This document shows, in pieces, positions 1 through 64,000 of a stretch of 64,000 bases of DNA (position 1 is its first letter; each line of letters starts with the position of its first letter). Made by a program: the position numbers and the translations under genes. Under the pieces are notes generated by a model. The model was given only the letters and a program-made list of their open reading frames with translations. It was not told where the DNA came from and made no database searches. Source of the DNA: Massilia sp. UMI-21 (GTDB lineage: Bacteria > Pseudomonadota > Gammaproteobacteria > Burkholderiales > Burkholderiaceae_D); the NCBI GenBank assembly GCA_015277795.1, contig CP063848.1, forward strand, positions 2,976,001-3,040,000, read 5' to 3'.

Positions 1-2
1 AT

Positions 3-272
3 GGGGGCGAAGAATTCGCGGTGATCCTGCCGAACCAGTCGCTCAAGGGCGCCGCCATCGTCGCCGAACGCATCCGCTGCCGTGTCGAACAGCTGCAACT
101 GCCCTCCAGCGCCCCCACCCGCCACGTCACGGTCTCGATCGGTGCCGCCACCGCCATCGCCGGCCCGGACAACAATGCCAGTCAGCTGATGGCCACCGCC
201 GATGCCGCCCTGTACCGGGCCAAGCACCTGGGCCGGAACCGCATCAGCCTGCCCCTCAGCGAAGCAGCCTGA
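3..272 (+). CDS. Diguanylate cyclase (GGDEF domain), C-terminal fragment
   Basis: This is the 3' end of a gene that begins before the window. The visible frame opens with a GGEEF signature followed by AVILPNQS and ends with the usual GGDEF-domain tail, including an SIG segment and an ADAALYRAKHLGRNR-like helix, then TGA. GGEEF is a catalytically competent variant of GGDEF, so the protein should make c-di-GMP from two GTP. Upstream sensory domains and any RxxD inhibitory site lie outside the window. It converges on the DUF2382 gene and the two share a strong hairpin between their stops. Confidence 0.9.
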   Translation, partial: GGEEFAVILPNQSLKGAAIVAERIRCRVEQLQLPSSAPTRHVTVSIGAATAIAGPDNNASQLMATADAALYRAKHLGRNRISLPLSEAA

Positions 273-285
273 GCCCCGCGCCGAC

Positions 286-320
286 AAAGGAATCGGCGCC
301 TTCGAGGCGCCGATTCCTTG
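286..320. terminator. Bidirectional hairpin terminator between convergent genes
   Basis: A perfect 14-bp inverted repeat (AAGGAATCGGCGCC, 287-300, and its complement 306-319) has a 5-nt TTCGA loop. It sits midway between the stop of the GGDEF gene and the stop of the leftward DUF2382 gene. On the minus strand it is followed by a short T-rich run (TTTGT); on the plus strand the T-run is minimal. It probably serves both genes. Confidence 0.7.
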
Positions 321-371
321 CAAGCAGATGGCTGCGCCGGCTGGCCGGGTTCGCCGGCGCGCCGCTGCAGC

Positions 372-2555
372 TTACGAGGTCATGCGGTCCCAGCCATGAC
401 GCACCGCCGACTTCATTTTCTCCCAGGTCGACTGGCCGCTATAGCCGTAGCGGGTATCCCAGTCGGTGCGCAGGTCGTTCTCGACCTCGCCCCACTGGCG
501 GCCGCGGTACTTCGGATCCTGCGCCATCGAGGCACCGTAGGAATAGGCAGGCTTGTAGTCGTCGTAGCTGCCGGCGTCGGACACCGTGCTGTACGTCGCG
601 TTCCAGTGGGAGCGGTATTCACGCTCATTGTCGTCGTCGTCGGTCATGCGGTCCCAGCCGTGGCGAACGGCGGACTTCATCTTGTCCCAGGCGCCGGAGA
701 CCGCGGCGCCGGCGCCGCTGGTGGTGACGCCGCTGCGGTCGGTGCTGGCGGGAGCCGCGATACGCGAATCCCAGCCCCTGCGCAGGTCGCCCTCGATGTC
801 GTCATACGGCCGATTGCGGTACAGCTCGCTCTTGCGCATCTCGGCGCCGTACGAATACGCCGGCTTGACGCTCTCGTAGTCCATGCCCGAGTCGCTCAGG
901 TGGGTGTCGTAGTGCTTGCGGTAGTGGGTGTCGTCGTCATGGTCGGACGTGATGCGGTCCCAGCCGTGGCGTACCGCGGCCTTCATCTTTTCCCAGGTCG
1001 AGGGGCCGCCGCTGGCGCGGGTATCCCAGTCGCTTTGCAGGTCACGCTCGACCTGGTCCCACTGGCGGCCGCGGTACTTGCCGCTGCGCGCCATGGCCGA
1101 GCCGTAGCTGTAGGCAGGCGCGTAGTCGTCGTACGCATCGCCGCTCGCGCCATAGGTGCTGTCGAAGTGCTGGCGGTAATAGCTGTCGTCGTCGCGCAGG
1201 TCCGACATGGCGTGCGTGTCGCCGTCCAGGCGCTGCACCTCGACCTCGGTATGGCGCACCGTGTCGTGAATCTGTTGCTGGCGCTCGCTCACCTGCTTGC
1301 CGACCGACACTTCCTCGACGATGCGCGCCGATTTCTCGACCACCGCTTCCTCGGAGGTCTCGCGCATCTCGATCGACTGTTCGCGGAAGGCCGTATCGGC
1401 CTCGCTCAGGGGACGGTCGACCGGGCGGCGCTGGACGTCCACGTGTTCTTCGCGCAGGCTGACGCTTTCGTTGACCGGCGTTTCGACCATGCGCGAGTAG
1501 ATGCGCACGCCGCCGCGCTGGACTTCGCGCTTGCCGACCCGCAGTTGCTCTTCAACTACCGGGATGCTCTGGGTGCCGCCGGCGCGCAGCGCGTCGGCGC
1601 CCAGGGTGTCGGTGCGGCCCGTGCCGGCCTGATAGCCGGTGTCGAGCTGTTGCGAACCGGCGCCGGTGGCGGCCCCGGCCGCGGACTGGCTGCCGCCATC
1701 GAGCTGGCGCGACCCCAGGTGCGAATGGGTGGGACTGCCGACCGGGTCGCCGCCCAGGCCCGAACCGGGCGACTGGATCGCGCCGGTCGGGGTCGAGCCC
1801 TGCAGCGTGCCGCCCTGCTGGGCCGAGCTCAGGAACGAGGTGTCGCTCTTCTGGGTGCCCTCGAGCGCGGAAGACTGCACCGCGTTCTGCTGCAGGGACG
1901 ATCCTTGCAGCGAGGTGCCGCCGGTGGCGCTCAGGCCGCTCTTGCCCTGCGGTTCCTGGTAGGTCTGGCCCATGGGCTCGGCCTGGTTGAGCGACTGCTG
2001 GGCGAACAGCTTGCGGTCACCCGGGTTGTCGAGCTGCCGGTCGACGCCAGCGCCCGACTGCATCGCCATGCCGCTGGTCTGTTGCATGCCGCCCGCGCCG
2101 CCGGCGCGCATCGACTCCGACATGCCCGGCGACATGCCGCTCGCCATGGCGCCCGCGCTCATCGAGCCTGCGCCCGTTGCCTGCTCGTCGATGTCGGTCG
2201 GCCCGTAGCGCTCGACGATGTCGGCCGCGCGCTCGACTTCGGGCAGCGAATCGGCGCTGACGGTCAGCACATGGTGGCCGCGCGTGACGGCGCCCTCGTA
2301 TTTGCTGGCATGCACGCTGTTGTCGGCACCGAACAGGTCGGTGAAGAAGTTCTTGATGCTGGCGCCGATGCCGCTGCCGTCGTCGTCCGCATCGGTATTG
2401 ACGGAGTTCGCACCGGTCACGCTATCGGTCATGCCGGTCGGGTCGGCGTTCGACAGGCGCACGTCCTGGCGGGAAAAATTCGACGACAGGAGTTCATTCA
2501 TCGCATTCTGTGCATCGGTCCGGTTATCGAACACGGCTACAAGGGTATGTTGCAT
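372..2555 (-). CDS. DUF2382 (YsnF/AvaK) stress protein with three C-terminal repeats
   Basis: 727 aa. The N-terminus (about 1-100; MQHTLVAVFDN...) resembles the YflT/general-stress-17M type domain. A Gln/Ser/Gly/Met-rich low-complexity linker runs to about residue 320, then a DUF2382 domain (about 325-440; VGKREVQRGGVRIYS, RxVDRPLSEAD, EVSVGKQV). The last roughly 270 residues are three copies of a 75-95-residue acidic/aromatic module, each with PAYSYG, a YRGRQW- or YRNRPY-like motif and a VRHGWDR ending. DUF2382 proteins are associated with general stress, but no biochemical role is established. The start has a strong GGAGG and the same leader as the next paralogue, so the two probably arose by duplication. 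No signal peptide is seen, so a cytoplasmic location is likely. Confidence 0.85.
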   Translation of the reverse strand: MQHTLVAVFDNRTDAQNAMNELLSSNFSRQDVRLSNADPTGMTDSVTGANSVNTDADDDGSGIGASIKNFFTDLFGADNSVHASKYEGAVTRGHHVLTVSADSLPEVERAADIVERYGPTDIDEQATGAGSMSAGAMASGMSPGMSESMRAGGAGGMQQTSGMAMQSGAGVDRQLDNPGDRKLFAQQSLNQAEPMGQTYQEPQGKSGLSATGGTSLQGSSLQQNAVQSSALEGTQKSDTSFLSSAQQGGTLQGSTPTGAIQSPGSGLGGDPVGSPTHSHLGSRQLDGGSQSAAGAATGAGSQQLDTGYQAGTGRTDTLGADALRAGGTQSIPVVEEQLRVGKREVQRGGVRIYSRMVETPVNESVSLREEHVDVQRRPVDRPLSEADTAFREQSIEMRETSEEAVVEKSARIVEEVSVGKQVSERQQQIHDTVRHTEVEVQRLDGDTHAMSDLRDDDSYYRQHFDSTYGASGDAYDDYAPAYSYGSAMARSGKYRGRQWDQVERDLQSDWDTRASGGPSTWEKMKAAVRHGWDRITSDHDDDTHYRKHYDTHLSDSGMDYESVKPAYSYGAEMRKSELYRNRPYDDIEGDLRRGWDSRIAAPASTDRSGVTTSGAGAAVSGAWDKMKSAVRHGWDRMTDDDDNEREYRSHWNATYSTVSDAGSYDDYKPAYSYGASMAQDPKYRGRQWGEVENDLRTDWDTRYGYSGQSTWEKMKSAVRHGWDRMTS

Positions 2556-2693
2556 GGTCGTTCCTCCGTGATGGTGAAATCAAAGGCCTCATGGCCGTCA
2601 GGCTAGTGAGTTGAGATTACATCAATCCCCCGCAGGCGCGCGCGCGCCTGCCGGGCCGGTCCGGCGGAGCGAGGCCGACAGTGAATACGAATG

Positions 2694-2716
2694 AAAAAAC
2701 GGCGCCGCAGCGCCGT
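2694..2716 (-). terminator. Rho-independent terminator after the second DUF2382 gene
   Basis: On the minus strand ACGGCGC, a 4-nt loop and GCGCCGT are followed directly by a run of six T. It lies just past the stop of the 373-aa DUF2382 paralogue, so that gene probably has its own transcript, separate from the larger paralogue downstream. Confidence 0.8.
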
Positions 2717-2738
2717 TCTTCCCGGGTGGTCGACAGCT

Positions 2739-3860
2739 TCAGTCAGTCATGCGGTCCCAGCCATGACGGACCGCGGCCTTCATCTTTTCCCAGGTCGAGG
2801 GGCCGCCGGTATGGCGCGCGTCCCAGTCGGACCGCAGGTCGCCTTCGACGTCGTCCCATTGGCGGCCCTTGTACTGGCTGCGCATCTGCGAGCCGTAGGT
2901 GTAAGCTGGCGCATAGTCGTCGTACGAACCGCCGGTGGCGGCATAGTTGGCCTGGTAGTGGCTGCGGTACTCGCTGTCGTCGTCGGCGCCGGCCAGGCGC
3001 TCGACCTCGACTTCGGTGTGGCGCACGGTGTCCTTGATCTGCTCCTGGCGCTGGTTGACCTGCTTGCCGACGGTCACCTCTTCGACGACGCGGGCCGACT
3101 TCTGCACCACGGCTTCCTCGGAGGTTTCGCGCATCTCGATGGTCTGCTCCTTGAAGGCGGTGGCGTCGGTCGGGCTGATCGGCTGGTCGACCGTGCGGCG
3201 CTGCACGTCCACGTGTTCCTCGCGCAGGTTGACGCTTTCGTTGACCGGGGTCTCGACCACGTGCGAGAAGATGCGCACGCCGCCGCGCTGGACTTCGCGC
3301 TTGCCGACCTTCAGCTCTTCTTCCACCACCGGAATCGACTGGGTCGCGCCGGACTGGGTAGACGTGTCGCGCTGCAGCGAATCGGTGCGCGCGGTGCTGC
3401 CCTGCAGGTTGGCCGACTGGGCCGACATCGGCGCCGACTGCTGGCGGCCGCTGTCCATGCCCATGGCGCCGGCCGACATCGCGCCGCCGTCCGAATGCTC
3501 GTCGATGTCGATCGGGCCGAAACGCTCGACGATATCGGCGGCACGCTCGACTTCCGGCAGCGAGTCGGCCGACAGGGTCACGACGCACTTGCCGCTGGAG
3601 ACGGCGCCTTCGTAGCGGTTGACGTGGGAACGGTCGTGGTCGTCGCTGCCGAACAGGTCGCTGAAGAAGTGCTTGATGCTGCTGCCGATGCCGGTATCGC
3701 TGTCGTGGGCGTGGGTGGAGGCGGTGCTGCCGGTGCTGCCGGTGCTGCCGCCGCTGGACATGCGCACCTCCTGGCGCGAGAAGCCCGAGGCAAGCAGTTC
3801 GTCCATCGCGCTCTGGGCGTCGGCGTTGTTGTCGAATACGGCTACCAAAGTATGTTGCAT
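2739..3860 (-). CDS. DUF2382 (YsnF/AvaK) stress protein, single-repeat paralogue
   Basis: 373 aa and a close paralogue of the 727-aa neighbour. It has the same N-terminal YflT-like domain (MQHTLVAVFDNNADAQSAMD), a shorter low-complexity linker, the same DUF2382 block (about 175-290), and one copy of the C-terminal PAYTYG...RGRQW-like...VRHGWDRMTD module instead of three. The start is preceded by the same GGAGGAACGACC ribosome site. It lies 13 bp downstream of a third DUF2382 gene, so those two are probably co-transcribed. Its role is inferred to be general stress or desiccation response; partners are unknown. Confidence 0.85.
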   Translation of the reverse strand: MQHTLVAVFDNNADAQSAMDELLASGFSRQEVRMSSGGSTGSTGSTASTHAHDSDTGIGSSIKHFFSDLFGSDDHDRSHVNRYEGAVSSGKCVVTLSADSLPEVERAADIVERFGPIDIDEHSDGGAMSAGAMGMDSGRQQSAPMSAQSANLQGSTARTDSLQRDTSTQSGATQSIPVVEEELKVGKREVQRGGVRIFSHVVETPVNESVNLREEHVDVQRRTVDQPISPTDATAFKEQTIEMRETSEEAVVQKSARVVEEVTVGKQVNQRQEQIKDTVRHTEVEVERLAGADDDSEYRSHYQANYAATGGSYDDYAPAYTYGSQMRSQYKGRQWDDVEGDLRSDWDARHTGGPSTWEKMKAAVRHGWDRMTD

Positions 3861-3873
3861 GGTCGTTCCTCCA

Positions 3874-4311
3874 TCATTGGTGGGTATCGGATGCTGGGGG
3901 CGGCGCGGTTTCGTCGAAGCGCTCGACCTCGACCCGCTCCGCCTTGAGCGGAACGGTGTCGCGGTAGTGCTCCTCGTGCCGCACGCGGGTGATGTGCAGT
4001 TCTTCCTTGATGCGCAGGCGGCGTTCGACCACCAGCACTTCTTCGAGAACCGGCACCACCAGCGTGTCGCCTTCGTAGCGGGTTGCAGGTGCTTCTTCCG
4101 GCGCGACGATACGGTCCACGGAAACGTGCCGGACGTTCACCTCGTCGCGCGCGAGGCGCTCGTCGATGGTGACCGGCTGTTCGGAGACCGTCTTGTGAAT
4201 GCGTACGCCGCGTCCGGTTTCAACGACGCGGGTCCCGACGGCCAGTTGCTCTTCGATCACGGGAATGCGCATGCCTTCCTGCTGCTTGTTCTCGGAGATA
4301 TTGCTCGACAT
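3874..4311 (-). CDS. Minimal DUF2382 domain protein
   Basis: 145 aa, essentially a stand-alone DUF2382 domain. It shows the two characteristic halves: IPVIEEQLAVGTRVVETGRGVRIHK followed by VPVLEEVLVVERRLRIKEELH. The start is set at the ATG with GAGGAG eight bases upstream; the frame is open six codons further, but without a good ribosome site. It lacks the N-terminal stress domain and the C-terminal module of its two downstream neighbours, with which it forms a leftward cluster. DUF2382 family membership is clear; the molecular function is not known. Confidence 0.8.
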   Translation of the reverse strand: MSSNISENKQQEGMRIPVIEEQLAVGTRVVETGRGVRIHKTVSEQPVTIDERLARDEVNVRHVSVDRIVAPEEAPATRYEGDTLVVPVLEEVLVVERRLRIKEELHITRVRHEEHYRDTVPLKAERVEVERFDETAPPPASDTHQ

Positions 4312-4449
4312 CCGGAGGGCTCCTCGCATCGCTGGTTTCAGAGCGAACGAGCTTACTCTTTTCCCGACGGGGCATGCGCACCCTTGCTACTTAGAATGAT
4401 GAGCCGCGCATACGGCGCGATTGCGCCGCGCGCAAGCGGACCGCGGGGG

Positions 4450-4707
4450 TCAGGCGAAGGGGTTGTCGACCTGCCGGATATCGGGCGGCGGCAGGCGGTC
4501 CGGAAGCGCGCGCGCTTCGAGGGCGGCGACCACGGCGCCGAGTTGCTCGTGCAGGCGGCGCGCCGCCGCCAGTCCGGCCTTGTCGGCGGTCAGGTCGAGA
4601 TCGCCCGAGATACTGATGCGGTCGAGGCGGTTCTCCAGCATCAGGTTGCCGATCTCGAGCACATCGGCTTCGTTGGCGAAGGGGGTGAAATTCTTGTTGC
4701 GACTCAT
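4450..4707 (-). CDS. Small conserved hypothetical protein (85 aa)
   Basis: 85 aa, starting MSRNKNFTPFANEADVLEIG after a GGAGAG ribosome site. It contains an Asn/Leu/Glu-rich segment and ends in VDNPFA. No signal peptide, membrane segment or known motif is visible. The stop of the upstream endonuclease gene is only 10 bp away, so the two are probably co-transcribed. I do not recognise a function; normal codon use and the ribosome site support a real gene. Confidence 0.6.
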   Translation of the reverse strand: MSRNKNFTPFANEADVLEIGNLMLENRLDRISISGDLDLTADKAGLAAARRLHEQLGAVVAALEARALPDRLPPPDIRQVDNPFA

Positions 4708-4717
4708 GGGCTCTCCA

Positions 4718-5509
4718 TTAGTTCCGGCTCTTCCTTTGGCGAATCCTGGGTAGCGCCAGCATGCGTTCCTTTTGCTGGCGGGTCAGGGAAGGCAGCAGCT
4801 CGATGCCGATGATGCGCTCGAGTTCGGCCACCGGGATGACCTGGATCGGCGCGTCGCCGCGGTTCTCGACGAACCAGGCGGCAGCCGCCTTCTGGCGGGG
4901 ACTGTACACCACCTTGTACAGGTGGCTCGGCACGATCACGTTGCCGACCTTGCGCAGGCTGCTGCCGAGGAAGGCCGGACCGGTGATCACGTACAGCGAA
5001 CCCTCCTTCTTCGCCATTTGGCGCACCGCGCCTTCGATGGGCGCCCAGATGTGGCGGTTGTGGTCGCGGTCCTGGGGCACCATGTTGGCCAGCGAGAAGC
5101 TTTCGCGCTGGGCGCGGCGGTCGGGCATGTCGCCGTTCGGCGCCAGGTGGCCCCGGTCGAAGCCGCTGCGGGCATAGTCGGACAGTTCGGCCCGCTGCCC
5201 GCGCGGCAGGCGCGGCTCGGGATGGAAGGCGTTGTCGCGGTCCAGCCCCCGGGCCGCCGCCAGCTGGCCGGGCGCCAGGTGTTCGGCCGACCACAGGGCG
5301 GTACGGGTCACACCCGAATGCAGCACGCCGAATTCGCGGTAGCACAGCGCGCGGGTGGCCGCGCCCAGCTTCGGATTGCGGATCTCCGGGGGGCGGCCGT
5401 CGAGATAGTGGTCGGCGCAGCTTGCTTCCGCGGCGTGGACTGCGCCAGTGGCAAGCAGGAGTGCGAAAAGAGCAGCACGCTTGATGCGGGCCAGAGAAGA
5501 AAGGAGCAT
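4718..5509 (-). CDS. Exported DNA/RNA non-specific endonuclease (NUC1 type)
   Basis: 263 aa. An N-terminal signal peptide (MLLSSLARIKRAALFALLLATGAVHAAE) precedes a ββα-metal nuclease domain. The hallmark DRGHLAPNGDM is present: the His is the general base, and the downstream Asn in SLANMVPQDRDHNRHIW binds the metal. Family members cleave single- and double-stranded DNA and RNA without sequence specificity, usually outside the cytoplasm. The ATG start is chosen because the signal peptide begins there and AAGGAG-type purines are absent further upstream. The small gene at 4450 follows in the same direction. Confidence 0.88.
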   Translation of the reverse strand: MLLSSLARIKRAALFALLLATGAVHAAEASCADHYLDGRPPEIRNPKLGAATRALCYREFGVLHSGVTRTALWSAEHLAPGQLAAARGLDRDNAFHPEPRLPRGQRAELSDYARSGFDRGHLAPNGDMPDRRAQRESFSLANMVPQDRDHNRHIWAPIEGAVRQMAKKEGSLYVITGPAFLGSSLRKVGNVIVPSHLYKVVYSPRQKAAAAWFVENRGDAPIQVIPVAELERIIGIELLPSLTRQQKERMLALPRIRQRKSRN

Positions 5510-5686
5510 GGTCGTGTACGGCAATTCGTGGATCGTCAGCGCGCATTGTATCCGTACGGGCTTGAGCGGGCGCAAATGGCAGCACGTCAACTCGCGCACG
5601 ATTGAAACTCCATTTCCCACGAGAATGCGCTACACTTGCGCCTTTCTTAACAAAAGATTCCTTTTGGGAAAGTTAGCCCGAAGCGA

Positions 5687-6079
5687 ATGAATCGTCCGCC
5701 GATCCCTGAGGAGTTGCGTCGTTTCGTCTTGACGAGCATCCCCTCCGTGCCCTTCCTCGAGGCGCTGCTCTTGCTGCGCGCCAGTCCCCGCCAGAAATGG
5801 AGCGGTGAGATGCTCGCGCGCCGGCTGTACACCAGCGAGCGCACTGCGCTCGGCCTGCTCGACGAGCTTTGCCGTTCCGGCATGGCCGAGTCTTGTCCGG
5901 CTCCGGACGAGCACTGCTACTGCTATGCGCCGGCCACCGACGAATTGCGCGAGCGTATCGACGGCCTGGCCGATGTGTACGCTCGACATCTGGTGGACGT
6001 TACCAACCTCATCCATTCCACACTCGACCGCAAGGCGCAGCAGTTCGCCGACGCCTTCCGCCTGCGAAAGGATTCGTAA
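5687..6079 (+). CDS. Winged-helix regulator-like protein
   Basis: 130 aa. The central part reads as a winged helix (WSGEMLARRLYTSERTALGLLDELCRSGMAES), followed by a short wing with a CYCYAP segment and a C-terminal helical tail. Its stop codon abuts the start of the first DUF5985 gene, so it heads a three-gene unit with two small membrane proteins. It is probably a cytoplasmic DNA-binding or protein-interaction component of that unit. No ligand or target can be read from the sequence, and the ribosome site is weak (GAAGCGA). Confidence 0.65.
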   Translation: MNRPPIPEELRRFVLTSIPSVPFLEALLLLRASPRQKWSGEMLARRLYTSERTALGLLDELCRSGMAESCPAPDEHCYCYAPATDELRERIDGLADVYARHLVDVTNLIHSTLDRKAQQFADAFRLRKDS

Positions 6080-6337
6080 ATGGGCGAACTCATCTATACC
6101 TTGTGCATGTTGACGTCACTGGCCTGTACCTGGCTGCTGCTTGCCAGCTACCGGCGCACGCGCTACCGTCTCCTGTTCTGGAGCGGGCTGTGCTTCGCGG
6201 TGATGACCTTCAATAATTTGTTCCTGATTTTCGACAAGGTCGTGTTCCCGACGGTCGATTTCATGCCGCTGCGTGTGATCAGCGCCCTGGCGGCATGCAT
6301 GCTGCTGCTCTACGGCCTGATCTACGAAAAGGAGTGA
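6080..6337 (+). CDS. DUF5985 family membrane protein
   Basis: 85 aa with three hydrophobic helices (about 4-22, 31-50, 64-81) and short basic loops (YRRTRYR). It starts on the base after the stop of the HTH gene and is followed two bases later by a second protein of the same family, so translation of the three is probably coupled. Family resemblance is to DUF5985, small inner-membrane proteins of unknown function that occur in pairs. The LFWSGLCFA...NNLFLIFD pattern matches the second copy's FFLYFALSFF...HRVYSA. Confidence 0.7.
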   Translation: MGELIYTLCMLTSLACTWLLLASYRRTRYRLLFWSGLCFAVMTFNNLFLIFDKVVFPTVDFMPLRVISALAACMLLLYGLIYEKE

Positions 6338-6339
6338 CG

Positions 6340-6606
6340 ATGACCCAGATGATGTACGGTGCGATCTCGATGGCATCGCTCACGATCGCCCTGTTCTTCC
6401 TGCGCTTCTGGCGTAACACGGGTGACCGTTTCTTCCTGTATTTCGCGCTCTCGTTCTTCATCGAAGGATTGCACCGGGTGTACTCGGCGGTGCTGAACGA
6501 GGCTGGCGAGGATTCGCCCATGCACTACCTGATCCGGGTCCTGGCTTACGGCCTGATCGTGTGGGCGATCGTCGAGAAGAACCTGCCGCGCAAGGATCGC
6601 GGCTAG
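6340..6606 (+). CDS. DUF5985 family membrane protein, second copy
   Basis: 88 aa, three predicted membrane helices, paralogous to the preceding gene (RFWRNTGDRFFLYFALSFFIEGLHRVYS corresponds to its RRTRYRLLFWSGLCFAVMTFNNLFL). The start overlaps GGAG-TGACG, two bases after the previous stop. Together the pair may form a heteromeric membrane unit controlled by, or signalling to, the adjacent HTH protein; that is inference from the coupling alone. Confidence 0.7.
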   Translation: MTQMMYGAISMASLTIALFFLRFWRNTGDRFFLYFALSFFIEGLHRVYSAVLNEAGEDSPMHYLIRVLAYGLIVWAIVEKNLPRKDRG

Positions 6607-6672
6607 CGTGCGCCCGAGCGCCGGGCGCGGCGCGATAATGGGACCATGAAAAACCGTCAACAGGAGGACAGC

Positions 6673-6945
6673 ATGGCCCCACAACACCCAGCAGGAAACG
6701 ACCCGGCCCAACCCACTGGTAACCCGGTCGCGGCCGGCGGCCAGGACCAGCGTTCCGAGAACCTGCTCCCCGGAGAAGAAGGCGCCGACGACGGCCGCTT
6801 CGACGTGGCCGAAGAAGTCAGCCTCGACCAGCACTCCGATGAAGCCCGGCGGGTCGGGCAGATGCCGGAAAACGGCATCGCCGACGCCGTGCCGGATGCG
6901 CTGAAAACCCCGGTTCCCTCCCAGGGCGTGCCGGAAAAAAAGTAA
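6673..6945 (+). CDS. Small hydrophilic hypothetical protein
   Basis: 90 aa, acidic and proline-rich at both ends, beginning MAPQHPAGNDPAQ. The start is set by a perfect AGGAGG five bases upstream; an in-frame ATG 27 bases earlier has no such site. The central segment (ENLLPGEEGADDGRFDVAEEVSLDQHS) resembles small hydrophilic proteins found near stress genes in related bacteria, but no function is known. No membrane segment or cysteine is present. Confidence 0.55.
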   Translation: MAPQHPAGNDPAQPTGNPVAAGGQDQRSENLLPGEEGADDGRFDVAEEVSLDQHSDEARRVGQMPENGIADAVPDALKTPVPSQGVPEKK

Positions 6946-7048
6946 GCCTTGCCAGGCCGCCATGCGCGGCCTGTGCCTGATTCCGCCCCCTTGCGCTTCA
7001 TTCCCGCTCCCCGCTCCCCCGCTGCCTTGTCTGTCGTGCAGCCGTCGT

Positions 7049-7891
7049 TCAGCCCATGGTCACACCCATCTTCAGGCCCTCGATCGTGTGCGCCTGGCGA
7101 ATCGGCTCGAGTTGCTCGACCACCCGGCAGTTCAGGTGCCGGCGCACCTGCTCCGGCAGGCGCTCGTAGTATGCGCGCGACATCTGCAGGTCGTGCTTGA
7201 TGGCGTTGGTGGCATCCGGCGCGTCGGCGCCGACCACCAGCACCGGTCGCGACAACTTCGAACGATTGGCGGTGCCGCGGTGGATGGTCAGGGCCGAACG
7301 CGCCGAGATATCGCCCACCTTCGGCAGCTTGCGCTGAGCACGGGCTTCGTAGCGTGGGTAGAGGGACTGGTCCGGGAACATCGGATCGCCCTCGAACAGG
7401 TCCCATTGGGTGCCCGGCGCAATCTCGAAAGGACCCATCTCTTCGGTCACGTCGACGGTGGTGAGGTTGAAGGCCAGCGAACTGAGGCGCCTGCCCTGCA
7501 CCGTTTCCGGCGGCGAGGCGAAGTCGCGGTGCCAGGGCTGGTGCATGGCGCCGGGGCCCGGCACGTCAAAGCCGACCTCGACGATGCGCCACTCGGGTCC
7601 GAGCACGGCGCTGCAGACCGCCCGCACCCATGGGTGGGCGGCGATCGTCGCGAAGGCGCGCAGGCGCTCCGGGTGCACCTCGACGTAGAAACGGTTCGGG
7701 CCACGGTTCAGGGCGCCGCCTTCGCGCGCCATCGCCTCGTCGAACAGCATGTCGATGTCCGCGCGCAGCTCTCCGACCAGCTCGCGGCTGAAGGCGCCGC
7801 GGCAGCCGATGATGCCGTCGCCGTAGATGCCGCGCATGATGTCGGCGACATCGTATTCCGCAGATTGTGCGGTGTTTGCTCCGCTGTCCAT
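7049..7891 (-). CDS. Phytanoyl-CoA dioxygenase (PhyH) family oxygenase
   Basis: 280 aa. The double-stranded β-helix Fe(II)/2-oxoglutarate motif is visible: HRD at 121-123, a distal His at about 204 (TIHRGTANR) and Arg 210, which would bind 2-oxoglutarate. Enzymes of this family hydroxylate small lipophilic or natural-product substrates; nothing here identifies the substrate. The start is chosen at the ATG after GGAGGAGGG. It is divergent from the MscS gene, about 400 bp away, and has no metabolic partner next to it. Confidence 0.8.
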   Translation of the reverse strand: MDSGANTAQSAEYDVADIMRGIYGDGIIGCRGAFSRELVGELRADIDMLFDEAMAREGGALNRGPNRFYVEVHPERLRAFATIAAHPWVRAVCSAVLGPEWRIVEVGFDVPGPGAMHQPWHRDFASPPETVQGRRLSSLAFNLTTVDVTEEMGPFEIAPGTQWDLFEGDPMFPDQSLYPRYEARAQRKLPKVGDISARSALTIHRGTANRSKLSRPVLVVGADAPDATNAIKHDLQMSRAYYERLPEQVRRHLNCRVVEQLEPIRQAHTIEGLKMGVTMG

Positions 7892-8297
7892 GCTCCCTCC
7901 TCCTCTGTCCTGGCCAAGGCCCCCGGGCCGTACCGGTACTGGCCGAAACGCAAATACTACTGACAATTGCCAAGCCGCGGCGCGAGCGCAGCGAACCCGC
8001 CCGGGAGCGTCGACAGGACGGCATCCGGACCGTGGATCGTGCCCGCAACGACAACAGGATCGAAGCATGGGACTACCAGCGGCTCCGAGGGGATGGCCGT
8101 GACGGCGGCGAACCAGGCCGGCGTGCTGTGCATCTGCGAGCGCCCGGCCGTGCACGCGCTGCTCGCGGACGGCGTAACCCGCGCCGGCCCGTGCGTCAGG
8201 TGGCACAAGCGCGCGCACCGCGGCCAATTGTGCGCGCCGCATGCCGTCCGGACCGCACACTGTCGCCTTTTGCTGCGGTGCGCGGTGGAGTGCATGG
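7892..8297. other. Intergenic region between PhyH and MscS genes
   Basis: About 400 bp of GC-rich sequence separate two divergent genes. A 10-bp palindrome, GTACCGGTAC (7930-7939), lies about 40 bp ahead of the PhyH start. I see no clear -35/-10 pair, no RNA gene and no credible small gene; the several open frames here have no ribosome site and no recognisable protein. Confidence 0.5.
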
Positions 8298-9392
8298 ATG
8301 AAGTTTTTGCTGAGCAATAATGACCTGGAAAACTGGATGCTGGCGGTCGGCGTCTGCCTCGGCACGACAGCCGTGATGGTCGTCCTGCGCATCCTGGTCG
8401 TGCGCCGCCTGGGCAACCGGGCGCGGCGCACCGCGACCCGGATCGACGACCTGCTGGTCCTGATGCTCGACCGGAGCTACCTGGTGTTCCAGCTGGCCAT
8501 CGGGGTTTACCTCGGCAGCATCTTCCTCCAGATGCCGGACAGCTGGCGCCTGGTGGTGTCGCGGGTGGCGGTGGCCTCGCTGGTCGTACAGCTCGGCATC
8601 TGGGGCGACACCGCCCTGCGCGGCTGGCGCAGCCAGCTGCTGGCCACGCCCGGCGACGGCGCGCGCAAGGCCTCGAGCACGATCCTGTTCTTCATGCTGC
8701 GCCTGGTCGTCTGGACCGTGGCCTTCCTGATGTTGCTGGATAACTTCGGCTTCAACATCACCACGCTGGTCGCCAGCCTGGGCATCGGCGGCATCGCGGT
8801 GGCCCTGGCCACCCAGAACATTCTCGGCGACCTGTTCGCTTCGCTGTCCATCATGCTCGACAAGCCCTTCGAGGTAGGCGACTTCATCATCGTGGGCGAT
8901 GCCCTGGGCGCGGTCGAGTACATCGGCCTGAAAACCACCCGCCTGCGCGGCCTGGGCGGCGAACAGATCGTGTTTTCCAACGGCGAGCTGCTCAGGAGCA
9001 GGATCCATAACCACAAGCGCATGGCGTCGCGCCGGGTCGCCTTCGTCCTGCGCATCGCCTACGGCACCAGCGAGGCGCAGGTGACGGCGATTCCGGCGAT
9101 GATCCGCGAACTCGTCAGCCGGCGCGACGACGTCGACTTCGAACGCGCCCACTTCTTCCGCTATGGCGACTGGTCGCTCGACTTCGAGGTGGTGTACCAC
9201 TTCAAGAGCCCGGACTATCTCCTGCACATGGATGCGCAGCAGGACGTCCTGCTGCAGATCTACCGCGCCTTCCAGCGCGAAGGCATCCAGTTCGCGCATC
9301 CGCTGTCGGTGATACGGGTGGCCGATTCGCACGACCCGGCCGACGGCTGGCCGCCCGCCGCGGCGGCACCCGGCGGCCCGGCGCAGCATTGA
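8298..9392 (+). CDS. MscS-family mechanosensitive ion channel
   Basis: 364 aa. Several N-terminal membrane helices lead to the pore-lining helix and MscS β-domain (ASLGIGGIAVALATQNILGDLFASL, then GDFIIVGDALGAVEYIGLKTTRLR and the SNGELLRSRIHN loop), followed by a mixed αβ C-terminal domain. Such channels open under membrane tension and release solutes on hypo-osmotic shock. The start is placed at the ATG (MKFLLSNND) after GGTGGAG. The C-terminal tail is Ala/Pro/Gly-rich and probably disordered. Confidence 0.9.
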   Translation: MKFLLSNNDLENWMLAVGVCLGTTAVMVVLRILVVRRLGNRARRTATRIDDLLVLMLDRSYLVFQLAIGVYLGSIFLQMPDSWRLVVSRVAVASLVVQLGIWGDTALRGWRSQLLATPGDGARKASSTILFFMLRLVVWTVAFLMLLDNFGFNITTLVASLGIGGIAVALATQNILGDLFASLSIMLDKPFEVGDFIIVGDALGAVEYIGLKTTRLRGLGGEQIVFSNGELLRSRIHNHKRMASRRVAFVLRIAYGTSEAQVTAIPAMIRELVSRRDDVDFERAHFFRYGDWSLDFEVVYHFKSPDYLLHMDAQQDVLLQIYRAFQREGIQFAHPLSVIRVADSHDPADGWPPAAAAPGGPAQH

Positions 9393-9423
9393 ACGCGCGA
9401 GCGCGGCGGTATGCGCGGGACCG

Positions 9424-9431
9424 GTCCTACA
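9424..9431 (+). promoter_or_regulatory. TCCTACAG element upstream of the KGG stress gene
   Basis: The octamer TCCTACAG lies about 145 bp ahead of the KGG protein start. The same TCCTACA core occurs in the same orientation upstream of the hemerythrin gene (46441) and the Mn-catalase gene (minus strand, 46289-46296), with a CCTACAC variant ahead of the glycosyltransferase. It may be a -10 element used by a stress sigma factor or an activator site; the sequence alone does not decide. Confidence 0.35.
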
Positions 9432-9575
9432 GTGATGGGCCGGACAGTCCTATTTCGAAGCCGAGATCGCTGCCCTATGATGGACTCACCTCTTCCGGGA
9501 CACGCCATCCGCAGGACGCGGAGCACCGGCCCGGGAGAGACCCCAACCAACCCTGTCATCGATAAGGAGATCATC

Positions 9576-9806
9576 ATGGCCTCGAACAAGCAGGGAAACA
9601 GCAAGCGCGGCTTCGCTGCGATGGACCCGCAACGCCAGCGAGAAATCGCCGCGCAGGGCGGCCGCGCCGCCCACGCCTCGGGCAATGCCCACGAGTTCAA
9701 CTCGCAGGAAGCACGCGAAGCCGGCCGCATGAGCCACAAGAATGACGGCAACCAGCAGAGCGGCAGTGGCAGCAGTGGCAGCAGCGGACGCGGCGGCAAC
9801 CGCTAG
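9576..9806 (+). CDS. KGG-motif (con-10/GsiB-like) stress protein
   Basis: 76 aa, very hydrophilic. It carries two imperfect copies of the stress-induced bacterial repeat: RGFAAMDPQRQREIAAQGG followed by a degenerate copy (AHEFNSQEAREAGRMS), then a Ser/Gly tail. Proteins with this repeat accumulate in desiccation, heat or stationary phase and are thought to act as disordered protectants. AAGGAG precedes the ATG at good spacing. A hairpin terminator follows the stop, so it is probably monocistronic. Confidence 0.85.
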   Translation: MASNKQGNSKRGFAAMDPQRQREIAAQGGRAAHASGNAHEFNSQEAREAGRMSHKNDGNQQSGSGSSGSSGRGGNR

Positions 9807-9840
9807 GCGGATGCCCTGATCCTCACGGTAGCGCGACAGC

Positions 9841-9874
9841 CGGCGGGACGTCCAGGACGCCCCGCCGTTTTTAT
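9841..9874 (+). terminator. Rho-independent terminator after the KGG gene
   Basis: A 13-bp stem with one A-C mismatch (CGGCGGGACGTCC paired with GGACGCCCCGCCG) is followed by TTTTTATT. It lies 35 bp past the KGG stop. Confidence 0.8.
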
Positions 9875-9907
9875 TGGGCGCCGTCGGCTTTCACGATGGA
9901 TGAGCCT

Positions 9908-9949
9908 AAAAAAACACGGCGGCGGTACCCCGAAGGGTCCGCCGCCGTG
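9908..9949 (-). terminator. Rho-independent terminator after the glycosyltransferase gene
   Basis: Reading leftward, CACGGCGGCGG and CCGCCGCCGTG form a perfect 11-bp stem around a GC-rich 13-nt loop, followed by seven T. It lies 50 bp downstream of the glycosyltransferase stop and back to back with the KGG terminator. Confidence 0.85.
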
Positions 9950-9999
9950 CCGTCGCCAGCCTGCGTGCCGGATTCCCGGAACGCAGGCCGCTTACCCTG

Positions 10000-11181
10000 T
10001 CAGGCGGTCTTCGCGACCGGCACCGGGGTGGACTTGACCGGCATCGCCTTGACGGCCTCCGGCGTGGCCGACAGGCGCGCATGGCGGCCCGCAACGGCGC
10101 TTTCGATCAGTTCGTGCATGCGCGACGCGGTCAGGTCCCACGAGGTGTTCGCCACCACTTCGCGCATGCGCTTGGCCATGGCCTGGCGCTCGCTCTCGGT
10201 CAAGGCCAGCTGGCGTTCGCAGGCGGCAATGAACTCTTGCTGGGTCGCGGCGATCGCGACAACGTCGCCATACGGTACCTTGACGTCGGTGATCGGCGTC
10301 GAGACCGCCGGCAGTTCGGCCGCCATGTACTCGAGCACCTTGGTCGGGCTGATGAACTTGGTCGAATCGTTCATCGCGAACGGCAGCAGGCAGACGTCCC
10401 AGCCGGCCAGGAACTGCGGCAGCTGGTCATAGGTGCGCTGGCCCATGTAGTGGACATTCGGCTGCTTCGGCAGGGTCGCCGGATCGATCTTCACGACCGG
10501 GCCGACCATCACGATCTGCCATTCCGGGTGCGCGTCGGCCAGCGCCGACACCAGGTCGACGTCGAGGCGCTCGTCGATCACGCCGTAGAAGCCGAGGCGC
10601 GGATGCGGGATGCCGGCCTGGTCAGGATGCGAGATGTCGCGGTCCCGCGCCTGGTGGAAGTGCTTGGCGTCGACGCTGCTCGAGAAGCAGTGGGCATTGG
10701 CGTGACGATCGCGCTTGGACTGGTACAGGCTGGGGCCGCCGGTGAAGACGACGTCGGCCATGTTCAGCAGCGCGCTCTCGCGCTGCAACAGCTGTTTCGG
10801 CGCATTCTTGAACATTGCCAGCTCGTCCATGCAGTCGTAGACCACCTTGGACGGGTTCAGGCCCTGCAGCAGCGGCAGCGCCATCGGGGTATAGAACCAG
10901 ACCACCGGCTGTTCGCCGCCCGGCACGAGATCGGCCAGCAGGGACTGCAGGGTCGGGATCTGGTCGTCATGGAAGCCTGGTGCATGGATCGCGGTATGCG
11001 GCTGGCACACCGTGATATTCGGCGCGACGGCCGTCTTCTTCAGGTATGCCTGCCCTTCGCTATACACCGGTTCCTCGACAAACAGGATATCGTAGTGTTC
11101 CGCCAGACGGGTCATCAGGTGCTGTGGACGCTGGAATACAAAGTCCCAGCGCAGGTGGCAAAACACGATCAAGGTCGGCAT
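10000..11181 (-). CDS. Glycosyltransferase, GT-B fold (family 1-like)
   Basis: 393 aa. The N-terminal segment FCHLRWDFVFQRPQHLMTRLA is typical of a group of family-1-like glycosyltransferases in polysaccharide or glycan loci. The C-terminal half carries the nucleotide-sugar domain (PHPRLGFYGVIDERLDVDL, VGPVVKIDP, and the STKFISPTKVLEYMAA acceptor/donor segment). It probably transfers a sugar in cell-surface glycan assembly; substrate and product are unknown. AAAGGA precedes the ATG. No other polysaccharide gene is adjacent, but the long AT-rich upstream region suggests independent regulation. Confidence 0.8.
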   Translation of the reverse strand: MPTLIVFCHLRWDFVFQRPQHLMTRLAEHYDILFVEEPVYSEGQAYLKKTAVAPNITVCQPHTAIHAPGFHDDQIPTLQSLLADLVPGGEQPVVWFYTPMALPLLQGLNPSKVVYDCMDELAMFKNAPKQLLQRESALLNMADVVFTGGPSLYQSKRDRHANAHCFSSSVDAKHFHQARDRDISHPDQAGIPHPRLGFYGVIDERLDVDLVSALADAHPEWQIVMVGPVVKIDPATLPKQPNVHYMGQRTYDQLPQFLAGWDVCLLPFAMNDSTKFISPTKVLEYMAAELPAVSTPITDVKVPYGDVVAIAATQQEFIAACERQLALTESERQAMAKRMREVVANTSWDLTASRMHELIESAVAGRHARLSATPEAVKAMPVKSTPVPVAKTA

Positions 11182-11590
11182 AGTCGTTTCCTTTCGCCTT
11201 CGTGGCGCTATTCTGTTGGTAAAGCCTGGCGGTTTTTCTCTCTGTGCCAGTCCCCGGGTGCGTCAATCGCGGTTCGATCTCGCTCCGGACTTTGCTATCG
11301 TAACATGCAAATTTTCCAATATTTTCATTTATGCATTGCAACATTGTTAATATGTAATATTGGAATCGGACACAACTGGAGACTCTCATAGGAGAGCCCT
11401 CCCGATGAGCACACTCGTGTAGGGCACTTCCTACATTCATACAAGAAGATCCACTACGGTGCGGATTGGTCGTTTTTACCGGGCACGGGCGTGCACAGGC
11501 GCTGCCGGGAGACCGGCGGGCCGATTTTCATTTGGCGGGAACGGCCGGGCGCGTCGCCGGGCGGCGGTCGACGCCGCCGCCGAGCTGTCG
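11182..11590. promoter_or_regulatory. Long AT-rich upstream region of the glycosyltransferase
   Basis: About 400 bp without a gene. The core (11300-11380) is strikingly AT-rich for this genome and contains repeated AATATT/TTAATAT runs, consistent with an H-NS-type or promoter region. Further upstream is a perfect inverted repeat TGTAGG-N6-CCTACA (11418-11435) and a small hairpin CTCTC-ATAG-GAGAG near 11384. I cannot assign a specific -35/-10 pair. It probably drives the leftward glycosyltransferase. Confidence 0.5.
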
Positions 11591-12799
11591 TCAGCCCGGC
11601 TGGTAGGCTTGCGCGCCTTCGGGATGCCCGTCCTCGCTGAAGCCTTCGGCCACCGAGACGCCTTCCAGGCCGAGCGAGAGCAGCGCGTCGCACAGGTTGT
11701 CGATCTCGGCGCCGAGGTCGGCGGCCAGATCGACCGGGGTCTCGATGCTGCCCCAGGGGCTTCCACCGTCGAGGGCATACAGGTTAATCCGAAGCACGAT
11801 GTGCTCGCCCGCGTCGAGCGGCGCGACGGCCGCGTGAACCCGGTCCGGCGCCAGGTCCTTGTCCGCCAGCGTGCGCGCGACGTCGGACAGGACCCCCAGC
11901 GTGCTCAGCTCGCTGACGCCCTGTTCCTTGGCGCCGTAGAACAGGTCCTGGTAGAGGAAGTCGACATGGACGGCCTCCGGGTCGCGCGCCAGCAGGCGCC
12001 GCACCAGCGGCGCGACCTGGAAGGTCCAGGCGCGGTAGCGCTCCTCGCGCCCGGCGTACCAGGCATCGGCGCCTTCCTCGTCGGCCGGCACCATATAGAA
12101 CGGGTCGCCGCTGCGCTTGAGTGAGAAGCCGAGCAGGAAGCGCAGTTCGAGCGCCGACTCGTCCGGTGCAAAGCGCTCGCCGGTCCAGCCGCGGATGCTG
12201 GCCTCGATGGTCGGCGCCGGCCGCAGCTTCTTCTCGAGCAGGGAAGCGGCGGCTTCGCGCAGCATTTCCTGCAGGGTCGAATAGGCGACGTGATCGATCT
12301 CGGCCAGGTCGTAGGCGTGCTGCACCAGCACCAGCTTGCCGCCGGCGCTTTCCAGCCCGGCCGGGTGGAAGCTGTTGGCGAGCGCCTCGTAGGCTTCCGG
12401 ATCCTGGAAGGTCTCGGCAGCCTGCAGGCCTCCGGCGCTGCGCACGAACAGCGGAATCAGGAAGGCATCGATCTCGTACTCGCTGCCGTCGTCCCTGCGC
12501 AGGCGCAGGTTGGCGGCTTCCTCCTCGATGCGGCCGCGCAGCAGGCGACAGGCTTCCGGGTCGGTGTAGCGCGCCACTTCGATCGCTTCGTACAGGGCTT
12601 CGTCGCGTTTCTTGCGCAGCAGCCTGCGCACGGCGGCCAGCAACTCTTCCTCGCGCTCGGAGGCAGAACCGAAACCGGGCGCTTCCTCGCGCTCGGCGAT
12701 GGCCAGGGCGAGGTCGGCCAGTTCCTGGGCCAGCGAGGCATTGTCCGGCTCGCGCGGGTTGTTGGAGGTGCGGGGCAGCGGGCGCTTATTCTTCGGCAT
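11591..12799 (-). CDS. DUF2863 family protein
   Basis: 402 aa, soluble and acidic, beginning MPKNKRPLPRTSNN. The arrangement of a helical N-terminal half followed by PLFVRSAGGLQ..., HVAYSTLQEML, FLLGFSLKRSGDPFYMVP and a C-terminal INLYALDGGSPWGSIETP matches DUF2863, a family essentially restricted to Burkholderiales. Its function is unknown. No signal peptide or membrane segment is seen. It is divergent from the purine permease gene, with about 200 bp between. Confidence 0.8.
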   Translation of the reverse strand: MPKNKRPLPRTSNNPREPDNASLAQELADLALAIAEREEAPGFGSASEREEELLAAVRRLLRKKRDEALYEAIEVARYTDPEACRLLRGRIEEEAANLRLRRDDGSEYEIDAFLIPLFVRSAGGLQAAETFQDPEAYEALANSFHPAGLESAGGKLVLVQHAYDLAEIDHVAYSTLQEMLREAAASLLEKKLRPAPTIEASIRGWTGERFAPDESALELRFLLGFSLKRSGDPFYMVPADEEGADAWYAGREERYRAWTFQVAPLVRRLLARDPEAVHVDFLYQDLFYGAKEQGVSELSTLGVLSDVARTLADKDLAPDRVHAAVAPLDAGEHIVLRINLYALDGGSPWGSIETPVDLAADLGAEIDNLCDALLSLGLEGVSVAEGFSEDGHPEGAQAYQPG

Positions 12800-12995
12800 G
12801 GCATGGTAGGGGCAGATGAGGAAGATGCCATGTTAGCGCATCGGCATGCGAGTGCGGGGCCGTTTCGGGTCCCGGCCACCGCGCCGCCCGGCATTTGCTC
12901 GCCTCCTTTGCCAGAGTCCGTTGCCCGACTCCTTTACTCGCGCCGAGGCCCCCAGGAGTGTTATGCTTCGGCAAAAACAACCATGGAGCGCAGCA

Positions 12996-14288
12996 ATGCT
13001 CGACCGATTCTTCAAGCTCACCCAAAGCGGCACCGACGTCCGCACCGAACTCGTCGCCGGCCTGACCACCTTCCTGACAATGGTCTACATCATCTTTGTC
13101 AACCCGTCGATCCTGGGCGACGCCGGCATGCCGAAGGAGTCGGTGTTCGTCGCCACCTGCCTGGTGGCGGCGCTCGGCACCGCCGTGATGGGCCTGTACG
13201 CGAACTACCCGATCGCGATGGCGCCGGGGATGGGCCTGAACGCCTACTTCGCCTATGCCGTGGTGCTCGGCATGGGGGTGGCATGGCCGGCGGCGCTGGG
13301 CGCGGTCTTCATTTCGGGCTGCCTGTTCATCCTGGTATCGCTGCTGGGCCTGCGCGGCATGATCGTCAACGGCATCCCCAAGTCGATGCGGGTGGCCATC
13401 ACGGTCGGCCTGGGCATGTTCCTGGCCCTGATCGCCCTGAAGAACGCCGGCATCGTGGTGGCCAGCGAGCCCACCCTGGTCAAGGCCGGCGACCTGCACA
13501 AGCCGGAAGCCATCATGGCCGTGGTCGGCTTTTTCGCCATCGTCGCGCTTGACCGCCTGCGCGTGAAGGGGGCGATCCTGATCGGCATCGTGCTGGTCAC
13601 GGTGCTGTCCTTCTTCTTCGGCGGGAACACCTATCGCGGCATCTTCTCGGCGCCGCCCTCGATCTCGCCCACCCTGTTCCAGCTCGACATTCCGGGCGCC
13701 CTGTCGGTCGGCATCCTGAACGTGGTGCTGGTGTTCTTCCTGGTCGAGCTGTTCGACGCCACCGGCACCCTGATGGGCGTGGCGCGCCGCGCCGGCCTGC
13801 TGGTCGACGGCAAGATGGACCGCCTGAACAAGGCCTTGCTGGCCGACAGCGGCGCGATCGTCGCCGGCAGCATCCTGGGCACCTCGAGCACCACCGCCTA
13901 CCTGGAAAGCGCCTCCGGCGTGCAGGCCGGCGGACGCACCGGCCTGACCGCGCTCACCGTGGCGGTGCTGTTCCTGGCCTGTCTGTTCATCGCACCGCTG
14001 GCCGGCGTGGTGCCGGCCTACGCCACCGCCCCGGCCCTGCTGTTCGTGGCCTGCCTGATGCTGTCCGACCTGGGCGAGGTCGAATGGGGCGATTCCACCG
14101 AGAGCATCCCGGCCGCTGTCACCGCCCTGGCCATGCCGTTCACCTTCTCGATCGCGGAAGGCATCGCCTTCGGTTTCATCAGCTATGCGGTGCTCAAGCT
14201 GCTCACCGGACGCGCCCGCGAGGTGGCGCCGGTGGTGTGGGTGATCGCCGCCCTGTTCACCTTCAAGATCGTGTGGGTCGGCACCTGA
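12996..14288 (+). CDS. NCS2 family purine permease (AzgA-like)
   Basis: 430 aa, polytopic inner-membrane protein. Signature segments of the AzgA branch are present: TFLTMVYIIFVNPSIL near the N-terminus, MGLNAYFAYAVV, ELFDATGTLMGVARR and LGTSSTTAYLESASGVQAGGRTGL. These proteins import adenine, guanine or hypoxanthine with protons. The ATG giving MLDRFFKLTQSGTDVRTELVAG is chosen because the family begins there and GGAG lies seven bases upstream; an in-frame ATG at 12963 is an alternative. Confidence 0.9.
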   Translation: MLDRFFKLTQSGTDVRTELVAGLTTFLTMVYIIFVNPSILGDAGMPKESVFVATCLVAALGTAVMGLYANYPIAMAPGMGLNAYFAYAVVLGMGVAWPAALGAVFISGCLFILVSLLGLRGMIVNGIPKSMRVAITVGLGMFLALIALKNAGIVVASEPTLVKAGDLHKPEAIMAVVGFFAIVALDRLRVKGAILIGIVLVTVLSFFFGGNTYRGIFSAPPSISPTLFQLDIPGALSVGILNVVLVFFLVELFDATGTLMGVARRAGLLVDGKMDRLNKALLADSGAIVAGSILGTSSTTAYLESASGVQAGGRTGLTALTVAVLFLACLFIAPLAGVVPAYATAPALLFVACLMLSDLGEVEWGDSTESIPAAVTALAMPFTFSIAEGIAFGFISYAVLKLLTGRAREVAPVVWVIAALFTFKIVWVGT

Positions 14289-14386
14289 GGCGACCAGCGT
14301 CCTGCCGTCGTGTCGGGAATATCTAGTGGACAAGATTAAAGTTCAGTAAGTGTGTCTCAAAGCATCGAATTCAGCCGCCTTTGCGT

Positions 14387-14392
14387 TACAAT
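14387..14392 (+). promoter_or_regulatory. Possible -10 element (TACAAT) for the DUF481 gene
   Basis: TACAAT matches the sigma-70 -10 hexamer at five of six bases and lies 30 bp ahead of the start codon in a locally AT-richer stretch. No good -35 is found at 17 bp, so this is a weak call. Confidence 0.3.
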
Positions 14393-14422
14393 GTCGGGCA
14401 TCTTGCTGGCAATACGGTGCTT

Positions 14423-15232
14423 ATGAAACACGTCACATTCCCTGCAGCTACCCTGGCGCTCGCCCTGTGCGCCGTCCACGCTCCGGCCCTGGCCGACATC
14501 GACCTGCCCGCCGTGGGCAACGTCCACGGCCCCCTCACGATCGCAAAGCCCGAGATCCCCGAAGGCGGCTGGTTTACCTCGGCCGAACTGGGGGCGATCG
14601 CCACCTCGGGCAATACGACCGGCACCTCGGTGACCGGCAAGATCGAGGCGCGTCACGAGACCGAGAAATGGAGCCATGAATTCATCGTCAGCGGCTTCTT
14701 CAAGGAAGACGAGTACGAGGACGAGGACGGCAACACCGAGCGCAGCAAATCGGCGGAACGCTTCGCCGCTTCGGCCAAGGCCTCGTTCAAGCTCCTGGGC
14801 GAAGGCAAGCGCGCCTTCATCCTGGGCTCGCACGTCAACGACAAGTTCGGCGCCTATACCCGTTATTCCTCGATCGCGGTCGGCCACGGTTCGCGCTGGC
14901 TGAACGCCGAGGACAAGTCGCTCGACGTGGAGATCGGTCCCGGCTATTTCACCGGCGAACGCGCCACCGGCGAGGACGAAAGCGGCCTGACCGTACGCGG
15001 CGCGGCCCAGTTCCGCTGGCGGGTCAGCCCCTCGGCCTTCTTCGCCCAGACGGTCAGCGTCGAGAAAGGCACCTCGAACACCCGTTCGGTGGCCGAGACC
15101 TCGCTCAGCACCAAGATCAATTCCACCATGCAGATGAAGGCGGGCTTCAGCGCCCGCAACGACACCAGCGTCCCGGACGGCAAGAAGAACACCGACACCC
15201 AGACCTCGCTGACGATGGTCTACTCGTTCTGA
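14423..15232 (+). CDS. DUF481 outer-membrane protein (YdiY-like)
   Basis: 269 aa. A signal peptide (MKHVTFPAATLALALCAVHAPALA) precedes a mature part built of alternating β-strands, with the DUF481 start pattern GWFTSAELGAIATSGNTTGTSVTGK and a C-terminal strand ending in ...MVYSF*, the terminal-Phe signature recognised by the BAM complex. DUF481 proteins are small outer-membrane β-barrels; a salt- or acid-inducible member is known in enterics (YdiY). Function here is unknown; no partner gene adjoins it. Confidence 0.85.
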   Translation: MKHVTFPAATLALALCAVHAPALADIDLPAVGNVHGPLTIAKPEIPEGGWFTSAELGAIATSGNTTGTSVTGKIEARHETEKWSHEFIVSGFFKEDEYEDEDGNTERSKSAERFAASAKASFKLLGEGKRAFILGSHVNDKFGAYTRYSSIAVGHGSRWLNAEDKSLDVEIGPGYFTGERATGEDESGLTVRGAAQFRWRVSPSAFFAQTVSVEKGTSNTRSVAETSLSTKINSTMQMKAGFSARNDTSVPDGKKNTDTQTSLTMVYSF

Positions 15233-15305
15233 TCACAGCCCGTCGCCTTCGGCATCCTGGCTGAAGGCATGCGGCGCCGACGCCGGCGCCGTGACCAGGG
15301 CGGGT

Positions 15306-16622
15306 TCAGCGCGGCGCGGCCCGCAGCGGCGTGCCCGGCCGCGATCCGCCGACCGCCAGCAGCGCGGCCAGGCTGAGCAATGCGGCGGCCGACAGGTAGT
15401 AACCGACGTAGGCGAGGCCGTAGTTGATCGCCAGCCAGGTGGCGATATACGGCGCCAGGGAGGCGCCCAGGATGCCGGCCAGGTTGAAGGTGAGCGAGGC
15501 GCCGGTATAGCGCACCTCGGGCGGAAACATCTCGGCCAGCAGGGTGCCCAGTGGCCCGTAGGTAAAGCCGACCAGGCACATGCCGAGCACCATGAAGCCG
15601 CCTACCGCCAGCAAGGTCCCCGCGCCGAACAAGGGGCCGAACAGCAGGCCGAACAGGGCGATCGCCGCGCTGACCAGGATCATCGCCGTGCGCCGGCCAT
15701 GGCGGTCGGCCAGCAGCGCCGAGGGCGGGATGGTGAGGCCGAAGAACACCACCGCCACCAATTGCAGGCTAAGGAATTGCTGGCGCGAAAAGCCCAGTTG
15801 GCTCGTGCCCCAGCTCAGCGCGAACACGGTCATCAGGTAGAACACCACGAAGGTCGCCAGCGCGACGACCGTGCCCAGCAGCAGCGCGCGGGTGTGGACC
15901 GTCAGCACCGCGAGCGCCGGCAGCGCGACCCGCTCGTTGCGGTCCAGTACCTTCTGGAAGTCGGGCGTCTCGGTGATCTTCAGGCGCACGTACAGCCCGA
16001 CGATCACCAGCAGTGCGCTGGCCAGGAAGGGGATGCGCCAGCCATAGCTGAAAAAGTCGGCATCGGTCATGAACCGGTCCAGCAGCAGGAAGGTGCCGCC
16101 CGACAGGAAGAAGCCGATCGGCGCGCCCAGCTGCGGAAACATGCCGTACCAGGCACGCTTGCCCGGCGGCGCGTTCTCGGTGGCCAGCAGCACCGCCCCG
16201 CCCCACTCGCCGCCCAGTCCCAGCCCCTGGCCGAAACGGCACAGGGCCAGCAGCAGCGGCGCCAGCGTGCCGATACTCGCGTAGGTGGGCAGCAGGCCGA
16301 TCAGCACGGTGGACACGCCCATGGTCAGCAGGGCTGCCACCAGCGTGGCCTTGCGCCCGATGCGGTCGCCGAAATGCCCGAACACGGCCGAGCCGACCGG
16401 ACGTGCGAAAAAAGCGATCGCGAAGGTGGCCAGCGACTGCAGGGTGGCGGCGGCCGGATCGGCAGTCGGAAAGAACAGGCGCGGGAATACCAGCACCGCG
16501 GCGGTGGCATAGATATAAAAGTCGTAGAACTCGATGGTGGTGCCGATCAGGCTCGCGAACAGAACGGTGCGCGGCTTGTTGGCGGGGGTGTTGCCGGATG
16601 CGAATGCTGCCGCAGCGCTCAT
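15306..16622 (-). CDS. MFS transporter, metabolite:H+ symporter (MHS) type
   Basis: 438 aa, twelve predicted membrane helices. The N-terminal GTTIEFYDFYIYATAAVLVFP and the GHFGDRIGRKATL loop motif mark the MHS subfamily (ShiA/ProP/KgtP relatives), which import organic acids or compatible solutes with protons. The substrate cannot be inferred. Its start ATG overlaps the stop of the thioredoxin gene by four bases (ATGA), so the two are translationally coupled. Confidence 0.88.
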   Translation of the reverse strand: MSAAAAFASGNTPANKPRTVLFASLIGTTIEFYDFYIYATAAVLVFPRLFFPTADPAAATLQSLATFAIAFFARPVGSAVFGHFGDRIGRKATLVAALLTMGVSTVLIGLLPTYASIGTLAPLLLALCRFGQGLGLGGEWGGAVLLATENAPPGKRAWYGMFPQLGAPIGFFLSGGTFLLLDRFMTDADFFSYGWRIPFLASALLVIVGLYVRLKITETPDFQKVLDRNERVALPALAVLTVHTRALLLGTVVALATFVVFYLMTVFALSWGTSQLGFSRQQFLSLQLVAVVFFGLTIPPSALLADRHGRRTAMILVSAAIALFGLLFGPLFGAGTLLAVGGFMVLGMCLVGFTYGPLGTLLAEMFPPEVRYTGASLTFNLAGILGASLAPYIATWLAINYGLAYVGYYLSAAALLSLAALLAVGGSRPGTPLRAAPR

Positions 16623-16942
16623 GCTCTACCTGCCTGGGCGAGCGCCACGCGCACTTCGTCGCTCGATACCGGGCGCACCACGCGGGCGACCTCCTGGCCA
16701 TCCTTGAGCACGACCACGGTCGGCCACAACTTGATGCGGAACGAGCGTCCCAGCGGCCGTCCCGGGCCGTCCTCCACCTTCAGGTGGCGCACCGACGCGC
16801 TGTCCCCCACCGCCTCGTCGATGAGCGGCTCGGCGGCGCGGCAATAGCCGCACCAGTTGGCGCCGAAATCGAGCATCACGGTGCCCGTCATGGCGTCGAC
16901 GGCGCTGCGTTCTGGCTGGGTGGTTTCGTAGGGTGCGGACAT
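16619..16942 (-). CDS. Thioredoxin-family protein (CGYC active site)
   Basis: 107 aa, cytoplasmic (no signal peptide). The redox motif WCGYC lies at 30-34, the cis-Pro in KLWPTVVVL. The dipeptide GY differs from the GP of classical thioredoxins, which tends to shift redox potential. The start follows AGGAGACCCGC. It overlaps the downstream MHS transporter by four bases, an unusual partnership; it may protect or reduce the transporter's substrate or be only a housekeeping passenger. Confidence 0.85.
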   Translation of the reverse strand: MSAPYETTQPERSAVDAMTGTVMLDFGANWCGYCRAAEPLIDEAVGDSASVRHLKVEDGPGRPLGRSFRIKLWPTVVVLKDGQEVARVVRPVSSDEVRVALAQAGRA

Positions 16943-17126
16943 GCGGGTCTCCTGTTCTTGTGCCGGATTGCTGTTGATATGGCAAGCGTACCTCAAAAAG
17001 TTGCCACTGGCACGGCCGGCCGGACGATTCCGGTACTGCCACCTCCCCGTTGGTGAAATACCGTACGGAACACATCTGCTGCGACTGGCACTCTGGCCTC
17101 AGGCAAATGTAATCAAGGAGACAATC

Positions 17127-17306
17127 ATGTCCGACAACCTGCAAAATCGCGGCGCCCAGGACCGCGCCCGCATCAACGTGCACGAGGATTGGGAGGTGCG
17201 TCACTGGACCGAGGCGCTGGGCGTGAGCAAGGAAGAGCTCGAGCGCGCCGTGCAACAGGTGGGCCCGAGCGCCGACGCCGTGCGCGAACACCTGAAGCGC
17301 CACTGA
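17127..17306 (+). CDS. DUF3606 family small protein
   Basis: 59 aa, beginning MSDNLQNRGAQDRARINVHED and carrying the short helical pattern ARINVHEDWEVRHWTEALGVSKEELERAVQQVGPSADAV that defines DUF3606. AAGGAG precedes the ATG at good spacing. The family is small, soluble and of unknown function, common in Burkholderiales and often found near stress genes. A GC-rich stem-loop (17312-17341, 9-bp arms, no T-run) follows the stop. Confidence 0.8.
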   Translation: MSDNLQNRGAQDRARINVHEDWEVRHWTEALGVSKEELERAVQQVGPSADAVREHLKRH

Positions 17307-17529
17307 TCCACGCCGCGGGCGGCAACCGCGCTGCCCGCGGCGCCGGCACGGCCGCCGCGCGCGCATGGGTGGATGGCTATTCTGGAACGCCCGCTGCAGC
17401 CCGGGCCCGACCGGCAAGCACGCCACGAAAAACAATTCAGAGATACGGGCAAACCTGTTAAGCTTCAGGGGCTTGCTATAACACAATAATTCTGCCCGTG
17501 CAACACACCACTCCGCCCCGCCCATCCAC

Positions 17530-19392
17530 ATGAAGACGCGCACCCATCTGTTCCTGATGGCTGCCGCCATCCTGATTCCGGTTGCCCTGGCGTTCTGGAT
17601 CGGGGTGTCGATGCTGCTCGACTGGGAACGCGAATCGCGCATCCAACGGGTGCAGGAAACCGCACGCGCCACCGCCCTGCTGGTCGACCGCGAGATCGCC
17701 GTCAAGGAAGCCCTGCTGCGCGTCATCGCCAATTCGGAAAGCCTGGGCGAGGGGAATCTTCCGCGTGTGTACCGCCTGGCCGCGCGCCTGAACGCTGCCG
17801 ATCCGCTGTCCTGGACCACCATGGTGGACGAGCACACCCGGCCGATCTTCAATACGCTGCGCCCGTACGGCGCCGAACTGCCGGGCACGAAGAACCGCTA
17901 CGCCGCCGAGGTGCTGGCCAGCGGCAAGACGCGGGTCTCGGGCTATTTCATCGGCAGTGCCTCGAAACGGGCCGTCGTCTCGGTGGATGTGCCCACGCCG
18001 CCCGGGCATCCGGTACGCTTCGTGGTCAGCCAGGTGTTCGACGCACGCTATTTTGAGCGAGTATTTGCCGGCAGTGCCCTCGAAGCCAGCTGGCTGGTCG
18101 GCATCTTCGATGCGAACGGCGTCACCATCGCCCGCAACCACAATGGCGCCCGGTCGGCCGGCAAGCCGATGCACCCGGAGATGCGCCTGGCCGTCCAGCA
18201 TGCGGGGAGCGGCGTGCTGCGCCACGTCACGCACGAAGGCACCGAGGTGTACGGGGTCTATACGCGCGCAGCCGTCAGTGGCTGGACCATCGTGATCGGG
18301 GTGCCGGTGGCCGCCGTCGAATCGGCCGCGCGCGCCGCCGCCCTGTACGCGACGGTCGCCCTGCTCGTCCTGATGGGCATCGCCCTGCTGATCGCCGTCT
18401 ATTTCGGCAACAAGCTCACCAACGCCCTGCAACGGGCCGGCAGCGTCGCCAATTCCCTGGCGCGCGGCGCGATCGCCAAGCCGCGCCCGACCCGGGTCGA
18501 CGAGGTCGACGCCCTGCTCGACGGCCTGCATTTCACCAGCGAAGCCCTGTCGCGCGAAAGCGCGGCGCGCCAGGCCCTGCAGCACGAGCGCGAGCAGTTG
18601 CTGATCAGCGAACAGCGCGCACGCCGCGTGGCCGAAGCGCAAAGCCGGGCCAAGGACGGCTTCCTGGCGATGCTCGGGCACGAACTGCGCAACCCGCTGG
18701 CGGCAATCTCCGGCGCCATGAGCGTGCTCGACATGCCGAACGTGAAGCCGGAACTGGCGGACAATGCCCGCGAGATCAGCCGGCGCCAGATGCGCCACCT
18801 GACCCGGATCGTGGACGACCTGCTGGACGTCCAGCGCATCCTGTCCGGCAAGATCGTGCTGCGGCGCGGGCCCGTGGACCTGGGCGAGGTGCTGCGTTCC
18901 TGCGTCGAGGCCAAGCGCCTGGTGGACGCCGGCAAGCACGCCTGGGAGGTCGCACTGGCGCCGGCCTGGGTCGACGGCGACCGCACCCGCCTCGAGCAGA
19001 TCGTCGACAACCTGCTGCACAACGCCATCAAGTACACGCCGGCCGGCGGCGGCATCGCCGTCAGTTGCAGTGTGCGAGACCAGGAGGCGGTGGTCGAGGT
19101 CCGCGACAGCGGCGTCGGGCTCGCGCCCGATCTGCTGCCGGTGATCTTCGACGTGCTGGTCCAGGGGCCGACGAGCATCGACCGTGCCCAGGGCGGCCTG
19201 GGCCTCGGCCTGGCACTGGTGAAGGAACTCAGCGCCCTGCACGGCGGCCGGGTGTCGGTGCATAGCGCCGGCGTCGGCCTGGGCTGCACCTTCACCCTGG
19301 TGCTCCCGCTGCGCGCGGCAACGGGATTCGACGCCGACCCGGCCTCGGCGCGCGCATCGGGCCTCCCGCGTCCAAGCCTCGACCCTGCCTGA
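17530..19392 (+). CDS. Membrane sensor histidine kinase
   Basis: 620 aa. A membrane helix near 7-28 and a second near 280-300 flank a periplasmic sensor region of about 250 residues that looks like a Cache fold (SKRAVVSVDVPTPP, ASWLVGIFDANGVTIARN). A HAMP-like and coiled-coil stretch follows, then a HisKA domain with the phospho-acceptor in LGHELRNPLAA (His 384), and an HATPase_c domain with N-box (NLLHNAIKYTP, from 494), DSGVGL and GGLGLGLALVK. No response regulator is adjacent, so it is an orphan kinase in this window. The 220 bp upstream contain a possible -10 (TATAAC) near 17480. Confidence 0.87.
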   Translation: MKTRTHLFLMAAAILIPVALAFWIGVSMLLDWERESRIQRVQETARATALLVDREIAVKEALLRVIANSESLGEGNLPRVYRLAARLNAADPLSWTTMVDEHTRPIFNTLRPYGAELPGTKNRYAAEVLASGKTRVSGYFIGSASKRAVVSVDVPTPPGHPVRFVVSQVFDARYFERVFAGSALEASWLVGIFDANGVTIARNHNGARSAGKPMHPEMRLAVQHAGSGVLRHVTHEGTEVYGVYTRAAVSGWTIVIGVPVAAVESAARAAALYATVALLVLMGIALLIAVYFGNKLTNALQRAGSVANSLARGAIAKPRPTRVDEVDALLDGLHFTSEALSRESAARQALQHEREQLLISEQRARRVAEAQSRAKDGFLAMLGHELRNPLAAISGAMSVLDMPNVKPELADNAREISRRQMRHLTRIVDDLLDVQRILSGKIVLRRGPVDLGEVLRSCVEAKRLVDAGKHAWEVALAPAWVDGDRTRLEQIVDNLLHNAIKYTPAGGGIAVSCSVRDQEAVVEVRDSGVGLAPDLLPVIFDVLVQGPTSIDRAQGGLGLGLALVKELSALHGGRVSVHSAGVGLGCTFTLVLPLRAATGFDADPASARASGLPRPSLDPA

Positions 19393-19453
19393 ACCTGTAA
19401 ATCGACGCTGCCGCCCATACCTGTCCGGTATCGGACACTTCATGGAGCGCCAC

Positions 19454-19990
19454 ATGCGAAGCTTTCTGGGCGGCCTGCTGCGGGCCGCGATCATTGCCAT
19501 CGTGCTGCTCGCCATCTGGGGCCTGCTCGGCCCCTGGCTGCGTCATGCCGTGTACGCGATGCGCCTGCAGGCCATGCCGGTCCCGGGCACGCTGGCGATG
19601 CCGGTAAGCGGGGTGCGGCCGAAAGCACTGCGCGATACCTGGCATGCGGCCCGCAGCGAGGGCCGCAAGCACGAAGGGATCGACATCTTCGCCAGGCGCG
19701 GGACCGCGGTGCGCTCGGCCACCGAGGGCATCGTCTTGCGGGTCGGGACCAACCGCCTCGGCGGCGAGGTGGTATGGGTGCTGGGGCCGGGCGGGCAACG
19801 GCATTACTATGCCCACCTCGACCGTTTCTCGGACGTGGCGCCGGGCATGCGGGTCGAGCAAGGCCGCCTGCTCGGCTATGTCGGCAATAGCGGGAATGCG
19901 AAGACCACGCCGCCACACCTGCACTACGGCGTGTATGGCAGGGATGGGCCGCTCAATCCCTATCCCTTGCTCAAGGCCGCGCCTAGATGA
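19454..19990 (+). CDS. M23 family peptidoglycan endopeptidase
   Basis: 178 aa. An N-terminal membrane anchor (LRAAIIAIVLLAIWGLLGPWL) precedes a LytM/M23 zinc domain with the metal ligands in HEGIDIF and HLHYGVYG plus the HYYAHLDRF strand. M23 enzymes cut peptide crosslinks or activate amidases in the periplasm. The start is placed at the second ATG, which has GGAG six bases upstream; an ATG four codons earlier is possible. Its stop overlaps the convergent PBP1a stop by eight bases. Confidence 0.85.
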   Translation: MRSFLGGLLRAAIIAIVLLAIWGLLGPWLRHAVYAMRLQAMPVPGTLAMPVSGVRPKALRDTWHAARSEGRKHEGIDIFARRGTAVRSATEGIVLRVGTNRLGGEVVWVLGPGGQRHYYAHLDRFSDVAPGMRVEQGRLLGYVGNSGNAKTTPPHLHYGVYGRDGPLNPYPLLKAAPR

Positions 19991-22487
19991 TGTCTTCGTC
20001 GCCGGCGGCCGGCGCCGGCGGCCGAAGCTCGGGCAAGCCGGCCGGGGGCGGCGCCGTCTGCACCGGCGCCGGCTGGAACGGCTGCGGCGCCGGCACATCC
20101 TCGTCCTCGATCGGCGCCGGGTCGGGCATCTCGGCGTCTTCCGCCGGCATCTCGCCCTCGAGTTCGAGCTCGCCCGGTCCCTCTTCGACGTATTCGGGCT
20201 CCTCCACCTGGCGCGGCGGCGCCGGACGCCCGCCCGGCAGCATCGCATCCGGGTCCAGCTTGCCGCTGTCGAGGGCCGAGCGCATGAAGTCGCCCACCAG
20301 CAGCAGCGCGTTGTGACCGCCCTGCCCCCAGTAACTGCTGCGCATGCTCACCCGGTTGTCGTTGAAGCCCACCCAGGCGCCCGTTACCAGGTTCGGGTGC
20401 ATCAGGATGAACCAACCGTCGGTATTGTTCTGGGTGGTGCCGGTCTTGCCGGCCACGTCGCCGTCGATGCCGAAGCGGTAGCGTACCCCGCCGCCGGTGC
20501 CGCGGCTGACCACCCCGCGCAGGATATCGATCAGGGTCACCGCAGCCTCCTGCGACAGCACGCGTTCGGGGGCATCGGGCGCGAAGTCGGCGATGGTCTT
20601 GCCGTCGCGGTCGGTGATGCGGCGCACGAACACCGGCTTGCGGTACTCGCCCTGCGCCGCGATGGTGCTGTAGGCGCTGACCATCTCGAGCAGGGTCACC
20701 GGACTGGTGCCGAGGGCCAGCGAAGGCACGGCCGACAACTTGCTCTCGCGGATGCCCATGTTCCGGGCCAGCCGCACCACCGGGCTCACGCCGACCTGCT
20801 GCATCACCTGCGCGGTGATGGTGTTCTTCGAGTAGACCAGGCCGTCGCGCATGCTCATCATGGCGCCGCTGCTGCCCGCCATGTCGGTGGGGCGCCAGAC
20901 CGTGCCGCCGATGCGGATGTCCTGCACCACGTCGCGGTAGCGCTGGTCGGGCGGGATGCCGCTTTCGAGCGCGGCCGCGTAGACGATCGGCTTGAAGGTC
21001 GAGCCGGGCTGGCGCGACGCCTGCACCACGTGGTCGAACTGGTCGCGCTCGAAGCTGCGGCTGCCGACCCAGGCCCGGACCTCGCCGGTATGCGGGTCCA
21101 TCGCCACGAAACCCGCCTCCAGGCGCGACTTGGCCGCCTTCAGCCCGCGCATGAATGCGCGGTCGGCCTTCAGGCGCTCAAGGGCGCCGGCCGGGGCTTC
21201 GCCGTCCTCGACGGCGCCGCGGTACTCGCCGCTCTCGCGCACGAATGCGTCCAGTTCGCGTGCATGCGAGGCCCAGTAATACGAGAACGGATCGACGTCG
21301 TCGCGCATCGACGTATACATGCCGGTCGAGGTCGAGCGCGGCATTCCCCGGTAGGCCCATTCGACGTCGGCGATGGCCTGCAGCGTATTGGTCTGGCGCG
21401 CCACCGCGCGTACCGCCGCCGCCTGCAGTTCCTGGTCGAGCGTGGTGTGTACCACCAGGCCGTCGAGCTGCAGGTCGTAGTCGTTCTCCTCGGCCCAGTC
21501 GAGCAGCCACTTGCGCACGTAGGCGGTGAAATGGTCGTCCTTGCCGCTGCGGTCGTTCAGGCGCGCGAAACGTACCCGCAGCGGGCGCTTGGCCAGCGCG
21601 CGGTAGCGCGCCTCGCTGAAGGCCCCGTGCTTGGCCATCTGCGACAGCACCACGTTGCGGCGCTTCTTGGAGCGTTCCGGATTGGCCACCGGGTTATAGT
21701 AATGGGTACCCTTGAGCATGCCCACCAGGGTCGCCGCTTCCAGCACGTCGAGCCTGGCGGCCGGCTTGCCGAAATAGGTGCGCGCCGCCATCTCGATGCC
21801 GTAGGCGTTGTACAGGAAGGGCACCGTGTTCAGGTAGGCTTCGAGGATTTCGGTCTTGCTGTAGGTGTTCTCGATCTTGATCGCGGTGATCAGTTCCTTC
21901 ATCTTGCGGTTCAGGTTGCGCGAACGCCCGATCGCTTCGGGGAACATATTGCGCGCCAGCTGCTGGGTAATGGTCGAGCCGCCCTGGGCGTCGCCCTTGA
22001 GCGTCGCGACCAGGGCGCCGGCCACGCGCCGGAAGTCGATGCCGTGGTGGTCGTAGAAGCGGTGGTCTTCGGTGGAAATCAGCGCCTTGACCACGTGCGG
22101 GGAAATCTGCGACAGCCTGACCCGTTCCTGCAGGCCCTTCTCGAAGCTGCCCAGCTCCTTGCCATCGGCCGACAGGATCACGCTCGGGCGCGCGGTGTTG
22201 GCCTGGCGCAGGTCGTCGATGCCGGGGGTGAGCGGAATCAGGATCACCAGGTAGAGGAAGAAGGCCATCAGGCCGGCCGCCGTTGCCCACAGCCCGATGA
22301 GCAGGGCCTGCTCGGCGCGCGGGCGGTCGCGCAGGCGCGCCAGCGCCATCGCATACCCGGCCCGGGCGCGCCCACGGGCGCGGTCGAACAGGCGCCGGCC
22401 CTGCCGGCCGAAGGCGGCGCGGCGCGTGCGATCGGATGCGCTGCCCTCCGGTCCCGAATGGGGTTCGATTTTTTCTTCCTGGTCCAC
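19983..22487 (-). CDS. mrcA: Penicillin-binding protein 1A (bifunctional class A PBP)
   Basis: 834 aa. Cytoplasmic N-tail, one membrane helix (about 62-84), a glycosyltransferase-51 domain with the catalytic Glu in STEDHRFYDHHG (Glu 140) and GGSTITQQLARN, then a transpeptidase with STFK (496-499), SKN (553-555) and KTGT (681-684). All catalytic residues are intact. It polymerises and crosslinks peptidoglycan. The last 75 residues are an acidic Pro/Glu-rich tail (VEEPEYVEEGPGELELEGE...) not usual in PBP1a. The start is set at GTG 22487 behind AAGGA; ATG 22538 is an alternative. It is convergent with an M23 peptidase. Confidence 0.9.
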   Translation of the reverse strand: MDQEEKIEPHSGPEGSASDRTRRAAFGRQGRRLFDRARGRARAGYAMALARLRDRPRAEQALLIGLWATAAGLMAFFLYLVILIPLTPGIDDLRQANTARPSVILSADGKELGSFEKGLQERVRLSQISPHVVKALISTEDHRFYDHHGIDFRRVAGALVATLKGDAQGGSTITQQLARNMFPEAIGRSRNLNRKMKELITAIKIENTYSKTEILEAYLNTVPFLYNAYGIEMAARTYFGKPAARLDVLEAATLVGMLKGTHYYNPVANPERSKKRRNVVLSQMAKHGAFSEARYRALAKRPLRVRFARLNDRSGKDDHFTAYVRKWLLDWAEENDYDLQLDGLVVHTTLDQELQAAAVRAVARQTNTLQAIADVEWAYRGMPRSTSTGMYTSMRDDVDPFSYYWASHARELDAFVRESGEYRGAVEDGEAPAGALERLKADRAFMRGLKAAKSRLEAGFVAMDPHTGEVRAWVGSRSFERDQFDHVVQASRQPGSTFKPIVYAAALESGIPPDQRYRDVVQDIRIGGTVWRPTDMAGSSGAMMSMRDGLVYSKNTITAQVMQQVGVSPVVRLARNMGIRESKLSAVPSLALGTSPVTLLEMVSAYSTIAAQGEYRKPVFVRRITDRDGKTIADFAPDAPERVLSQEAAVTLIDILRGVVSRGTGGGVRYRFGIDGDVAGKTGTTQNNTDGWFILMHPNLVTGAWVGFNDNRVSMRSSYWGQGGHNALLLVGDFMRSALDSGKLDPDAMLPGGRPAPPRQVEEPEYVEEGPGELELEGEMPAEDAEMPDPAPIEDEDVPAPQPFQPAPVQTAPPPAGLPELRPPAPAAGDEDII

Positions 22488-22672
22488 GATACGAATCCTT
22501 GCTGCAAATGGCGGCTGGGCGCGCGCGCAGCGCGCCATGCTCTTGTGCGAACGCGCGGTGTCGGGGACATTGCGCGCCTTGTTAATGCGGCAAGTATAGC
22601 CGACCGCGACCGAACCCACGGTCCGCTTCGCCCGGCGCCGCTGGCGGCAGGCCGCGGGCCGGATCGCTGCGC

Positions 22673-25486
22673 TCAGCCATGCGCCGGGTCGGGTTCCACC
22701 CTGCCCTTGCGCAGCAAGGCCTCGACCTGTTGCACCGGTTCGGGCCGGGCAAAGATATGTCCCTGCACTTCGTCGCAGCCGCGCCCGCGCAGGTAGTCGA
22801 GCTGCTCGATGGTTTCGACGCCCTCGGCGATCACCTGCATGCGCAGGCCGTGCGCCAGCGAGATGATGGCGTCGACCATCGCGGCGCCGTCGGGGCTGAG
22901 CACGATGTCGTGGACGAAGGAGCGGTCGATCTTGAGCACATCCACCGGGAAGCGCTTCAGGTAGGCCAGGCTGGAATAGCCGGTGCCGAAGTCGTCGATC
23001 GACAGCTTCACCCCCATCGCCTTCAGGCAGCGCATGGTCTCGATCGCGGCTTCGACATCGGCCATCATCATGCTTTCGGTCAGTTCGATCTCGAGCGAGT
23101 CGGCCTCCATGCCGGTCTCCTCCAGCACCTGGCGCACGGTCTGCACCAGGTCGGGCTCGGCGAACTGGCGCGCCGACAGGTTGACCCCGATGCGCAGCGG
23201 TCCGAGCCCGGAGCGCTGCCAGTGGCAGTTCTGGCGGCAGGCCGTGCGCAGCACCCAGGCGCCGATCGGCACGATCAGGCCGGTTTCCTCGGCCAGCGCA
23301 ATGAAGCGCTCCGGGAGCACGGTGCCGAGCTGCGGGTGGCGCCAGCGGATCAGCGCCTCGGTACCGACCACGCGGCCGCTGCCGAGCTCGACCTGCGGCT
23401 GGAAAACCAATTCGAACTGGTCGTCGCGCAGCGCGCCGCGCAGGGCAGCTTCCAGGGCCAGGCGGTCGCTGGCGTGCGCGTTCATGTGCGGCGCATAGAA
23501 CTGGACCGCGTTGCGCCCGGTCTGCTTGGTGCGGTACATCGCTACTTCGGCGTGCTTCACGAGGGTGTCCGGATCCTGTCCATCGACCGGATAGCCCGCC
23601 ACGCCCGCACTCGAACCGAACACCAGCGTGTGATCCTCGCAGCACAGCGGTTCGGCGATGGCGTCGCGCACCGCCTGCACCCGCGCCGCCGCCTGGCGCT
23701 CGTCCGCGTAGCCGACCAGCACCAGCACGAAATTGTCGCCGCCGGCGCGGGCGGCGGTATCGGCCTGCCGGATCGCGCCCGCGATCCGGTTCGCGATCGC
23801 GCGCAGGGCATCATCGCCAAGCCGGCGTCCGAGCGTGTCGTTGACCAGTTTGAAGTGGTCGATGTCGAGCGCCACCACCCACACCGGGACGCCGCCCGCA
23901 TTCGCGATGGCGCGCTCGATACGGTCGGCCAGCAGCGCGGAATTGGCCAGCCCGGTGAGCGTGTCGTAGCGCGCCCGGTGCGCCAGTTCGGCCTCGTAGC
24001 GCTTGGCCACGGTGACGTCATAGGTGGTCACCACGAAGTGCTCGGTGGCGCCCTGCGCGTTGCTGACCGGGGCGATGTAGACCTCGCTGACCAGTTCACG
24101 GCCGTCGCGGGTCGCCTGGTGCACCAGTGCGTGGCCCTTGCGGCCCTCGTGGAGCGCCTGGCGCAGTTCTTCCAGACCCGGCTCGTCGCTGTCGGCGCGC
24201 GCCAGGCTGGCCAGCGGCTTGCCGGTGAGCCCGCCCGGTCCGTAGCCGAGCGTGCGCTCGCAGGACGGATTCGCGTATTCGATCGGGTAGCCGTGGCGGG
24301 ACGCGCTGATCAGGAGGATCGGATTGGCGGCCGACTCGATGGCGCGCTGGTGCAGGCGCAGCGCTCCGGCGGTCATGGCCAGGTCGGCGGTGCGGCGCTC
24401 GACCAGGGATTCGATGCGGCGGGTCCGGGCGCTGCGCTGCTGCACCAGCGCGGCGGCCGCCAGCGTCAGCACGCAGCCGTAGCCGAGGATCGACAGCGAG
24501 CCGACCTGGCCATCGAGGCCGTGGCCGCGCTGCACCGCCCGCATCTCCCAGTGCGAACCGGAAACCTCGAACGCGCGCGTGAGGACGGTCGGCGCGCCGC
24601 CCAGCCAGCGCTCCCAGAGCGTGCGCGGCGCCGGCTCGGCGGGGTGGTTGAACACCGCCACGCGTTCGCCGCTGCGGGTGCGCCCGTACAGCGTCAGCGC
24701 AAACCCCGCATTGTCCAGCAGGCGCGCCGCGTGCAGGCTGCCGCCGATCAGCAGGCCGGTGTCGATGACCACGACCGTGATGCCGAGTACCGCCGCGCGC
24801 CGCGCCGCCACGCTCGAGAGCTCGGCACCGGCCCGGTAGACCGGCATCGCCACCAGCATGCCGCGCAGCGCGCCGTCGCCCGCCAGCAGGCGCAGCACCG
24901 GGCTGGCGGTCGGTTCTCCCGAGTCGACCGCGCGCTGGGTGAAGTCGCGCTGTTCGGGCCGCGACCAGGCGTCGAAGCCGAACACCTGGGCGTTGTTGAC
25001 GACCGGCACCACGTAGTCGATGACCAGATAGCGCGGGCGCGGGGCCGCAGGCAGCAGGGCGCCGTCCGGGCCGCGCTCGCGGATCGCGAATCCGGGCCAG
25101 AAGCGACGGCGCTCGGCTTCGAAGGCCGGGCGCTCGGCGGCGCCGACGTAGCGCTGGTATTCGAGCGCCGCCAGGTAGCCGTTGCTGCTGGCGAGCGGCT
25201 GCGCAAAGGCATCGAAGGCCTCGCGCGAGACCGCGCCGCCGCCGGCCGTGAACAGCAGGTTCAGCGCGTGCAGGTCGTGCACGGCATCGGCAAAGGCGCG
25301 CGTGACGGCAGCGGCGCGCACGGCTGCCCGCTGCGCGAAGTCGGCGCGCGCACTGTCCGCCTCCAGCGCGCGCGCCACGCCGAACAGCACAGCCGTCAGC
25401 GCGAACCCGGCCAGGGAGGTCGCCACGGCAGCGCGGGAGACGATGCGCCGCCGCTGGAACAGCGGGAGGGCGAGCAGCCGATTCAT
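22673..25486 (-). CDS. CHASE-PAS-GGDEF-EAL signalling protein
   Basis: 937 aa. An N-terminal membrane helix and a periplasmic CHASE-like sensor (YLAALEYQRYVGAAERPAFEAE, FGFDAWSRPEQRDF), a second membrane helix near 360, a PAS domain, a GGDEF domain whose signature is GGDNF (582-586), and an EAL domain with intact EALIRW, ELTES, DDFGTGYSSL, KIDRSF and EGVET. The EAL part should hydrolyse c-di-GMP; the cyclase part carries Asn for the fourth signature residue, so its activity is doubtful and it may act as a GTP sensor. ATG at MNRLLALPL is chosen. Confidence 0.87.
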   Translation of the reverse strand: MNRLLALPLFQRRRIVSRAAVATSLAGFALTAVLFGVARALEADSARADFAQRAAVRAAAVTRAFADAVHDLHALNLLFTAGGGAVSREAFDAFAQPLASSNGYLAALEYQRYVGAAERPAFEAERRRFWPGFAIRERGPDGALLPAAPRPRYLVIDYVVPVVNNAQVFGFDAWSRPEQRDFTQRAVDSGEPTASPVLRLLAGDGALRGMLVAMPVYRAGAELSSVAARRAAVLGITVVVIDTGLLIGGSLHAARLLDNAGFALTLYGRTRSGERVAVFNHPAEPAPRTLWERWLGGAPTVLTRAFEVSGSHWEMRAVQRGHGLDGQVGSLSILGYGCVLTLAAAALVQQRSARTRRIESLVERRTADLAMTAGALRLHQRAIESAANPILLISASRHGYPIEYANPSCERTLGYGPGGLTGKPLASLARADSDEPGLEELRQALHEGRKGHALVHQATRDGRELVSEVYIAPVSNAQGATEHFVVTTYDVTVAKRYEAELAHRARYDTLTGLANSALLADRIERAIANAGGVPVWVVALDIDHFKLVNDTLGRRLGDDALRAIANRIAGAIRQADTAARAGGDNFVLVLVGYADERQAAARVQAVRDAIAEPLCCEDHTLVFGSSAGVAGYPVDGQDPDTLVKHAEVAMYRTKQTGRNAVQFYAPHMNAHASDRLALEAALRGALRDDQFELVFQPQVELGSGRVVGTEALIRWRHPQLGTVLPERFIALAEETGLIVPIGAWVLRTACRQNCHWQRSGLGPLRIGVNLSARQFAEPDLVQTVRQVLEETGMEADSLEIELTESMMMADVEAAIETMRCLKAMGVKLSIDDFGTGYSSLAYLKRFPVDVLKIDRSFVHDIVLSPDGAAMVDAIISLAHGLRMQVIAEGVETIEQLDYLRGRGCDEVQGHIFARPEPVQQVEALLRKGRVEPDPAHG

Positions 25487-25589
25487 ATGGCCTATCCTAG
25501 CGCATGCGGTCCGGCGCCGCGCCACGTTTCGGCTGCGCAAAGGCCGGGGTCGCCATCCGGCCGGCATGGTTTTCGGCTATGATCGCGCC

Positions 25590-26150
25590 ATGTCTGAAAA
25601 TTCCTCCATTTCTGCCGGGAACCCTTCGCCGGGGCAGCCCGCCTCGCAGCCCACTTTGCAGCCCGCCTCACAGTCCAGCTCGCAGCCCGACAGCGAACAG
25701 CCGATGCGGGTGCTGCGGCAGTTCCGTATCGTGTTCAACGCGGTCAAGAGCCATTTCCGCCAGGTCGAGCGCGAAGCCGGCCTGGGCGGCGCCCAGTTGT
25801 GGGCGCTGTCGGTGATCGAGCGCCATCCCGGCATCGGGGCCACCGGTCTGGCGCGCGAGCTCGACATCCACCAGTCGACTGCCAGCAACCTGGTACGCGG
25901 CCTGGTCGAGCGTGGCTACGTGACCGGCAGCCGCGAAGGGGCGGACCGGCGCACCGTCGCGCTGCATGTGCAGCCGCCCGGGCTCGAGGTGCTGCAGCGC
26001 GCCCCGATGCCCTTTGCCGGCGTGCTGCCGGACGCGCTCGCCAGCCTGGACCTCGCCACCCTGGCGCAACTGGAAGGCAATCTCTCCTGCCTGATCGCCC
26101 GACTCGACGTGGACGACGAGGCCGGGCAGTTGCCGCTCTCCCAGCTCTGA
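25590..26150 (+). CDS. MarR family transcriptional regulator
   Basis: 186 aa. A Gln/Pro/Ser-rich repetitive N-tail (about 12-36) precedes a winged helix-turn-helix: LWALSVIERHPGIGATGLARELDIHQSTASNLVRGLVERGYV, then ADRRTVALHVQ as the wing. The long repetitive tail is unusual for MarR proteins. No target operon is evident; it is divergent from the CHASE-EAL gene with about 100 bp between, so that gene is a candidate target. An in-frame ATG eight codons upstream cannot be excluded; neither has a strong ribosome site. Confidence 0.8.
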   Translation: MSENSSISAGNPSPGQPASQPTLQPASQSSSQPDSEQPMRVLRQFRIVFNAVKSHFRQVEREAGLGGAQLWALSVIERHPGIGATGLARELDIHQSTASNLVRGLVERGYVTGSREGADRRTVALHVQPPGLEVLQRAPMPFAGVLPDALASLDLATLAQLEGNLSCLIARLDVDDEAGQLPLSQL

Positions 26151-26285
26151 GGCCGGTGCCAGGGTCTGTCTGAGGCGTCCCCGGCACGGGACAGCGACTT
26201 TCCGTCGGGTGGTCGGCTCGGCCGACCGCGCGTCCCGGCCGCCCCCACGAGCCATGACAAGAATGTCCTTGTCGCGACGCCGTAT

Positions 26286-27002
26286 TCAGTCAGTCAGACC
26301 CTGGCAGTCCTTGCGGACCATGTAGACGAAGTGGGAGCGTAGCGGCGGCAGCAGCGCCGCGAGCCCCTCGTGCACGAGGCCAGGCAGGCCGGCGAGCGCG
26401 CGCGCGAGCGGCGGCGCAAGCAGCAAGGTACGGTAATGGCGTTCGCGCGCCGGCCAGAGACGGTCGAGCTCCGCTCGGGTCAGCTTGCGTACGTTGCGGT
26501 TGCGCGGATTGTTGTAGCGGAAGTCGAACACCATGCACCAGCCGCCGGGCCGGAGCATGCGCCACATGTCGCCGGCCAGCGCCTGCCGTGTGGCTTCGTC
26601 CAGGATCGATGAAAACACCGTGTGTGCGGTGACCAGGTCGACGCTGCCGTCCGCCAGGCTGTCGAGCCCGCCGAGATGCCAGTGGACGCCCTGCGCGGTC
26701 CTGAGGCGGGCCAGTTCCAGCCGTTCCGGCAGCAGCTCGGTGCCGGTCAGCTTGTGCGGGCTGGCGCCCCAGTCGATGAGCTGGCGCAGGAAACTGCCGG
26801 TGCCGCAGCCGACGTCCAGTACCCGGAGCGCGGCCAGGTTCGGCCCGACCGTCTTGCGCAGCATGGCGCCGAGCGCGCGGGTGCGGTCCGCCGATTGCTG
26901 CAGGACTTCCGGACGAAGCCGTTCGTAGCGGCGCAGCGCGCGGCCACCGCTCCACTGACGATAGATTCGTGCAATACGCTCGTGCTCATGTTCGCGTGTC
27001 AT
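26286..27002 (-). CDS. Class I SAM-dependent methyltransferase
   Basis: 238 aa. The SAM-binding motif I is VLDVGCGTGSFL, followed by an acidic end of β2 (GTELLPERLELA) and a motif-IV-like SVDLVTAHTVFSSILD. The C-terminus WRMLRPGGWCMVFDFRYNNPRNRNVRKLT is typical of small-molecule or lipid methyltransferases. The substrate is unknown. Neighbours give no pathway: it is convergent with marR and followed upstream by an unrelated ligase operon. Confidence 0.8.
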   Translation of the reverse strand: MTREHEHERIARIYRQWSGGRALRRYERLRPEVLQQSADRTRALGAMLRKTVGPNLAALRVLDVGCGTGSFLRQLIDWGASPHKLTGTELLPERLELARLRTAQGVHWHLGGLDSLADGSVDLVTAHTVFSSILDEATRQALAGDMWRMLRPGGWCMVFDFRYNNPRNRNVRKLTRAELDRLWPARERHYRTLLLAPPLARALAGLPGLVHEGLAALLPPLRSHFVYMVRKDCQGLTD

Positions 27003-27204
27003 CGCCTCGGCTGCCGCTCATGTTCCCGTCGGGGTGATTGTGCGTAAAGCCCTCGCGGCCGCGTTTGCGCCGCGGCAGGCGCCGGAAATAAACCGGGAAC
27101 CTTTACAAGAATTTACACTGCACGCCTCGCGGACCCGGGGACGCGACAGGCACGCACTGCGCGTTGCCGGCGGCCGGGTCAAGCCATTGACTGAACGGCG
27201 GTAT

Positions 27205-28416
27205 TCAGGCCTTGGCTTCGAAGATCTCGCTGGCGAAACGCGCCAGGTCGTTCATGCCGCCGCCCGCCGCCAGGTGGCGGCGCAGCAGGCCGGCCTGCCC
27301 GCCCTCCTTCATCAGGTCCTCGATCACCGCGCATGCCTGCGGAAAGCCGGGGTCGGCCGACCGCCGCGCAAGGCGCGCGAGGTCGGCGCGGATGACTTCC
27401 GCCACCGGCCGCGAGATCCCGGTTTCCGGGTCGATCCAGCTGGCGTCGACGCCGTCGCGGGCGGCATTGAAGCGGTTCCAGGTGTACAGCTCGCGGCTGC
27501 CGTTCGAGGGCCAGGCGCCCGGCTGGTCGGCGAACTCGAGGCACAGCTCGCGCGCGTAGCAGGCCAGCGCGGCGGCATACACGGGTTTCAGCGGGGTATC
27601 CAGCACCCGCAGTTCGATCGTGCCGTATTCCGGCTTGGGCCGCACGTCCCAGTAGAAATCCTTGATGCTGTTGACGATGCCGAAACCGGCCAGGCGCGCG
27701 AAATAGTCCCGGAAATCCTGCCAGCTGCGGAAATCGTGCGGCTGGATCCCGCTCATCGGGAAGGCGCCGACCACATTGCTGCGCGAGCTGCAGAAGCCGG
27801 ATACCTCGCCTTGCCAGCACACCGAATTGCTCGACAATGCGATGAACAGCGGCGAGCGCTGGGTCAGCCAGGCGCACAGGCGCACCGCCTCGTCCGCCGT
27901 GCCGGCGCCGATGTGTACGTGCATGCCGAACACCGTGAACAGCTTGGCCAGGTAACCGTATTTGCGCTCGGACTCGAAATAGCGCGCCTTCGGAAAGATG
28001 CGCTGCTCGTTCCAGCGCTGGAACGGATGGGCGCCGCCGCCGGAGACCGAGGCGCCGACCTCGAAGGCCGCGCGCTGCACGGTGCTGCGGATGTGCTCGA
28101 GCTGTTCGCGCGCCTCGCCGAAGGATTGCAGGATCGAGGTCGCCACTTCCAGCATCGAGGTCGTGATCTCGGGCGTATGGACCCAGGGCTTGTCGTGCGT
28201 GTCGAGCACCCGCAGGATATCGGGCGCGGCCGGAAACAGGTCGTAAGTCAGGCGGTCGAGCACCATCAGTTCCAGCTCGATGCCCATGGTGCCCACGGTC
28301 GAGGCCGTGAAGTCGGGCAGGAAGGCCGGGCCCTGGCCGGAATTTGCCAGCGCCTGGGCCTGGGCCTGGGCATCCTCCGCCGGCGCGCCCTGCGCCTTGC
28401 TCACGGGTGCGTTCAT
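27205..28416 (-). CDS. ybdK: YbdK-type carboxylate-amine ligase (GCS2 family)
   Basis: 403 aa. The GCS2 fold is clear: STVGTMGIELELMVLD, then SGGGAHPF, MHVHIGAGTADEAVRL, SSRSNVVGAFP and GTIELRVLDTPL. E. coli YbdK, the closest named relative, has weak γ-glutamylcysteine ligase activity in vitro; the physiological substrate is unknown. A perfect AAGGAGGTGA lies just ahead of the ATG, and the start overlaps the stop of the antiporter gene (ATGA), so the ligase is made with the transporter. The C-terminal helix ends ASEIFEAKA. Confidence 0.85.
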   Translation of the reverse strand: MNAPVSKAQGAPAEDAQAQAQALANSGQGPAFLPDFTASTVGTMGIELELMVLDRLTYDLFPAAPDILRVLDTHDKPWVHTPEITTSMLEVATSILQSFGEAREQLEHIRSTVQRAAFEVGASVSGGGAHPFQRWNEQRIFPKARYFESERKYGYLAKLFTVFGMHVHIGAGTADEAVRLCAWLTQRSPLFIALSSNSVCWQGEVSGFCSSRSNVVGAFPMSGIQPHDFRSWQDFRDYFARLAGFGIVNSIKDFYWDVRPKPEYGTIELRVLDTPLKPVYAAALACYARELCLEFADQPGAWPSNGSRELYTWNRFNAARDGVDASWIDPETGISRPVAEVIRADLARLARRSADPGFPQACAVIEDLMKEGGQAGLLRRHLAAGGGMNDLARFASEIFEAKA

Positions 28417-29660
28417 GCATTCACCTCCTTTTTATTGCTCAGGCCGCGTCCTTCGTTCGGCGCGCCCTGGCGGTAGGTTTCGCCGGCCATCCGCAGGCCG
28501 AGCCAGGTCAGGCCGGGCGCCAGCAGCACGTTCAGCGCCAGTAGCGCACCCATCAACTCGGTCGAAGCCGCATCCAGGCCGGTGTAGGCGTTGAGCGTCG
28601 TGTCGACCACCAGCCCGCCGTAGCTGACCAGCGAGCACATCGACAATGCCATCGCATGCTTCTTGTTGCGGTCCCAGGCCGTGCCCGGCACCAGCGCCGC
28701 GCGCGTTGCGACGATGCGCACGGTGAACACGAGCAGCGCCGCCAGCAGGGTCCAGCCCTGCGCCAGCTGCTGCAGGTCGACCAGCGCCGCCGACATCAGG
28801 AACAGCAGCACGTAGCCGATGTCCTGGGCGGTCTTGAGCTGGGCCTGGAACACGTTGTCGCGCCGCTCCACGTTGCGCAACAGCAGACCCATCAGCAGCA
28901 GGGAGAGCAGCGCGCTCGACGCCGAGATCGAGCACAGGCCCAGGTCGATCAGCAGCGCGGCCAGCAGCATGCCGGGACGCATCGTCGCCGGCACCTTGCA
29001 CAGCCGGGTGGCGGCCGCGTACAGGCCATAGGACAGCAAGGCGATCGCCGCTCCCAGCACCAGCTTGCCGCCCTGGCGCAACAGCTCCTCGCCGAAGCCG
29101 TTGGCGTCGACGCCCTGGCTGCGGGTCCAGGCCATGGTGACGGCCAGCACCAGCAAGGCCACCAGGCTGCTCAGGCCGACCATGTTGGCGGTGGCGAAGG
29201 TGCTGGTGCCGCTGGCGTTTTCGTCGGCCACCATGGAGTTGACGATCACCGGGTTCACCGCGATCAGGATCGAGGCGATGAAGATCGCCGCGGCCCACGG
29301 CAGGCCGAGCAGACCCAGCGTGATCGCCACCGCCAGCAGGCGCGCCAGCGTGGCCAGCAGCAGGCTGCCGCCCTGGCGCCCGCTGCGCAGCAGCCAGGCC
29401 AGGTCCATCTTGCGGCCGACCTCGAACAGCACCAGGGCCGAGGCGGCGTTGAGCAGTTCCTGGAACTGGGCCAGCAGCGGCCGGTCGATCAGGTTGCCGC
29501 CGGTGGCGCCCAGCAGCAGGCCGGCGATCACCGCCCCGTACAGCTTGGGAACGCGGAAGCGTTGCAGCAGCATGCCCAGCACCAGTGCCAGCATCAGCCC
29601 GGCCCCCAGCACGGCCAGCGGCGACAGCAGCCACAGGGGCGTCGTCAGTTCTTCATTCAT
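28413..29660 (-). CDS. Cation:proton antiporter, Kef/CPA2-like membrane domain
   Basis: 415 aa, about twelve hydrophobic helices (start MNEELTTPLWLLSPLAVLGAG; core PKLYGAVIAGLLLGATGGN, SILIAVNPVIVNSMVADENASG). The fold matches CPA2 exchangers, but the C-terminal RCK/KTN nucleotide-binding domain of KefB/KefC is absent. It would exchange K+ or Na+ for protons. GGGAGG six bases upstream sets the start. It overlaps the exported protein gene upstream by eight bases and the YbdK ligase gene downstream by four, so all three are translationally coupled. Confidence 0.82.
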   Translation of the reverse strand: MNEELTTPLWLLSPLAVLGAGLMLALVLGMLLQRFRVPKLYGAVIAGLLLGATGGNLIDRPLLAQFQELLNAASALVLFEVGRKMDLAWLLRSGRQGGSLLLATLARLLAVAITLGLLGLPWAAAIFIASILIAVNPVIVNSMVADENASGTSTFATANMVGLSSLVALLVLAVTMAWTRSQGVDANGFGEELLRQGGKLVLGAAIALLSYGLYAAATRLCKVPATMRPGMLLAALLIDLGLCSISASSALLSLLLMGLLLRNVERRDNVFQAQLKTAQDIGYVLLFLMSAALVDLQQLAQGWTLLAALLVFTVRIVATRAALVPGTAWDRNKKHAMALSMCSLVSYGGLVVDTTLNAYTGLDAASTELMGALLALNVLLAPGLTWLGLRMAGETYRQGAPNEGRGLSNKKEVNA

Positions 29661-30759
29661 GGCGGGCCTCCCAGGCATGGGCCAGCACGCCGAGCTCGCG
29701 TTCGATCAGGGCCGCGCGCGCCTTGGCGGCTTCCTCCTGCGCGCCTTCGGCAGCCGGCAGTTCGCTGGCAATCCGCGCGCGCACGATGCCGCCCTTGTCG
29801 CGCAGCGGGATCCACAACTGGCCCTGCATGACGGCCCCTTCCTTCCAGACCGCCAGGAACTTGGCGCCGGTGCGGTCGCCAGAGATCGCCGGTTCGACCA
29901 GGGTAAACGGGCGCATCCACTCGGCCGCCGGAAAGCGCCGCGCCAGCATCACCTGCATCGCGCTGCGCTGCTCCAGGCGGGCGTCGTCGCGCGAATACGG
30001 CAGGTGCAACTGGGCCGGGCCCAGGCCGGCGCTGCGCATATCCAGGCAGCTTCCTTCGCTGACCCAGCGCCAGGCGTCGCCGTCGAGCGTGCGCGGCTTG
30101 CCGTTGGTGGCGTCCAGCCAGGCCATCATCAGCGGCGTGCGCGGCGGCGCCGGATTGGCGGCGTCGACCGCGCGTACCGCCTGGACCACGTTTTTCCAGT
30201 GGCGGGCCTGCCAGTTGCGGGTCGGAATCCGTTCAGATGGGCGCCAGCGCCACAACACCGCCGACCAGTGACCGTCGGCCTGGCGCCAGACCAGGCCGGC
30301 CTGCTCCACGCCATTGTTCTGTGCCAGCATCGACTGGCCGCGCCAGCTGCCGCTCCAGGGCCGCAGCACCGCGCGCGCGCCCGCGCCGAGGCGGTGCCAG
30401 GCGATGGCGGGCGCCGGCAGGCAGGTATTCGGGGCGCTGGGCACGTCGTGCCAGTACAGCATCTCGAGGCGCTGGCTCCAGGCGCAACGGCGCAAGCTCG
30501 GGCTGCCCATGGCGGACAGGACCGGATCGGCCAGGGCGGCGCAGGTGCCGGCCCGCGAACCGCTCAGTGCGGTGAAATCGGCGGGAGGCGGTACCGCCCG
30601 TGCGGCGCCAGCCCGTGCCGGCGACGCCTGGAGCGCCAGCAGCGCCATCGTACAGGCCAGGGTGGGAGCAAGGGCGGGAGCAAAAACGGATCCAAGCCGG
30701 GGCTTGCAGGGGATGACGGAGCCGGAAACATGGCTCGTCGGGAAGCGCAGTGCTTTCAA
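29653..30759 (-). CDS. Exported protein of unknown function, TTG start
   Basis: About 368 aa. The chosen start is TTG behind GGAGGAAAC, which gives MKALRFPTSHV... followed by a signal-peptide-like hydrophobic run (VFAPALAPTLACTMALLALQA) and an ASPARA-GA cleavage pattern. The frame stays open further upstream without a ribosome site. The mature part is Trp/Arg-rich (PWSGSWRGQSM, VWRQADGHWSAVLWRWRPSE) and I do not recognise a domain. It overlaps the antiporter gene by eight bases, so it may act with it in the periplasm. Confidence 0.6.
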   Translation of the reverse strand: MKALRFPTSHVSGSVIPCKPRLGSVFAPALAPTLACTMALLALQASPARAGAARAVPPPADFTALSGSRAGTCAALADPVLSAMGSPSLRRCAWSQRLEMLYWHDVPSAPNTCLPAPAIAWHRLGAGARAVLRPWSGSWRGQSMLAQNNGVEQAGLVWRQADGHWSAVLWRWRPSERIPTRNWQARHWKNVVQAVRAVDAANPAPPRTPLMMAWLDATNGKPRTLDGDAWRWVSEGSCLDMRSAGLGPAQLHLPYSRDDARLEQRSAMQVMLARRFPAAEWMRPFTLVEPAISGDRTGAKFLAVWKEGAVMQGQLWIPLRDKGGIVRARIASELPAAEGAQEEAAKARAALIERELGVLAHAWEARHE

Positions 30760-31162
30760 GTTTCCTCCGGTGGGTCGCGCGGGCCGAGCCGGGGCTACAG
30801 CCAGGCGGTGGGCCGGCAGGCGCAGGCTTGGCGCCAGCCACGGCAGGCAGGGCCGCGGCACCGAAAAAAGTCCCCCGGCACGTGTGGCGGGGGACGAAAA
30901 GAAACGGACTCAACCGCCTCATCGCTGATCGGGCCCCTGTCCTTGCAGACAGGCACCACCCGCCTATGATGGACTAAAAATAGTCGGAAAGCAACCCAAT
31001 TTGTTCAAATGTATTTATCGACATGCCGCGCCGAATGCGGCCCATGCCCGTACGCCGGCCATGATGCCGGGCCCGGTCCGGTTGCATAGAATATACCTCA
31101 ATTGTGCCTCATGGAAGCAGCGCTGTGCTTATCATCGGGCCCATGAGAGAGAGGAAGCGCGG
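30760..31162. promoter_or_regulatory. Structured leader and divergent promoter region
   Basis: About 400 bp between the leftward antiporter operon and the rightward ZIP gene. Reading leftward toward the operon: an inverted repeat GACTA-N4-TAGTC (30972-30985), a hairpin CCTGTC-N6-GACAGG (30936-30953), and then a terminator-like hairpin before the start codon. The ZIP side contains no feature I can name. The leftward 5' leader would be about 200 nt, long for this genome. Confidence 0.55.
30864..30897 (-). terminator. Terminator-like hairpin in the antiporter operon leader
   Basis: Reading leftward, GTCCCCC and GGGGGAC form a stem with further GC pairs near a short loop, followed by TTTTTT. No gene ends here on this strand; the next gene begins at 30759. 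A terminator inside a leader suggests attenuation or a riboswitch, not simple end-of-gene termination. Confidence 0.65.
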
Positions 31163-31927
31163 ATGACGGGAATACCGATGTGGCTGCAGGCGGGCTTGTG
31201 GGGATTGCTGGCGGGAGGCGCCCTGCTGCTGGGCGCGGCGGCGGGATACCGCTTGCGGGTATCGCAGCGCCTGATCGCCGCCATCATGGCCTTCGGCAGC
31301 GGGGTCCTGATCTCGGCCCTGTCGTTCGAAATGATGGACCACGCCTACGAAACCGGCGGCTTCGCTTCGACGGCGGCCGGCTTTCTCGGCGGGGCCACCG
31401 TCTATACCCTGGCCAACCGCTGGCTGTCACGGCGCGGTGCGCGGCATCGCAAGCGCTCGGGCGGCCAGCAGCCGTCGGCGCAGGAGAACGGCGGCACCGG
31501 CCTGGCGATCGCCGTCGGCGCATTGCTCGACGGTATTCCAGAATCGATCGTGATCGGCCTGTCGATGCTGGCCGGAGGCGGCGTGAGCACCGTGGCCGTG
31601 GCCGCGATCTTTCTGTCCAATATCCCGGAAGGCCTGTCGAGCGCCGCGGGCATGAAGCGGGCCGGCCGCAAGCCAGGCTATATCTTCGGCATCTGGGGCG
31701 GCATCACGCTCGTGTCCGGTCTTTCCGCCCTGCTCGGCTACGCGGTGTTTCGCCAGTTCTCGCCGCAGATCGTCGCCGCCACCACCGCCATCGCGGCGGG
31801 CGCGGTGCTGGCGATGATCGTCGACACCATGATTCCCGAAGCCTTCGAGCAGACCCACGATTTCGCCGGCCTGATCACGGTGGCGGGCTTCCTGGCGGCG
31901 TTCGCACTCAGCAAGCTGGGGGCTTGA
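31163..31927 (+). CDS. ZIP family metal transporter
   Basis: 254 aa, about eight membrane helices. The two ZIP signatures are seen: GALLDGIPESIVIGLSML and AAIFLSNIPEGLSSAAGM, with the His replaced by Asp or Asn in the first positions of these helices, and no long His-rich loop. It would move Zn, Fe or another divalent ion into the cytoplasm. The start has AGAGGA seven bases upstream. Its end overlaps the convergent MOSC gene by 20 bp. Metal specificity cannot be read. Confidence 0.8.
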   Translation: MTGIPMWLQAGLWGLLAGGALLLGAAAGYRLRVSQRLIAAIMAFGSGVLISALSFEMMDHAYETGGFASTAAGFLGGATVYTLANRWLSRRGARHRKRSGGQQPSAQENGGTGLAIAVGALLDGIPESIVIGLSMLAGGGVSTVAVAAIFLSNIPEGLSSAAGMKRAGRKPGYIFGIWGGITLVSGLSALLGYAVFRQFSPQIVAATTAIAAGAVLAMIVDTMIPEAFEQTHDFAGLITVAGFLAAFALSKLGA

Positions 31928-32606
31928 GCGCGTCATCGAACAGGCCGGCGCCGGTCCAGCGCGGTGCGCCGGAGCAGGAGCGCGCCGCGACCGCCTTGTG
32001 CCCCAGTCCGCGGGCCGCCAGCAGGCGCGGAAAGGCGCGGCAGTAGCTCGACTGGATGCCGGCCAGGCGCGCCAGCATCCCGTACTCGACCACCATTCCG
32101 GCAGGCATGGCTTCCAGTACCCGGGCCACCCGCTCGCGCCAGTCCTCGTGCAGCGCCGGCATCGTGTCCACGAGCACGCGCACCCGATCGCCGCGGCGGA
32201 TCAGGCCGCCGGCGACGACACGGGCGAGCACGCCGCGCCGCGCCCCGATGGCGCGCGCCAGCCCGGGACGCCGAAGATCGAGCGCGCCGCAGGACTCGCA
32301 CTGGAAGCTGATGCGCAGCACCGCCTCGCTACCGATGCGCAGCAGGGTGCCGGAGCGCAGCGACGCGGTGTCGAGATCGACCAGCAGGTTTTCGCGCAGG
32401 GCGTGCGGCGCCAGCCCGAGTTCGCGGTAGACGGCGGCGCCGGCCAGGAGCACCTGGCGCGGCGAGCGTGGGTCGGCGTGGCGGTCGCCGGCCAGGCCCA
32501 CGCCGGCGAGCGCATCGAGTGCGGCCACCGGCGCCGGCGCGGCAGTGCCGGCGGCGCGCACGGCCAGCGCCAGCAGCTTGCCGCTGATGCCTGCGCCGGC
32601 CCCCAT
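31908..32606 (-). CDS. MOSC domain protein fused to an alkyltransferase-like HTH
   Basis: 232 aa. Residues 1 to about 145 are a MOSC domain (GVGLAGDRHADPRSPRQVLL, ENLLVDL, FQCESCG with Cys 103/106), a fold that binds molybdenum-cofactor-related sulfur. Residues about 155-232 (ARVLEAMPAGMVVEYGMLARLAGIQSSYCRAF...) resemble the winged-helix DNA-binding part of O6-methylguanine methyltransferases and ATL proteins, but the catalytic PCHR motif is missing. The start is two bases past the cytochrome c stop, so the two are one operon. Confidence 0.75.
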   Translation of the reverse strand: MGAGAGISGKLLALAVRAAGTAAPAPVAALDALAGVGLAGDRHADPRSPRQVLLAGAAVYRELGLAPHALRENLLVDLDTASLRSGTLLRIGSEAVLRISFQCESCGALDLRRPGLARAIGARRGVLARVVAGGLIRRGDRVRVLVDTMPALHEDWRERVARVLEAMPAGMVVEYGMLARLAGIQSSYCRAFPRLLAARGLGHKAVAARSCSGAPRWTGAGLFDDALKPPAC

Positions 32607-32607
32607 G

Positions 32608-32994
32608 CTACTGCCCGGCCGCGGCCGGCATCGAACGCAGGTAGGCGACCAGGTCGCGTGCCTGGCGCTCGCTCATGAAGCCCCAGAAGCGCATCCGGTT
32701 GCCAGGCACGACCGCGTCGGGATCGCGCACGAACGCGGCCAGGCGCCGCTCGTCCCAGACAAAGCCGGCCCCCTTCATCGCCGGCGAATAGGCGAAATCC
32801 GGCAAGGAGCCGGCGCGGCGGCCGATGATGCCATTGAGCTGAGGACCGAAGCTGCTGCGCGCGCCCGGACCGACCTGGTGGCAGTTGGCGCAGCGCTTGA
32901 AGACACTGCGCCCGGCCGCGAGGGCGTCGGCGGCCTGCGCGGCGCCGGCCCCGAAGGAAAGGACGATGACGATGGCGATGGCGAGCTTGCGCAT
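32608..32994 (-). CDS. Class I c-type cytochrome
   Basis: 128 aa. A Sec signal peptide (MRKLAIAIVIVLSFGAGAAQA) leads to one haem-binding CANCH at 35-39 with the distal Met in PGNRMRFWGF. It would carry electrons in the periplasm. The gene is immediately downstream of regA and upstream of the MOSC gene in the same orientation, placing it at the end of the respiratory cluster. Confidence 0.85.
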   Translation of the reverse strand: MRKLAIAIVIVLSFGAGAAQAADALAAGRSVFKRCANCHQVGPGARSSFGPQLNGIIGRRAGSLPDFAYSPAMKGAGFVWDERRLAAFVRDPDAVVPGNRMRFWGFMSERQARDLVAYLRSMPAAAGQ

Positions 32995-33002
32995 GGGCCG
33001 CC

Positions 33003-33569
33003 CTACTTCACCCGCTGCTTCTCGAGCTTGCGCGCCAGCGTGCGCCGGTGCAGCCCGAGCCGGCGCGCCGCTTCGGAGATGTTGAAGTCGGTTTCGGCCA
33101 GCACCGCATGGATGCGTTCCCACTCGAGCGTCTTGATCGAGGTGGAACGGTTGGTGAGCTCGACCTCGGTATTGCCCGCGATATGGCCGAACGCGGCCTC
33201 GATGTCGTCGGTGTTCGACGGCTTGGCCAGGTACTGCACCGCGCCGAGCTTGATCGCTTCCACCGCGGTGGCGATGCTGGCGAAGCCGGTCAGCACCACG
33301 ATCAGCATGTCCGGGTCGTGTTCGTGCAGCAGCTGCACGCAGGCCAGGCCCGAGCCGTTGCCCTTGAGCTTGAGGTCGACCACCGCGTACTTCGGGGAAT
33401 CGGCCGGCGCATCCGTTGGCGAATGCGCGGCCAGCAGCGCGGCCGCTTCGTCCTGGCCGGGCGCCACCAGCACCCGGTAGCCGCGCCGCTCGAAGGAGCG
33501 GCTCAGGGTGCGGGCGAAGGCCTCGTCGTCTTCGATGATGAGCAGCAGGCGCTCAGTGTTTTCCGTCAA
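33003..33569 (-). CDS. regA: RegA/PrrA/ActR family response regulator
   Basis: 188 aa. A receiver domain with phospho-acceptor Asp 65 (VVDLKL) and acidic pocket IIEDDE; a Pro/Ala-rich linker; and a Fis-type helix-turn-helix at about 165-185 (ISEAARRLGLHRRTLARKL), the almost invariant recognition region of RegA regulators. It overlaps regB by 17 bp. In other proteobacteria RegBA controls terminal oxidases and redox metabolism; its position behind the cyo operon fits that. Confidence 0.88.
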   Translation of the reverse strand: MTENTERLLLIIEDDEAFARTLSRSFERRGYRVLVAPGQDEAAALLAAHSPTDAPADSPKYAVVDLKLKGNGSGLACVQLLHEHDPDMLIVVLTGFASIATAVEAIKLGAVQYLAKPSNTDDIEAAFGHIAGNTEVELTNRSTSIKTLEWERIHAVLAETDFNISEAARRLGLHRRTLARKLEKQRVK

Positions 33570-34905
33570 TGCCTTCCTCTTCCAGTTCGATGCTCGACAG
33601 CGGCAGCGTCAACACGACCTGCGCGCCGCCCTCCTGCCGGTTGACGGCGTTCACCGAACCGCCCAGCTTGCGTACCACGTTCACGGCCAGGAACAGTCCC
33701 AGCCCGCCCCCCGGCTTGGCCTTGGTCGACTGGTAGGGCTTGCCGATCTGGCCGAGCATGCTCGGCGCGAAGCCCGGCCCGCGATCGATGACGGCCACGT
33801 ACAGCGTGCCGCCCTCGATCCAGGCGTCCAGTCCGACCCAGTCCGGCGAGGCTTCCAGGGCGTTGTCGAGCAGGTTGTCGATGGTCTGCTTGAGCGCCGA
33901 GTCCGATGCCACCGGCCGGTCTTCCAGGATCCGGTTATTGTACTGGAAGCCGGCAACCTGGCGGCTCGCACGCCAGCCATTGACCACGCCGTCGAGGAAG
34001 CTGCGCACCGTGGTGCGCACCGCCGACTCGCCGCGCGCCTCGCCGGCCGACAGCAGGATGCCGCTGACGATCGACTTGCAGCGTTTCAGCTGGGTCTGCA
34101 TTTCGGTGATTTCTTCCAGCAGGTCCGGATCGTCGCGGAACTGGGGCATGCGCTTCCAGTCGCCCAGGATCACCGAGACCGTGGCCAGCGGTGTGCCCAG
34201 TTCGTGGGCCGCGCCCGAGGCCAGCAGGCCCATGCGCACGATGTGCTCCTCTTCGGCCGCATGCTGGCGCAGCGACGCCAGTTGGGCCGCCTTGTCGCGC
34301 AGGGTGCCGGAAATGCGCGAGATGAACATCACCAGCAGCGCCGCGTTCAGGGCGAAGCACACCAGCAGGCCCTGGATGTAGAGGCTCGCGATGCCGCGCG
34401 CATGATCGAAGGGCAGCGCGAGCGGCTGCGCGTACATCGCCAGGCCGGCCATGCAGGCGATGGTGATCAGGACGATGGTCCAGGTCCACATCGCCTCCAG
34501 CAGCACCGCCGACAGGATCACCTGCAGCAGGTAGAGGAAGGCGAACGGATTGGTGATCCCGCCGGACAGGTAGAGCAGCACGGTCAGGCTGGCGACGTCC
34601 ACCAGCAGGGCCATGAACATCTCGGTGTTGGAGACCGGCCGCCGCTCGTGCCAGCGCAGGTGGCTGGCGACATTGAAGGCGATCAGGCAGGCCAGCACCT
34701 GCAGCATCGGCAGCAGCGGCAGCGCGATGCCGAAGATCAGGATGGCGGAAGCGATGGTGGTCACCTGGCCGATCACGGCGATCCAGCGCAGCTCGATCAG
34801 CTGCAGCATGTTCTTGTGGCCGGCGGCGAATTCGACGCTCGCGGCGGCCGCCTGGGGCGAGCTGCGGCCGGCCTTGGCGAAGAAATCGAGGGGGTTCTGG
34901 ATCAT
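33553..34905 (-). CDS. regB: RegB/PrrB family redox sensor histidine kinase
   Basis: 450 aa. Six N-terminal membrane helices contain the quinone-sensing GGITNPF (115-121). The H-box is SGAAHELGTPLATVS (His 234), and the redox-active Cys is in LKRCKSIV (Cys 276), as in RegB. The ATP-binding region has the N-box DNLLDNALEAS and GGGLGLFLA. It senses the ubiquinone pool and thiol state and phosphorylates RegA. The ATG MIQNPLDFF is preferred to an upstream start because the upstream 25 codons lie inside the SURF1 coding end. Confidence 0.9.
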   Translation of the reverse strand: MIQNPLDFFAKAGRSSPQAAAASVEFAAGHKNMLQLIELRWIAVIGQVTTIASAILIFGIALPLLPMLQVLACLIAFNVASHLRWHERRPVSNTEMFMALLVDVASLTVLLYLSGGITNPFAFLYLLQVILSAVLLEAMWTWTIVLITIACMAGLAMYAQPLALPFDHARGIASLYIQGLLVCFALNAALLVMFISRISGTLRDKAAQLASLRQHAAEEEHIVRMGLLASGAAHELGTPLATVSVILGDWKRMPQFRDDPDLLEEITEMQTQLKRCKSIVSGILLSAGEARGESAVRTTVRSFLDGVVNGWRASRQVAGFQYNNRILEDRPVASDSALKQTIDNLLDNALEASPDWVGLDAWIEGGTLYVAVIDRGPGFAPSMLGQIGKPYQSTKAKPGGGLGLFLAVNVVRKLGGSVNAVNRQEGGAQVVLTLPLSSIELEEEGIDGKH

Positions 34906-34934
34906 GCCGCTATTGTAGTGCCAGTCGGCCGGCA

Positions 34935-35735
34935 CTAGTCGTCGGCAAGCGCGGCGCCTTGACGCCTGACCCACCACCACGCGCCGGCCACCATCAGGGC
35001 CAGCGCATACCAGGTCAGGGCATAGACCAGATGGTTGTTGACGAAGGAGACCACGGTCAGGCCGCCCACGGCGCGCTCGGGGGCGCCCGCCGGGTCCTGG
35101 CCCTTGCCGGCATCGACAAAGAACGGTGCAACCGCCGTCAGCCCGCGTGCGGCGGCCAATGCCTGCACGTCGCGCGAGAACCAGCGGTTGCCCACCGGGT
35201 CGTTATCGCGCAGGAAGCCGCCGCCCGGCTCGCTGATGCGCAGCAGGCCCGTGACCTCGACCTGCCCGCCCGCGCCGGCGCAGGGATGCGGCCCGGCGCG
35301 TCGGGCCGCATAGGTGCCGGGCTTGTTGCCCGATGCCGGAATGAAGCCGCGGTTGACGAAGACGACATGACCGTCGGCCGTGCAGAGCGGCGTGAGCAGC
35401 CAGAAGCCGGCGCCCAGTTCGGATACGGCCTGGACCGGGGTGGTGAATTCGTAGAGGTAGTGCCCGACAAGGTGTACACGCCGGTATTCGTCGGCTTCCC
35501 TGGAGATGTGCGCCCAGCGCGCCGGCGGGGGCGGCGCAACCGGGGCCGCGTGCACGCGTGCGTCGACGCGGGCGATCAGGTCCAGCTTCCATTGCAGGCG
35601 CACTACCTGCCAGGTGCCCAGACCCAGGAACAGCGCGACCAGCAGCAGGGCCGCCAGCCCCACCATCCGCCGCGCGAATGCGCTGCGCGGCGGATGGGAG
35701 ACGGGTCCTGCATGCTGGTCGCGGCCGTCCTGCAT
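34935..35735 (-). CDS. SURF1-like oxidase assembly protein
   Basis: 266 aa. Two membrane helices at the ends (VGLAALLLVALFLGLGTWQVVRLQWK and YALTWYALALMVAGAWWW) flank a periplasmic domain, with the SURF1 motifs GTWQ, PVQAVSELGAGFWLLTPL and VNRGFIP. SURF1 helps haem insertion in haem-copper oxidases. It sits 6 bp after cyoD and 29 bp before regB, so the oxidase, its assembly factor and the redox kinase are in one row. Confidence 0.87.
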   Translation of the reverse strand: MQDGRDQHAGPVSHPPRSAFARRMVGLAALLLVALFLGLGTWQVVRLQWKLDLIARVDARVHAAPVAPPPPARWAHISREADEYRRVHLVGHYLYEFTTPVQAVSELGAGFWLLTPLCTADGHVVFVNRGFIPASGNKPGTYAARRAGPHPCAGAGGQVEVTGLLRISEPGGGFLRDNDPVGNRWFSRDVQALAAARGLTAVAPFFVDAGKGQDPAGAPERAVGGLTVVSFVNNHLVYALTWYALALMVAGAWWWVRRQGAALADD

Positions 35736-35741
35736 TGCTGC

Positions 35742-36143
35742 TTACTGCATGTCGTGCATGCCGTGGGTGGTGTCGCTTGCGCCCCCCATGGCCGGCATCA
35801 TGTTGGCGTTCATGTGGGTCATGACCCAGATCGAACCGGCCAGCACGATGACCAGCAGCACGACGGTGAGGATCAGCGCCATCATGTTCCAGCCGCCTTC
35901 CGACTTCGAGTTCATGTGCAGGAAGTACATCATCTGCACGACGAACTGGACGCCGGCGAAGCCCATGATCACGTACTTCGTCGTTTCCGCCGGCAGCACG
36001 TTGCCCATGACCAGCCAGAACGGAATCGCGGTCAGGATCAGCGACAGCATGAAGCCGATCGCGTAATCCTTCATGGCGTAGTGCGTGACGAAGCTGGTAT
36101 GACCGTCGTGGTCGATCTCGTGGTGGTGCATCTGGTCGCTCAT
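35742..36143 (-). CDS. cyoD: Cytochrome bo3 ubiquinol oxidase subunit IV
   Basis: 133 aa with a His-rich N-terminus ([15 protein letters not shown]) and three membrane helices, as in CyoD. The ending is Met/His-rich (MNANMMPAMGG...). Its start overlaps the cyoC stop by four bases. It is an accessory subunit that helps CuB binding to subunit I. Confidence 0.85.
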   Translation of the reverse strand: MSDQMHHHEIDHDGHTSFVTHYAMKDYAIGFMLSLILTAIPFWLVMGNVLPAETTKYVIMGFAGVQFVVQMMYFLHMNSKSEGGWNMMALILTVVLLVIVLAGSIWVMTHMNANMMPAMGGASDTTHGMHDMQ

Positions 36144-36790
36144 GGCAGCACTCCCATCAGGTAGACAAAGGTGAACACGCCGATCCAGACGACGTCCAGG
36201 AAGTGCCAGAACAGCGACAGGCACTGCAGGCGGCGGAAGTTCTCGACCGTGAGGCCATGCTTGGACAGCTGGATCATCAGGGTCACCAGCCAGATCGCGC
36301 CGAAGAACACGTGCAGGCCGTGGGTGCCGACCAGCGCGAAGAACGCGGTCAGGAAGCCACTGCGCTGCGGGCCGGCGCCTTCATGGATCAGGTGGTAGAA
36401 CTCGTACAGTTCGAGCGACAGGAAGGCCGCGCCGAGAAGGCCGGTGACGCCCATCCAGAGCAGGGTCGGGCCCAGCTTCTTGGCCTGCGCCGCGATCATC
36501 GCGAAGCCGAAGGTGATCGACGACAGCAGCAGGAAGCCGGTGTTAATGGCGATCAGCGTCAGGTCGAACAGTTCGGCGCCGGTCGGGCCGCCCGCGTAGT
36601 TACGGCCCAGCACCGCATAGGTGGCGAACAGGGACGCGAAGATGAGGCAGTCGCTCATCAGGTAGATCCAGAAGCCCAGCAGGGTGCCGTGCTCCGGATG
36701 GTGCTCGCGCACCAGGTAGCGCGCGGTCACCTCGTCGGCGGACAGGCCGCCGGGAATGGTTGCCGTAGTTGACATATTCGTATTAGACAT
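36140..36790 (-). CDS. cyoC: Cytochrome bo3 ubiquinol oxidase subunit III
   Basis: 216 aa, five membrane helices. The [25 protein letters not shown] and [23 protein letters not shown] segments are typical of subunit III in quinol oxidases. The start chosen overlaps the end of cyoB by eight bases; a second ATG five codons in (MSTTAT) lacks a ribosome site. It sits between cyoB and cyoD as in E. coli. Confidence 0.88.
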
Positions 36791-38786
36791 AGCTCTTCAG
36801 CAGACGGGTATGCGCTTCCTCGGTGCGGGCAACTTCTTCCGCCGGGATGTAGAAATCGCGCTTGTAGTTGAACGTGTGGGCGATGATCGCGGCCATCATG
36901 GCGATGAAGGCGATGCCGACCAGCAGCCACATGTGCCAGATGATGCCGAAGCCGACCACCATCGACAGTGCCGAGATGACGAAGCCGGCCCAGGTGTTCT
37001 TGGGCATGTGGATGGCGACGAAGTTCGCCAGAGGACGCTGGTAGCCGTTCTTCTTCATGTCGGCGAAGGTATCGTTGTCGTGCACGACCGGGGTGAACGC
37101 GAAGTTGTAGTCCGGCGGCGGCGACGTGGTCGACCACTCCAGGGTACGGCCATCCCACGGGTCACCGGTGACGTCACGCAGCTTGGCGCGGTCTTTCCAG
37201 GTGAAGAAGCATTGCAGCAGCAGCGCACCGATACCGCCGGCGATCATCAGGGTACCGACCAGCGAGATCTGGAACAGCCATTGCACCGACTGGTCTTCGA
37301 AGTGGCTCATGCGGCGGGTGTAACCCATGAAGCCCAGGATGTACGGCGGGGTGAAGGCGACCCAGAAGCCGATCGACCACAGCCAGAACGAGACCTTGCC
37401 CCAGAACTGGTTCAGCTTCACGCCGAACATCTTCGGCGCCCAGTAGTTGAAGCCGGCGAACAGGCCGAACACCACGCCGCCGATGATCACGTTGTGGAAG
37501 TGGGCGATCAGGAACAGCGAGTTGTGCAGCACGAAGTCGGCCGCCGGGATGGCCAGCATCACGCCGGTCATGCCGCCGATAACGAAGGTCAGCATGAACG
37601 AGACGGTCCACATCATCGGCAGCTCGAAACGGATGCGGCCGCGGTACATGGTGAACAGCCAGTTGAAGATCTTGGCCCCGGTCGGGATCGAGATGATCAT
37701 CGTGGTGATGCCGAAGAAGGAGTTGACGCTCGCGCCGCTGCCCATGGTGAAGAAGTGGTGCAGCCACACCAGGTAGGACAGCACCATGATGACGCAGGTC
37801 GCGTAGACCATCGAGGTATAGCCGAACAGGCGCTTGCCGCAGAAGGTCGAGACGACTTCCGAGAAGATGCCGAAGGCCGGCAGGATCAGGATGTACACCT
37901 CCGGGTGGCCCCAGATCCAGATCAGGTTCACGTACATCATCGCGTTGCCGCCACGGTCGTTGGTGAAGAACGCGGTGTCGAACAGGCGGTCCATGCCCAG
38001 CATGGCCAGCACGGCGGTCAGGATCGGGAAGGTGATCACGATCAGGATGTTGGTGCACAGCGAGGTCCAGACGAAGACCGGCATCTTCATCAGGCCCATG
38101 CCCGGCGCGCGCATCTTGACGATGGTGACGATCAGGTTCACGCCGGACAGCAAGGTGCCGACGCCCGCGATCTGCAGCGACCAGATGTAGTAGTCGACGC
38201 CGACGCCCGGACTGGCCAGGATGCCCGACAGCGGCGGATAGGCCAGCCAGCCGGTGCGTGCGAATTCACCCACGAACAGCGAGGCCATGACCAGCACGGC
38301 GCCCATGGTGGTCATCCAGAACGAGAAGTTGTTCAGGAACGGGAAGGCCACGTCGCGCGCGCCGATCTGCAGCGGCACGACATAGTTCATCAGGCCCGTC
38401 ACGAACGGCATCGCCACGAAGAAGATCATGATCACGCCATGGGCGGTGAAGATCTGGTCGTAGTGGTCCGGCGGCAGGAAGCCATGGTTGGAGCCGAAGG
38501 CGAAGGCCTGCTGGGCGCGCATCATGAGCGCGTCGGCAAAGCCGCGCAGGAACATGATGATGCCGAGGATCATGTACATGATACCGATCTTCTTGTGGTC
38601 GATACTGGTGAACCAGTTGTTCCACAAGTTACCCCATTGGCGGAAGTAGGTGATCAGGGCCATCAGGGCCAGGCCGCCTACGATGACGCCGGCGAAGGTC
38701 GCTAGCAGGATCGGCTCGTGGAACGGAATCGCGTCCCAGCTGAGCCGACCGAAGATAAGCTTCGTCAAGTCGAGAGAGTCTTGCAT
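36783..38786 (-). CDS. cyoB: Cytochrome bo3 ubiquinol oxidase subunit I
   Basis: 667 aa, the catalytic haem-copper subunit with about fifteen membrane helices. The signature [17 protein letters not shown] holds the CuB His-Tyr pair, and [10 protein letters not shown] the haem b and o3 ligands. It oxidises ubiquinol, reduces O2 to water and pumps protons. The N-terminus is [22 protein letters not shown]. cyoA ends two bases upstream. Confidence 0.93.
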
Positions 38787-38788
38787 GA

Positions 38789-39808
38789 TTACTTCTTCAC
38801 AGGTTTGTTGTTGGTGCCGGCTTCAGGCGTTTCGCACACTTCCGCGTCGGCCACCTGGGCGACGGGCGCCTTCGGCAGCTGGCGGATCGCGGCGGCGACC
38901 TGGTTGCGCTTGTGGTCGGCGCTCATCTGCTGGTTCATGCAGACGCTGCCTTCGGCCACGCAACGGTTCAGGACACGGTTGAACAGGGCCGGTTCGACCT
39001 GGCCGTAGTAAGCCACCGGCTCGCGCACGGACGGCTTTTCCAGGCTCAGGTAACCGGCGCGGTTCAGCACGCCCGGATTGCTCTTCATCTTCTGGACCCA
39101 GGCGTCGAATTCGCCATTGCTCACGCCCTTGTAGGCGAAGTGCATGTGCGAAAAGCCTTCGCCGCTGAAGTTGGCGGACAGGCCCTTGTAGTCGCCGGCC
39201 TTGTTCAGCACGGCGTTCAGGGTGGTCTCCATGCCCGGCATCGCGTAGATCATGCCGGCCAGCGTCGGGATGTAGAAGGTGTTCATCACGGTCGACGAGG
39301 TGATCTTGAAGCGGATCGGCACGTCCACCGGGGTGACCAGTTCGTTCACCGAAGCGATGCCCTGCTCCGGATAGATGAACAGCCATTTCCAGTCGAGGGC
39401 GACGACCTGCACCTCGAGCGGCTTGGTCGAGGCCGGGATCGGGCGGTTCGCATCCAGCCGGTCGAGCGGGCGGTACGGATCCAGCTTGTGGGTCGAGACC
39501 CAGGTGATCAGGCCCAGCACGATGATGATCAGGAGCGGCGCGCCCCAGATCACGAGTTCGAGCTTGGTCGAGTGATCCCAGTCCGGTTCGTATTTCGCAT
39601 TGGCGTTCTTGCGATAGCGCCACGCGAACAGGACCGTCAGGATCATCACCGGGACGATGATGATCAACATGAGCAGCACCGAGATCGTGATCAGGTCTGC
39701 CTGTTGTTTTGCAATATCGCCGGTGGGATTCATTACCACCGTATTGCAGCCGGAAAGCAGCGCAAGCAGGAGTAATGGCAGTCCGCGGCGGACAATTTTA
39801 GGAATCAT
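38789..39808 (-). CDS. cyoA: Cytochrome bo3 ubiquinol oxidase subunit II
   Basis: 339 aa, first gene of the oxidase operon. A lipoprotein signal ([10 protein letters not shown], lipobox Cys) and two membrane helices precede a cupredoxin-like periplasmic domain without CuA ligands, which marks a quinol rather than cytochrome c oxidase. The [19 protein letters not shown] and [18 protein letters not shown] segments are as in CyoA. The 186 bp upstream to the divergent transporter hold the promoter; I cannot name a clear RegA or FNR site. Confidence 0.92.
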
Positions 39809-39994
39809 GCTAGGTATCTAACGTTACATGGGAATAAGAACATGCTACTGTAACGCCAACGGCCTACGGCAACCATTGGACACTTTGTCCCACCCTTGCT
39901 ATATTGCAACTGCGGCATTGCCGCAAAAACAATGAAAACAGGGTGATACGTTGAGGCTGTCGCAGGCCGGGCTGACCCCCTAGGAGACGAAGAT

Positions 39995-41338
39995 ATGCAA
40001 AGCACGACGACGTACGGCGGCGCAAGTGCCGCGCCCATTACCCACCCCACCAGCGGGGCTCGCAACATCAATGCCCGGGACGGCGAAATCCACCCGGGCG
40101 AAATCGCCGTCGGCGTGGTCATCGGCCGCGCCTCGGAATATTTCGAATTCTTCGTCTACGCAATCGCTTCGGTACTGGTATTCCCCGCAGTCTTTTTCCC
40201 GTGGGCTGACCGGCTTGAAGCGACACTCTACTCGTTTATCATTTTTTCGTTCGCATTTATCGCGCGCCCCTTCGGCACGATGATCTTCATGTGGCTGCAG
40301 ACCCGCTTCAGCCGCGAAATGAAGCTGACCATCGCGCTGCTCCTGATGGGCACCTGCACCGTGGTGATTTCCTTCCTGCCCACCTACAGCCGCATCGGCG
40401 CCGCCTCGATCGTGATCCTTTCGCTGATGCGCATCGGCCAGGGCATCGCCCAGGGCGGCTCCTGGGACGGCCTGCCCTCGCTGCTGGCCCTGAGCGCACC
40501 GGAGCACAAGCGCGGCTGGTACGCGATGCTGGGCCAGCTTGCCGCACCGCTCGGCTTCCTGATCGCGGCCGGCCTGTTCGCCTACCTGCTGGCCAACCTG
40601 TCGCAGGACGATTTCCTGGTCTGGGGCTGGCGCTATCCATTCTTCTGCGCCTTCACGATCAACGTCGTGGCGCTGTTCGCCCGGCTGCGCCTGGTCTCGA
40701 CCAGCGAGTACTCGCGCCTGCTGGACGCGCATGAACTCGACCCGGCACCGGTCGGTGAACTGGTCAAGTCGCAAGGCAGCAACATCGCCATCGGCGCGCT
40801 GGCCGCCCTGGCCAGCTACGCCCTGTTCCACCTGGTGACGGTGTTCCCGCTGTCCTGGATCCAGCTCTACGATACCCGTCCGATGGACGAGTTCCTGCAC
40901 ATCCAGATGTGGGGCGCGGTGCTGGCGGCAGTGGCGATCCTGGTCTCGGGCCTGATCGCCGACAAGGTCGGCCGCCGCACCACGCTGGGCACCCTGGCGG
41001 TCCTGATCGGCCTGTTCTCGCTGGCCGTACCGACCCTGATGGATGGCGGCGAGGCCGGCCAGAACACCTTCATCCTGGTCGGCTTCGCCTTGCTGGGCCT
41101 GTCGTACGGCCAGGCCGCCGGCGCGGTGACCGCGAACTTCAAGCAGCAGTACCGCTACACCGGCGCCGCCCTGACCTCGGACCTCGCCTGGCTGGTCGGC
41201 GCCGCCTTCGCGCCGCTGGTCGCCCTGGGCCTGTCGGCGCACTTCGGACTGGGCTACGTCAGCCTCTACCTGCTGTCGGGTGCGGTCGGCTCGCTGGCGG
41301 CACTGAGCCTGAACCGGGCGCTCGAGATCCGCGACTAA
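39995..41338 (+). CDS. MFS transporter, MHS type
   Basis: 447 aa with twelve predicted membrane helices and an N-terminal hydrophilic tail. The MHS-type entrance (GRASEYFEFFVYAIASVLVFP), the LMRIGQGIAQGGSWDGLPSLLA segment and the domain-swap loop ADKVGRRTTLG are present. Family members import organic acids or osmolytes with protons. It reads away from the cyo operon; AGGAGA precedes the ATG. The GCGGCATTGCCGC palindrome near 39911 may be a regulator site. Confidence 0.85.
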   Translation: MQSTTTYGGASAAPITHPTSGARNINARDGEIHPGEIAVGVVIGRASEYFEFFVYAIASVLVFPAVFFPWADRLEATLYSFIIFSFAFIARPFGTMIFMWLQTRFSREMKLTIALLLMGTCTVVISFLPTYSRIGAASIVILSLMRIGQGIAQGGSWDGLPSLLALSAPEHKRGWYAMLGQLAAPLGFLIAAGLFAYLLANLSQDDFLVWGWRYPFFCAFTINVVALFARLRLVSTSEYSRLLDAHELDPAPVGELVKSQGSNIAIGALAALASYALFHLVTVFPLSWIQLYDTRPMDEFLHIQMWGAVLAAVAILVSGLIADKVGRRTTLGTLAVLIGLFSLAVPTLMDGGEAGQNTFILVGFALLGLSYGQAAGAVTANFKQQYRYTGAALTSDLAWLVGAAFAPLVALGLSAHFGLGYVSLYLLSGAVGSLAALSLNRALEIRD

Positions 41339-41377
41339 GTCGTTTCAATACCAGGTGCGCGGCCCGGCCGCGCACGC

Positions 41378-41415
41378 GAAACGCCCCGCAGCGCTGCGCG
41401 CCCGGGGCGTTTTCT
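41378..41415 (+). terminator. Rho-independent terminator after the MHS transporter
   Basis: AACGCCCCG and CGGGGCGTT form the stem around a GC-rich loop, followed by TTTTCTTT. It lies 40 bp past the transporter stop. Confidence 0.85.
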
Positions 41416-41506
41416 TTGTGGTGCTGTCAGCGCTCACTATGGATGAGGCCGGAACTGCTGAGCCCCCCCCTGGTCGAACACCTGTCTCCATCGACAGGAA
41501 GCGGCC

Positions 41507-41665
41507 ATGAAAACACCCAGCTTCAAAAATGGTTCGCACGACTCCCCGTGCTGCCTGAGCGGCACGCCTTCGGCGCGGCTGCGCCTGCGCGAAAAATGGC
41601 GCGATGGGCTGGACACACTGACGCCACCGCTTCGGTCACGTGATATGACAATCATCATATGAAGA
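41507..41665 (+). CDS. Possible small protein (52 aa) ending in the repeat array
   Basis: ATG preceded by AGGAAG at five bases, then a 52-codon frame beginning MKTPSFKNGSHDSPCC with no recognisable motif. Its TGA falls inside the first full TCATATGA unit of the array. Nothing but the ribosome site supports it; it could be chance. Confidence 0.2.
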
Positions 41666-41704
41666 TCGTCATATGATGCTCGTCATATGATCTGAATCAT
41701 ATTC
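41641..41704. repeat. Five TCATATGA-type octamers at exact 14-bp spacing (tetR 3' side)
   Basis: Octamers begin at 41641 (TGATATGA), 41655, 41669 and 41683 (each TCATATGA) and 41697 (TCATATTC), every 14 bp. The six bases between them mostly differ, so the spacing and octamer are conserved while the filler is not. This is what an operator array looks like rather than a recent tandem duplication. It lies 50 bp beyond the stop of tetR. Confidence 0.8.
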
Positions 41705-41755
41705 TTCGTATCCTATTTTCATCGAATGGACAGCCGCTGCCGCCATCCGCCGGCC

Positions 41756-42352
41756 TCACTCCGGCCGGGAAGGCACGAACAGCGACACCAGGACCTGGCG
41801 CGCGGCAGCCAGCGCCGCCCTGCCCTCGGCACGATCGCCATGAATCCGGGCCAGTTGCAGGTTACCCACCAGCGCCCCGGCGATCACCCCGGCCTGCGCC
41901 GGGTCGGCGCCTTCGGGCAAGGCCGATGCCACCCTGCGCACCAGGCGGTCGGCGCGCTGCGCCGAGGCATTGCGCACCGCTTCTTCCTGGCGCGGCATCT
42001 CGCTGGCGAGCGCGCCGACCACGCAGCCGCGCTCCGGATCGGCGAGCTGCTCATCGGACAGATACAGTTCGATCAGCGCCCGCAGGGCGCTGCCGGTGTC
42101 GCGCGTGCGCGCGGCGATGCCCTCGTCGAGTTCCGCGCTGCTGATGGCGCCGGCGTGCTCGATCGCCGCCACCAGCAGGGCGTCGCGCGAATCGAAATGG
42201 GCGTAGAAGCCGCCGTGGGTCAGGCCGGCCTCCTTCATCACCTCGGCCACGCCGACCCCGGCATAGCCATGGCGCCGCACCGCCCGGCTGGCCGCCTCGA
42301 CGATGCGATGGTGGGACTGCTCGCGCTTGCTGGACTTGGCCGATGCGGACAT
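41756..42352 (-). CDS. TetR family transcriptional repressor
   Basis: 198 aa. The helix-turn-helix is RIVEAASRAVRRHGYAGVGVAEVMKEAGLTHGGFYAHFDSRDALL, the usual TetR pattern; the remaining helices form the ligand domain (RGCVVGALASEMPRQ). It is divergent from the hydrolase gene, and both its promoter side and its 3' side contain CATAT elements spaced 14 bp. It is probably autoregulatory and represses the hydrolase and CapA genes. The ligand is unknown. Confidence 0.85.
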   Translation of the reverse strand: MSASAKSSKREQSHHRIVEAASRAVRRHGYAGVGVAEVMKEAGLTHGGFYAHFDSRDALLVAAIEHAGAISSAELDEGIAARTRDTGSALRALIELYLSDEQLADPERGCVVGALASEMPRQEEAVRNASAQRADRLVRRVASALPEGADPAQAGVIAGALVGNLQLARIHGDRAEGRAALAAARQVLVSLFVPSRPE

Positions 42353-42363
42353 GATGGACCCCT

Positions 42364-42399
42364 GAATATGATGCAGGTCATATTACGATGATCATATTT
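42364..42399. promoter_or_regulatory. tetR/hydrolase operator array (three units, 14-bp spacing)
   Basis: Units start at 42364 (GAATATGA), 42378 (TCATATTA) and 42392 (TCATATTT). The first two form a perfect inverted repeat AATATGA-N6-TCATATT (42365-42384), a shape expected for a TetR dimer site. It lies between the divergent tetR and hydrolase starts, 12 bp from the tetR start codon, and repeats the motif found past the tetR stop. Confidence 0.7.
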
Positions 42400-42481
42400 T
42401 TCTCGTCAAGCCTTATCGCCGCGTGAATCTTCCGGGCGCACGCCGGTCAAAAGCGGAGACCGAGGTCGAGGAGGAGCATTC

Positions 42482-43114
42482 ATGACGCGCAGGGAACCCG
42501 CCAGGATCGCCGCCGGGGCGGCGCTTCTCGAAGGCATGCTCGAACTGCCGGCCACACCGATCGGCGTGGTACTGTTCGCCCATGGCAGCGGCAGCAGCCG
42601 CCACAGTCCGCGCAACAAGCTGGTGGCTGCCCGGCTGCGCGAAGCCGGCATCGCCACCCTGCTGATCGACCTGCTAGGTCCCGACGAGGACCGCGATGCC
42701 GGCAAGCGCTTCGACATTCCCCTGCTGACGGCGCGCCTGGCGCTCGCGGCCGCCTGGCTGGGCACCGAGCCGCTCCCGCTCGGCCTGTTCGGCGCCAGCA
42801 CCGGCGCCGCCGCGGCGCTGCAACTGGCGGCGCGCGACGGCTCGGGCATCGCCGCGGTGGTGTCGCGCGGCGGGCGGCCCGACCTGGCCGGAGCCGACGC
42901 CCTGAAGGCCGTGATCGCGCCGACCCTCTTGACCGTGGGCGGCGCCGATGGCGCGGTCGTCGACCTGAACCGCCAGGCGCTGGCTGCACTGCGCTGCGAC
43001 AAGCGCCTGCTGGTCGTTCCCGGCGCCACCCACCTGTTCGAGGAAGCCGGCAAGCTCGAGGAAGTGGCGCAGGCCGCCTGCGACTGGTTCGTGCGCCACC
43101 TGGTCGCACCGTGA
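42482..43114 (+). CDS. Dienelactone hydrolase-like α/β hydrolase
   Basis: 210 aa, cytoplasmic. The nucleophile elbow is GLFGASTGAA (Ser 106) and the catalytic His is in PGATHLFEE; the N-terminal VVLFAHGSGSSRHSP holds the oxyanion loop. Substrate unknown. The GTG start of the next gene (CapA) overlaps its stop, so the two are co-translated. It is divergent from tetR and presumably repressed by it. Confidence 0.82.
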   Translation: MTRREPARIAAGAALLEGMLELPATPIGVVLFAHGSGSSRHSPRNKLVAARLREAGIATLLIDLLGPDEDRDAGKRFDIPLLTARLALAAAWLGTEPLPLGLFGASTGAAAALQLAARDGSGIAAVVSRGGRPDLAGADALKAVIAPTLLTVGGADGAVVDLNRQALAALRCDKRLLVVPGATHLFEEAGKLEEVAQAACDWFVRHLVAP

Positions 43115-44133
43115 CCGTGACCGCGACCGCGCGCGCAGCGCCGCTGCGCCTGCTGCTGGCCGGCGACGCCATGCTGGGGCGCGGCGTGGCGACCTGGATT
43201 CGGCGCTGCGGGCCAGCTTATCCGCTCGGTGCGCTGGGCGGCCTGCTCGAAGCGCCGGATCTCGTCATCGCCAATCTCGAATGCGCGCTCACGCGGCGCT
43301 CGCGACACTGGAGCGGGGCCCCGAAAGCCTTTTATTTCGGCGCCCCGCCCGAGGCGGCCCAGACGCTGGCCGGCGCCGGGATCCGGCTGGCCAGCCTGGC
43401 CAACAACCATGTGCTCGATTTCGGCGTGGAGGGCCTGCACGATACGCTGGCCGCGCTCGAGCGGCATGGCATCGCGCACGCCGGTGCCGGTGCCGGCGAC
43501 GGTATCGCTGCCGCGCGGCGGCCGGCGCTGGTCGACTGCAGGGGCGTGCGCATCGGCATGGCCGCCTTCTGCGATCACCAGGCGGATTTTGCCGCCGCGC
43601 CAGGCCATCCCGGCATCGCCTGGCTCGACCTGCACGATGAGCCGGCAGCGCTGGCCGCGTTCGCGCAGGCGCTCGCGGCGCTGCGCGAGGCCGGGGCCGA
43701 CTGGCCGATCCTGTCGCTGCACTGGGGGCCGAACATGGTATGGCAGCCGCGGCCGAGGTTTCGCCGCCTGGCGCGTGGCGCCGTCGACATGGGCTGGAAG
43801 ATCGTATTCGGCCACAGCGCCCATGTGTTCCAGGGCATCGAGCTCTACCGGGGCTTCCCGATCCTGTACGCCGTAGGCGACCTGGTCGACGACTACGCCG
43901 TCGATCCGGCCTTTCGCAACGACCATCAATTGCTGTTCGAGCTGGAACTGGCGGCGGGCCGGCTCGGCGCCATCTTGCTGCACCCGATCTTCATCGCGCG
44001 CTGCCGCACCCGGCCGGCCGCGCCGGATCAGGCGCGCTGGACCGCCGGCCGGATGGGCGCCCTGTGCGACCAACTGGGCACGCGAATCGACACCGCCGGC
44101 GGACCCTGGCGCATCGCGCCCGGCCAGGCCTAG
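43111..44133 (+). CDS. CapA family protein (PGA_cap metallophosphatase-like)
   Basis: 340 aa, GTG start overlapping the preceding stop. The CapA pattern is clear: LLLAGDAMLGRGV, VIANLECALT, LASLANNHVLDFG, ILSLHWGPNM and VFGHSAHVFQGIELYRGFPILYAVGDLV. These are a calcineurin-like metal fold; the founding member takes part in poly-γ-glutamate capsule export, but most homologues have unknown roles. No capB/capC gene is nearby and no signal peptide is seen. It overlaps the convergent ZIP gene by four bases. Confidence 0.82.
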   Translation: MTVTATARAAPLRLLLAGDAMLGRGVATWIRRCGPAYPLGALGGLLEAPDLVIANLECALTRRSRHWSGAPKAFYFGAPPEAAQTLAGAGIRLASLANNHVLDFGVEGLHDTLAALERHGIAHAGAGAGDGIAAARRPALVDCRGVRIGMAAFCDHQADFAAAPGHPGIAWLDLHDEPAALAAFAQALAALREAGADWPILSLHWGPNMVWQPRPRFRRLARGAVDMGWKIVFGHSAHVFQGIELYRGFPILYAVGDLVDDYAVDPAFRNDHQLLFELELAAGRLGAILLHPIFIARCRTRPAAPDQARWTAGRMGALCDQLGTRIDTAGGPWRIAPGQA

Positions 44134-45053
44134 GCCAGGGCCGTATCGAGCACCGTCATCAGGATGAAGCCGAACACGAGCGCGATGCCGGCAAAGGTGC
44201 CGTTGCCGTTCTGGCGGTATTCGGGGATCACGTCGTTGACGATCACGAACAGCATCGCCCCACCCGCCGCCGCCAGCGCAAACGGCAGGAAGCCGGCCGC
44301 GATACCGATCAGGGCCACGCCGAAGGCGGCCGCCACCGGCTCGATCAGGCCGGAGACGATCCCCAGCCCGACCGAAGTCAGGCGGCCATAGCCGACCGTG
44401 CGCAGCGCCAGGGCCACCACCAGGCCTTCCGGCACGTCCTGGATCGAAATACCGGTGGTGAGCGCATTCGCCTTCTCGATGTCGATACCGGCGTAGCCGA
44501 CGCCGATCGCCATGCCTTCCGGGAGGTTGTGCAGCGCCACGGCCCACACGAACAGCCAGGCGCGCCGCAGCGAGATGCCGGCGTCGCCCTGCTCGAGGAT
44601 CGCTTCCGAGTGCACGGCGCGGGTCAGGAGCAGGATGGCGCCGGCGCCGGCCATGATCCCGGCGCCGGCCATCAGGCTGGCCTCCCAGTTGCCCGAACCG
44701 GCGCCCTTGGCGGCGGCAATGGCTGGGATGACGAGCGAGAACGCGGTGGCGCCGAGCATCACGCCGGCGCCGAACCCCAGGAAGCAATCGTAAGTGCGCT
44801 TGGAGAAATTCTGTGCGAACAGGACCGGCAAGGTGCCCAGCGCGGTGGCGGCCGCGGCGGTGGCGCCGCCCAGCAGGGCACGGTGCATCTTGGGGTCCGC
44901 GTTCATGACCTGCTCGGCCAGGCTGCCCAGCAACAGGATGCAGCCGACGCCGCAGATGAGGAAGCCGACGACATGCCGCAGCGTCAGTGCGCGCAGCAGG
45001 CCGCGGGCCGCGAGCAGCCGCTTATCGTGCGTCTTGGATGTGTGAGAGTCCAT
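44130..45053 (-). CDS. ZIP family metal transporter (ZupT/GufA-like)
   Basis: 307 aa, about eight helices. The His-containing ZIP motifs are intact: ALHNLPEGMAIGVGY and SIQDVPEGLVVALAL. Thus metal ligands are better conserved than in the ZIP protein at 31163. It should import Zn2+ or Fe2+/Mn2+. It follows the manganese catalase gene in the same direction with 70 bp between, so a link to manganese supply is possible; a 11-bp inverted repeat lies in that gap. Start at MDSHTSK; no strong ribosome site. Confidence 0.85.
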   Translation of the reverse strand: MDSHTSKTHDKRLLAARGLLRALTLRHVVGFLICGVGCILLLGSLAEQVMNADPKMHRALLGGATAAAATALGTLPVLFAQNFSKRTYDCFLGFGAGVMLGATAFSLVIPAIAAAKGAGSGNWEASLMAGAGIMAGAGAILLLTRAVHSEAILEQGDAGISLRRAWLFVWAVALHNLPEGMAIGVGYAGIDIEKANALTTGISIQDVPEGLVVALALRTVGYGRLTSVGLGIVSGLIEPVAAAFGVALIGIAAGFLPFALAAAGGAMLFVIVNDVIPEYRQNGNGTFAGIALVFGFILMTVLDTALA

Positions 45054-45070
45054 GCAATACCCGAACGTAT

Positions 45071-45117
45071 GCGGCATGCCGTCGGCCGCCCCTGGGGGGC
45101 AGTCGCCGGCATGCCGC
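45071..45117. other. Inverted repeat between Mn-catalase and ZIP genes
   Basis: GCGGCATGCCG (45071-45081) and CGGCATGCCGC (45107-45117) can pair around a GC-rich 25-nt loop. There is no T-run, so it may slow or partially terminate transcription between the two genes, or protect an mRNA end. Confidence 0.45.
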
Positions 45118-45123
45118 GGGGGG

Positions 45124-46158
45124 CTACTTCTTCATCGCCTTCATGCCCTTGGCCGTGCCTTTGTCCTGCGGCTTGCTCATGCCGGTGTCGTCGAGCTGCC
45201 CGCCCTTCGAGCCCAGCTCGGCGCTACCCATCGCGCTGCCGGACGCGGTGCCGGACTGTCCCGCCATCGTACCACCGCCGGCCGACTGCATGCTCATACC
45301 GAGTTCGGCGCCGGTGCGCGGCGAGGACATCGGGTCGGACATGGTGCGCATCGCCATCTGCTTGAGCACGTCGATGTCGCCGCTGGGCAGCGCCACCTCG
45401 GCCTCGCCCGAGCCGCCGTCCACCGCCATCTGCTTCTCGCGGTCGGTGACGAAGTCCCAGTCGGCGCCCTGGTTCCAGGGGCCGCGCATCTCGCCCTCGC
45501 CCTGCGACATGTTGTAGTACACGCTGGCGAAGCGCGGGTCGGCCGGCATTTTGCCCGGCGGGAAGTTCGGCTCGATGGCATACAGCGCCTTCTCGAAGGA
45601 CTTCTGGTGCGCCACCTCACGCGTCATCAGGAAGCCCAACGCTTCCTTCACGCCCGGGTCGTCGGTCAGCGCAATCAGGCGCTCGTACACGATCTTCGCG
45701 CGCGCCTCGGCCGCGATGTTCGAGCGCAGGTCGGCGGTCGGCTCGGTGATCGAGTCGATGTAGGCCGCGGTCCAGGGCACGCCGGCCGAGTTCACCAGCG
45801 GGGTGCCGCCGCCGTACAGCACCTGGGTCAGGTGACTGTCGTTGCCCGCCCCGGTGATGGACTTGAACAGGTCGGCTTCGCTGTCGACGGCCTCGGCCAG
45901 GCGGCCCTTGGCGCCCTTGTTGAGCATGGCGACGATGTGCCCGATCACTTCGAGGTGGCTCAGTTCCTCGGTGGCGATGTCGAACAGCATGTCCTTGCGG
46001 CCCGGGTCGTCTTCCGATACCGCCTGCGTGAAGTAGCGCATCGCTGCGGCCAGTTCACCCTGCGGGCCGCCGAATTGCTCCAGCATGAGGTTGGCCAGGG
46101 CCGGATTCGGCTCGCTGACGCGGACTGTGTATTGCAGGCGTTTGTTATGTGCAAACAT
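45124..46158 (-). CDS. Manganese catalase
   Basis: 344 aa. The ferritin-like four-helix core carries dimanganese ligands: GELAAAMRYF, ATEELSHLEVIGH, AEARAKIVYERL and TREVAHQKSFEKAL. It disproportionates hydrogen peroxide without haem. The C-terminal third is a Ser/Gly/Met-rich tail ending in KGMKAMKK, probably disordered. The start ATG follows GGAGGACGTCC. It is divergent from the hemerythrin gene, with 380 bp between. Confidence 0.92.
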   Translation of the reverse strand: MFAHNKRLQYTVRVSEPNPALANLMLEQFGGPQGELAAAMRYFTQAVSEDDPGRKDMLFDIATEELSHLEVIGHIVAMLNKGAKGRLAEAVDSEADLFKSITGAGNDSHLTQVLYGGGTPLVNSAGVPWTAAYIDSITEPTADLRSNIAAEARAKIVYERLIALTDDPGVKEALGFLMTREVAHQKSFEKALYAIEPNFPPGKMPADPRFASVYYNMSQGEGEMRGPWNQGADWDFVTDREKQMAVDGGSGEAEVALPSGDIDVLKQMAMRTMSDPMSSPRTGAELGMSMQSAGGGTMAGQSGTASGSAMGSAELGSKGGQLDDTGMSKPQDKGTAKGMKAMKK

Positions 46159-46537
46159 GGACGTCCTCCGATGATGAGTATCGGCGCCGTAGCAGCGCCT
46201 TCGGGTGATGCCGGCCACGACCGGCAACGCGTGTATCTCATGTTGGCAGGGTGGCACGGCAGTGTGGATCAGGTGTTCGCGCGCGCTTGTGTAGGACTGC
46301 GGCGACATACACAAACTTGATGGAAATATTGGAATTGATAAATTCAGGGTTTCGCAGGCCGTTTTTCGGCTGCCGCCGCCGTGCGACGGCCTGGACACGC
46401 CCCGCCCAGCGATTCACACCGACATTCGCGCGGCGCGTACTCCTACAGTAAAGACGAGCGGCGCCGCACTACCATGTTGACTAACTACTATGTTGACGAA
46501 CTACCATGTTGAATACATGACCACAAAGGGGGTAACG
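46159..46537. promoter_or_regulatory. Divergent control region of Mn-catalase and hemerythrin genes
   Basis: About 380 bp. It contains TCCTACAC on the minus strand (46289-46296), TCCTACAG on the plus strand (46441-46448), and three 16-bp direct repeats just ahead of the hemerythrin gene. The shared TCCTACA elements in both directions suggest the two genes respond to the same stress signal. Confidence 0.5.
46468..46515 (+). repeat. Three 16-bp direct repeats ahead of the hemerythrin gene
   Basis: ACTACCATGTTGA (46468), ACTACTATGTTGA (46484) and ACTACCATGTTGA (46500) occur every 16 bp. Each holds an ATG. The first ATG opens a 12-codon frame (MLTNYYVDELPC) that ends at 46512, so the repeats may be a regulatory leader ORF, an operator array, or both. 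Confidence 0.7.
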
Positions 46538-47134
46538 ATGTTTAACCTGAATAAGCTGAGCCCGACGATCACCAACATGATCCGCTTCGACCATTCGCAC
46601 GTGATGGTGACCTTCCACCAGTACGAGAGGGACAAGCCGGCGCGCGTGAAGAAGGCGCTGGCCGACACCATCTGCGACGCGCTGGAAATCCACGCGACGC
46701 TCGAGGAAGAGATTTTCTACCCGGTGATGCGCGAGCGCGACGCCGGCGAGCCGTTCATGCACAAGGCCGAGCCGGAGCACATGGAGATGCGCCGCCTGAT
46801 CGCCGAACTGCGCCGCACCAGCGGCGCCGATCCGCGCCACGACAAGCTGGTGATGGAACTGATGCGCGACGTGATGCACCACGTGGCCGACGAGGAAACC
46901 ACCCTGCTGCCGCATGCCGAGGCCAAGCTGAGCCGCGAGATGCTCTCGGAGCTGGGCGCCAGGATGACCCGTCGCCGCCTGGAACTGGTGGGGCCGAAGG
47001 CCGGCAAGCTGGCCAAGGAACATGCGGTCGGCTTCGGCGGCAGCGGCGCGGCCCTGGTGGTCGGCCTGGCCAGCGCCGTGTTCGCGGCCAAGGCCTTCGG
47101 TCCGAAGAAGACCTGGAAGTCCAACCCGGCCTGA
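46538..47134 (+). CDS. Hemerythrin-like HHE domain protein
   Basis: 198 aa. The four-helix HHE pattern is seen: FDHSHVMVTFHQ, IHATLEEEIFYPVM, HKAEPEHMEM and HHVADEETTLLPHAE, giving a diiron or dimetal site. The C-terminal hydrophobic segment (SGAALVVGLASAVFAAKAF) may bind a membrane. Roles in O2, NO or iron handling are known for the family. The start is set by AAGGGGG; an ATG seven codons upstream is possible. It is divergent from Mn-catalase. Confidence 0.82.
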   Translation: MFNLNKLSPTITNMIRFDHSHVMVTFHQYERDKPARVKKALADTICDALEIHATLEEEIFYPVMRERDAGEPFMHKAEPEHMEMRRLIAELRRTSGADPRHDKLVMELMRDVMHHVADEETTLLPHAEAKLSREMLSELGARMTRRRLELVGPKAGKLAKEHAVGFGGSGAALVVGLASAVFAAKAFGPKKTWKSNPA

Positions 47135-47252
47135 GGCCGCCTTGCCCCCCCTCCCCGGCCGCGGCATGCTGCGGCCGGCTTCGCCGCAGGCACGCCATCG
47201 GCGGCGCGAAAAAGCGGCGGATCGCGCAATGCGCCCTCCGCCGGCAATCTCC

Positions 47253-47999
47253 TCAAGCAAGCCAGCGCACCAGCACCGGCACCAGCCAGGGCGCGAGCAG
47301 CGCGGTCAGCGCCCCGTTCAATCCCATCGCCAGGCCCGCAAACGCACCCATCTCGGCGCCCGACTGGAAGGCGCGCGCGGTGCCGATGCCGTGCGCGGCC
47401 AGGCCCAGCGCGAAGCCGCGCGCCGCCGGCGAGGCGATGCGCAACCGGTCGAACAGCCAGGGGCCGGCAATCGCGCCGAAGATGCCGGTGCCGATCACCA
47501 TCGCCGCGGTCAGGGCCGGAATGCCGCCCAGGCGTTCCGACACCGCCATGGCGATCGGCGAGGTCGCCGACTTCGGGCCCAGGGTGGCGGCCAGCACCGG
47601 GCCGGCGCCCATCAGGAGCGCGATCGCGACACTCGACACGATGGCCGTGACACAGCCGAGCAGCAGTGCGCAGGCCAGCGGCAGGAAAGCACGGCGCAGG
47701 CGCGGCAGCTGGCGCACCAGCGGCAGGGCCAGGGCCACCGTGGCCGGGCCGAGCAGGAAGTGGACGAACTGGGCGCCGGCAAAATAGCGCTGGTAGGACA
47801 TGCCGGAGAGCAGCAAGGCCGCCGCGACCAGGGCGATCGAGATCGCCACCGGATTGGCCAGCGGCGCGCCCTTGCACAGGCGCGCGATGCGGTGGGCGGC
47901 CAGGTAGGCGCACAGGGTCATGGTCAGCCCCAGCAGCGGCGAAGCCGACAGGTAGACCCAGAAGCGGCCGAAATCCCCGAATTGGGCCGGCTCAGGCAT
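47253..47999 (-). CDS. LrgB/CidB family membrane protein
   Basis: 248 aa with about seven helices. LGPKSATSPIAMAVSERLGGIPALTAAMVI and the AHGIGTARAFQ segment mark LrgB. With the LrgA-like partner it is thought to act in murein hydrolase export, holin-like control, or transport of small acids such as pyruvate or glycolate. It overlaps its partner by eight bases. Confidence 0.87.
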   Translation of the reverse strand: MPEPAQFGDFGRFWVYLSASPLLGLTMTLCAYLAAHRIARLCKGAPLANPVAISIALVAAALLLSGMSYQRYFAGAQFVHFLLGPATVALALPLVRQLPRLRRAFLPLACALLLGCVTAIVSSVAIALLMGAGPVLAATLGPKSATSPIAMAVSERLGGIPALTAAMVIGTGIFGAIAGPWLFDRLRIASPAARGFALGLAAHGIGTARAFQSGAEMGAFAGLAMGLNGALTALLAPWLVPVLVRWLA

Positions 48000-48357
48000 C
48001 GCCGGCCCCTCCTGCGTCAGCGCCCCCTTCTCCCAGCCGCCGCAGCAGCAGGCCGGTGAGCGCGAGCGTCAGTAGGGTGCTGGCGACCAGCGACACCAGG
48101 ATCGCCAGCCAGTGGCCGCTGCCGCTGGCGGCGGTGGCCACGATGCCGACGCCGGCCGGAACGAAGAGCAGCGACAGGTGGGCCAGCAGGGTGTTGGCCG
48201 CCTCCTCGACAGATTGCTGCAGGCGCGGCCAGGCCAGCAGGGCGGCCATCAGGAGCAGCATGCCCGCCACCGGACCGGGAATCGGAAGCGCCAGCAGGAA
48301 CACCAGGCCTTCGCCGAGGCACTGGAACAGCAGCAGGATGGTAAAGGCGGCGAGCAT
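47992..48357 (-). CDS. LrgA/CidA family membrane protein
   Basis: 121 aa, four helices; FQCLGEGLVFLLALPIPGPVAGMLLLMAALL is the LrgA hallmark. It precedes and overlaps the LrgB gene. The pair is thought to form a membrane complex affecting autolysis or small-acid transport. No LytTR or LysR regulator adjoins the pair. Confidence 0.87.
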   Translation of the reverse strand: MLAAFTILLLFQCLGEGLVFLLALPIPGPVAGMLLLMAALLAWPRLQQSVEEAANTLLAHLSLLFVPAGVGIVATAASGSGHWLAILVSLVASTLLTLALTGLLLRRLGEGGADAGGAGDA

Positions 48358-48446
48358 GGAGCGCTTCGAGAATAAAGCGCTCAGGATAGCAAATCGGGCG
48401 GCGGCGTGCGCCGCCTTGCCAGCGGTCGGGCCCGCCGGTCCCGGTT

Positions 48447-49535
48447 TCAGGCCTCCGCGGTGGCCCCGGCAATCGCGCCGCGGCGCACCTGGTCGCGCTC
48501 GATCGACTCGAACAACGCCTTGAAGTTGCCTTCGCCGAAACCGTCGTCGCCCTTGCGCTGGATGAACTCGAAGAACACCGGTCCGAGCTGGGTCTCCGAG
48601 AAGATCTGCAGCAGCAGGCGCGGCCTGCCGTCGACCACGCTGCCGTCCAGCAGCAGGCCGCGCGCCTTGAGTTCCTCGGGGTTTTCGCCGTGGCCCGGCA
48701 CGCGCTCTTCGAGCATTTCGTAATAGGTCGCGGGCGGCGCGCTCATCAGGGGCACGCCGGCCGCGCGCAGGCCGTCCACCGTCTTGATCAGGTCTTCGCT
48801 CAGGAGCGCGATGTGCTGGATGCCTTCGCCGTTGAACTTCATCAGGAATTCCTCGATCTGGCCGCCGCCCTGCTTGCCTTCCTCGTTGAGCGGAATGCGG
48901 ATCATGCCGTCCGGCGCGGTCAGCGCCTTCGAGGTCAGGCCGGTGTACTCGCCCTTGATGTCGAAGTAGCGGATCTCGCGGAAGTTGAACAGCTTTTCGT
49001 AGAAATTGGCCCAGAAGCTCATGCGGCCCCGGTAGACGTTGTGGGTCAGGTGGTCGATGATCTTCAGGCCCTGGCCGGCCGGATGGCGGTCCACGCCCTC
49101 CAGGAATTCGAAGTCGATGTCATAGATCGACTTGCCCTCTTCGAAGCGGTCGATCAGGTACAGCGGCGCGCCGCCGATGCCCTTGATGGCGGGCAGGCGC
49201 AATTCCATCGGGCCGGTCGGGATCTCGACCGCCTGCGCGCCCAGTTCCAGCGCGCGCGCGTAGGCCTTGTGCGCGTCCTTGACGCGGAAGGCCATGCCGC
49301 AGGCCGAGGGGCCGTGTTCGGCGGCGAAGTAGGCGGCGTAGCTCTTCGGCTCGTTGTTGATGATGAAGTTGATGCCGCCCTGGCGGTACAGGCTCACCGC
49401 CTTCGAGCGGTGCACCGCCACCTTGGTGAAGCCGAGCGCTTCGAAGACCGGCTCCAGCACGCCCGGGGTGGGCGACGCGAACTCGACGAACTCGAAGCCC
49501 ATCAGGCCCATGGGGTTCTCAAACAGGTCTGCCAT
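48447..49535 (-). CDS. hppD: 4-hydroxyphenylpyruvate dioxygenase
   Basis: 362 aa. Two vicinal-oxygen-chelate halves; iron ligands in IDHLTHNV and [10 protein letters not shown] with the Glu in [29 protein letters not shown]. It converts 4-hydroxyphenylpyruvate to homogentisate in tyrosine breakdown. The start follows AAGGAAGAG. A LysR gene lies upstream in the same direction and hmgA, the next enzyme, is divergent from that regulator. Confidence 0.95.
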
Positions 49536-49608
49536 TTTTCTCTTCCTTCCAGATGTCGTTGGTGAGCAGCCGTCTGCACGGCCGCGGATGTTCAAAGCCG
49601 CTCATGCG

Positions 49609-49647
49609 GCACATTCGTTCAGCACATTCATTCCGCGCATTCATTCC
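49609..49647. repeat. Three 13-bp tandem repeats at the lysR 3' end
   Basis: GCACATTCGTTCA, GCACATTCATTCC and GCGCATTCATTCC follow each other from 49609; the last runs into the lysR stop codon. They are probably a simple slippage repeat, with no visible role. Confidence 0.6.
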
Positions 49648-50546
49648 GCGAATACCTCGGCCAGCAGGCCGCGCAGCCACTGGTTGCCCGGGTCCTGGCC
49701 ATAGCGCCGGTGCCAGAACACGTTGGTCTGCAGCGACGGCAACTCGAGCGGCGGCACGATCCATTCCAGGCCGAACGGCGTCGCGGCCCGCTCCGCCAGC
49801 TTCTGCGGCACCGTGACCACCAGGTCGGAGGTCGCCACCATGTAGGGCACCGCCGTGAAGTGCGGCACCCGGAAGCGCACCGACGGTCCGACCCCGGCCC
49901 GCGCCAGCAGCGCGTTGATGCGGTCGTACGGGCTTTCGCTCGCATCGACCAGCATGTGCTCGGCCTTCACGAAGCGCGCCAGGCTCATCTCGCCCCTGGC
50001 CAGGGGGTGCCCCTTGCGCATCATCGTCACATAGGGCTGGCGGAACAACTGGCGCTGGTACAGCGCTTCCGAGATGTCCTCGAACGGCCCCACCGCCAGG
50101 TCGACCCGCCCGCCTTCCATTTCCTCTTTCAGCGCCAGCGCGCCGGCGCGCACCGAGCTGATCTCGACCTGCGGCGCCAGCACACGGCAGCGCTCGATCA
50201 GCGCCGGCATGAAGTAGATCTCGCCCACGTCCGTCATCGCCAGCACGAAGCGGCGGGTGCTGGTGGCCGGGTCGAAGCGGCTGCGCTGGTTCAGCGCGAG
50301 GGCCACCTGGGCCATCGCCACGCCGATCGGTTCGGCCATCTGCGTGGCCAGCGGCGTCGGCTGCATGCCGCTGGCGGTGCGCACGAACAGTTCGTCGCCG
50401 AACGCGCGGCGCAGGCGCGCCAGCGCGTTGCTCACTGCCGACTGGCTCAATCCCAGCCTGCGCGCGGCCGAGGAAATCTGGCGCTCCCGGTAGACTTCCT
50501 GGAATACCGACAGCAGGTTCAGGTCGATGGTGTGCGGTTCGATCAT
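49641..50546 (-). CDS. LysR family regulator of the homogentisate pathway
   Basis: 301 aa. The helix-turn-helix is SVFQEVYRERQISSAARRLGLSQSAVSNALARLRRAFGDELF; the rest is a periplasmic-binding-like effector domain. It lies between hppD and hmgA, so it most likely controls tyrosine or homogentisate breakdown. A 7-bp inverted repeat with T-N11-A shape, the typical LysR site, lies between it and hmgA. The effector is probably a pathway intermediate. Confidence 0.87.
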   Translation of the reverse strand: MIEPHTIDLNLLSVFQEVYRERQISSAARRLGLSQSAVSNALARLRRAFGDELFVRTASGMQPTPLATQMAEPIGVAMAQVALALNQRSRFDPATSTRRFVLAMTDVGEIYFMPALIERCRVLAPQVEISSVRAGALALKEEMEGGRVDLAVGPFEDISEALYQRQLFRQPYVTMMRKGHPLARGEMSLARFVKAEHMLVDASESPYDRINALLARAGVGPSVRFRVPHFTAVPYMVATSDLVVTVPQKLAERAATPFGLEWIVPPLELPSLQTNVFWHRRYGQDPGNQWLRGLLAEVFAE

Positions 50547-50602
50547 GGCGTGGGCTGCATTGTCGGCCCGGCGCGGGCGCGAGAATAGCAATATTTAGGT
50601 GG

Positions 50603-50627
50603 TGAATAGTCTACATTTTTCTATTCA
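50603..50627. promoter_or_regulatory. LysR-type operator (T-N11-A) between lysR and hmgA
   Basis: TGAATAG-N11-CTATTCA is a perfect 7-bp inverted repeat with the spacing of LysR-type sites. A further GAATAG half-site is at 50583. It lies 57 bp from the lysR start and about 73 bp from the hmgA start, fitting autoregulation and activation of hmgA. Confidence 0.65.
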
Positions 50628-50699
50628 TCTCGTAAAACATGCTGAATTCTTCTACAGTGGCGGCGATTCCCATTCGTGTCCCCTCGCCAGGAGAACCCC

Positions 50700-52019
50700 A
50701 TGTCCTTTTCCGTCGACCGCGCATCCGCTCCCCCCGGCGCCTACATGAGCGGCTTCGGCAACGAATTCGCCACCGAAGCCCTGCCCGGCGCCCTGCCGCA
50801 GCACCGCAATTCGCCCCAGCGCGTGGCCTACGGCCTGTATGCCGAGCAGCTGTCCGGCACCGCCTTCACCGCGCCGCGCAGCCACAACCGCCGCTCCTGG
50901 CTGTACCGGATTCGCCCCGCGGCGGTGCACGGCAGCTTCACGCCGATCGACGCGGGCCGCATCGTGTCGCGCTTCGACACCCCGGCCCCGCCCAACCAGC
51001 TGCGTTGGAGCCCGCTACCGATGCCGGACGCGCCGACCGATTTCATCGACGGCTGGGTCACCATGGCCGGCAACGGTTCGCCGGAAGCCATGAACGGCTG
51101 CGCGATCCACCTGTACGCCGCCAACCGCGACATGGACGGCCGCTACTTCTACAATGCCGACGGCGAGCTGCTGGTGGTGCCGCAGCAGGGCCGGCTGGCG
51201 ATCGCCACCGAACTCGGGCTGATCGAGATCGAACCGCAGGAGATCGCGGTGATTCCGCGCGGCCTGCGTTTCCAGGTCAGCTTGCCGGACGGCGCGGCGC
51301 GCGGCTACATCTGCGAGAATTTCGGCGCCCTCCTGCAACTGCCCGACATGGGTCCGATCGGCTCGAACGGCCTGGCCAACCCGCGCGACTTCCTGAGCCC
51401 GAGCGCGCGCTACGAGGACCTCGAGGGCGACTTCGAACTGGTCACCAAGTTCTGCGGCGGCCTGTGGCGCGCACCGATCGGCCATTCGCCGCTCGACGTG
51501 GTCGCCTGGCACGGCAACTACGCGCCCTACAAGTACGACCTGCGCCACTTCAACACCATCGGCTCGATCAGCTACGACCACCCGGATCCCTCGATCTTCC
51601 TGGTGCTGCAGTCGCCCAGCGACACCCCGGGCGTGGACACGCTCGACTTCGTGATCTTCCCGCCGCGCTGGCTGGTGGGCGAAGACACCTTCCGCCCGCC
51701 CTGGTTCCACCGCAACGTGGCCAGCGAATTCATGGGGCTGATCCACGGCGCCTACGACGCCAAGGCCGACGGCTTCGTGCCGGGCGGCGCCAGCCTGCAC
51801 AACTGCATGAGCGGGCACGGACCCGACGCCGCCACCTTCGACAAGGCCAGCAGCGCCGACACCGGCCGGCCGCACAAGGTGGCGGACACCATGGCCTTCA
51901 TGTTCGAGACCCGCAACGTGATCGTACCGACGGCCCAGGCCCTGTCCTCGCCCCAGCTGCAGGCCGACTACCAGCAATGCTGGGCGGGTATCGGCAAGCA
52001 TTTCCGGCCGACGCCCTGA
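50700..52019 (+). CDS. hmgA: Homogentisate 1,2-dioxygenase
   Basis: 439 aa. The typical N-terminus [19 protein letters not shown], the [26 protein letters not shown] segment and the C-terminal iron-site region ([26 protein letters not shown]...) are present. It opens the homogentisate ring to maleylacetoacetate. AGGAG precedes the ATG. The next enzymes, maleylacetoacetate isomerase and fumarylacetoacetase, are not in the window. Confidence 0.95.
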
Positions 52020-52159
52020 GCCAAGGGCGCTTCCCCGGAAACGTGCCATGCTGATAATTCGTGTGGCGAAAACCGGGGGCGGCATGCGATGATGTGGCGT
52101 GCGCCGCTCCCGGTGCGCCCGGTCGCGGCCCGGATCGTCCGACGAAAGGCCCCGCGCCA

Positions 52160-53488
52160 GTGCTGACCGACATATTGATCATCTCCTTCCTCATACTGAT
52201 GAACGGAGTGTTCGCCATGAGCGAGTTGGCACTGGTCTCGGCCAAGCACCTGCGCCTCGAACGGCGCGCCGAAGAAGGCAGCCGCGGCGCGCGCGCGGCG
52301 CTCAAGCTGGCCGACGACCCCAGCAACTTCCTCTCCACGGTCCAGATCGGCATCACCATCATCGGCATCTTCAACGGCGCCTTCGGCGAGGCCTCGCTCG
52401 CCAGCAGCCTGACCGCCGAACTCCAGACCATCCCCTGGGTCGCGCCCTACGCGCAAGAAACCGCCACCGGCCTGGTGGTCGCCTCGATCACCGTCGCCTC
52501 GATCATCTTCGGCGAACTGGTCCCGAAGCGGATCGCGATGCGCTATCCGGAAGCGATGGCGATCCTGATCGCGCCGCCGCTGCGCCTGCTCTCGAAGCTG
52601 ATGTCGCCCTTCGTCGCCTTCCTGTCGCTGGTCACGAACGCCATCGTGCGCCTGCTCGGCATCCATCAGGTCAAGGAAGAAGCCCCGACCGAGGAAGACA
52701 TCGCCGGCATCATCAAGGAAGGCGCCGACACCGGCGTGTTCGAGAAGACCGAGTACGACATCGTCCAGCGCGCCCTGCGCCTGGACGACCAGCACCTGAA
52801 ATCGCTGATGACGCCGCGGGTCGACCTGGTCATCATCGACCTCGAGGAAAACCGCGCCGGCAACCTCGAGACCATCGCCGCCAGCCGCTACAGCCGCTAT
52901 CCGGTGTGCCGCGGCGACCGCTCGCACATCGTCGGCTACGTGATGGCGCGCGACCTGCTGGCCCAGGCGGTGCGCACCGGCTCGGTGGACACGGTCGACC
53001 TCGAAGGCGCGGTGCAGGAACTGCTGTACGTGCCGGAGACCGTGAGCGCCATGGCCCTGCTCGAGATGTTCAAGAAACACCGCGCCGAATTGGCCCTGAT
53101 CGTCGACGAATACGGCGACATCCAGGGCATGGTCACCCTGAGCGACGTGATGAGCGCGCTGGTGGGCGACGTCACCGTGGCCGGCGAAGACCACGACGTC
53201 GATGCCGTGCAGCGTCCCGACGGCAGCTGGCTGCTGGACGGCGGCGTGTCGCTCGACCGCTTCCGCGACCTGCTCGAGACCGGACTCGGCTTCCCCGGCG
53301 AGGTCGAAGGCGCCTACCATACGCTGGCCGGCTTCCTGCTGTACCAGCTGGGCTACATCCCCAAGCCGTCCGACGCGGTCGAGTGGCAAGGCTTCCGCTT
53401 CGAGGTCATGGACATGGACGGCAACCGCATCGACCGCATCCTGGTGTCGCGCTACGAAGTGGCGCAGGCCGAGCCGGAGCGCGATTAA
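52160..53488 (+). CDS. CNNM/CorC (UPF0053) membrane protein with CBS pair
   Basis: 442 aa, GTG start (VLTDILIISFLILMNGVFAMSELAL). An N-terminal DUF21/CNNM membrane domain (FLSTVQIGITIIGIFNGAFG), a CBS pair (about 215-335; LMTPRVDLV, YSRYPVCRGD, ALIVDEYGDIQGMVTLSDVMSALVGD) and a C-terminal CorC/HlyC domain (DGSWLLDGGVSLDRFRDLL, GFLLYQLGYIPK). Relatives affect Mg2+/Co2+ export or tolerance; older hemolysin names are not informative. It stands alone between hmgA and the TlpA-like gene. Confidence 0.87.
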   Translation: MLTDILIISFLILMNGVFAMSELALVSAKHLRLERRAEEGSRGARAALKLADDPSNFLSTVQIGITIIGIFNGAFGEASLASSLTAELQTIPWVAPYAQETATGLVVASITVASIIFGELVPKRIAMRYPEAMAILIAPPLRLLSKLMSPFVAFLSLVTNAIVRLLGIHQVKEEAPTEEDIAGIIKEGADTGVFEKTEYDIVQRALRLDDQHLKSLMTPRVDLVIIDLEENRAGNLETIAASRYSRYPVCRGDRSHIVGYVMARDLLAQAVRTGSVDTVDLEGAVQELLYVPETVSAMALLEMFKKHRAELALIVDEYGDIQGMVTLSDVMSALVGDVTVAGEDHDVDAVQRPDGSWLLDGGVSLDRFRDLLETGLGFPGEVEGAYHTLAGFLLYQLGYIPKPSDAVEWQGFRFEVMDMDGNRIDRILVSRYEVAQAEPERD

Positions 53489-53545
53489 TCTTCTGTTAAG
53501 CCGCGTGCGTTATCGTCGTGCCAACTCAACAAGGAGAAACGCACG

Positions 53546-54352
53546 ATGGATGTCGTCACACTCGGCCCGCTGGTCTTTCCCACCCGGGTGCTGCTGGTCC
53601 TGGCCGCGATCCTGGCGGCCACCCTGCTGGCCGAATGGTTCCGCCGGCGGCGCGGCATCGATCCCGGCGCCGTGCTGTGGAAGATGATCCTGGCCGGCTT
53701 CGTGGCCGCGCGCGCCGTGTTCGTGCTGCGCCACCACGCGCTGTTCGCCGAGCGCCCCTGGACCGCCTTCGACTTCCGGGACGGCGGCTTCGACGCCGGC
53801 GCCGGGCTGCTGGTCGCCTGCGTGGTGGGCGCCGAGCTGACCCGCCGCCATGCGGCCCTGCGGCGGCCGCTGCTGGCCGCCAGCCTGGCCGGCATCGCGC
53901 TCTGGCTGGGCGGCACCCTGATGCTGCAGGCCTTCGCGCCGGCGCATGCGCCGCTGCCGGCGCTGCAGGTGCGCGCTCTCGACGGCGCCGAACTGCCCCT
54001 GCGCGGCTTCGTCGGCAGGCCGCTGGTGGTCAACCTGTGGGCCACCTGGTGCCCGCCATGCCGGCGCGAGATGCCGGCGCTGGGCAGGATGCAGGCCGCC
54101 AGGCCGGATGTCGGCTTCGTGTTCGTCAACCAGGGCGAATCGGCGGCGGCGGTGCGCGCCTACATGCAGTCGCAGGGACTGCGGATGGACAATGTGGTGC
54201 TCGACGCCGCCGGACAACTGTCCAAGCGCACCGGGTCGCCGGGCTTCCCGACCACCCTGTTCTACGACGCGCGCGGGACGCTGCGCTTGCGGCACGTGGG
54301 CGAGCTGTCGGAAGCGAGCCTCGCCGAGAAGCTGGCGCAATTGCCCCGTTAG
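53546..54352 (+). CDS. TlpA-like disulfide reductase with Lgt-like membrane domain
   Basis: 268 aa. The first about 125 residues hold 3-4 helices with a pattern (WKMILAGFVAARAVFVLR...FDFRDGGFDAGAGLLVA) recalling prolipoprotein diacylglyceryl transferase, but without its catalytic Arg-His set. The C-terminal TlpA/thioredoxin domain has WATWCPPC (Cys 169/172) and the cis-Pro in GSPGFPTTLFYD. It should reduce periplasmic disulfides. AAGGAG precedes the start. An MBL-fold sulfur enzyme gene follows. Confidence 0.83.
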   Translation: MDVVTLGPLVFPTRVLLVLAAILAATLLAEWFRRRRGIDPGAVLWKMILAGFVAARAVFVLRHHALFAERPWTAFDFRDGGFDAGAGLLVACVVGAELTRRHAALRRPLLAASLAGIALWLGGTLMLQAFAPAHAPLPALQVRALDGAELPLRGFVGRPLVVNLWATWCPPCRREMPALGRMQAARPDVGFVFVNQGESAAAVRAYMQSQGLRMDNVVLDAAGQLSKRTGSPGFPTTLFYDARGTLRLRHVGELSEASLAEKLAQLPR

Positions 54353-54428
54353 TTTTCGCCCGCCTCCCCCTTGCGCTTCCCCCCGCGGGCAAGCTGTGGT
54401 ACAACATGCGCCGCACACAGGAGAGCCA

Positions 54429-55130
54429 ATGCAAGTCAATCCGATCCAGCTGTTCGACGCCGAGTCCTCGACCTTTACCTACATCCTGTCCGCTCCGGAC
54501 AGCGCCGACGCGGTGATCATCGACCCGGTCGACCGCCACTGGCAGCGCGACCTGGCCCACATCGAACGCCTCGGACTGACCCTCACCCACGTGCTGGAGA
54601 CCCATGCCCACGCCGATCACGTCACCTCGGCCGGCCGGCTGCGCGCCCTGACCGGCGCCAAGGCCTGCGTGCCGAGCGGCTGCGGCATCCCGCCGGCCGA
54701 AGTGCAGCTGCAGGACGGCGACCTGATTCCATTCGGATGGCGCGAGCACATCGCCGTGATCCACACCCCCGGCCACACCGCCGGCAGCATGTGCTACCTG
54801 TGGCGCGGCAACCTGTTCAGCGGCGACACCCTGCTGGTGGACGGCTGCGGGCGCACCGATTTCCAGGGCGGCTGCGCCGCCGCGCTCTACGACAGCGTCA
54901 CCCGCAAGCTGTTCGCGCTGGACGACGCGACCCGGGTCTGGCCCGGTCACGACTACCGGGGCCAGTCGGTCTCCACCATCGGCTGGGAAAAGCGCCACAA
55001 TGCGCGCCTGGCGCAGCGTTCGCGCGCCGAGTTCGTCGCGCTGATGGCCGCGCTCGACCTGCCGCGCCCGAAGCTGATGGACGTGGCGGTGCCGGCCAAT
55101 CGCATGCTCGGCCTGGCGCACAGCGTGTGA
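54429..55130 (+). CDS. Persulfide dioxygenase-like MBL-fold hydrolase (ETHE1 type)
   Basis: 233 aa. The metallo-β-lactamase metal motif THAHADHVTSAG (His 59, 61, Asp 63, His 64), PGHTAGSMCYL and GCGRTDFQGG fit the ETHE1/Blh group, which oxidises glutathione persulfide to sulfite; glyoxalase II is a less likely reading. AGGAGAG precedes the ATG. It lies 76 bp after the TlpA-like gene in the same direction, a plausible sulfur/thiol pair. Confidence 0.85.
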   Translation: MQVNPIQLFDAESSTFTYILSAPDSADAVIIDPVDRHWQRDLAHIERLGLTLTHVLETHAHADHVTSAGRLRALTGAKACVPSGCGIPPAEVQLQDGDLIPFGWREHIAVIHTPGHTAGSMCYLWRGNLFSGDTLLVDGCGRTDFQGGCAAALYDSVTRKLFALDDATRVWPGHDYRGQSVSTIGWEKRHNARLAQRSRAEFVALMAALDLPRPKLMDVAVPANRMLGLAHSV

Positions 55131-55277
55131 GCGGCGCGCAGGCGCGCGCGCTGTTCTTTTAGTGGGAAGCCTCGAAACGCCCGCATGACGCTCCCGGCGC
55201 ATTCCGGTACAATTTTTCCTTTGGGCAATTTATAGTACTCGAAAGCAACATCGCAAGAGGAGTCTCTCGGCAGCCGC

Positions 55278-57581
55278 ATGACACAGTTCCACCAACTAGC
55301 GCACTGGCGCGCCCGCATCTTTTCGAAGCTGATGTCGATCGTCCTGATCGTCGGCACGGTCGCGGCAATTCCCAGCATCCTGCTGGCCGTGGCCGACGGC
55401 ATGTGGCCGATCGCGCTGATGGACACGGTGGCGCTGGGCTGGATCTGCGCCATCTGGTGGTTCGACCGGCTGCCGTACACGCTGCGGGTGCTGAACTTCC
55501 TCGCGGTCCTGTTCCTGGTGGGGGTGGGCCTGATGCTGGCTGTCGGGCCGGTCAGCCAGATCTTCCTGATGGCGCCACCCGTGCTGGCGGTGGTGTTCCT
55601 GGGCACCCGCCAAGCCTTGGGCGCGCTCGCCCTGAGCGGCGCCACGATCCTGGGCCTCGGGCTGGCCGGCCACGCCAAGCTGTTCGTCGCGGGCCTCGAC
55701 CACCCGCTGCTCGCGTCGCTGGTGGTGACCCTCAACTACCTGTGCGTCGGCGCCGTCATCACCATCACCTGCGGCGCCCTGGTCAAGGGCTTGACCACCA
55801 CCATGGGTGAGATGCAGGGCTTTGCCGACTCCCTCGAGAACAAGCAGGCCCGCCTGCACGAACTGAACGCCGAGCTGCGCCTGACCTCGGCCGCGGTCGC
55901 GCGCCTGAACGACATGGTCCTGATCGCGCGCGCGGTGGATGCGCCCGGAGCGCACCAGCCGATCATCTTCGCCAACGAGGCGTTCGAGCGCCGCACCGGC
56001 TACCAGCGCGCCGAGATCATCGGGCAAAGCATGCGCCTGCTGCACGGGCCGGAGACCGATCCTGACGAGGTCTCGCGCATCCTGTGGGCGGTTGCGCGCA
56101 ACGAGGCGGTCAAGTCCGAGCTGCTGAACTACACCAAGGGCGGCGATCCCTACTGGGTGGAGATGGAGATGGTGCCCTTCGCCAGCGAGGACGGCCGCAA
56201 CACGCACTGGGTCGTGGTGGGGCGCGACATCACCGAGCGCCGCAATTCGGCCCGGGCGATCCACCATCTCGCCTTCTACGACGTGCTCACCGGCCTGCCC
56301 AACCGCCGCCTGCTGAGCGAGCGCCTGGACGCGCTGGTCGCGGGCTGCCAGGCCGGCGGCGCGCTGGGCGCCGTGCTGTTCATCGACCTGGACAACTTCA
56401 AGCATGTCAACGACGCGCGCGGGCACGCCACCGGCGACGCACTGCTGCGCAGCGTCGCCGAGCGCCTGGTGTCGGCGGTGCGCGCGCGCGACACCGTGGC
56501 GCGCCTGGGCGGCGACGAGTTCGTGATCCTGCTGCAGGACCTCGGCCACGAACCCGACGCCGCGACCGAAGCGGCGGTCAAGGTCGCCCACAAGGTGCTC
56601 GCCGCCCTCGGCGAGGACGTCGCGATCGACGAGCAGTTGTACCGCTCGACCGGCAGCGTCGGCGTCGCGCTGCCATTGCGCGCCGGCCTGACCGGGAACG
56701 ACCTGCTGCGCGAGGCCGACGTCGCGATGTACGAGGCCAAGGCCGCCGGCCGCAATGGCGTGGCGCTGTTCGAGACCACGATGCTGGCCGAGGCCGAGCA
56801 GAAGCTCACGCTCGAGCGCGACCTCGCCATGGCGCTCGAGAAGGGCGAGCTGGCGATGCACCTGCAGCTGCAGGTCGACCAGAACCAGCGCCCGAGCGGC
56901 GCCGAGCTCCTGATGCGCTGGCACCGCGCCGACGGCATCCTGGTGCCGCCGGAGGTGTTCATTCCGATCGCCGAAGCCAGCGGCCTGATCGTCCCGCTCG
57001 GCAACTGGGTGCTGCGCCAGGCCTGCGAGGCCTGGCTGCGCCTGCAAGCGGCCGGCCATGCCTTGCCGCTGTCGATCAACGTCAGCCCGGTGCAGTTCCG
57101 CCAGCCGGACTTCGTCGACGAGGTGCGCGCGGCGCTGAACGACACCGGCGTGCCGGGCGGGCAGCTGGTGTTCGAGGTCACCGAAGGCCTGCTGATGGAA
57201 GACCAGGAGCAGACCATCGCCCGCATGCACGCGCTCACCACGCTCGGCATCCGCTTCTCGGTGGACGACTTCGGCACCGGTTACTCGAACCTGGCCTACC
57301 TGCGCAAGATGCCGCTGTACGAGCTCAAGATCGACAAGAGCTTCATCCGCGACACGCCCAACGACGTCAACGGCACCGCGATCGTGCAGTCGATCCTGTC
57401 GATGGCCGAGCACCTTGGCATCCGCGTGGTGGCCGAGGGCATCGAGACCGCGCAACAGGCCCAGTACCTGGCCGCGCAGGGCGGACCCTGCATGCAGGGC
57501 TTCCTGTTCTCGCGGCCGGCGCCGCTCGACGAGGTCCTGGCCACGCTGGCGCGCGCGGCGGACGGACGCGCCCCGGCCTGA
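55278..57581 (+). CDS. Membrane PAS-GGDEF-EAL protein
   Basis: 767 aa. Five to six N-terminal helices (MASE-like), a PAS domain (about 210-330; IIFANEAFERRTGYQRAEIIGQSMRLLHGPETD; no LOV Cys), an intact GGDEF domain (LGGDEFVILL) and an EAL domain whose first motif reads ELLMRW, with the catalytic Glu kept. The other EAL residues (SINVSPVQF, VTEGLLM, DDFGTGYSNL, KIDKSF, EGIET) are present. Both cyclase and phosphodiesterase could be active. AGAGGAG-type purines precede the start. Confidence 0.87.
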   Translation: MTQFHQLAHWRARIFSKLMSIVLIVGTVAAIPSILLAVADGMWPIALMDTVALGWICAIWWFDRLPYTLRVLNFLAVLFLVGVGLMLAVGPVSQIFLMAPPVLAVVFLGTRQALGALALSGATILGLGLAGHAKLFVAGLDHPLLASLVVTLNYLCVGAVITITCGALVKGLTTTMGEMQGFADSLENKQARLHELNAELRLTSAAVARLNDMVLIARAVDAPGAHQPIIFANEAFERRTGYQRAEIIGQSMRLLHGPETDPDEVSRILWAVARNEAVKSELLNYTKGGDPYWVEMEMVPFASEDGRNTHWVVVGRDITERRNSARAIHHLAFYDVLTGLPNRRLLSERLDALVAGCQAGGALGAVLFIDLDNFKHVNDARGHATGDALLRSVAERLVSAVRARDTVARLGGDEFVILLQDLGHEPDAATEAAVKVAHKVLAALGEDVAIDEQLYRSTGSVGVALPLRAGLTGNDLLREADVAMYEAKAAGRNGVALFETTMLAEAEQKLTLERDLAMALEKGELAMHLQLQVDQNQRPSGAELLMRWHRADGILVPPEVFIPIAEASGLIVPLGNWVLRQACEAWLRLQAAGHALPLSINVSPVQFRQPDFVDEVRAALNDTGVPGGQLVFEVTEGLLMEDQEQTIARMHALTTLGIRFSVDDFGTGYSNLAYLRKMPLYELKIDKSFIRDTPNDVNGTAIVQSILSMAEHLGIRVVAEGIETAQQAQYLAAQGGPCMQGFLFSRPAPLDEVLATLARAADGRAPA

Positions 57582-57624
57582 TTCTGCTAAGCTGCGCCAG
57601 ACCATACCAGCACGGGAGCACGCC

Positions 57625-58035
57625 ATGGCGCACCAGGCCATCCTCGAGATTGCCACCGCGGGACGCGGCACGCACGACATCACCGATGCGGTCGCCGCCG
57701 TGGTGCGCGGATGCGCGCCGCGCTGCGGCCTGGCGCACGTGTTCGCCCAGCACACCAGCTGTTCGCTCCTGATTACCGAGAACGCCGACCCGGACGTGCG
57801 GCGCGACCTCGAGACCGTGCTGCGCCGGCTGGCGCCGGACGGCGACCCGGCCAACCGCCACGATGCCGAAGGGCCGGACGACATGGCCGCCCACGTGCGC
57901 ACCATGCTCACCGGCGCCGGGCTGAGCGTGCCGGTGGCCGACGGCCGCCTGCTGCTCGGCACCTGGCAGGGCATCTACCTCTACGAACACCGCAGCGCCC
58001 CGTACCGGCGGCGGGTGGTGGTGACCGTGCTCTGA
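57625..58035 (+). CDS. yjbQ: YjbQ/UPF0047 family protein
   Basis: 136 aa. The family motifs are clear: HTSCSLLITENADPDVRRDLE, NRHDAEGPDDMAAHV and GTWQGIYLYEHR. The fold binds a metal with conserved His. Members show weak thiamine-phosphate synthase activity; the true role is uncertain. GGGAG precedes the ATG. It follows the GGDEF/EAL gene by 43 bp, in the same direction. Confidence 0.9.
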   Translation: MAHQAILEIATAGRGTHDITDAVAAVVRGCAPRCGLAHVFAQHTSCSLLITENADPDVRRDLETVLRRLAPDGDPANRHDAEGPDDMAAHVRTMLTGAGLSVPVADGRLLLGTWQGIYLYEHRSAPYRRRVVVTVL

Positions 58036-58283
58036 TTCCCCCCGCCGTGGGGGCGGACCGCCGGCGCGCATTTCCCTACACTGCATGCAGGCCGTGACGC
58101 TGCACCTGCGTGGCGCAGCGGAAACGGCCCCCCCATTTCCGCCCGTCGCATGCCGGCGCAGCCAACAAGTCAGCGAACCGCACCGGGGACCGGCAGCAGA
58201 ATATGGGCCGCTGGTGAGATTTGTTGAATTTTCCGGCCCCGCCGCGATGGTATTCTCGCATCCTTGCTTCTGGTTACAAGCTG

Positions 58284-58649
58284 ATGACACCCAAGAATAC
58301 CTTGTGCGCGCTGCTGGCGCTCATGTTTGCCTGCGGCCTGGCCCTTGCCCTGTACGGCGCCGCCCATATGCGCATGCCCGCCTGGTGGGCGCTGCTGTCC
58401 GGCTTCCTGCTGCACTTCCTGCCCTACTACTGGTATCGCCTCGACAGCGAGGCGCGCCTGTTCCGGCGCTCGCGCTGGATGAATTCGGCCGTGGTGGGCC
58501 TGTCGCCGCTCGGCATTACGCTCTACCTGCTGCGCAGCCGGCCCCGCGGCAACCGGCTGGGTTCGCTCGCGCGCATGTCGGTCTTCGTGGTGATGCTGCT
58601 GGGCGCTACCGGCGCGGGCGCATTCTCCTTCCTCATGATGCCCGGCTGA
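58284..58649 (+). CDS. Hypothetical membrane protein
   Basis: 121 aa with three to four hydrophobic helices (LCALLALMFACGLALALYGAAH, AWWALLSGFLLHFLPYYWYRLD, WMNSAVVGLSPLGITLYLL and SVFVVMLLGATGAGAFSFL). I do not recognise the family. The start is placed at MTPKNT; an open frame extends upstream without a ribosome site. A very small gene follows 94 bp on. Confidence 0.6.
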   Translation: MTPKNTLCALLALMFACGLALALYGAAHMRMPAWWALLSGFLLHFLPYYWYRLDSEARLFRRSRWMNSAVVGLSPLGITLYLLRSRPRGNRLGSLARMSVFVVMLLGATGAGAFSFLMMPG

Positions 58650-58743
58650 CATTGCTGCGCCATACACGGCCGGTTTTTGCTATGGTGAACGCGATGCCGC
58701 GCGCCGCGCGGCCAGCCTTTCACCATCACGAACGGAGGACAGT

Positions 58744-58851
58744 ATGCGCAAGATGATCATGATGGCCCTTGCAGGCCTGCTCTGGAAGAAATTCGGCGGC
58801 AAGATGGCGCAACGCTATCCGATGGGGCGCCGCGGCTACCGCCGCTTCTGA
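58744..58851 (+). CDS. Very small basic protein (35 aa)
   Basis: ATG with GGAGGACAGT directly upstream, then 35 codons: MRKMIMMALAGLLWKKFGGK followed by MAQRYPMGRRGYRRF and TGA. The first half is a short amphipathic or membrane-binding helix; the second is strongly basic. The perfect ribosome site argues for translation. It lies between a membrane protein gene and the AroP-like gene; function unknown. Confidence 0.55.
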   Translation: MRKMIMMALAGLLWKKFGGKMAQRYPMGRRGYRRF

Positions 58852-58951
58852 ACCCCCGGGACGGGCGCCGGCGAAGTTTCGCCCGGCGCGCCTTCCTTGC
58901 AGTAGAATCGCTGGCTTTAAGGCAACTTTAGCAATCACCTTAGGGCCGACG

Positions 58952-60340
58952 ATGGACGACGCCAAGCACCAACTCAAACGCGGACTGAAAAACCGCCACA
59001 TCCAGCTGATCGCCCTCGGCGGCGCGATCGGCACCGGACTGTTCCTGGGCGTGGCCCAGACCATCCAGCAGGCCGGCCCCTCCGCCCTGCTCGGCTATGC
59101 GATTGCCGGCCTGGTCGCCTTCCTGATCATGCGCCAGCTCGGCGAGATGATCGTCGACGAACCCGTGGCCGGCTCGTTCGGCTATTTCGCCAGCAAGTAT
59201 TGCGGCCCGATGACCGGCTTCGTCTCGGGCTGGAACTACTGGGTGATGTACATCCTCGTCAGCATGGCCGAGCTGTCCGCGCTCGGCATCTACGTCCAGT
59301 ACTGGTTCCCGGAGATCCCGACCTGGGTCTCGGCGCTGGGTTTCTTCGTCGTCGTCAACCTGCTCAGCCTGCTCAACGTGAAAACCTTCGGCGAGCTCGA
59401 ATTCTGGTTCGCGATCATCAAGGTGGCGGCCGTGGTCGGCATGATCGTGTTCGGCTGCTACCTCCTGATCAGCGACACCGCCGGGCCGCAGGCCGGCGTG
59501 GCCAATCTGTGGCAGCACGGCGGCTTCTTCCCGAACGGGTTCGCCGGGCTGGCGCTGTCGATGGCGGTGATCATGTTCTCCTTCGGCGGCCTGGAAATGA
59601 TTGGCATCACCGCGGCCGAAGCCGACAACCCGGGCTACACCATCCCGCGCGCCGTCAACCAGGCCATCTGGCGCATCGCCATCTTCTACGTCGGCGCGCT
59701 GGCCGTGCTCCTGATGCTCTACCCGTGGCAGAAGGTCGTCCTGGGCGGCAGCCCCTTCGTGCTGATCTTCGCGGCCCTGGACAGCAAGCTGGTTGCCAAT
59801 GTGCTCAACCTGGTGGTGCTGACCGCCGCGCTGTCGGTCTACAACGGCTGCGTCTACGCCAACAGCCGCATGCTGTTCGGCCTGGCCGAACAGGGCAACG
59901 CGCCGCGCGCCCTGCTCGCCGTCTCGCGCCGCGGCGTGCCGCTGGCCGCGCTGGGCGTGTCGGCGGTGGCCACCGGCATCTGCATCTGCATCAATTACTT
60001 CTTGCCGAAGTCGGCCTTCGGCATGCTGATGGGCCTGGCCGTGGCCGCCCTGGTGATCAACTGGGGCATGGTGTGCTGGAGCCACCTGCGCTTTCGCCGC
60101 GCCAAGCGGGCAGCCGGCCAGGCGACCGCCTTCCCGAGCCCGATCTTCCCGCTCACCAATTACCTGTGCATGGCCTTCCTGCTCGGCATCGTGGTGGTGA
60201 TGTACCTGACGCCGGGCCTGCGGATGTCGGTGTGGCTGATTCCGGCCTGGCTGGCGCTGCTGGCCTTCGGCTATTGGCTGCGGCAGCGCAATGTGGCCGC
60301 AACCGGCCCTGCCGCGCCCGGCGCCGTAAAGACGCCATAA
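58952..60340 (+). CDS. aroP: Aromatic amino-acid permease (AroP-like)
   Basis: 462 aa, twelve helices of the APC superfamily. The sequence tracks E. coli AroP closely: LKRGLKNRHIQLIALGGAIG, GYAIAGLVAFLIMRQLGEM, SGWNYWVMYILVSMAEL, ITAAEADNPGYTIPRAVNQ and YNGCVYANSRMLFGLAEQG. PheP or another basic/neutral amino-acid relative is possible. It should import Phe, Tyr or Trp with protons, which fits the hppD and hmgA genes nearby. Confidence 0.85.
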   Translation: MDDAKHQLKRGLKNRHIQLIALGGAIGTGLFLGVAQTIQQAGPSALLGYAIAGLVAFLIMRQLGEMIVDEPVAGSFGYFASKYCGPMTGFVSGWNYWVMYILVSMAELSALGIYVQYWFPEIPTWVSALGFFVVVNLLSLLNVKTFGELEFWFAIIKVAAVVGMIVFGCYLLISDTAGPQAGVANLWQHGGFFPNGFAGLALSMAVIMFSFGGLEMIGITAAEADNPGYTIPRAVNQAIWRIAIFYVGALAVLLMLYPWQKVVLGGSPFVLIFAALDSKLVANVLNLVVLTAALSVYNGCVYANSRMLFGLAEQGNAPRALLAVSRRGVPLAALGVSAVATGICICINYFLPKSAFGMLMGLAVAALVINWGMVCWSHLRFRRAKRAAGQATAFPSPIFPLTNYLCMAFLLGIVVVMYLTPGLRMSVWLIPAWLALLAFGYWLRQRNVAATGPAAPGAVKTP

Positions 60341-60397
60341 AGCGACATCCGGCCGGGGTTTCATGCCTGGCGGTCCGAATTCTCGTGTTGCGCTAGC

Positions 60398-60416
60398 TCA
60401 ACAGGCAAGCTGTTGA
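60398..60416. promoter_or_regulatory. Inverted repeat upstream of the CocE-type gene
   Basis: TCAACAG-N5-CTGTTGA is a 7-bp inverted repeat in the 200 bp between aroP and the CocE-type gene. It could be an operator; there is no T-run to make it a terminator. Confidence 0.3.
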
Positions 60417-60538
60417 TAAAGTACTATTCCAGCGGCATGGGAAGGCAGGCGTCGATCCGGCGCCCGCCGTGCCCATACGCTTGCCCGGCCGGCGATCCGC
60501 CGCCCGGCCCTTGACCACCATGAGCCGAAGGAGCCAGC

Positions 60539-62446
60539 TTGAAGAAGATCGTCGCCAGTCTCACCACCGTCGCCCTCGCAGTGTCCCTGATCGCCGCCGA
60601 CGCCACGCGCTTCGCCACTGCCCAGGATTACGCCAAGTACAGCCAGGAAGCCCTGGACAAGGAACTGGCGCGCATCGCCACCGCGCGCCCGAGCGTCATG
60701 GTGCCCATGCGCGACGGCGTCAAGCTCTCCACCGACATCTACCTGCCGAAGAACGCCAGCGGCAAGCTGCCGGTCATCCTGTGGAAGACCCCTTACAACG
60801 AGGGCAAGCTCAAGGGCGGCACCCTGCGCTACGTGCTCGAATCGGTCAAGCGCGGCTACGTGTTCATCGTCCAGAACGAACGCGGACGTTATTTCTCGGA
60901 AGGCAAATGGGAAATCCTGGGCAAGCCGCAGGCCGACGGCTACGACACCCTCAGCTGGATCGCCGAACAGCCCTGGTCGAACGGCAAGGTCGGCACCCTC
61001 GGCTGCTCCTCGTCGGCCGAATGGCAGCTGGCCCTGGCCGGCCTGAACCACCCGGCGCACGCGGCGATGGTGCCGATGGCCTCCGGCGCCGGCATCGGCA
61101 AGGTCGGCCGCTTCCAGGAGCAGGGCAACTGGTACACCGGCGGCGTGCCGCGCAACCTGTTCTTCGTGTGGCTGTACGGCGTCGACAACCCGCTGCGCGC
61201 CCAGCTGCCGGCCTCGATCACCGACGACAAGCTGCGCGCGCGCATCGAGGCCTACAACGACCTCGATCCGGCCAAGCCGAAGGTCGACTGGAACAAGCAG
61301 ATCAAGCACCTGCCGGTGGACGGGCTGCTGTCCTCGCTGGGCGAACCGGCGGGCACCTTCGAGCAGCTCATCCAGCGCAGCCCGGCCGATCCGGCCTGGC
61401 GCCAGGGCGGCCTGTACCACGAGGGCATGGGCTGGGGCGTGCCGGCGCTGTGGTTCAACAGCTGGTATGACGTGTCGATCGGCCCGAACCTGGAGTTGTT
61501 CAATCATGCCCGCGCGGCGGGCACCGACAAGGAAGCCAGCGCCAACCAGTACGCCGTGGTCGCGCCGGTGCCGCACTGCCAGTACGCCCGGCTCGGCCCG
61601 GACACCACGGTCGGCGAGCGCGCCATGGGCGACACCAGTTTCGACGTCGACGGCGCCATCTACGGCTGGTTCGACCGCTGGCTGAAAGACCAGCCCAAGG
61701 CCTTCCCGGCCGATACGCCGCACGTGCGCTATTTCGAGATGGGCGCCAACCGCTGGCGCAGCGCCGAGCAGTGGCCGCCGGCCAAGGCCCAGCCGATGCG
61801 CCTCTACCTGCGCTCGGGTGGCCGCGCCAATTCGCTGTTCGGCGACGGCCGCCTGCTGCCCCAGGCCCCGGCTGCCGGCGAGCAGGCCGACCGCTACCGC
61901 TACGATCCGATGAATCCGGTGCCGACCCTCGGCGGCGGCGACTGCTGCAACGGCGGCATCGTGGTGCCCGGCGCCTTCGACCAGCGCCCGGTCGAGGCCA
62001 GGCAAGACGTGCTGGTCTACACCAGCGATCCGCTGCCCAAGCCGCTCAGCGTGGCCGGTTTCGTGGATGCCGTGCTGAAGGTCTCGTCGAACGCGAAAGA
62101 CACCGACTTCGCCGTGAAGCTGGTCGATGTCGCGCCCGACGGCACCGCCTGGATCATCGGCGACACGATCTTCCGCGCCCGTTACCGCAACGGTTTCGAC
62201 CAGCCGGCCATGCTCAGTCCCGGTGAAGTGGTGACGATCCGGCCGACCCCGATCGCCACCGCGCTCCAGTTCGGCGCCGGCCACCGCATCCGGGTCGAGG
62301 TGACCTCCTCGAACTTCCCGAAGTTCGTGCGCAACCTCAACACGGGCGGGCCGAACGAGAGCGAGAAGACGGGCGTGGTGGCGGACAACGCGCTGCACCA
62401 CGATGCCGGCAACCAGAGCTACATCGAACTGCCGGTGGTGCGCTGA
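60539..62446 (+). CDS. CocE/NonD family α/β hydrolase, exported, TTG start
   Basis: 635 aa. TTG start behind AAGGAG, then a signal peptide (MKKIVASLTTVALAVSLIAADATRFATAQ). The X-Pro dipeptidyl peptidase-like fold has MVPMRDGVKLSTDIYLP, the nucleophile in LGCSSSAEW, and a C-terminal jelly-roll (ADRYRYDPMNPVPTLGGGD, HRIRVEVTSSNFPKFVRNLN). CocE/NonD enzymes cleave esters or amides; some are acylases or peptidases. Substrate unknown. It is probably periplasmic. Confidence 0.85.
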   Translation: MKKIVASLTTVALAVSLIAADATRFATAQDYAKYSQEALDKELARIATARPSVMVPMRDGVKLSTDIYLPKNASGKLPVILWKTPYNEGKLKGGTLRYVLESVKRGYVFIVQNERGRYFSEGKWEILGKPQADGYDTLSWIAEQPWSNGKVGTLGCSSSAEWQLALAGLNHPAHAAMVPMASGAGIGKVGRFQEQGNWYTGGVPRNLFFVWLYGVDNPLRAQLPASITDDKLRARIEAYNDLDPAKPKVDWNKQIKHLPVDGLLSSLGEPAGTFEQLIQRSPADPAWRQGGLYHEGMGWGVPALWFNSWYDVSIGPNLELFNHARAAGTDKEASANQYAVVAPVPHCQYARLGPDTTVGERAMGDTSFDVDGAIYGWFDRWLKDQPKAFPADTPHVRYFEMGANRWRSAEQWPPAKAQPMRLYLRSGGRANSLFGDGRLLPQAPAAGEQADRYRYDPMNPVPTLGGGDCCNGGIVVPGAFDQRPVEARQDVLVYTSDPLPKPLSVAGFVDAVLKVSSNAKDTDFAVKLVDVAPDGTAWIIGDTIFRARYRNGFDQPAMLSPGEVVTIRPTPIATALQFGAGHRIRVEVTSSNFPKFVRNLNTGGPNESEKTGVVADNALHHDAGNQSYIELPVVR

Positions 62447-62487
62447 AGCGACAGGCTGGCGGGGCGGCGCCAGCCGACGGGGATCCC

Positions 62488-62763
62488 ATGCGCTTTACCG
62501 AATCGGTCTCGACCTGCTTGCGCAAGTACGCCAGCTTCGACGGCACCGCGCCGCGCTCCGAGTACCGGTGGTTCTGGCTGTTCCTGGTGGTCGTCGCCCT
62601 GGTACTCGGCTGGTTCAGCGAGAACCTCGCGGTGCTGTTCAACCTGGCGACCCTGGTGCCGCTGATCGGCTGGATCGTGCTGGTGGTCTTTGGTGCAGGA
62701 AAGCAAGGCCAAGCGCTACGGCACCTCGACGGTCGCGGCCTGAACCGTGCGCCGCCCGCCTAG
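62488..62763 (+). pseudogene. DUF805 family membrane protein, internally deleted and frameshifted
   Basis: 91 codons as read. The start (LRKYASFDGTAPRSEYRWFWLF) and the last helix (LVPLIGWIVLVVF) are those of DUF805, but the middle helix and the RRLHD...GWW segment are missing. Removing one G near 62692 restores a typical DUF805 ending (VQESKAKRYG...) that stops at 62743, while the present frame ends unlike the family. It may be a decayed gene or carry a sequencing error; the deletion is real either way. Confidence 0.6.
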
Positions 62764-63998
62764 CCGGTGGCCTGGGCGGCGGCTTCGTCCTCCGCCATCT
62801 CGTCCATCCGGCGCACGATCTCGGCGAAGGGCTTGGGCCGCCCGAACAGCCAGCCCTGCCCGTACTGCACCCCGTGCTTGCTCAGGAACTCCGCCTGGGC
62901 CGGGGTTTCCACCCCTTCGGCGATCATGCGCAGGCCGAGGTCGCGCGCCATGCCGATGATGTGGCCGACCACCTGGCTGGTCGGCGCGCCGGTGCCGATC
63001 GCCTCGATGAAGCTGCGGTCGATCTTCAGGTAGTCGAGTTCGAGCGATTCCAGGTAGGACAGGCTCGAGTAGCCGGTACCGAAATCGTCGATCGCGATCG
63101 CGAAGCCATGGCGCCGCAGCAAACCCGAGGTTTCGCGGGCGACCACCGGGTCGAGCAGGCCGCGCTCGGTCACTTCCAGCAGCAGGTTGCCGGGCTGGGC
63201 GCCCGTGTGGACCAGCGCGCGCCGCAGGCTGTCGTGGAAGTCGGGCGAATGGAAGTCCGCCGGCGCCACGTTGATGCCGATGTGGAAGTCCGGGTGCGAC
63301 TTGAGGAAGGCGCCGGCATCCTCGCAGACCCTGTCCAGCACCTGCTGGGTCAGTTTGACGATCAGCGTGTTCTCCTCGGCAATCGGGATGAACATGTCCG
63401 GCATCAAGAGCTCGCCGGTGGGACGGCGCCAGCGCACCAGCGCCTCGACCCCGATCCAGCGGCCGCTGCGCAGGTCGACGATCGGCTGGTATTCCATGAA
63501 GAATTCCTTGCGCCGCAGCGCCACCTTGACGGCATACGGCAAGGCCATTTGCATGCGCGCCAGATACACGATGGCCAGGACCAGCACGACGCCGGTCACC
63601 AGTCCGACCGGCACCAGGCGCGTGGCCACTTCCTGCGAACGCCCGCGCAGGTAGTGCAGCGGCACCGCGGCCACCCCGGCCGCCCTGAAAGCCGACGAGC
63701 GCACCACGGCGACCACGTGATCGCGGTCGACGAACACCACTTCGGGCTGCTCGCCCAGGCGCTCCAGCCAGGCGGGGTCGACCAGTCCGCGCACGCTCAC
63801 CGTTGCCCTCGAATCCAGCGCCAGCACCGCCAGCGACACGTCCGGCTCGCTCTTGGCGGTATCGATCGGCAGCTGCGCATGCAGGATCACGGCGAAACTG
63901 TCGTATTGCACGACAAGGAAACTTTGTTGCGGTGCGAAGGGGAAGCGCACGTCGGTGCGGACCACGGCGCCGGCCCGGTTCCGGTAGGTGGGCGGGCC
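62760..63998 (-). CDS. CSS-motif EAL phosphodiesterase, 5' end outside window
   Basis: About 413 residues are visible; the frame is open to the right edge, so the N-terminus is missing. The visible start belongs to a periplasmic CSS-type domain; one helix (LVPVGLVTGVVLVLAIVYLA) precedes an EAL domain with complete motifs: EALVRWRRP, INVAPADF, EVTERGL, DDFGTGYSSLSYL, KIDRSF and EGVET. It should hydrolyse c-di-GMP; in E. coli such proteins (PdeC type) are controlled by periplasmic disulfides. It converges on the DUF805 gene with a 4-bp overlap. Confidence 0.85.
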   Translation of the reverse strand, partial: GPPTYRNRAGAVVRTDVRFPFAPQQSFLVVQYDSFAVILHAQLPIDTAKSEPDVSLAVLALDSRATVSVRGLVDPAWLERLGEQPEVVFVDRDHVVAVVRSSAFRAAGVAAVPLHYLRGRSQEVATRLVPVGLVTGVVLVLAIVYLARMQMALPYAVKVALRRKEFFMEYQPIVDLRSGRWIGVEALVRWRRPTGELLMPDMFIPIAEENTLIVKLTQQVLDRVCEDAGAFLKSHPDFHIGINVAPADFHSPDFHDSLRRALVHTGAQPGNLLLEVTERGLLDPVVARETSGLLRRHGFAIAIDDFGTGYSSLSYLESLELDYLKIDRSFIEAIGTGAPTSQVVGHIIGMARDLGLRMIAEGVETPAQAEFLSKHGVQYGQGWLFGRPKPFAEIVRRMDEMAEDEAAAQATG

Positions 63999-64000
63999 CA

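Follow-up and report, generated by a model that had tools for sequence, protein, structure and literature searches.

Why should a row of operator-like repeats lie past the 3′ end of a regulator gene, where there is no obvious promoter to control? This question is raised by a 64,000-nucleotide stretch of the Massilia sp. UMI-21 genome (the window), in which a tetR gene has regularly spaced repeats on both sides. Comparison with related genomes indicates that the repeats behind tetR are very probably repressor-binding sites, which in relatives are located before a neighbouring enzyme gene. The locus has the following features.

39995..41338, + strand: MFS transporter gene, the convergent neighbour; in the Massilia sp. 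9I locus (L001) the short-chain dehydrogenase/reductase (SDR) gene is followed by its 3′ end
41398..41410, + strand: predicted terminator downstream of the convergent MFS gene
41424..41636, + strand: decayed IS1595-type remnant, about 130 bp of the 5′ part plus an inner piece, with about 200 bp missing between them
41641..41704, no strand: predicted 3′ operator array of four exact overlapping units; its counterpart in relatives lies directly before the SDR gene
41643-41660, 41657-41674, 41671-41688, 41685-41702: units of the 3′ array, all exact, centres 14 bp apart
41756..42352, − strand: tetR, 198 amino acids, TetR_N domain over the Pfam threshold; 2fd5 is the best sequence match in the PDB (68 bits)
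42366..42397, no strand: predicted tetR promoter operators, an exact unit (42366-42383) and a one-mismatch unit (42380-42397), centres 14 bp apart
42380..42409, − strand: predicted sigma-70-type tetR promoter, TTGACG (42409-42404), 18-bp spacer, TAATAT (42385-42380)
42482..43114, + strand: alpha/beta hydrolase gene, divergent from tetR

An 18-base-pair inverted repeat is the repeat unit

The initial annotation described octamer-like words on both sides of tetR, and all eight are indeed present, at 41641, 41655, 41669, 41683 and 41697 behind the gene and at 42364, 42378 and 42392 before it, with a step of 14 bp every time within each array. These positions and their register stand, but the octamer itself does not hold up as the repeat. 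Only three words, those at 41655, 41669 and 41683, match TCATATGA exactly; the words at 41641 (TGATATGA) and 42378 (TCATATTA) carry one mismatch, and those at 41697 (TCATATTC), 42364 (GAATATGA) and 42392 (TCATATTT) carry two. Moreover, the octamer is not enriched in the window, where seven copies with at most one mismatch are found against 6.88 expected.

The true repeat unit spans 18 bp and is an inverted repeat, ATATGA-N6-TCATAT. Among the 51 distinct loci, the 37 that carry a single unit behind tetR (allowing one mismatch) yield the consensus AATATGAYGATCRTCATATT, in which the arms are near-invariant and the middle leans toward YGATCR. These single-unit loci rule out the octamer as the unit, since TCATATGA is the product of two overlapping units: neighbours share the bases ATAT, so that TCATATGA forms at each junction and the units recur every 14 bp. 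The words at the array ends look imperfect because each takes in just one arm of the palindrome at that end. The filler bases vary between units, as had been noted, and this variation rules out recent tandem duplication as the origin of the array.

Exact copies of ATATGA-N6-TCATAT number five in the entire 5,302,561-base genome, and all belong to this locus: the 3′ array holds four and the tetR promoter one. Of three further units with a single mismatch, one is at the tetR promoter and two are elsewhere, and a control pattern with the motif written backward has no match in the whole genome.

The product of tetR belongs to the TetR family on the basis of its TetR_N domain (PF00440; 43.8 bits versus a gathering cut-off of 24), and the C-terminal TetR_C_13 model scores 26.5 bits, just below its cut-off of 27. 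Its best NCBIfam match is AcuR (NF051457), with similarity detectable across residues 8-148, yet the score of 46.1 bits falls far short of the 247-bit cut-off, and the protein is not AcuR. The tetR promoter is the only promoter-like match between 41300 and 42520, and the predicted operators span much of its spacer plus the −10 element. Indeed, the deviating arm of the one-mismatch unit (TAATAT in place of TCATAT) is the −10 element itself, and the TTGAC(N)/TAATAT layout recurs upstream of tetR in many relatives.

A role of the tetR-promoter array in serving the divergent hydrolase gene was ruled out, as the same array is present in relatives that lack the hydrolase; within the flanks compared, the window, L003 and L043 are the only loci where this gene adjoins tetR. 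In the window, hydrolase and PGA_cap-type genes (42482-44133) lie between a zupT-like gene and tetR. Among the 18 other distinct loci with a zupT-like gene before tetR, the hydrolase is found in two (L003 and L043) and the PGA_cap gene in none.

Units accompany tetR across genomes

Our comparison set comprised 62 genomes of the genus and a total of 51 distinct tetR loci, 14 of them from outside the genus. A relative of tetR (E ≤ 1e-30) is present in 37 of the 62 genus genomes. The exact unit occurs in 36 of the 62, all of them tetR-bearing, with each listed match adjoining tetR when coordinates were compared by eye, and in none of the 25 genus genomes that lack tetR. With one mismatch allowed, 47 of the 51 distinct loci have a unit no more than 250 bp behind tetR, while 200 dinucleotide-preserving shuffles of the same stretches gave a mean of 0.005 loci and a maximum of 1.

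Loss of the words in close relatives that keep tetR had been named as an outcome that would count against a regulatory link; instead, the 3′ unit is retained in 36 of the 37 tetR-bearing genus genomes. The sole exception is genome G036 (locus L062), which has kept tetR and has neither an SDR gene nor a unit behind it. Thus, as is characteristic of TetR operators, an inverted repeat is conserved with the regulator and near its promoters (36/37 versus 0/25 genomes, and ahead of the SDR gene in all 43 loci that have one), and there is good support for assigning the ATATGA-N6-TCATAT units as predicted operators of the neighbouring TetR. The operator part of the original proposal is thereby borne out, whereas titration, looping and an unannotated transcript, which it had offered as functions, are without direct support.

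The unit is general among relatives, but a strict 14-bp-spaced array behind tetR is not. Only ten of the 37 tetR-bearing genomes of the genus have more than one unit there, namely the window, L001 to L008 and L043, and all ten belong to the window's closest group. Spacing behind tetR in the 37 genomes is 14 bp in 13 of 16 cases, the remainder being 44, 38 and 29 bp. At the tetR promoter, two units are present in 25 of the 37 genomes and the spacing is 14 bp in all 25 cases. In a sample of 399 genomes from across the order, two carry exact double units; both are from this genus, which had five members in the sample. A search of the genus revealed several more members with neighbouring exact units 14 bp apart.

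Seven of the 37 genomes have no tetR-promoter unit at one mismatch or fewer; two of these (L080 and L082) carry a two-mismatch unit and five carry none. Autoregulation through this motif is therefore not universal. By eye, the tetR promoters of L056, L059, L061, L063 and L062, which lack an ATATGA unit, have another palindrome-like element in common, and four of these five loci retain an exact unit before the SDR gene. Outside the genus, units flank tetR on both sides in 11 of 14 loci.

An SDR gene follows the predicted operators in relatives

The lack of an obvious promoter for the 3′ array holds for the window but not for its relatives. An SDR match on the same strand as tetR begins no more than 400 bp behind it in 43 of the 51 distinct loci, and a unit precedes all 43, with 23-88 bp between the unit edge and the start of the match. 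Because the unit stands before a co-directional SDR gene in every one of these loci, the 3′ array corresponds to the SDR operator region. The −35 box is weak before many of these operators. In L001 the gene order is zupT-like, tetR, SDR and convergent MFS, and the L001 SDR, the one of the 43 that was scanned, passes NF006117 (PRK08264.1-3) at 344.3 bits versus a cut-off of 299. Identity to this protein is 56-100% in 39 of the 43 loci and only 27-29% in the other four (L025, L080, L081 and L082).

Included among the 43 are loci from Achromobacter, Herbaspirillum, Paraburkholderia, Pelomonas, a Rhodoferax MAG and a Gemmatimonadetes MAG. The contig of the last (L025) encodes a 45% identical TetR whose gene is flanked on either side by predicted operators and followed by a gene for a distant SDR (29% identity), an arrangement that suggests wide transfer or misbinning.

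The eight loci without an SDR gene behind tetR are the window, L004, L008, L043, L062 and three remote TetR matches from outside the genus (29-37% identity), which also lack the motif.

The presence of an SDR promoter in relatives bears on DNA looping, in which dimers on the 3′ and tetR-promoter arrays would loop the 0.7-kb tetR and strengthen autorepression. Two operator regions do lie about 0.7 kb apart in most loci with this tetR. However, this distance is the length of tetR, the tetR and SDR promoters account for two regions, the tetR promoters of the five genus genomes mentioned above carry no unit even when two mismatches are allowed, and there is no sign of tetramers. We regard looping as very unlikely.

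Probable loss of the SDR gene in the window genome

No SDR of the L001 kind is present in the window genome, in which the 24 SDR-type matches show only 27-37% identity (best, 61 bits); this also rules out relocation of the gene elsewhere in the genome. A search of the window for an SDR remnant gave only a single, chance-like match of 18 bases, and no remnant is recognisable in L043, L008 or L062. Because no remnant can be recognised in the window, we infer a former SDR gene there from its relatives. In L004, a 131-base piece behind the array is 70% identical to the start of the L001 SDR (E 5e-9) and represents a broken SDR gene.

The place where relatives carry the SDR gene is occupied in the window by the IS1595-type remnant. 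The intact element is about 1.08 kb long and occurs in at least 11 further places in the genome; ten of these copies are close to full length and one has lost an inner part. The 322-amino-acid protein of a complete copy matches DDE_Tnp_IS1595 at 42.7 bits (cut-off 27), which establishes the type of the element. Matches between the remnant and these copies mostly end at 41621-41636, beside the 3′ array. The window piece has 12 private substitutions in 192 compared columns, compared with 0 to 2 in the other copies. The IS element may have taken part in the loss of the SDR gene. An ORF for 51 amino acids (41507-41662, + strand), whose start resembles an IS1595-type transposase and which ends inside the array, is part of the remnant and not a separate gene. 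Elsewhere in the same genome, two IS1595-type copies are arranged head to tail (L088:1516-3664).

When SDR presence was mapped on trees of the tetR (17 rows), zupT-like (17) and MFS (13) proteins, three, four and five changes were needed, respectively, and well-supported branches force at least two, three and two changes in trees that are otherwise poorly resolved. A single loss was rejected, as the SDR-less genomes stand apart on the trees, although loss followed by regain may also have occurred.

Taken together, these comparisons make it highly likely that the locus derives from a conserved TetR-SDR operator system and that its 3′ array was orphaned by loss of the SDR gene. TetR would be a repressor with the 18-bp inverted repeat ATATGA-N6-TCATAT as its operator, and the conserved module consists of tetR followed by SDR, with predicted operator regions over the tetR promoter and between the two genes, such that one repressor would control its own gene plus one reductase. 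By binding the units TetR would repress both promoters, and a ligand would presumably release it. In the window's closest relatives both regions appear as chains of units that overlap by ATAT with a 14-bp period. The SDR gene, which would have been on the − strand, was probably lost from the window genome. The decayed IS1595-type remnant now ends at the array edge, and the array of four units would have been left orphaned between the convergent genes. Such a loss would explain why this array has no promoter to control, and it may now be idle.

Alternatively, the array could still drive a − strand transcript, either a small RNA or the ORF at 41437-41658. This ORF begins within the array, and the counterpart of the array in relatives is a promoter region. 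However, the 3′ array contains no promoter-like match (the best −35 match there is 4/6), and the ORF has no Pfam match and runs antisense through the IS remnant. No Rfam family reaches its gathering score, which rules out a known RNA element as well as weakening the case for a small RNA. Continued transcription from the array is thus very unlikely.

Does the orphan array retain a role?

Orphan arrays of this kind may have a residual role. For example, four extra sites could act as a decoy that titrates TetR dimers, which would set how much repressor is free and thereby how sensitively the autoregulated tetR promoter responds. Control by decoy sites is an established principle, as two reports illustrate (PMC7686491, PMC7826281). 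Arrays survive in four of the five genus genomes that have tetR and no SDR gene behind it, with 4 (the window), 4, 3 and 2 units, compared with one to three units in 32 SDR-bearing genus relatives. All 36 arm positions of the window array are intact despite the decayed IS piece alongside (about 6% change), which weakly points to continued selection; by our estimate, neutral evolution would have left all of them unchanged with a probability of about 0.1. In addition, tetR is still open and shows dN/dS values of 0.10-0.26 (nine pairs with the window tetR); the gene has been constrained for most of its history, a measure that says nothing about present function.

Other observations weigh against a decoy. 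Two or three units are also found in SDR-bearing members of the closest group (L001, L002, L003, L005, L006 and L007), so that array growth may predate SDR loss. The losses may be recent, the tetR branch of L008 is long (0.27) and fits decay, and in G036 the array has gone along with the SDR gene. Moreover, the supporting cases are few and related. On balance, a decoy function is unlikely. A more elaborate version holds that, after repeated SDR loss, selection keeps the in-register chains as a chromosomal sponge, in which half-sites would be shared and the number of units would set stepwise, mutually exclusive TetR occupancy; this too we consider improbable. If it were true, the locus would offer a natural example in which control by decoy sites has outlived the target gene.

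Relation to known systems

The operator sequence was not found among the matches listed in the open-licence literature, which is no proof of its absence from print, and that literature holds no TetR-family text with both CATCATATT and AATATGA. In the excerpt of one TetR-family regulator paper that matches ATATGA and TCATAT, the matches are primers. Likewise, we found nothing in the open-licence literature on TetR/SDR in Massilia or on overlapping arrays of this kind. Our analysis supplies a specific predicted operator sequence for a TetR-SDR pair that occurs in several genera of Burkholderiales, and suggests that an apparently purposeless operator array can be the fossil of a lost target gene.

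Locally acting, autoregulated TetR proteins have operators over their own promoter and before one adjacent enzyme gene. The placement of the operators described here is the same as in such regulator-enzyme pairs, except that the enzyme gene is gone in the window. The layout of sites also resembles that of other TetR-family systems with overlapping inverted repeats, a likeness seen in sequence and limited to this layout. For FadRSa, overlapping palindromes are described and compared with those of QacR in that respect (PMC6449355), and for DarR two TetR-family dimers are reported on overlapping inverted repeats, with both sites within one 20-bp operator (PMC10636190). Unlike the DarR sites, the window units overlap end to end, with 18-bp units that share ATAT, have centres 14 bp apart and form chains of up to four, an arrangement that makes half-site sharing by TetR dimers a testable question.
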